From positions 1 through 20,206 of IMG/VR virus record IMGVR_UViG_3300034980_000114: 20,206 bases of DNA; one strand, 5' to 3'. Made by a program: the position numbers and the translations under genes. Of the stretch, positions 1 to 20,206 are shown piece by piece. The notes beneath the pieces are model-generated. The model had not been told where the DNA came from. It saw nothing but the letters and a program-made list of their open reading frames with translations, and searched no databases. Position 1 is the first letter of the stretch, and each line of letters opens with the position of its first letter. This stretch comes from a virus.

Positions 1-567
1 ACGTTTAATGTGGCGGCGGTACCGGATTTAATGCGTCAGGTGTTGCGAACGGAAGTGGAGCGGATGATGCCGGTGGTGTATCACGGGCTGTGTTTTGCCC
101 GATGCTCGACGGCCACGGTGGATACGGGCGCACGGATTCATTCGGATCACGGGATGGGAGCGACACATGCGTGGGTCTGGTATAGCCAGGACCCCCCGGA
201 AGACCCGGACCCCACGGGTGGGACGTTGCATGGCACGGCGTTTTTTACACACAAGGTGTTAGGGGAGCGGTTTCAGGGTACGACGGAGGAGCATGAGCGA
301 ATACTGGTGGAGGAGTCGATGGACGAGTCGCGCTGGACGGTGCGTCAGATAGCGCCGATGAAGCGGAATCGTCTGGTGGTGTATCCGGCGGATTTATTTC
401 ATAGCCGGTATCCCCATGACGGGTGGGGCGCGTCTGCGCGGAATGGGCGTGTGGTCGTGGTCGGGTTTTGTGTGGCGTCGGATCATCCTGATGCGGCGTA
501 TTTTCAGCCCGGAGCAATGCTGGAGAGTGCGGCGAATGGCAAAGAAATGGATTCAGGGCGCAATTAA
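1..567 (+). CDS. 2OG-Fe(II) oxygenase-like protein (DUF6445-like), 5' partial
   Basis: The frame is open from base 1 with no stop upstream of the GTG at 10, so the N-terminus most likely lies outside the window. Counting that GTG as residue 1, there is an H-x-D pair (H44, D46, in RIHSDH) and a distal His followed by Arg (H131, R133, in FHSRYP) in a strand-rich context, which is the metal-ligand layout of 2-oxoglutarate/Fe(II) dioxygenases of the DUF6445/prolyl-hydroxylase-like type. The phrase RNRLVVYP just before the distal His is typical of that group as I remember it. Such enzymes hydroxylate proteins or small molecules; the substrate here is unknown. The gene overlaps the next one by 32 bases and lies just upstream of terminase. 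Family assignment is by motif recognition only. Confidence 0.7.
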   Translation, partial: TFNVAAVPDLMRQVLRTEVERMMPVVYHGLCFARCSTATVDTGARIHSDHGMGATHAWVWYSQDPPEDPDPTGGTLHGTAFFTHKVLGERFQGTTEEHERILVEESMDESRWTVRQIAPMKRNRLVVYPADLFHSRYPHDGWGASARNGRVVVVGFCVASDHPDAAYFQPGAMLESAANGKEMDSGRN

Positions 568-715
568 GAAGCCCGGAGCGTTACGGAAGAGCCTTGGCGT
601 GAAGGCGGGACAGACGATTCCCGCGAAGACGCTGACTCGGGCGGCGAAGGCTGGCGGGAAACTGGGGCAACGGGCACGGCTGGCGAAGACGCTGAAGAAG
701 ATGTCGAAGGGCTGA
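536..715 (+). CDS. Small basic phage protein (59 aa), unknown function
   Basis: This short Lys/Arg/Ala-rich protein begins MAKKWIQGAIKKPGALRK and contains GQTIPAKTL and GGKLGQRARLAKTLK. Small proteins of this pattern recur beside terminase or capsid genes in podoviruses and siphoviruses and have no established function. The high positive charge suggests nucleic-acid contact, which is inference. I chose the ATG at 536, inside the end of the upstream oxygenase gene, because the family-like sequence starts there and a GGAGAG-like ribosome site precedes it. The open frame also extends upstream to 416, but that part only shadows the oxygenase gene. One base separates its stop from the terminase start. 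Confidence 0.75.
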   Translation: MAKKWIQGAIKKPGALRKSLGVKAGQTIPAKTLTRAAKAGGKLGQRARLAKTLKKMSKG

Positions 716-716
716 C

Positions 717-1496
717 ATGGTTGGGGAGAAGATGACGGTGGCAGACGAAGAGGCGATGGATGCCACACTCGCGGCGATTGCCGAGACCCGCAAGACGCGA
801 CAGACAGGTCGATTTGAGCGGTATTTTCCTGACTGCACGGACGGCTGTGACCCGGACTCCCCGGATGTGATGGATCATACGGGGATGTGTCGCGTGTTGT
901 ACCGGAAGCATGTGGCCTTTTTTAATAGCCATAACCGGGAACGCCTGATGATTGCCGCGAACCGCATTGGCAAGACACAGGCCGGAGCGTATGAGACGGT
1001 CGCGCACCTGACGGGCCTGTATCCCCACTGGTGGGAGGGGCGGAAGTTTGAGACGCCGGTCTCGTTTTGGGCCGCAGGAGATACGGCGAAGACGGTGCGG
1101 GACATTGGGCAACTGGAACTCTTGGGGCCAATGAATAATATTGGCTCAGGCTTTATTCCGCGCCATCTCATTGAGCATTTTTCACGGAAACCGGGGGTGA
1201 CGGATGCCGTGGAGACGATTTGGGTCAAGCACGCTGAAAAAGAACACGGCGCACCGGGACTGTCTGAGTTGGGACTCAAGAGCTACGACCAGCGGCGAGA
1301 AAGTTTTCAGGGCACAAAAAAGCACGGCATCTGGCTGGATGAAGAACCGCCGGAGGACATTCATGTGGAGTGTCTCCTTCGCACGGCACAGACCCCGGAC
1401 TTTACCGGAGGAATGTTAATGCTGACGTTTACGCCACTTCAGGGATTGACGCCATTGGTGTTGGAGTTTTTACCTGGAGGACGGTTGCCGACGTGA
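717..1496 (+). CDS. terL: Large terminase, ATPase half (N-terminal fragment)
   Basis: This is the ATP-driven DNA-packaging motor domain of a P22/T7-type large terminase, which works at the portal vertex. Visible motifs are a variant Walker A (AANRIGKT, with K86 and T87), Walker B with the catalytic acid (WLDEEP, D208 and E209) and the coupling motif TFTPLQG (residues 237-243). The reading frame stops at residue 259, just after LEFLPGGRLPT, which in intact homologues is the linker to the nuclease domain. The nuclease half is a separate gene at 2352-3095; together the two give 506 residues, the usual size of a whole TerL. Start at 717 follows the upstream stop by one base with GAAGGG ahead; an ATG at 732 is possible. 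Confidence 0.93.
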   Translation: MVGEKMTVADEEAMDATLAAIAETRKTRQTGRFERYFPDCTDGCDPDSPDVMDHTGMCRVLYRKHVAFFNSHNRERLMIAANRIGKTQAGAYETVAHLTGLYPHWWEGRKFETPVSFWAAGDTAKTVRDIGQLELLGPMNNIGSGFIPRHLIEHFSRKPGVTDAVETIWVKHAEKEHGAPGLSELGLKSYDQRRESFQGTKKHGIWLDEEPPEDIHVECLLRTAQTPDFTGGMLMLTFTPLQGLTPLVLEFLPGGRLPT

Positions 1497-1939
1497 GTGG
1501 GGGGGGATTTTTTGCCTCGGGCGAACTCGATCCACACCCATATCGCGCTGCCATGATTACACGTCTGTCGGTGGCGGTGCTGGAACGGGCGATTCGTGAT
1601 GCTCAACTCGTGGAAGTGGGGCATCGTGTAAAGGTGTGTCCGATAAAAGCGTGGCCGGATCGAGAGCAGCGATCTTTACTGACAGCACGAGGATGGTTAC
1701 GTGATGCGGCGAATCCAATGTTACGATTATGGTTAAGCGGAGCCGGAGTCGGGGTTGAGCAGTTTGTTACAAGTATTGCGAAGCGTGTGGTCTGGACGGA
1801 GCAGTTGGAAGCGCGTGCCAGACAGCATATGGGGCCACCACGTCGACATCCGCGATGGCCGTCCTCGTCGTGGCCGTTTCGTCGGGCTGGGGATGAACAA
1901 CGAAAAACACAGGAGGAAGCATGGGATTTGTCGCAATAG
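1493..1939 (+). CDS. Hypothetical phage protein inside the split terminase region (148 aa)
   Basis: I do not recognise this gene firmly. The GTG at 1493 overlaps the TGA of the terminase ATPase half (GTGA), with GGAGG twelve bases upstream. A second start, ATG at 1553, would give 128 residues and is safer if the run of eight G at 1499-1506 is miscounted. The central part (LSVAVLERAIRDA, then ARGWLRD and LWLSGAGV) is reminiscent of small phage proteins with a helical pattern of the kind A-x-x-W-I-x-D followed by a short helical domain, often encoded near replication or packaging genes. The C-terminal 40 residues are rich in Arg, Pro and Trp. It overlaps the next gene by 19 bases. Function unknown. 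Confidence 0.65.
   Translation: MSGGGFFASGELDPHPYRAAMITRLSVAVLERAIRDAQLVEVGHRVKVCPIKAWPDREQRSLLTARGWLRDAANPMLRLWLSGAGVGVEQFVTSIAKRVVWTEQLEARARQHMGPPRRHPRWPSSSWPFRRAGDEQRKTQEEAWDLSQ
1499..1513 (+). repeat. Homopolymer runs G8-A-T6
   Basis: Eight G, one A and six T follow each other just after the stop codon of the terminase ATPase half and the GTG start of the next gene. The G run codes for Gly-Gly and part of a third Gly in that gene. Length errors here would change the frame of the GTG start but not the terminase stop, which lies upstream. Confidence 0.9.
1911..1917 (+). promoter_or_regulatory. Strong ribosome binding site for the 84-aa gene
   Basis: AGGAGGA sits four to five bases ahead of the ATG at 1921, inside the end of the preceding gene. 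It fixes that start and argues that the small gene is translated in its own right. Confidence 0.75.
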
Positions 1940-2175
1940 GACTAAAGTTGTTGCCGTATATTGTGTCTGCGGTGGAAGCTGTTGAGCGCCTCATCAGAAC
2001 AAAGGGTGAGGAAAAGGAAAATGCCGCTGTAGGGATGGTGCATGCCATTCTGCAAACGGTGGAGGCTGGAACAGACCGTGACCTCTTGAACGACGAGGAC
2101 GTGAATCGGGCCACGAGGGACGTAATGAGAGCGGTCGTGTCGCTCCAGAATGTGATTAAGAGCAAGAGTGTGTGA
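1921..2175 (+). CDS. Small conserved-looking phage protein (84 aa), unknown function
   Basis: The protein starts with a moderately hydrophobic helix (FVAIGLKLLPYIVSAVEAV) and continues as an amphipathic helical protein ending TRDVMRAVVSLQNVIKSK. Small proteins with this look (hydrophobic start, LNDEDV-like turn, VVSLQNVI end) occur near packaging genes of related phages as far as I recall, without known function. A holin is unlikely because only one weak hydrophobic stretch is present. The AGGAGG at 1911 gives a confident start. It is the second gene of the cassette that separates the two terminase halves; its TGA overlaps the GTG of the next gene by four bases. Confidence 0.75.
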   Translation: MGFVAIGLKLLPYIVSAVEAVERLIRTKGEEKENAAVGMVHAILQTVEAGTDRDLLNDEDVNRATRDVMRAVVSLQNVIKSKSV

Positions 2176-2342
2176 AGAAACATATTCGGCTTGGGATTCG
2201 CCACGCACAAAAGATACAGCGCATTGGGAAATGTCCTATCTGTCGCGGCACCAGTCGTAAATCAAACGGTGACTGGTGTGGTGCGTGTGGCATCACGGGG
2301 CGGTATGATGCGTATGCGAAGCGCAAACTCCAGAAGGATTAA
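2172..2342 (+). CDS. Zinc-ribbon microprotein (56 aa)
   Basis: A GTG at 2172 (GTGA overlap with the preceding stop) opens a frame of 56 residues ending at TAA 2340-2342. It carries two knuckles, CPIC at residues 21-24 and CGAC at 36-39, twelve residues apart from C24 to C36 with a Gly/Ser/Lys-rich loop, which is the pattern of a small treble-clef or zinc-ribbon fold. Both ends are strongly basic (start KKHIRLGIRHAQK, end YAKRKLQKD), consistent with nucleic-acid binding. It is the last gene of the cassette between the terminase halves and ends nine bases before the nuclease half begins. Role unknown. The paired cysteines, the overlap coupling and the absence of room for anything else support a real gene. 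Confidence 0.7.
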   Translation: MKKHIRLGIRHAQKIQRIGKCPICRGTSRKSNGDWCGACGITGRYDAYAKRKLQKD

Positions 2343-2351
2343 CTAGCAATT

Positions 2352-3095
2352 ATGTCCAAGTTTGTCGTGATGGCCGATTGGGACGATGTTCCGCACCTGA
2401 GTGAGGTGGAGAAGGCGGAACTCCTTGCGTCGATTCCGCCCCACCAGCGTGACGCCAGAACAAAAGGGGTGCCGCAGTTAGGGTCCGGGGCGATTTTCCC
2501 AGTGCCGGAGACGGACATTACCATTGCCGATTTTGATCTTCCCGCGCATTATGCGCGAGGGTATGGGTTGGATGTGGGGTGGAATTGCACAGCGGCGGTC
2601 TGGCTGGCGCATGATCGAGAAACGAACGTCCGGTATATCTATGCCATTCATAAGCGCGGCGAGGCTGAGCCGTCGATTCACGCGGATGCAGTGCGGTCGC
2701 GTGGCGTGTGGATACCGGGGAGAATTGATCCCGCCTCGCGTGGGCGCAGTCAGCGAGACGGGACGGCGTTGATTGATGACTATGTCGACCAAGGACTCTT
2801 TTTGGACGTGGCTCCCAATGCTGTTGAGGCGGGAATTCTTGATGTCTGGCGGCTGCTGAGTACGGGGCAACTGAAGGTGTTTCAGTCCTGTCACGCATGG
2901 TTGGAAGAATTTCGTCTCTATCGTCGTGATCGAAAAGGGCGTATTGTCAAACAGAACGACCATCTCATGGATGCGACACGGTATGCGATTGTGTCGGGCG
3001 TGGAGTGGATGACCGTGGAGCCTGACACGCAGCAGCAGGTGCCGCTTATTCGTCACTTTGATGTCGGGAGTGACACCTTGGGGTGGATGCACTAA
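2352..3095 (+). CDS. terL: Large terminase, nuclease half (C-terminal fragment)
   Basis: This is the RNase H-like nuclease domain that cuts concatemeric DNA during headful packaging. It starts MSKFVVMADWDDVPHL, which in intact terminases directly follows the ATPase domain linker. Catalytic acidic residues are visible at D74 (GLDVGW), D126 (RIDPAS) and D203/D207 (NDHLMDATRY). An in-frame TAA lies twelve bases upstream at 2340, so this half cannot be translated as a continuation; a weak AGAAGGA site lies at 2332-2338, thirteen bases ahead. All key residues of both halves are present, so the terminase may work as two polypeptides. The stop overlaps the next start by one base (TAATG). Confidence 0.9.
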   Translation: MSKFVVMADWDDVPHLSEVEKAELLASIPPHQRDARTKGVPQLGSGAIFPVPETDITIADFDLPAHYARGYGLDVGWNCTAAVWLAHDRETNVRYIYAIHKRGEAEPSIHADAVRSRGVWIPGRIDPASRGRSQRDGTALIDDYVDQGLFLDVAPNAVEAGILDVWRLLSTGQLKVFQSCHAWLEEFRLYRRDRKGRIVKQNDHLMDATRYAIVSGVEWMTVEPDTQQQVPLIRHFDVGSDTLGWMH

Positions 3096-3343
3096 TGGGA
3101 AAACCCGAAGACGTTATTTTAGATAAGGCGCAATTTCTTCAGATGGCCGTGACCTCCTTACTTCAGCAGATTGACGCCGCGACGTTACATACGATTGTGG
3201 CAACAGGCCGTGATGAGTTTGAGCGCGTGGCTAGAGTTTCGTGGGTGGGTCATGGATTTACGGGCGATGACTATCGTCAGGCGTTTCAAATGTTGCAAAA
3301 CCGAGCAGCGCAGGTGCCGGGAGGACAGATAGATGCCCATTGA
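3095..3343 (+). CDS. Small helical phage protein between terminase and portal (82 aa)
   Basis: I do not recognise a named family. The protein is helical and neutral to acidic, with AQFLQMAVTSLLQQID and DDYRQAFQMLQNRAAQ as the clearest helices. Its place between the large terminase and the portal is shared with many small phage proteins of unknown role. The ATG at 3095 overlaps the terminase stop by one base and has GGGGTGGA seven bases upstream; an in-frame GTG at 3083 would add four residues but lies within the terminase end. The gene overlaps the portal start by 11 bases, so the three are probably translationally coupled. Confidence 0.75.
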   Translation: MGKPEDVILDKAQFLQMAVTSLLQQIDAATLHTIVATGRDEFERVARVSWVGHGFTGDDYRQAFQMLQNRAAQVPGGQIDAH

Positions 3344-5705
3344 TGATCCAACAGGTGCAGGGTATCAGGTCGTCGTTGTCGAAGAGGATGGGGAAGTTAT
3401 TGACGGTGACTCCCTGCTACAGACGGCGCGAGATGAATTTCTTCGTCTCGCGCATACGCGCTTCCATACGATTGTGGATGCCGAGTCGGAACTTCGGAAA
3501 AACATGCTGGAGGACTTAGAGTTTCGCGCATCAGAGCAGTGGCCTGAGAATGTCAGAACAATGCGAAACCAGGACAGTCGTCCATGTTTGACGGTAAATC
3601 GCATTCCGCAGTTTGTGCGTCAGGTTACGAATAATCAACGGGCCTCACGTCCGGCGATTGCGGTGAATCCCACAGGCGATACGTCAGACCCTGATGTAGC
3701 TGAAGTTATACAGGGAGTTGTGCGTCATATTGAAAACAAATCGGACGCGGATGTGGCCTATAGCACTGCTGGCGATCATCAAGCGACGATGGGCCGTGGC
3801 TACATTCGGGTGATTACGGATTATGTTGACGACGATCCTCTTGATCTAAATCAGGAAGTGCGGATTGAGCGGGTGGGGAATCCGTTTTCGGTCTACATGG
3901 ACCCGTCCGCACAAAAGCCTGACGGATCTGATGCGCGGTATGCCTTTGTTGTAGAAGATATTCCAAAGGATGAATATAAATTCAAGTATCCCAATTCTGA
4001 ACTTGTTGACCTGTCAGAGTTTACGTCATCGGGAAATCAACAGGCCGAGTGGATGCCTGAAGGCAGCGTGCGTATTGCGGAGTATTTTTATGTCGAGGAG
4101 ACGAGAGAGCAGGTCATTATTCTCTTAATGCCTGACGGGACAAAACAAAAGGTGCCACGCGAGGCTTATCGTGACGTCGATCAATTGCCTGACGGAATTA
4201 CGTTGCTGGCAGAGCGTGAGGTAACACATCGTTCCGTGAAGTGGGCCTTGATTAACGGGGCTGAAATACTGGAGGGCGATGAGTTGAAGACAGGTGGCGT
4301 GTCGTGGCCCGGAAAATACATTCCACTTATCCCGGTGCTTGGGGATGAAATTAACATCAATGGCGTGAAGGATTATCGGGGCATTGTGCGTGACGCAAAA
4401 GATCCACAGCGCATGTATAACTACTGGGTGAGCGCGGAGACCGAGATGATTGCACTGGCTCCGCGTGCGCCGTTTGTGGCAGCAGAAGGACAGTTTGAAG
4501 GGCATGAAGCAAAATGGGAATCAGCGAACGTCAGAAACTTTCCCTATCTGGAATATAAGCCGAAAACATTTAGTGGACAGCTTGCGCCCCCGCCGCAACG
4601 CCAGAGTTGGGAGCCACCGATTCAGGCGATGACGATGGCGATTGCTCAGAGCGACAACGATCTCAAGTCGACGGGCGGATTCAACGATGCGTCTCTTGGC
4701 GTGCGTGGGCCACAGGAATCGGGGAAGGCGCTTCGCACGCGCCAGCAGCAGGACGAGATGGCAAACTCGCACTACCTTGATAATCTTGGCCGAGCGATTC
4801 GTCAGGTCGGTCGAATTGTTGTGGATCTCATGCCGCACATTTATGACGTGGCGCGTGTGATGCGAATTACTGGTGACGACGAGCGGCGTCGAAACGTGAT
4901 GGTCTTCGCCGGAGAAGAGAATGCGCCATCAGATGTTGACATGCAACAGATTCCACCTGGCATTGAAGGTATTTACAACCTTGGTGTTGGGCGTTATGAC
5001 GTTAGTGTGTCGGTGGGGCCAAGTTTCCAGACTCGTCGACAGGAAGCGGTGGATTCGCTGGTGCAGTTTGTCCAAGCCTATCCCAATGCGTTCCCGATGA
5101 TTGGAGATTTACTGGCGGAGAACATGGATTGGCCGGGAGCAAAACAGGTGGCGGCTCGACTGAAAAAGATGTTACCGCCGGAGTTGCAGGATGATGTGAA
5201 TCCGCAGGACATTCCACCAGAGGTTCAGGCGCGGATGCAGCAGATTGAAGGACAGTTGCAACAGATACAGGAAGCCTATGAACAGGCGCAAGAAGCGTTG
5301 CGAACGGATCAGGTGAAGCGTCAAGCGCAGGTGGCGATTAAGGAGCGTGAACTCGCGGCTGATGCGGCGGCTCAGGAACGTGACCTGCAAGGCAAATTGC
5401 AACTGGAGGAGATTCGTCAACAGGGGGAAAGTTCTCGTGCGTTGGCGAAGATTGAACAGCAACGAGCCAGCGAGATTCTTCAGACGGAAATTGGTCGACT
5501 GGAACAACTCATTGCGAGAAATGTGGACGTGTCAAATCGGCAGGAAGATCGATATGAGCGCATGATGATTGAGGGAATACAGGCGGGATCTGTGCCGCCG
5601 CAAGGTGCGCCACCGGCTGCGCCGTCTCCCGGTCAGGGTGCGCCACCGCTTCCGCCCGGAGGTCCACCAATGGCCGCTCCTCCTCTCCCGCCAGAAGATA
5701 TTTAG
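3333..5705 (+). CDS. P22-type portal protein (790 aa)
   Basis: The portal is the dodecameric ring at one capsid vertex through which DNA enters and leaves. Length, the N-terminal NRIPQFVRQVTNNQRASRP stretch (about residues 89-107), and the following VNPTGD and GRGYIRV blocks match the P22 gp1 portal family. Residues of about 620-745 form a long Gln/Glu/Arg-rich coiled coil (for example QQIEGQLQQIQEAYEQA), comparable with the barrel helix of P22. The last 40 residues are very rich in Pro, Ala and Gly. GGAGG at 3320-3324 precedes the ATG by eight bases. It lies directly between terminase and scaffold, as expected for a packaging and head operon. Confidence 0.93.
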   Translation: MPIDDPTGAGYQVVVVEEDGEVIDGDSLLQTARDEFLRLAHTRFHTIVDAESELRKNMLEDLEFRASEQWPENVRTMRNQDSRPCLTVNRIPQFVRQVTNNQRASRPAIAVNPTGDTSDPDVAEVIQGVVRHIENKSDADVAYSTAGDHQATMGRGYIRVITDYVDDDPLDLNQEVRIERVGNPFSVYMDPSAQKPDGSDARYAFVVEDIPKDEYKFKYPNSELVDLSEFTSSGNQQAEWMPEGSVRIAEYFYVEETREQVIILLMPDGTKQKVPREAYRDVDQLPDGITLLAEREVTHRSVKWALINGAEILEGDELKTGGVSWPGKYIPLIPVLGDEININGVKDYRGIVRDAKDPQRMYNYWVSAETEMIALAPRAPFVAAEGQFEGHEAKWESANVRNFPYLEYKPKTFSGQLAPPPQRQSWEPPIQAMTMAIAQSDNDLKSTGGFNDASLGVRGPQESGKALRTRQQQDEMANSHYLDNLGRAIRQVGRIVVDLMPHIYDVARVMRITGDDERRRNVMVFAGEENAPSDVDMQQIPPGIEGIYNLGVGRYDVSVSVGPSFQTRRQEAVDSLVQFVQAYPNAFPMIGDLLAENMDWPGAKQVAARLKKMLPPELQDDVNPQDIPPEVQARMQQIEGQLQQIQEAYEQAQEALRTDQVKRQAQVAIKERELAADAAAQERDLQGKLQLEEIRQQGESSRALAKIEQQRASEILQTEIGRLEQLIARNVDVSNRQEDRYERMMIEGIQAGSVPPQGAPPAAPSPGQGAPPLPPGGPPMAAPPLPPEDI

Positions 5706-5752
5706 CGTTGAGGGAATTTTTCTGGCAGACTATGTGAAAGGATTTTGATGCA

Positions 5753-6817
5753 ATGACCGTAACCATCGCCAGTACGACGGACACCGAAGAGCAAGTGGCC
5801 GAATTAAATACTGCTGCCAATGAAGAGACCCCTGTGGGTGATCTCTCATCTCAGCAAGCAGGTGGCGTGCCAAATGATAGCGAGACATCGGATGAGTCTG
5901 GCGAGACGGACGTTGTGGCAGCGGAATCTGACGAGGCGTCGTCTGAGGAAGTATCTGACGACGCAAGTGAATCGAATGAACCGGTAGAGGCGTCATCTGA
6001 CGAGGGTGACGCTGAGTCCGCTGATGAGCCAAAGCGGAAACGCCGTCGACGTGGTCGTTCTTATCGTGACCGCGCTAGTCAATTAGCGCGAGAGAAAGCG
6101 GCTGAACAGGCGCGTGCGGACAGGTTAGAAAATGAAATACGGACGCTTCGCGCTCAACGGGCGCAGCGCCCTGTTGCGGAGACTGATCAAGGAACCTCAG
6201 ACAATGAAGCACAGCCAGAGGTTCAGGCGGCGGAATCGGCTCCGGCCCCAAAGGATGGGAAGCCTGATCAGGATAAGTTTGAGACCTATGAGGAATATGC
6301 AGAAGCGTTGATGGACTGGAAAGTCGATCAACGTATGGTTGCACAGGAATCTGAGCATCGTGTTCGCATCGAGCAGGATCAAGCTCAGAAGGCCCACGAA
6401 TCGAGTGTCGCTACTCTTCACGAGCGAATCGACACGTTTCGAGAGGCAAACCCGGACTTCGATGCCGTTATTGAGAAGGGAAAAGACCTTCCGATGACAC
6501 GACCGATGCAAGACTCGGTGCTTAATTCAGACCTCGGACCAGCGTTGATGTATCACCTCTCTAGGAATCCTGAAGAGTGTGACCGCATTTCACAGTTGCA
6601 TCCGATGGCGGCAATTAAGGAAATGGGAAAACTTGAAGCGCGGCTAGAGGATGTTTCTACAGGCCCGTCCTCGTCGACGCATTCTGTCACGAAAGCACCT
6701 AAGCCCATTAAGCCTGTTGGGGGCGGTGCGACTGCATCAACGACACGGCTGGACGACCTGCCATATCAGGAGTTCAAGAGACAGCGGGAGATTCAGCTTG
6801 GTATCCGAGAGCGATAA
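5753..6817 (+). CDS. Scaffolding protein (354 aa)
   Basis: Position between portal and coat, and composition, identify a procapsid scaffold, which directs coat assembly and leaves before packaging. Residues 1-92 are highly acidic and Ser/Glu/Asp-rich. A sharp basic patch (KRKRRRRGRSYRDR) follows near residue 94, then a coiled coil to about residue 145. A helical middle contains FETYEEYAEALMDWKVDQ. The last residues, DDLPYQEFKRQREIQLG, resemble the C-terminal coat-binding motif found at the end of many phage scaffolds. AAAGGA lies about ten bases ahead of the ATG. No protease domain is visible. Confidence 0.88.
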   Translation: MTVTIASTTDTEEQVAELNTAANEETPVGDLSSQQAGGVPNDSETSDESGETDVVAAESDEASSEEVSDDASESNEPVEASSDEGDAESADEPKRKRRRRGRSYRDRASQLAREKAAEQARADRLENEIRTLRAQRAQRPVAETDQGTSDNEAQPEVQAAESAPAPKDGKPDQDKFETYEEYAEALMDWKVDQRMVAQESEHRVRIEQDQAQKAHESSVATLHERIDTFREANPDFDAVIEKGKDLPMTRPMQDSVLNSDLGPALMYHLSRNPEECDRISQLHPMAAIKEMGKLEARLEDVSTGPSSSTHSVTKAPKPIKPVGGGATASTTRLDDLPYQEFKRQREIQLGIRER

Positions 6818-6844
6818 GCGTTGATGCGTTAGAAGGATACTGTT

Positions 6845-8056
6845 ATGGCGAATACGCTATTAACAATCTCGATGATCACGAGAGAAGCTCTTCGTGTTCT
6901 AGAGAATAACCTGACGTTCACAAAGGGCGTCAATCGGCAGTATGACGACAAATTCGGGGTTGAAGGTGCAAAAATTGGCACTGTCCTGAATGTGAGAAAA
7001 CCACCGCGCTACATTGGCCGGACAGGAACCGCGATTTCAATTGAAGACGCGACAGAGACCCAGGTCGCTGTGACACTCGACACGCAGTTTGGTGTTGACA
7101 TCACGTTTACCTCGGAAGACCTCGCGTTGAAGATTGATGACTTTAGTCAGCGGTTCATTACGCCAGCGATTGCAACAGTGGCAAACAAGATCGACACGGC
7201 TGGTCTTGCGCTGTATAAGGACATCTATAACAGCGTGGGCACACCGGGAACAACGCCAAATGCGTTGCTGACGTATTTGCAAGCCGGTGTTTTGCTTGAC
7301 AACAACTCTGCGCCCGTTGATGGGCAGCGGTCGGTTGTCATTACGCCGCTCATGCAAGCGACGATTGTCGATGCGTTGAAAGGTCTGTTCCAACAGTCCT
7401 CGGCCATTGCGAATCAGTATCGCAAAGGGCAGATGGGCACAGCGGCTGGCTTCGACTGGCTCATGGACCAGAACGTCAACACGCACACGGTGGGACCGTT
7501 GGGCGGGACACCGCTCGTTAACGGCAGCACCTCCAGTGGCGCAACCACGTTGGTCACGGATGGCTGGACCGCATCTGCGGCGTCTCGACTGTTGAAGGGT
7601 GACATTTTCACCCTTGCTGGTGTGAATGCTGTCAACCCGCAGTCGCGTCAATCAACGGGTGAGTTGCAGCAGTTTGTTGTTACTGCTGATGTAAGCTCTG
7701 ATGGGTCTGGTAATTTAACTGCGGCGATTAGTCCAGCGATTACCAGTAGTGGAGCCTTTCAGACCGTTGATGCGTTGCCAGCAGACAACGCTGCGTTGAC
7801 GATTGTTGGCGCTGCCAGCACACAGACCCCACAAGGTCTCGCGCATCACCGTGATGCGTTTACGCTGGCAATGGCTGACCTGCCACTACCGCAAGGCACA
7901 GACATGGCTGCGCGTGTGAGCGATAGTCAGTTGGGCATGTCGATTCGCATGATCCGCGATTACGACATCACGACTGATAAGTTCCCGTGCAGACTGGATG
8001 TCCTCTTTGGGTGGGCAACATTGCGTCCTGAACTCGCATGTCGAGTGCAAGCGTAA
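6845..8056 (+). CDS. Major capsid protein, P22 gp5-like (403 aa)
   Basis: The coat protein forms the icosahedral shell. The N-terminus (MANTLLTISMITREALRVLENNL), the KPPRYIGRTG block and the VDITFTSEDLALKIDDFS block are typical of the P22 coat family, which is a HK97 fold carrying an inserted I-domain. The stretch of about residues 250-330, with GDIFTLAGVNAVNPQSRQST, is the expected insertion domain. Length is slightly below P22 gp5 (430). AGAAGGA at 6830-6836 lies eight bases ahead of the ATG. An intrinsic terminator follows the stop at once, as expected for a highly expressed gene at the end of the head operon. Confidence 0.95.
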   Translation: MANTLLTISMITREALRVLENNLTFTKGVNRQYDDKFGVEGAKIGTVLNVRKPPRYIGRTGTAISIEDATETQVAVTLDTQFGVDITFTSEDLALKIDDFSQRFITPAIATVANKIDTAGLALYKDIYNSVGTPGTTPNALLTYLQAGVLLDNNSAPVDGQRSVVITPLMQATIVDALKGLFQQSSAIANQYRKGQMGTAAGFDWLMDQNVNTHTVGPLGGTPLVNGSTSSGATTLVTDGWTASAASRLLKGDIFTLAGVNAVNPQSRQSTGELQQFVVTADVSSDGSGNLTAAISPAITSSGAFQTVDALPADNAALTIVGAASTQTPQGLAHHRDAFTLAMADLPLPQGTDMAARVSDSQLGMSIRMIRDYDITTDKFPCRLDVLFGWATLRPELACRVQA

Positions 8057-8073
8057 GTTGCTTCTAGTGGTTG

Positions 8074-8112
8074 ATAGGGAGGGGGCTACGCGCCCTCTCC
8101 CTATTCTTTTTT
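8074..8112 (+). terminator. Intrinsic terminator after the coat gene
   Basis: A 13-base-pair stem (8074-8086 with 8092-8104, one G-U pair) with a five-base loop is followed by TTCTTTTTT at 8105-8112... a classic Rho-independent terminator. It sits 18 bases after the coat stop and 13 bases before the next start, so it probably lowers expression of the tail genes relative to the head genes. Confidence 0.93.
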
Positions 8113-8124
8113 ACGAGGTCAGTG

Positions 8125-8292
8125 ATGAGTTATCCAAAAATGGTTTACGCACAGCGTGACGGCGAGGTTGTTCATACCGTCGTGAATACTCCTGATGAAT
8201 TAAAAGCGTTAGGGCCGGGATGGGCAGAGTCTCCAGATGGGCCGTTTTCAACGCCGAAACGTGTGGTGCCGAAGCTAAAGATTAAACGGTAA
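8125..8292 (+). CDS. Small hypothetical protein (55 aa)
   Basis: The protein starts MSYPKMVYAQRDGEVVHTVV and contains DELKALGPGWAESPDGPF. The pattern (short N-terminal strands, then ELKAL-G-x-GW and a basic tail of Pro and Lys) is common in short proteins encoded right after phage coat genes, which have no proven role. GAGG at 8115-8118 lies six bases ahead of the ATG. A TTG 18 codons upstream is in frame but lies in the terminator hairpin and is not used here. The gene is the first of the transcription unit after the terminator and is followed after three bases by the gp4-like gene. Confidence 0.75.
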   Translation: MSYPKMVYAQRDGEVVHTVVNTPDELKALGPGWAESPDGPFSTPKRVVPKLKIKR

Positions 8293-8295
8293 GCC

Positions 8296-9030
8296 ATGAC
8301 TGCGAATGAGTTAATTAGCCGATCTTTAAAGACGATTGGCGTGTTGGCGTCTGGAGAGACCGCAGACAGCGACAGTGTGGCCGACGCACTCGTGGTGCTG
8401 AATAACATGGTGGATTCGTGGGGCACAAACCGTCTCACGATCTATACGGTTACGCGGAACGTCCTCGACCTTACTGCGTCCACGCAGGAGTATACGATTG
8501 GCACGGGCGGCACGTTTAATATCGTGCGTCCTATAACGATTGAGCGTGCCAGTATTATTCTCGACAAAGACGCATCGTCGACAGAAAAAATAGAGTTGCC
8601 AATTCGCGGCCCCTTAACGGTCTCGCAGTGGCAGGACGTGGCGATTAAGGGCACGACCAGTACGTATCCCACAAACTTTTACTACGATAGAGCGTGGGCC
8701 GCAGGGCTGGCAAAGATTAGCGTGTGGCCGATTCCCAACAGTAGTAGCGTGCAGCTTGTGTTGTATGTGCCTACGGCGCTCACAAGTTTTGCGGATCTTA
8801 CAACGAGTTATACCTTTCCACCGGGCTACGAAGAGGCGCTGCGGTATCAACTGGCGCTGCGGTTGGCGCAGGAATTTGGCGCTGCCGTCAGCGGTGGATT
8901 GCTTGAGCTTGCCAATGAATCGTTTGCCAACATTAAGCGGATCAACACGTCAAGGGAAACACTTGGCATTGATCCGGCGCTGACGACTAGTGGTGGACGA
9001 TATGATTGGAGAACGGATCAGCACGCATGA
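8296..9030 (+). CDS. Head-tail connector / tail accessory factor, P22 gp4-like (244 aa)
   Basis: The N-terminal helical part (MTANELISRSLKTIGVL, then DALVVLNNMVDSWG) and the C-terminal helices (YEEALRYQLALRLAQEFG) match the connector family that binds below the portal and stabilises packaged DNA (P22 gp4; T7 gp11 has the same general plan). Between them, about residues 50-180, there is a strand-rich insert (YTIGTGGTFNIVRP, YDRAWAAGLAKISVWPIP), making it longer than P22 gp4 (166 residues). Its stop overlaps the start of the gp10-like gene (ATGA), and the two products are expected to act one after the other at the portal. Confidence 0.82.
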   Translation: MTANELISRSLKTIGVLASGETADSDSVADALVVLNNMVDSWGTNRLTIYTVTRNVLDLTASTQEYTIGTGGTFNIVRPITIERASIILDKDASSTEKIELPIRGPLTVSQWQDVAIKGTTSTYPTNFYYDRAWAAGLAKISVWPIPNSSSVQLVLYVPTALTSFADLTTSYTFPPGYEEALRYQLALRLAQEFGAAVSGGLLELANESFANIKRINTSRETLGIDPALTTSGGRYDWRTDQHA

Positions 9031-10472
9031 AGTTTCCGGGGTTTGTTGGGCCATCCTATGTGTCCCAGTCTCCGCTTTTGTCTGCCCAACGGTGTGTGAA
9101 TTGGTATCTGGAATCCTCTGAGGTCGGGAACGAGCCGTTTCAGAGCGCCTTGTATCCGACACCCGGATGCGAGGAGCGTCACACCTTTTCCGAGTCTCCT
9201 GTGCGCGGAATGTTGGAGCATAACGGGCGCTGCTTTGTGGCAGTGGGACAGACGTTCTATGAGATTTACAGCGACAAGACTACAACACCGACTGTGCATG
9301 GCACGATAGCTTATGCCACCACTCCCGTCACGCTTGTCGCTAACGATATGGGTGATGAGATTTTCATCACGTCGGCTGGCGTCGGCTACATCTTCACGTT
9401 AAGCACTAATGGCTTTGCTACGGTATTGGCGTCGGGGGCCGATCAAGGCGAGTTTTTGGATGGGTTTTTTCTTTCCCTGAATGCCACGACATCGACGTTG
9501 CGCTTGTCTGATCTAAATGACGGCACAACATGGGACGCCACACAGTATGCCCAGCGAACGGCTGGCGCGGACCCGTGGCAAGCGGTCGTTGTTACGCATC
9601 GTGATATCTGGCTCTTTGGAAAGGAAACAACAGAGGTCTGGTATAACGCAGGAACAAGTCCCTTTCCTTTTGCGGCTATTCCTGGCGCATTCATTGAGCA
9701 GGGCATTGCGGCTCCCTATTCTGCGAGACGTCTCGGGAATACGATTATCTGGTTAGGGAGCAGTGAAGAAGGCGCTGGTGTAGTGTGGATGGCGAGTGGG
9801 TATACGCCACAGCGCATTAGTACGCATGCCGTGGAGTTTGCGATTCAGGGGTATGTGCGTGCCGGGATCAATATCTCCGATGCGGTCGCGTGGACATATC
9901 AAGAGGACGGCCATAGTTTTTATGGATTGAATTTTCCCAGCGCGAAAGCCACATGGGTGTTTGATGCTGCAACTCAACTGTGGCACGAACGTGGGACGTG
10001 GAACATTGAAGACGTAGAGTATAAGGCGTGGAGACCGCAGTATCACGTCTATGCGTTCAATAAACATCTCGTGGGAGATCGTGCGATTGGCACAGTGTAT
10101 GAGATGTCGATTGATAAGTTTACCGATGCTGGCGGTGGCCCCATTCGACGCCTTCGTCGCACGCCGCATGTGGCCGTGAATGACGACTGGATGTTTTATA
10201 ACTCCCTTCAGGTTGAGCTTCAGCCCGGATTAGGACTAACGACAGGGCAAGGAAGTGACCCGCAAGTAATGATGCGATGGAGTGATGATGGCGGCTTTAC
10301 GTGGGGAAATGAGCATTGGTCGTCGGCTGGTAAGATTGGCAATTATGGGGTGCGAACGATTTGGCGTCGTCTTGGTCGCGGGTATGACCGTGTGTATGAG
10401 ATTGCGGTCACAGATCCTATTCCGTGGCGCGTCATCGGGGCGTATATTGAACTCAGCGTGAAAGAGCGGTAG
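9027..10472 (+). CDS. Tail accessory / DNA stabilisation protein, P22 gp10-like (481 aa)
   Basis: The sequence begins MKFPGFVGPSYVSQSP and has the block CVNWYLESS near residue 24, a hallmark of the phage stabilisation family (P22 gp10). The rest is a strand-rich protein with repeated Trp/Tyr-containing blades (for example DIWLFGKETTEVWYNAG and IIWLGSSEEGAGVVWMA), consistent with the six- or seven-bladed fold of gp10-like tail hub proteins. Length matches P22 gp10 (472). The ATG overlaps the preceding TGA (ATGA), and a TTG seven codons earlier is less likely. It follows the gp4-like gene, as in P22. Confidence 0.9.
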   Translation: MKFPGFVGPSYVSQSPLLSAQRCVNWYLESSEVGNEPFQSALYPTPGCEERHTFSESPVRGMLEHNGRCFVAVGQTFYEIYSDKTTTPTVHGTIAYATTPVTLVANDMGDEIFITSAGVGYIFTLSTNGFATVLASGADQGEFLDGFFLSLNATTSTLRLSDLNDGTTWDATQYAQRTAGADPWQAVVVTHRDIWLFGKETTEVWYNAGTSPFPFAAIPGAFIEQGIAAPYSARRLGNTIIWLGSSEEGAGVVWMASGYTPQRISTHAVEFAIQGYVRAGINISDAVAWTYQEDGHSFYGLNFPSAKATWVFDAATQLWHERGTWNIEDVEYKAWRPQYHVYAFNKHLVGDRAIGTVYEMSIDKFTDAGGGPIRRLRRTPHVAVNDDWMFYNSLQVELQPGLGLTTGQGSDPQVMMRWSDDGGFTWGNEHWSSAGKIGNYGVRTIWRRLGRGYDRVYEIAVTDPIPWRVIGAYIELSVKER

Positions 10473-10474
10473 CG

Positions 10475-10960
10475 ATGTCACTGTCTCAGGTTCCATTTCG
10501 GACGCCAATTTTGCAGGGGTTTCGAGAGGGTATTACCAGAGAATGGGTGCGATATCTTCAGTCGATTGTTGACATATTAAACGTGGCGGCACGGAAGCTG
10601 GCGTTGACGAGCTTGACTGGTCAAACCGCTTCTCTCAGCGCAACGGCACTTGATACAGGGGCGCTTGACCCCGGCGTTTATCGCGTGAGTTACGCTGCAC
10701 GTATTACGACCGCCGCATCGACAAGTTCAAGTGTGACGATTACCATTTCGTGGATGGACGGCAATGTTGCACAAACGCAGAGCGGAGCGGCGATGACTGG
10801 CAATACGACGACGACGCAACAGAACGCCTCGTTCCTGATTCACGTCGGGCCAAATACGCTTTCGTCGAATGACGTCGTGAAGTATGCAACTACGTATGCG
10901 TCGTCAGGAGGAACTGCAATGCAGTACAGCCTTTATGTCATGGTGGAGTCGTTGTCGTGA
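10475..10960 (+). CDS. Virion-associated protein, tail needle or fibre candidate (161 aa)
   Basis: The N-terminal 35 residues (SQVPFRTPILQGF then ITREWVRYLQSIVDIL) resemble the short adaptor segment found on many phage tail-tip and needle-like proteins. The remaining 120 residues are strand-rich and low in charge, with many Thr, Ser and Ala (AARITTAASTSSSVTITISW, TYASSGGTAMQYSLYV), resembling a small beta-sandwich virion protein. It occupies the position of the P22 needle gene gp26 but lacks gp26's long coiled coil. I therefore call it a probable structural protein of unknown detail. Its stop overlaps the next GTG by four bases. Confidence 0.6.
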   Translation: MSLSQVPFRTPILQGFREGITREWVRYLQSIVDILNVAARKLALTSLTGQTASLSATALDTGALDPGVYRVSYAARITTAASTSSSVTITISWMDGNVAQTQSGAAMTGNTTTTQQNASFLIHVGPNTLSSNDVVKYATTYASSGGTAMQYSLYVMVESLS

Positions 10961-11421
10961 TTCGTCCGGCGCTGTCTGATGATGTGCCGGAGTTAGTCAG
11001 GATGGGGTGTGAATTTGTTGACAACTCCACCTATCGGATGGTGATGTTTAGTAATCCGGCGCAGATTGCATCGCTTATGACGTCGTTGATCGAGAACGAT
11101 GAGGGACTCTTGTTAGTGTCCGAGACTGGTGACGTTGAGGAGCCACGGCATTTGTCTGGCATGCTTGGCATGATGGTGTATGAGCATCCCCTTTCTCACG
11201 AGCGCGTTGCCAATGAAGTTTTTTGGTGGGTCAACCCTGAAGATCGCGGACGGTCAGATTCCGTCCGACTGCTTCGACAGGGAGAGCAATGGGCAAAGGA
11301 ACAGTTGGCGTCTCTTGTGTATGCCGGTGCGCCAAATCAGAAGGTCGGGTCTGTGTTTGAGCGCCTTGGGTATATGCCACTAGAGGTGCAATACGTAAAA
11401 CCGATTTCTGCGGAATCGTAG
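10957..11421 (+). CDS. GNAT-family N-acetyltransferase (154 aa)
   Basis: The fold signature is visible in order: IRPALSDDVPELVRMG (strand 1 and helix 1), a central GMLGMMVYEHPL strand, the acetyl-CoA-binding region FWWVNPEDRGRSDSVRLL (near residue 89-107, R/Q-x-x-G-like RGRSDS), and the C-terminal FERLGYMPLEVQYVK strand-helix. Such enzymes transfer an acetyl group to an amine of a protein, peptide or small molecule; the target here is unknown. The GTG start overlaps the upstream TGA. GNAT genes are found in structural operons of some podoviruses; roles proposed include modifying virion or host proteins, which is inference. Confidence 0.85.
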   Translation: MIRPALSDDVPELVRMGCEFVDNSTYRMVMFSNPAQIASLMTSLIENDEGLLLVSETGDVEEPRHLSGMLGMMVYEHPLSHERVANEVFWWVNPEDRGRSDSVRLLRQGEQWAKEQLASLVYAGAPNQKVGSVFERLGYMPLEVQYVKPISAES

Positions 11422-11510
11422 CTTATACTTAGTGCTATGAGTTTTCGCCCCACTGATCTTAGTAGGTCGTATAGGTCGTCCGCTGCGGATGCGGGGCGCA
11501 GGGCTGTCTC

Positions 11511-11517
11511 AGGGAGA
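11511..11517 (+). promoter_or_regulatory. Ribosome binding site deciding the start at 11524
   Basis: AGGGAGA lies six bases ahead of the ATG at 11524. The upstream in-frame ATG at 11437 has no comparable site, so the internal start is preferred. Confidence 0.6.
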
Positions 11518-11523
11518 AACGAT

Positions 11524-11925
11524 ATGGTAGGCATGACACTTGGCGCGGGTATGTTGGTTTCTGGACTTGCGGGAGCCGGAGCATCGGCGTATGGGGCATG
11601 GCAATCTGGAAGGACACAGTCGAATGCTCTCAAGCAATCTCGGAGAGACCTTGAGCGAGACCGTCGAGAGCGTCAAGCGGCGTGGGATTCATGGCAAGAG
11701 TCTCAGGCCCCTGTCTTCCAAACGCGACAGGATGCGCTCATGGCTCAACTCGGACGATATGAGGGTCCAGTTGGGGGATCGTGGAAATCTCCAGACGAGA
11801 CACCGCAAGTGGTTGAGACGATGGCAACGCTGACGGATCTTGACACGGCGCTTGATACAGGGTTGGTGGACGCCCCACGTCCAGATAATCAACGTGGCAG
11901 CATGGGTCAATTGTATCGAGGGTAG
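11524..11925 (+). CDS. Probable internal virion protein, small (133 aa)
   Basis: The protein starts MVGMTLGAGMLVSGLAGAG, a glycine-rich hydrophobic helix, then a long charged helix (SNALKQSRRDLERDRRERQ) and APVFQTRQDALMAQL. This plan (short Gly/Ala helix, then a Gln/Arg-rich coil ending in PVFQ or PFRQ before LMAQLG) is common in small phage proteins encoded just ahead of internal or ejection proteins. Starting at the in-frame ATG 11437 would give 162 residues, adding a Ser/Arg-rich N-terminus, but lacks a ribosome site. No enzymatic motif is visible. It precedes the 406-residue Gln-rich protein and is probably in the same unit. Confidence 0.65.
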   Translation: MVGMTLGAGMLVSGLAGAGASAYGAWQSGRTQSNALKQSRRDLERDRRERQAAWDSWQESQAPVFQTRQDALMAQLGRYEGPVGGSWKSPDETPQVVETMATLTDLDTALDTGLVDAPRPDNQRGSMGQLYRG

Positions 11926-11936
11926 ACACAATTGAC
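11906..11936. repeat. Perfect 9-bp inverted repeat around a stop codon
   Basis: GTCAATTGT at 11906-11914 and ACAATTGAC at 11928-11936 pair perfectly across a 13-base loop that contains the TAG of the small internal protein gene. No run of T follows, so it is not a typical intrinsic terminator. It could slow or protect the mRNA end, or be a binding site; unknown. Confidence 0.6.
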
Positions 11937-11979
11937 TTCAAGTATGGGCATCTTCACAGATATGTGATGGGAGTCTGAT

Positions 11980-13200
11980 ATGGCGAATGGAACATACGAT
12001 GGGACTTATGACCCGCAGTCTGAGGACAATAGAGGAACATCGTCCCAACAGGCGTATGGGGTTGGGGGTTATAAGGGGCAAGGGCAGAGTACAAAGTCTG
12101 GAGCCGTAGTCAGCACTCCTGGCTCTCCCCCTCCCACGAATAACGGCAATGGTGGAAAGAAAGGAGATGGATATCTTCTTCCAGAGTGGGCGCGGGGAGG
12201 ATATAAGAAGTGGGATCCTAAAGAGTGGGGTGTCGGTCGCACTGGCGGTGGTGGCGGCGGTGGTGGCGGCGGCAATGTTGCAAAGACCAAAGATTTTACC
12301 TTCGACAAGATTGGGTATGACCCCTATAAGGGCGAAGACATTCGCTCCAAGGATCGTGACTACGAGAGATTTGACAAGACGGCTGGGTATGACCCCTATA
12401 TGGGATCGTATGAAGCGTCTCGATTTGATCGGTCGACTGATCCGTTTCGTGGGGATAAGTTTGCAGCCCCGAGTTATCAACAGGCGCAGGAAGACCCCGG
12501 TTACCAGTTTCGTCTTCGACAGGGACAACAGGCGCTGGAGAACTCAGCGGCAGCGAAGGGGATGTTGAGGACCGGTGGCACGATGAAGGGGTTGATGGAT
12601 TACAACCAAGCGGCGGCGAGTCAGGAATACGACAAGGCGTATGGCCGCGCATTAGGCGAATACCAGATGGGGTATGGGCAGGATGCGACGGCTGATCAGC
12701 AGCAGTGGGCGCGAGAAGCGCAGAAGTTTGGGATGAATCGACAGGCGGCTCTTGACCAGTATGACCGCGACTTCCAGCGCCATCAGGTCAACCAAGCAGG
12801 TCGGGCTGGTGTGTTTGGTCAGCAGATGGGCGCTCATCAAATGGATCAGCAGGGGTTGTATCAGGCGCAACAGGCAAACTTGGGGAATCAAATTGCTGCA
12901 CGTCAGTCAAATCTCGGAATGTATGGGCAAAACTTGGCCGCGCAGCAGGGGGCGTGGGATCGAATGTATATGGGCGGGAAGGATCAGTACGGCTATGGGC
13001 TTGACCGCGCACGTCACTTAGACGCCGAAGCACAGGCGAGTGCAGATCGAGGACAACGTGCCTCAGATCAAGCCTATAACAGAGCGAGGGCTGATTACCT
13101 GCTGGGGTATCAGCAGGATGTTTATGGCGGAGAAACTCGATGGGGCCGTCTTGAGGACTTAAAGCGGACGCCGACTACGACGCCATCTCCAAACGACTAA
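11980..13200 (+). CDS. Probable internal/ejection protein, Gln/Gly/Tyr-rich (406 aa)
   Basis: The N-terminal 80 residues are Gly/Ser-rich and disordered, followed by a run of ten glycines near residue 89-98. Three degenerate copies of a motif follow: FDKIGYDPYKG, FDKTAGYDPYMG and FDRSTDPFRG (about residues 107-160). Next comes QEDPGYQFRLRQGQQALENS and AAAKGMLRTGGTMKGL, a block I know from phage internal or tail-tip proteins of several podoviruses and siphoviruses, where it marks DNA-transfer-associated proteins of unknown mechanism. The rest is a long Gln/Ala/Tyr-rich helix. GGGAG lies about six bases upstream of the ATG. No catalytic motif is seen. Confidence 0.72.
   Translation: MANGTYDGTYDPQSEDNRGTSSQQAYGVGGYKGQGQSTKSGAVVSTPGSPPPTNNGNGGKKGDGYLLPEWARGGYKKWDPKEWGVGRTGGGGGGGGGGNVAKTKDFTFDKIGYDPYKGEDIRSKDRDYERFDKTAGYDPYMGSYEASRFDRSTDPFRGDKFAAPSYQQAQEDPGYQFRLRQGQQALENSAAAKGMLRTGGTMKGLMDYNQAAASQEYDKAYGRALGEYQMGYGQDATADQQQWAREAQKFGMNRQAALDQYDRDFQRHQVNQAGRAGVFGQQMGAHQMDQQGLYQAQQANLGNQIAARQSNLGMYGQNLAAQQGAWDRMYMGGKDQYGYGLDRARHLDAEAQASADRGQRASDQAYNRARADYLLGYQQDVYGGETRWGRLEDLKRTPTTTPSPND
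12245..12274 (+). repeat. Low-complexity (GGN)n tract coding for ten glycines
   Basis: Thirty bases of GGC/GGT triplets encode Gly10 in the internal protein gene. Triplet codons vary, so this is not a simple replication slippage of one codon; a flexible linker between the disordered N-terminus and the repeat region is likely. Confidence 0.85.
12312..12400 (+). repeat. Exact 17-bp direct repeats coding for GYDPY
   Basis: TGGGTATGACCCCTATA occurs at 12312-12328 and 12384-12400, exactly 72 bases (24 codons) apart, in the same frame. The amino-acid motif around it (FDK-GYDPY-G) recurs again in weakened form 15 residues later (FDRSTDPFRG), suggesting an old in-frame duplication. Confidence 0.85.
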
Positions 13201-13221
13201 GAACACAGGCAGGAGAGACTA

Positions 13222-15408
13222 ATGGCAACGTGGAAGTGGGCGAAGACTCCGTATTCTGACCGCCACCATCAGCGCATGGCTGACCTTTCGATGCAGCAGG
13301 GGCAGATCAGCGCAAATACCCAGCAGAATATCTGGAACACTATCGGCAGTACGATTGCGTCTCTCCCGCGAGAGGTGCAACAGGCGCAGTATTACGAGAC
13401 GTTGCAGTCGCGTCAACAACAGGCGTTGGAGAGAGAAGAGAAGGCTCGGAACCGTGAGGCCGCGTTTACGGCAGGAGGGGAGCAATTCCTCCGAGATGAT
13501 GGCTCGACAGATTATGATGCGTGGGAGCAGGATGTCTTGGCTCTTTCCGATGGCACATTCCCTCTCACGGTACGTCACCCTGATGACTACGCTCACCGTC
13601 TTCCAGATCAGGCAAGTATTGGACAGTTGCGTGCGGATATTAAAGACGCAGATCATAAGGATTTAATAGCTACCAACGAAGACAGGAAGCGCGTAATTGA
13701 TCAACGGTTGAATCTTTCTACAGAATTTGCTCGTCTTGCGGAGGGGGCAATGGGATTTACTGATGCCAACGAACAGTTGGAATTCTGGCAGAAGGGTACG
13801 GGGGAGGGGAGCAAACTGTCTGCACTCGCGCAGATGCTTGACAGAGAATTGGGCGGAACAACTGTCTCCGACAACCTGTCCTCGATGGCTTCAGTGGATC
13901 GCAATACGTTCTTTGGTTTTGATCTTCAAGATGAGACGACCGGCGTGATGCGTCCTCCAAATTCTGGAGACGCATACCCTTTTTTAACTAACGTCATAAC
14001 TGAAGGAATGGGTAATAGGGAACGACTTGCCTATCAAGCACAAACGAACGAAGCGATTAAAAGCCTTATTGATTCTGGCGGTTCACCACGTTGGGCTTGG
14101 AGTGCGCTAAATCCACAGCAGCAAGAGGTGGCAACGAATGCCCTTGCTAATGTTCTCATCAGGACTGGCGGTGAGATTATCGACGATCAGGCTGACCTTG
14201 ATCGTCAATGGGCGAGAATTAACGAGGATACGGGGGGGTATCTTGATGCAAACCCAGGCATCTATGACGCGCTGGATCGAAAAGGATTGCTGACTTTCCC
14301 GACCGTTGAAGACGTTGAGGCGAACGCGGACTTATTTGAACCCGGAGAAGCGCATACCCCTCAGAATCTATTCAACATGGGCTTGAGGAATTCTGGTGTC
14401 GACTCGCCGCTGTATAACGTGGACGCGGTGGGGCACGAGGTGCTTGCGTGGGGTACAGGACAGGGTTACCCCGGCATGGATCGTATCGTTCACGGGAGTC
14501 CTGCATGGGGTTCAATTACTAGGGCTTATGCGTTGGATGGCGGTGACCCCCGATACTATGGTGAGTATTTGGACATGCTACAAGAGCGGAGCTTAGAGAC
14601 GGGAGGAACGGGAGGGACGAGGGGGAGTCGTAACGGTGATGGCATTCAAATTACTGACGCTGCGGTGATTGGTGCGACTCGGGCACTTGGTGATGAGCAT
14701 CGGGCATATCACGGGAGTCTTCCAACTGTTGGTGGGGTAGTGTCCGACGATATCCTTGCCAATAACACATCCCCTGCTCTTGAGTACATGAACGAGGATG
14801 GGCAATGGATCAACGCTGGAAATGATCAAGCAGTGTTGACTATTACAAACTTAGACGGCACTACAAGTTCAAGGACTGTTTATAGTTCAAGAAACCCTAT
14901 ACTTGGGATGGCGGAAGTGCCGCAAGACGATCTAGACAATGTAGTCCGTTCTGAGTCTGAATATAAGTCTGACCAGAAATTCATGTATGAAAAAGCTATG
15001 GCGTCTGTCGGTGCGCCCACTCCCCCCATGATGCATGCTCTAGGTGAGGCATTTATGGATGAGATTTCTCAAAAGAATGAGGCAGGAGAGGTTCTTGGAT
15101 ATCATAAGGATCTGATGGACATTTGGCCGAAACGAGACGGCGAATTTATATCCTTCTCTGAAATACAGGACACTTCCCCAGTGGAAGCAGAAGATTTGTT
15201 TATCGAGTTCGCAGACCAGTACGGGATTGATTTATTAGAAGATTTATATCCAGAGATACGTGGCGATTATACGCTTGAGCATTTTCCAAGGCTTATGAAA
15301 TCCATGCTTGGTCTAAAATTTCCCGGCACGACCCGAGGACTCGAATTGTTCTCTTTGGTTCCTAGATCCCAACAAACCTCAAGCTATCCCATCGCATCAA
15401 TTCGGTAA
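13222..15408 (+). CDS. Probable ejection/internal virion protein (728 aa)
   Basis: The N-terminus (MATWKWAKTPYSDRHHQRM, then QQNIWNTIGSTIASLPREVQQ and a Gln/Arg/Glu coiled coil to about residue 85) resembles the start of internal virion proteins of podoviruses that are packaged in the head and ejected with DNA. The rest is mostly soluble and helical with no membrane segment and no recognised catalytic motif; Asp/Glu/Gly-rich stretches such as TGGTGGTRGSRNG (near 463) look like linkers. AGGAGA lies about seven bases ahead of the ATG. It lies between the Gln-rich internal protein and the giant protein, as P22 gp7/gp20/gp16 or T7 gp14-16 lie in order. Assignment rests on position and coiled-coil start only. 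Confidence 0.65.
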   Translation: MATWKWAKTPYSDRHHQRMADLSMQQGQISANTQQNIWNTIGSTIASLPREVQQAQYYETLQSRQQQALEREEKARNREAAFTAGGEQFLRDDGSTDYDAWEQDVLALSDGTFPLTVRHPDDYAHRLPDQASIGQLRADIKDADHKDLIATNEDRKRVIDQRLNLSTEFARLAEGAMGFTDANEQLEFWQKGTGEGSKLSALAQMLDRELGGTTVSDNLSSMASVDRNTFFGFDLQDETTGVMRPPNSGDAYPFLTNVITEGMGNRERLAYQAQTNEAIKSLIDSGGSPRWAWSALNPQQQEVATNALANVLIRTGGEIIDDQADLDRQWARINEDTGGYLDANPGIYDALDRKGLLTFPTVEDVEANADLFEPGEAHTPQNLFNMGLRNSGVDSPLYNVDAVGHEVLAWGTGQGYPGMDRIVHGSPAWGSITRAYALDGGDPRYYGEYLDMLQERSLETGGTGGTRGSRNGDGIQITDAAVIGATRALGDEHRAYHGSLPTVGGVVSDDILANNTSPALEYMNEDGQWINAGNDQAVLTITNLDGTTSSRTVYSSRNPILGMAEVPQDDLDNVVRSESEYKSDQKFMYEKAMASVGAPTPPMMHALGEAFMDEISQKNEAGEVLGYHKDLMDIWPKRDGEFISFSEIQDTSPVEAEDLFIEFADQYGIDLLEDLYPEIRGDYTLEHFPRLMKSMLGLKFPGTTRGLELFSLVPRSQQTSSYPIASIR

Positions 15409-15422
15409 GGCGGACTCCCGGT

Positions 15423-18400
15423 ATGGCAAATCAATTTCCGTGGCAGCGGCGTCCGAGTTCTCCGTGGCAGCGGCGTCCGAGTTCTTCATCTCGTCGTCGA
15501 CGGTCTGCCCCCGGACAAAGCGTGTCCGAGTGGCTCCGAGAGCGTGAGGAGGACGAGGATTTTTTAAAGCGCATGGGGTGGAAAAGTCCATCTGAGCGAT
15601 CTCTGCTAAAGGCGGCTCCTCCTCCTCCGAGTAGTGCGATGAGAGAGGCCATGATACAGGGGCCGGGGTGGGACTCGTCGTACCGGTTCCGCGCAGATCC
15701 TCGTGTCGAAATCTCAGATCCAAATAAAGGACTGACCGGGATTGGTCGTCAACCGGTTGACGAACCTTACATCGGTGCTATGGGAAGTTTTGCCGAGCAG
15801 GTACAGGCGGCTCCAGAGGCTCCTCTAAGTGTTTCTCGGGAAGAACAGGATTTTCAGGATTGGTTTAGTGGCATCGCAGGTATGTATGGCTATGCTCCTG
15901 ACCCGGACGATCCACGGCATTTGTATGATTATCGCGCTGCGTTTCGTGCTGGTGTTCGTGAGCCTGAGATAGGCGCAGATGGGCTTCCTCATTGGCCGTC
16001 AGCGTTTAAGTCTGAGGATCATCCAAATAGGGTTGTTGGTGGATTCGATACGGTGACGGGTGAGCGCGACGAAAGCGTTCCAATGGCTCGTTCTATTGAA
16101 GAGCTTAGAAGTCTTGGGTGGGACGAGACTGGCGCAAATCAATTGGGCCGTGAGCATGGATTGCCTCTGACTGACCCTGAAATCACTCCTGTTAGTAGGG
16201 CCGGACGCCCCAGTAGGCGCATGGCTGACCTTTCTGTAAGGGATCGTCCCGTTGAAGAGCTTAGAAGGCTTAGGGCTGAGGACGCTGCTCGTTTTGGCAC
16301 AGGCGTCGTCGGACAACGATGGAAGGAAAAGTTAGAGCAACGTGAGCGTGTTCTTGGTCAACAAGGTACGCCTGATGTCGTTGACCCGAGAGGGCCGCGA
16401 TGGGCCGCTGACGAGGATGAATTTGTCGCAGACCTTCATCAAGTAGGCGAGAATCTGGAAGGAGTCTTTGGGCGAGAGCTTATTGAGCATGTTCCCGTCC
16501 TTGAGAGCGTTATAGATCCAGACCGGACGTATAACATCCCGACCATGTGGAACGGTCGACAGATTGAAAATCCTGATGACAAGCGACAGATAGCGGCCCG
16601 TCGACTGGCGAGTGGCGAACAGCCAATGTATCCCAACTACGCCACGGCTGAAGAGGCGAACGAGGCAGCGGCGCGTCGAAGTCGTCGTATCGGAGAACTA
16701 CGGGAGACGGTGCAGGAAGGGTTGGCTCCGCCAACTCTGTTCACTCAGACAGAGAAAGGTCTTCGCACTGCTGGAAAGTTAGTTGGGCCAGGTTCTATTC
16801 GGACACTTACTCAAATCATTAGTCGGGATCTCGACCGGTTTGACTGGGTGGATTGGGATGAGGACTTACGTGATTGGTCGACGAAGACGATTGACGAGCA
16901 GAATGAGATCATTGCTAACCTCCCGCAAAGTCAGGGCAGTGTTGATGTATTTTCGGGTGAAGGAAATTTTATTCCCAAGGCATTCAAGTGGATGTATACC
17001 ACGCTGCCCGAGCAGTTGGCGGCGATGTCTCCCATCTTGGCCGCAGGATATATCGGTGGGGCCGCAGCGACTGGTGCGGCTGCGGCGTTTACGGCTCCCG
17101 TCTGGTTGACGGCAGGGGTTGGAGCAGTGGCTGGGTCTGCACTAATGGGACTGTTGTATCACAGCAGTGACGTGCAGGAGCAGATGCATGAACGAGACCC
17201 TAACCTTGTTGCGCCGTGGACGGCGCTAGCAGCAGCAGTGCCGATGGCGTTTCTTGATTCGATTGTGCCGGGAAGACTGATGGGAAGGGCCGTGAATGCC
17301 ATTGGCCGTCCTCTTGGGGGATCGGCAGCGACACAGGCCGTTGCGCGTCGTATCAATAATCGTTTCTTTCAGAAGATGGACGAGGCAGTGAAGGCTGCGG
17401 GTGGCGTCCAGCGAGGTAGCTGGTTCAGCATTGCGAGAGAATCTGGGCGAAACGCAATGGCCGAGGCGTTTACTGAAGTTGCACAGGAGGCCATTAGTAC
17501 GGCAACGGCTGATCTCAAGACGGGGCATAAGACTGACTGGGGGGAGTGGAGCATAGAGAGACCCTTTGATTTTGGAGAGACAGGATTCCTGTCAGAAGTT
17601 CCAGAGATTATGCTAACCGCCGCTGGGGTGGGTGGAGCCATTACAACCACGTCTGAGTATGTGACGCAGCGTTTAATTGGCTCTCCCAACGAGTCTCCCC
17701 TGAGTCTTCCTTCTGCTGTGTCTTTGCAGGAGTATCTAAAAAATCAGGCGAGTCGACTCCCGCTCATCGGACATCGCACTCAGGATGGTTTACCAACAGA
17801 CGGGTTAAGGACGAGGTTTAATCTAAAAGACCAGTCCGATCCGGGATTGCCGACGCTATATAACTTCGCAGATTCTGAGGGGCAGAGTGTAACTACGCCA
17901 GAGGATCTTGTGGAATGGGGCGAGAGCATTAGGCCGGAGCTTGATAAATATGAAGCAGGAGAGGTATCAAAAGAGACTCGTGACTCTCCATTAAATGCCG
18001 TGCTGCGCGGCGTTGGTCTTGTTCCCCTTAAGAACGAAAAGCCCATACAGAAGGCCGAGCGCATTCTTGCGACGGGGAGAATTATTCCCCAGCTATATGA
18101 CGCTAATGGTGCCATGTCCGAAGAATCCATACTGAACAGCGATATGGATATTGTGACAATGGCGCGAGAGATTAAACGTAGCAAGACGTCTGCTCAAAAA
18201 CCATTTAATTCAAAGGCCAACGCTAAAACAAACAAAGAGCGTGCTGCAAAACTTTTGTCTAAGTTTCTCCAAGATCGCGCTGCGTCAGCGCAAAAGTTAG
18301 CTGAAGTCACTCACCGGTACCATGTTAAGGATGCTTTCCTGAAGGGCGAAACTGTTCCTGAACAGATTCTCGCTGACTACAAAACTGAGATTGACGACTG

Positions 18401-20206
18401 GACAGAGACTCGTGACACGCGTGCCGCAGCGCGTCGTGAAGTAGAGAAGGCCGCACCGGTCGTTAAGCCTAAGCCGCCTGAAGACGTTGAGCCTGAGACG
18501 CCTGAAGACGTTGAGGCTGCGCCGGATGAAGTGGTTGTTGACGAGACTGCTTCTCCTGTGAGGCAGGGAGTGTCTGACGCGATTGTGTCCATTGAAAACG
18601 ACGCAGCCGTAAGTGATGAAGATACAGGGAAACTCGTTAAGCAACTTAACGATATCTTGACGAGGGACGTGCAAGCTGCGGAAGACGTTGAGGATACTGG
18701 TGCTGTATGGGACTCGACTCACGGCTTGACACTCCCACAGCATGTCGTCGACCGGAACATGAAGTTAGCGAAAGCTAAAACCCGTATCGACAACGCGATA
18801 CGGTCAGCCCAAGACCTTGGAGCGACTGATGAAAGTATTCAGGCGCTTCAGAATGCGTCCGATCAGATCGCGTCCACGATGGAAGAAGGCTTTGAAGCGG
18901 TCGACCTGCGTGGGCAGCCTTACGATTACGAACAGGGTCGGAGACACGCAGAACCTGACAATACGTTGAAGCCAGGCGAACAAGTTATCTCACGAGTCGT
19001 TAAGCCAGAAGTGCGATACCAAGGCACGTTGGTTCAACAGGGGCAAGTCGATATTCGTTACGGCCCCGAGCCGGTAGAAGGAGCCGCTGTCGAGGTTGAC
19101 ACGAAGGGAGCGGCGGAGACAACGGAAGCGAGAAGGCTCGTAGAAGGTTACAACGAGGCAAGAGAGACCAATGAACTCGCTGAATTCCTAAGTGAGCAAG
19201 AGGGCGGAGTCGGGGCTGGATTCGTGAGGCTTGGAGTTACTAATAGTGATAAACGCGCACGTACGCCAATGAACATGCCTCCCGCTGAGTTTGAGGAAGA
19301 GCTTCATGGCGAATATCAGGTGGGAACCAGAGACGGCGTTCATTACGTGGTGCCGTGGTTCAGGCCGATTGATGACTACTTTGTTGGAACTGGAGCCGCG
19401 ACCGATCTGTTTGAACTTGAAGGCTATGACCCAGATCCTACCGTCACCCAAACATCTACGGTTCAAGAACCGGCCATCCTCAAGTCTCGTGACGGGGCGT
19501 TTGGTGTTGAGAACATTGAGAAAAAAGGACGCATCTCGTTTTCGCCACCTGCGGTTACGGAGGCAGCGGCGAAGCCGGAACCGCAACCTAAGTCAAAGGT
19601 TGAAGCGGCGGAGACTGAGACCGGAGATTACCCGTCTTCAGATCGCATTGTCGAGAGCTATAACAAAGCGATAGAGAAGCCGGACGCCGCTGATCGAAAA
19701 TATGCGTTCAAAGATGCTGTCGGGCCGACGTTTACGATGGGGGTGGAGAATTCCATTAAGCGAACCAGAAGTCCGGCGTCGAATCTTGCCCCGATCTATA
19801 AAACATTGGAGTCCGGTTCGTACTCAATGATTGACGCAGGGGGCGGTGTGTACCATGCCGTCCCTGCCCCGTGGCTAGATTTCAACATTATGATGGCTGG
19901 CGGCGGTGCGATGGGAGAGTCTTTTACACTCGTGAATTTTCAGTCCGGAGAGAATCAGCGGGTCGTACTGGAGAAGCCAGCCGAATTCGTTCTAGACGTG
20001 GGCACGGACGCAACCTTGAGCTTGTCCGGTGAAGCAGAGGTGATGTTTACGCTGAAAAAGCGAGGAAGAATAAGATTTGAAGGCGGAGACTCTGTCGTTG
20101 ACCCCTACGACTGGAACCAAGAATACGGTAGCCCTCCACGCACGCTTGCGGAAGATGAGGTATCGAAACCTGTTACAAAGGTCGAAGCGAAGAAGCCGAA
20201 AAAGGT
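15423..20206 (+). CDS. Giant virion/ejection-type protein, 3' partial (at least 1,594 aa)
   Basis: One frame runs without a stop from the ATG at 15423 to the window end, so the product is larger than 1,594 residues. Order: an Arg/Ser/Pro-rich start with two copies of PWQRRPSS; a soluble region to about 525; strongly hydrophobic Ala/Gly segments at about 528-581 and 598-621; the motif EAFTEVAQEAIS near 681, which is common in large phage polyvalent or ejection proteins; another hydrophobic stretch at about 727-748; a Pro/Glu/Asp/Val linker near 1013-1040; then repeated strand-rich domains from about 1180. The membrane segments suggest it is injected and inserts in the host envelope, as for T7 gp16 or P22 gp16. 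No lysozyme or transglycosylase motif is visible in this part. The ribosome site is weak (AAGG twelve bases upstream), and translation may be coupled to the preceding gene, 14 bases away. Confidence 0.85.
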   Translation, partial: MANQFPWQRRPSSPWQRRPSSSSRRRRSAPGQSVSEWLREREEDEDFLKRMGWKSPSERSLLKAAPPPPSSAMREAMIQGPGWDSSYRFRADPRVEISDPNKGLTGIGRQPVDEPYIGAMGSFAEQVQAAPEAPLSVSREEQDFQDWFSGIAGMYGYAPDPDDPRHLYDYRAAFRAGVREPEIGADGLPHWPSAFKSEDHPNRVVGGFDTVTGERDESVPMARSIEELRSLGWDETGANQLGREHGLPLTDPEITPVSRAGRPSRRMADLSVRDRPVEELRRLRAEDAARFGTGVVGQRWKEKLEQRERVLGQQGTPDVVDPRGPRWAADEDEFVADLHQVGENLEGVFGRELIEHVPVLESVIDPDRTYNIPTMWNGRQIENPDDKRQIAARRLASGEQPMYPNYATAEEANEAAARRSRRIGELRETVQEGLAPPTLFTQTEKGLRTAGKLVGPGSIRTLTQIISRDLDRFDWVDWDEDLRDWSTKTIDEQNEIIANLPQSQGSVDVFSGEGNFIPKAFKWMYTTLPEQLAAMSPILAAGYIGGAAATGAAAAFTAPVWLTAGVGAVAGSALMGLLYHSSDVQEQMHERDPNLVAPWTALAAAVPMAFLDSIVPGRLMGRAVNAIGRPLGGSAATQAVARRINNRFFQKMDEAVKAAGGVQRGSWFSIARESGRNAMAEAFTEVAQEAISTATADLKTGHKTDWGEWSIERPFDFGETGFLSEVPEIMLTAAGVGGAITTTSEYVTQRLIGSPNESPLSLPSAVSLQEYLKNQASRLPLIGHRTQDGLPTDGLRTRFNLKDQSDPGLPTLYNFADSEGQSVTTPEDLVEWGESIRPELDKYEAGEVSKETRDSPLNAVLRGVGLVPLKNEKPIQKAERILATGRIIPQLYDANGAMSEESILNSDMDIVTMAREIKRSKTSAQKPFNSKANAKTNKERAAKLLSKFLQDRAASAQKLAEVTHRYHVKDAFLKGETVPEQILADYKTEIDDWTETRDTRAAARREVEKAAPVVKPKPPEDVEPETPEDVEAAPDEVVVDETASPVRQGVSDAIVSIENDAAVSDEDTGKLVKQLNDILTRDVQAAEDVEDTGAVWDSTHGLTLPQHVVDRNMKLAKAKTRIDNAIRSAQDLGATDESIQALQNASDQIASTMEEGFEAVDLRGQPYDYEQGRRHAEPDNTLKPGEQVISRVVKPEVRYQGTLVQQGQVDIRYGPEPVEGAAVEVDTKGAAETTEARRLVEGYNEARETNELAEFLSEQEGGVGAGFVRLGVTNSDKRARTPMNMPPAEFEEELHGEYQVGTRDGVHYVVPWFRPIDDYFVGTGAATDLFELEGYDPDPTVTQTSTVQEPAILKSRDGAFGVENIEKKGRISFSPPAVTEAAAKPEPQPKSKVEAAETETGDYPSSDRIVESYNKAIEKPDAADRKYAFKDAVGPTFTMGVENSIKRTRSPASNLAPIYKTLESGSYSMIDAGGGVYHAVPAPWLDFNIMMAGGGAMGESFTLVNFQSGENQRVVLEKPAEFVLDVGTDATLSLSGEAEVMFTLKKRGRIRFEGGDSVVDPYDWNQEYGSPPRTLAEDEVSKPVTKVEAKKPKK
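15437..15484 (+). repeat. Perfect 24-bp tandem duplication
   Basis: The 24-base unit at 15437-15460 is repeated without change at 15461-15484, adding one copy of the octapeptide PWQRRPSS in frame near the start of the giant gene. It looks like a recent slippage or duplication event. Confidence 0.97.
18475..18515 (+). repeat. 17-bp direct repeats in acidic Pro linker
   Basis: CGCCTGAAGACGTTGAG occurs at 18475-18491 and 18499-18515, 24 bases apart, coding for PEDVEPE and PEDVEAA. A shorter related copy (GAAGACGTTGAGG) lies near 18680. These mark a Pro/Glu/Val linker between the membrane part and the repeat-domain part of the giant protein. Confidence 0.8.
18960..19065 (+). repeat. Possible partial copy of the giant protein's strand-rich repeat domain
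   Basis: The coded stretch PGEQVISRVVKPEVRYQG and then QQGQVDIRYGP (about residues 1180-1214) resembles the end of the two fuller copies downstream (hydrophobic-x-x-PA/PE, spacing, K/Q-x-GRI/QV-x-F/Y). It may be a truncated or highly diverged first copy. The similarity is weak and judged by eye. Confidence 0.35.
19140..19541 (+). repeat. Strand-rich repeat domain, copy A, in the giant protein
   Basis: This copy (about residues 1240-1373) starts VEGYNEARE, has GVTNSDKRARTPMNMPP, then YQVGTRDGVHYVVPWF, a Gly-rich GTGAATDLFEL, and ends with EPAIL and KKGRISF. These landmarks appear in the same order in copy B. An Ala/Pro/Lys/Glu linker (KPEPQPKSKVEAAE) follows. The family is not one I recognise. 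Confidence 0.65.
19650..20081 (+). repeat. Strand-rich repeat domain, copy B, in the giant protein
   Basis: This copy (about residues 1410-1553) starts VESYNKAIE and has GVENSIKRTRSPASN, then YSMIDAGGGVYHAVPAPWL, a Gly-rich GGGAMGESFTL, and ends with KPAEFVLDVG and KKRGRIRFE. It matches copy A in motif order and spacing, with about ten extra residues. The window ends in SKPVTKVEAKKPKK, which repeats the type of linker that followed copy A, so another copy may follow outside the window. Confidence 0.65.

Follow-up and report, generated by a model that had tools for sequence, protein, structure and literature searches.

A large terminase gene split in two near the predicted boundary of ASCE core and lid, with changing inserts, in a family of uncultured phages

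The window, meaning the whole stretch of DNA that was analysed, is a 20,206-base virus contig with no end repeats, and carries the two parts of a large terminase (TerL) gene as separate open reading frames on its plus strand, 717-1496 (259 aa) and 2352-3095 (247 aa), as a preliminary description of the sequence had claimed. The first frame, TerL-N, ends in a TGA stop codon (1494-1496) and was assigned to the ASCE ATPase core from Pfam Terminase_6N (45 bits, cut-off 22, a match typical of a TerL ASCE ATPase), phrog_31467, dN/dS and conservation in its clade; phrog_31467 is its best PHROG (E 6e-56) and is labelled unknown function. Walker A (AANRIGKT, 954-977), Walker B (IWLDEE, 1329-1346) and the coupling motif (TFTPLQG, 1425-1445) all lie within it. 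The second frame, TerL-C, comprises the lid subdomain and hinge (residues 1-45, 2352-2486), mapped with the Terminase_6N profile and a model of the fused relative L042, and an RNase H-like nuclease domain (2487-3095) with acidic residues at 2571-2573, 2727-2729, 2958-2960 and 2970-2972, assigned from dN/dS, from Pfam Terminase_6C (50.8 bits, cut-off 22.6, as for a TerL nuclease) and from the match of P22 gp2 nuclease 4dkw with a profile of fused relatives (E 2.6e-38). The Terminase_6N profile itself is divided between the frames, with positions 2-150 in TerL-N and 162-212 at the start of TerL-C. Both frames are in the same phase, with the TGA and 855 bases between them. The window terminase is a split form of the Terminase_6-type TerL family, in which ATPase and nuclease, characteristically joined in one TerL polypeptide, occupy separate frames in the window and in 16/16 close relatives. 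Downstream, the start of a gene for 82 aa (3095-3343, plus strand) shares one base with the TerL-C stop, and this gene is followed by the portal protein gene (3333-5705, plus strand, 790-aa ORF), which is 70-89% identical and in the same place in close relatives, and at the position of which the fused relatives have their annotated portal.

The 855 nt between the halves had been described as three overlapping genes with ribosome sites of their own, and three overlapping, coupled plus-strand ORFs were indeed found (GTG1493-1939, ATG1921-2175, GTG2172-2342), with clear Shine-Dalgarno sites for genes 1 and 2 (-9.3 and -10.3 kcal/mol) and none for gene 3 (-2.6). The site of the TerL-C gene is moderate (-5.5 kcal/mol), and 7/16 nuclease starts fall within the best 10% of background. 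Gene 1 (148 aa), the start of which overlaps the TerL-N stop (GTGA), has homologues in the same place in four relatives (L003, L004, L005, L013; dN/dS 0.30-0.36). Gene 2 (84 aa; dN/dS 0.02-0.22) was assigned as lysis-cassette associated from its homologues and their neighbours: it has homologues in most clade inserts, and upstream of TerL-N in L019, and in other phages it lies next to a likely M15-type endolysin (by eye) and a membrane protein (L111), or a holin homologue (L112). Gene 3 (56 aa), which overlaps the gene 2 stop with its start, is zinc-finger-like (CxxC...CxxC, the zinc-finger match being weak and below cut-off), with homologues in L011 and L110. Pfam and PHROG profile searches gave no endonuclease family for the insert genes of the window; a pattern search of IMG/VR for genes 1 and 3 confirmed no relatives, their homologues being those seen in the fetched loci. 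A tract of ~205 bp (2148-2356, plus strand), ending at the TerL-C start codon, is common to the window and L011 at about 93% identity. Between the two, dS is 0.10 within gene 3 and 1.5-2.2 in both TerL halves and gene 2, which indicates a recent exchange at the junction.

The two frames are complementary. Walker A, Walker B, the coupling motif and the nuclease acidic residues, which had been called intact, are so in the window and conserved throughout the close clade, in which one position of Walker B varies conservatively. The sizes, said to add up to a normal TerL, sum to 506 aa (259+247), compared with 496 aa for the fused relative L042. Alignment with fused relatives bore out that the start of TerL-C continues the end of TerL-N with no conserved residue missing, and the alignment gap coincides with the stretch that varies most (about 2-30 aa), which lies between FLPGG... 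and KFVVMA.WDD. Purifying selection on both halves is strong (dN/dS 0.08-0.11 for TerL-N, 0.06-0.07 for TerL-C). Structure prediction of TerL-N alone gave a pLDDT of 38. TerL-N also contains ~14 extra residues at 40-58 (window 834-890), with invariant Cys40, Cys44, His54 and Cys58, present throughout the close clade and absent from fused relatives; a zinc site formed by these four residues is possible.

The position of the cut was revised. It had been placed exactly at the domain linker, and instead lies ~45-50 residues earlier, by alignment where the ASCE core meets the lid, within the ATPase domain. On the AlphaFold model of L042 (pLDDT 86), the cut maps to approximately residues 245-253, in the stretch that separates helix 236-241 from strand 255-260. 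Model residues 41-302 are matched by solved ATPase domains of P74-26 TerL, and the match to the P22 nuclease starts at ~298. The order in D6E TerL is ASCE core, lid, linker (230-241) and nuclease (PMC5727402), and profile position 262 aligns with D6E residue 199. Judged from these alignments, the cut falls about at the core-lid boundary and leaves the ATPase-nuclease hinge intact. This position matters because the hinge is essential in T4, where its removal, leaving ATPase and nuclease domains separate, abolished translocation (PMC9958956), and because the natural split spares it. The T4 result counts against a two-chain motor, though there the domains were separated at the hinge and the window TerL is cut elsewhere, between core and lid.

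Relatives with the same split, a search that the preliminary description had proposed, were collected with the nuclease half (79 loci), and a search with the ATPase half added no close-clade member. The close clade shows 75-91% identity, and both halves are held by the window and 16 relatives, among which L003/L004 and L012/L014 are near-copy pairs. All of these contigs (17/17) are split at the same place. Insert length ranges from 132 to 1472 nt, and insert content differs between members: besides the gene 1 homologues in L003, L004, L005 and L013, a holin-like membrane gene (57-67 aa) stands alone in L010 and L019, and a holin-type gene (phrog_9752) with gene 2 is found in L006, L007, L009, L016 and L040. 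Two members also contain a PD-(D/E)XK-like gene of 189-197 aa (L006 2906-3475; L040 2961-3554), recognised by eye from the motif VDVKTKER and with no clear family match. The passenger genes that could be classified are largely lysis genes (holin-type), and their position is mobile.

Outside the close clade, splits at the same position were found in L027/L028, L031, L045, L051, L054/L055, L057/L059, L068, L080, L087, L091, L093 and L105, and five of these loci (L055, L059, L068, L091, L093) have no insert, with stop and start overlapping or nearly adjoining (ATGA in four). L091 and L093 lie in named cultured bacterial genomes (Sphingomonas and Phenylobacterium deserti), and L091 has a portal-like gene downstream. 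The genome of L091, Sphingomonas melonis AS2.3 (G011), contains a further Terminase_6N frame, uninterrupted, on a different contig, and additional relatives of L091 sought in its bacterial family were distant ones only. In L055 (3030-3160), the stretch shared by the two TerL frames contains six consecutive G. It is conceivable that insert-less splits with overlapping frames, such as L055, give a frameshift product. L031 has four genes (3824-5906, 2.1 kb) between the TerL halves, including one 329-aa gene with no PHROG matches. The best TerL tree needs seven changes of split state, and many independent origins of the split are not claimed, since a single split clade was not rejected by the AU test (p 0.21).

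How the split arose was weighed on these branches. The preliminary description had it made by gene insertion, and a specific form of this is that a homing endonuclease gene split an intact terL and has since disappeared or given way to the present genes. Several observations are in keeping with such an origin: L051 has an HNH endonuclease gene (phrog_953, E 1.2e-61) in its junction; the short gap ORF of L087 (3137-3274, GenBank MW202785) resembles by eye the end of an AP2-domain homing endonuclease (with no Pfam match); endonuclease genes are often found near terminase genes (PMC10448857); and nrdA offers a precedent, as cited in PMC3322345. However, the L051 gene lies exactly between the ATPase stop and the nuclease start, and both flanks are conserved in the insert-less L055, stop and start overlap neatly as ATGA in four of the insert-less splits, and no endonuclease family was matched in the inserts of the window. 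Together with the differing inserts of the close clade, this does not bear out insertion as the cause. An origin by endonuclease insertion is rated unlikely, though still to be reckoned with. Because insert-less splits exist at the same position, and because the L051 endonuclease sits between a stop and a start that are both conserved without it, fission first, followed by insertion, is the likelier order, and the cassette is probably not what divided the gene.

A rival reading concerns whether one chain or two is made. The 855 bases could be part of a self-splicing intron of unrecognised type with genes nested in it, the spliced RNA encoding a single-chain TerL, as happens in ICP1 and Jug phages. 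Introns are known to occur in terL (PMC10448857, PMC12363816, PMC11878797), joining the halves costs no conserved residue, and the HNH endonuclease of L051 lies at the same site. A covariance search for group I/II introns, as had been suggested, was performed with Rfam in gathering mode and found neither these nor other RNA in the window and 24 split relatives; E-value mode over window 1400-2450 gave chance matches only. The same search finds the group I intron in phage SIOphi, used as a positive control, and may miss degenerate introns. Against an intron, these 25 split sequences have no Rfam match, the inserts have neither sequence, length nor structure in common, insert genes overlap the halves at start and stop in the style of an ordinary operon, and splits without any insert exist. 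In L010 (132 nt, the shortest) and L019 (159 nt), one coding ORF fills the gap, overlapping the ATPase gene and continuing into the nuclease gene, so there is no room for an intron core in these two. Splicing of this kind is accordingly given only a slight chance.

Other ways of joining the halves were considered. In 14/15 contigs tested, the nuclease frame reaches back only 0-87 nt beyond its start before it closes, so a frameshift cannot join the halves in those contigs. Programmed frameshifting or readthrough in the window was rejected, as the TerL-C frame opens 9 nt before its start, which is 846 nt after the TerL-N stop. A split intein was likewise rejected: TerL-N ends 8 residues past the start of FLPGG, TerL-C begins MSKFVVM, and only terminase domains are present. 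In L019 (2168-2330), a single in-frame TAA lies between the TerL halves, the nuclease frame is open back to this TAA, and the holin-like gene is read in a different frame from it; joining of the L019 halves by readthrough is formally possible.

Decay of the split TerL to a pseudogene, with another ATPase performing packaging, would fit an interrupted gene and is very improbable, given purifying selection on both halves, catalytic residues conserved in all members, an intact portal gene downstream, and no other terminase in ten clade contigs (up to 58 kb), in which no second Terminase_6N match was found. That the cassette is an assembly chimera, a natural suspicion for a metagenome contig, can be set aside as next to impossible, as L003, L004 and L005 repeat the first junction and L011 repeats the second. 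These are independent contigs with four metagenome numbers.

A split that runs through the whole clade, has no detectable intron and is not a chimera supports the natural two-polypeptide terminase that had been proposed, and the simplest reading, by a wide margin, is that two products are translated. The phages of this clade thus quite probably build their TerL from two polypeptides, an ASCE core and a lid-hinge-nuclease chain, that associate as a motor, with the insert genes as passengers. TerL-N would supply the ASCE ATPase core, and TerL-C the lid, hinge and RNase H-like nuclease, with the lid-hinge-nuclease connection kept within one chain. The two would bind each other non-covalently at the core-lid contact and would probably assemble into the usual ring motor on the portal, where the lid of the other chain would complete each ATPase site. 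Both TerL genes belong to one tightly coupled operon, in which small genes would have settled in a pre-existing stop/start junction, with turnover between lineages and fission preceding insertion. Chain association, motor function and the order of fission and insertion are the parts that we infer. A broader proposition is offered more tentatively, at somewhat less than even chances: that a working motor is formed from separate ASCE-core and lid-nuclease chains, the covalent core-lid link being dispensable for translocation, that fission arose several times, and that the linker is a hot spot for fission as well as a safe place for lysis and endonuclease genes to settle.

Conservation of the split in an uncultured phage family suggests that the motor may work without a covalent link between the ATPase core and its DNA-moving and DNA-cutting part. 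The natural core-lid cut would provide a ready-made two-component system, in which the halves of many natural pairs could be combined, titrated and exchanged. Automatic annotation may leave the ATPase half as 'unknown function', as for phrog_31467, such that these phages seem to be without a proper TerL.

Compared with known systems, the window shares motifs and domain order with P22-type large terminase (Terminase_6N/6C; gp2 nuclease 4dkw), as well as the fold of the fused relatives, and differs in being two polypeptides, cut between ASCE core and lid. terL interrupted by introns has been described in ICP1 (PMC10448857), Jug phages (PMC12363816) and Bastillevirinae (PMC11878797). There, too, the coding sequence is interrupted by other DNA, but splicing restores one chain, whereas here no intron was found and some relatives have no room for one. 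Another likeness is nrdA ribonucleotide reductase, split by a homing endonuclease gene with no splicing (Friedrich et al. 2007, cited by PMC3322345 and described in PMC10448857), also an essential phage enzyme in two peptides. Of the three marks of such genes in pieces, assembly of the fragments into an active enzyme has indirect support from purifying selection on both halves, complementary coding fragments without splicing appear to be present in the window, as far as splicing can be judged from sequence, and a homing endonuclease between the fragments is absent from the window and present in L051. The window differs from nrdA in the enzyme, in having lysis-type and other genes and no endonuclease in the gap, and in that insert-less splits are known. 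GenBank MW202785 (Podoviridae sp. ct2G2228, the source of L087) has two adjacent CDS, each annotated 'large terminase protein', split at the same site with a 134-nt gap; it belongs to a different tree branch from the window, has a gap ORF that resembles an endonuclease remnant, and no published discussion of its split was found. terL introns, unspliced split nrdA and the adjacent TerL CDS of MW202785 are thus already known. No report of a two-chain TerL that lacks an intron and is conserved across a clade, of a cut at the core-lid boundary, or of lysis genes nested in such a TerL was found in a literature search that covered few subscription journals.

Upstream of the terminase, a gene for a small basic protein of 59 aa lies just 5' of TerL-N (window 536-715). 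It is preceded by a partial gene (window 1-567), which resembles by eye a 2-oxoglutarate/iron oxygenase and has homologues in L003, L004, L005, L013 and L017 (42-73%). Also by eye, the close relative L003 has a small terminase gene upstream of its TerL halves (1664-2287).
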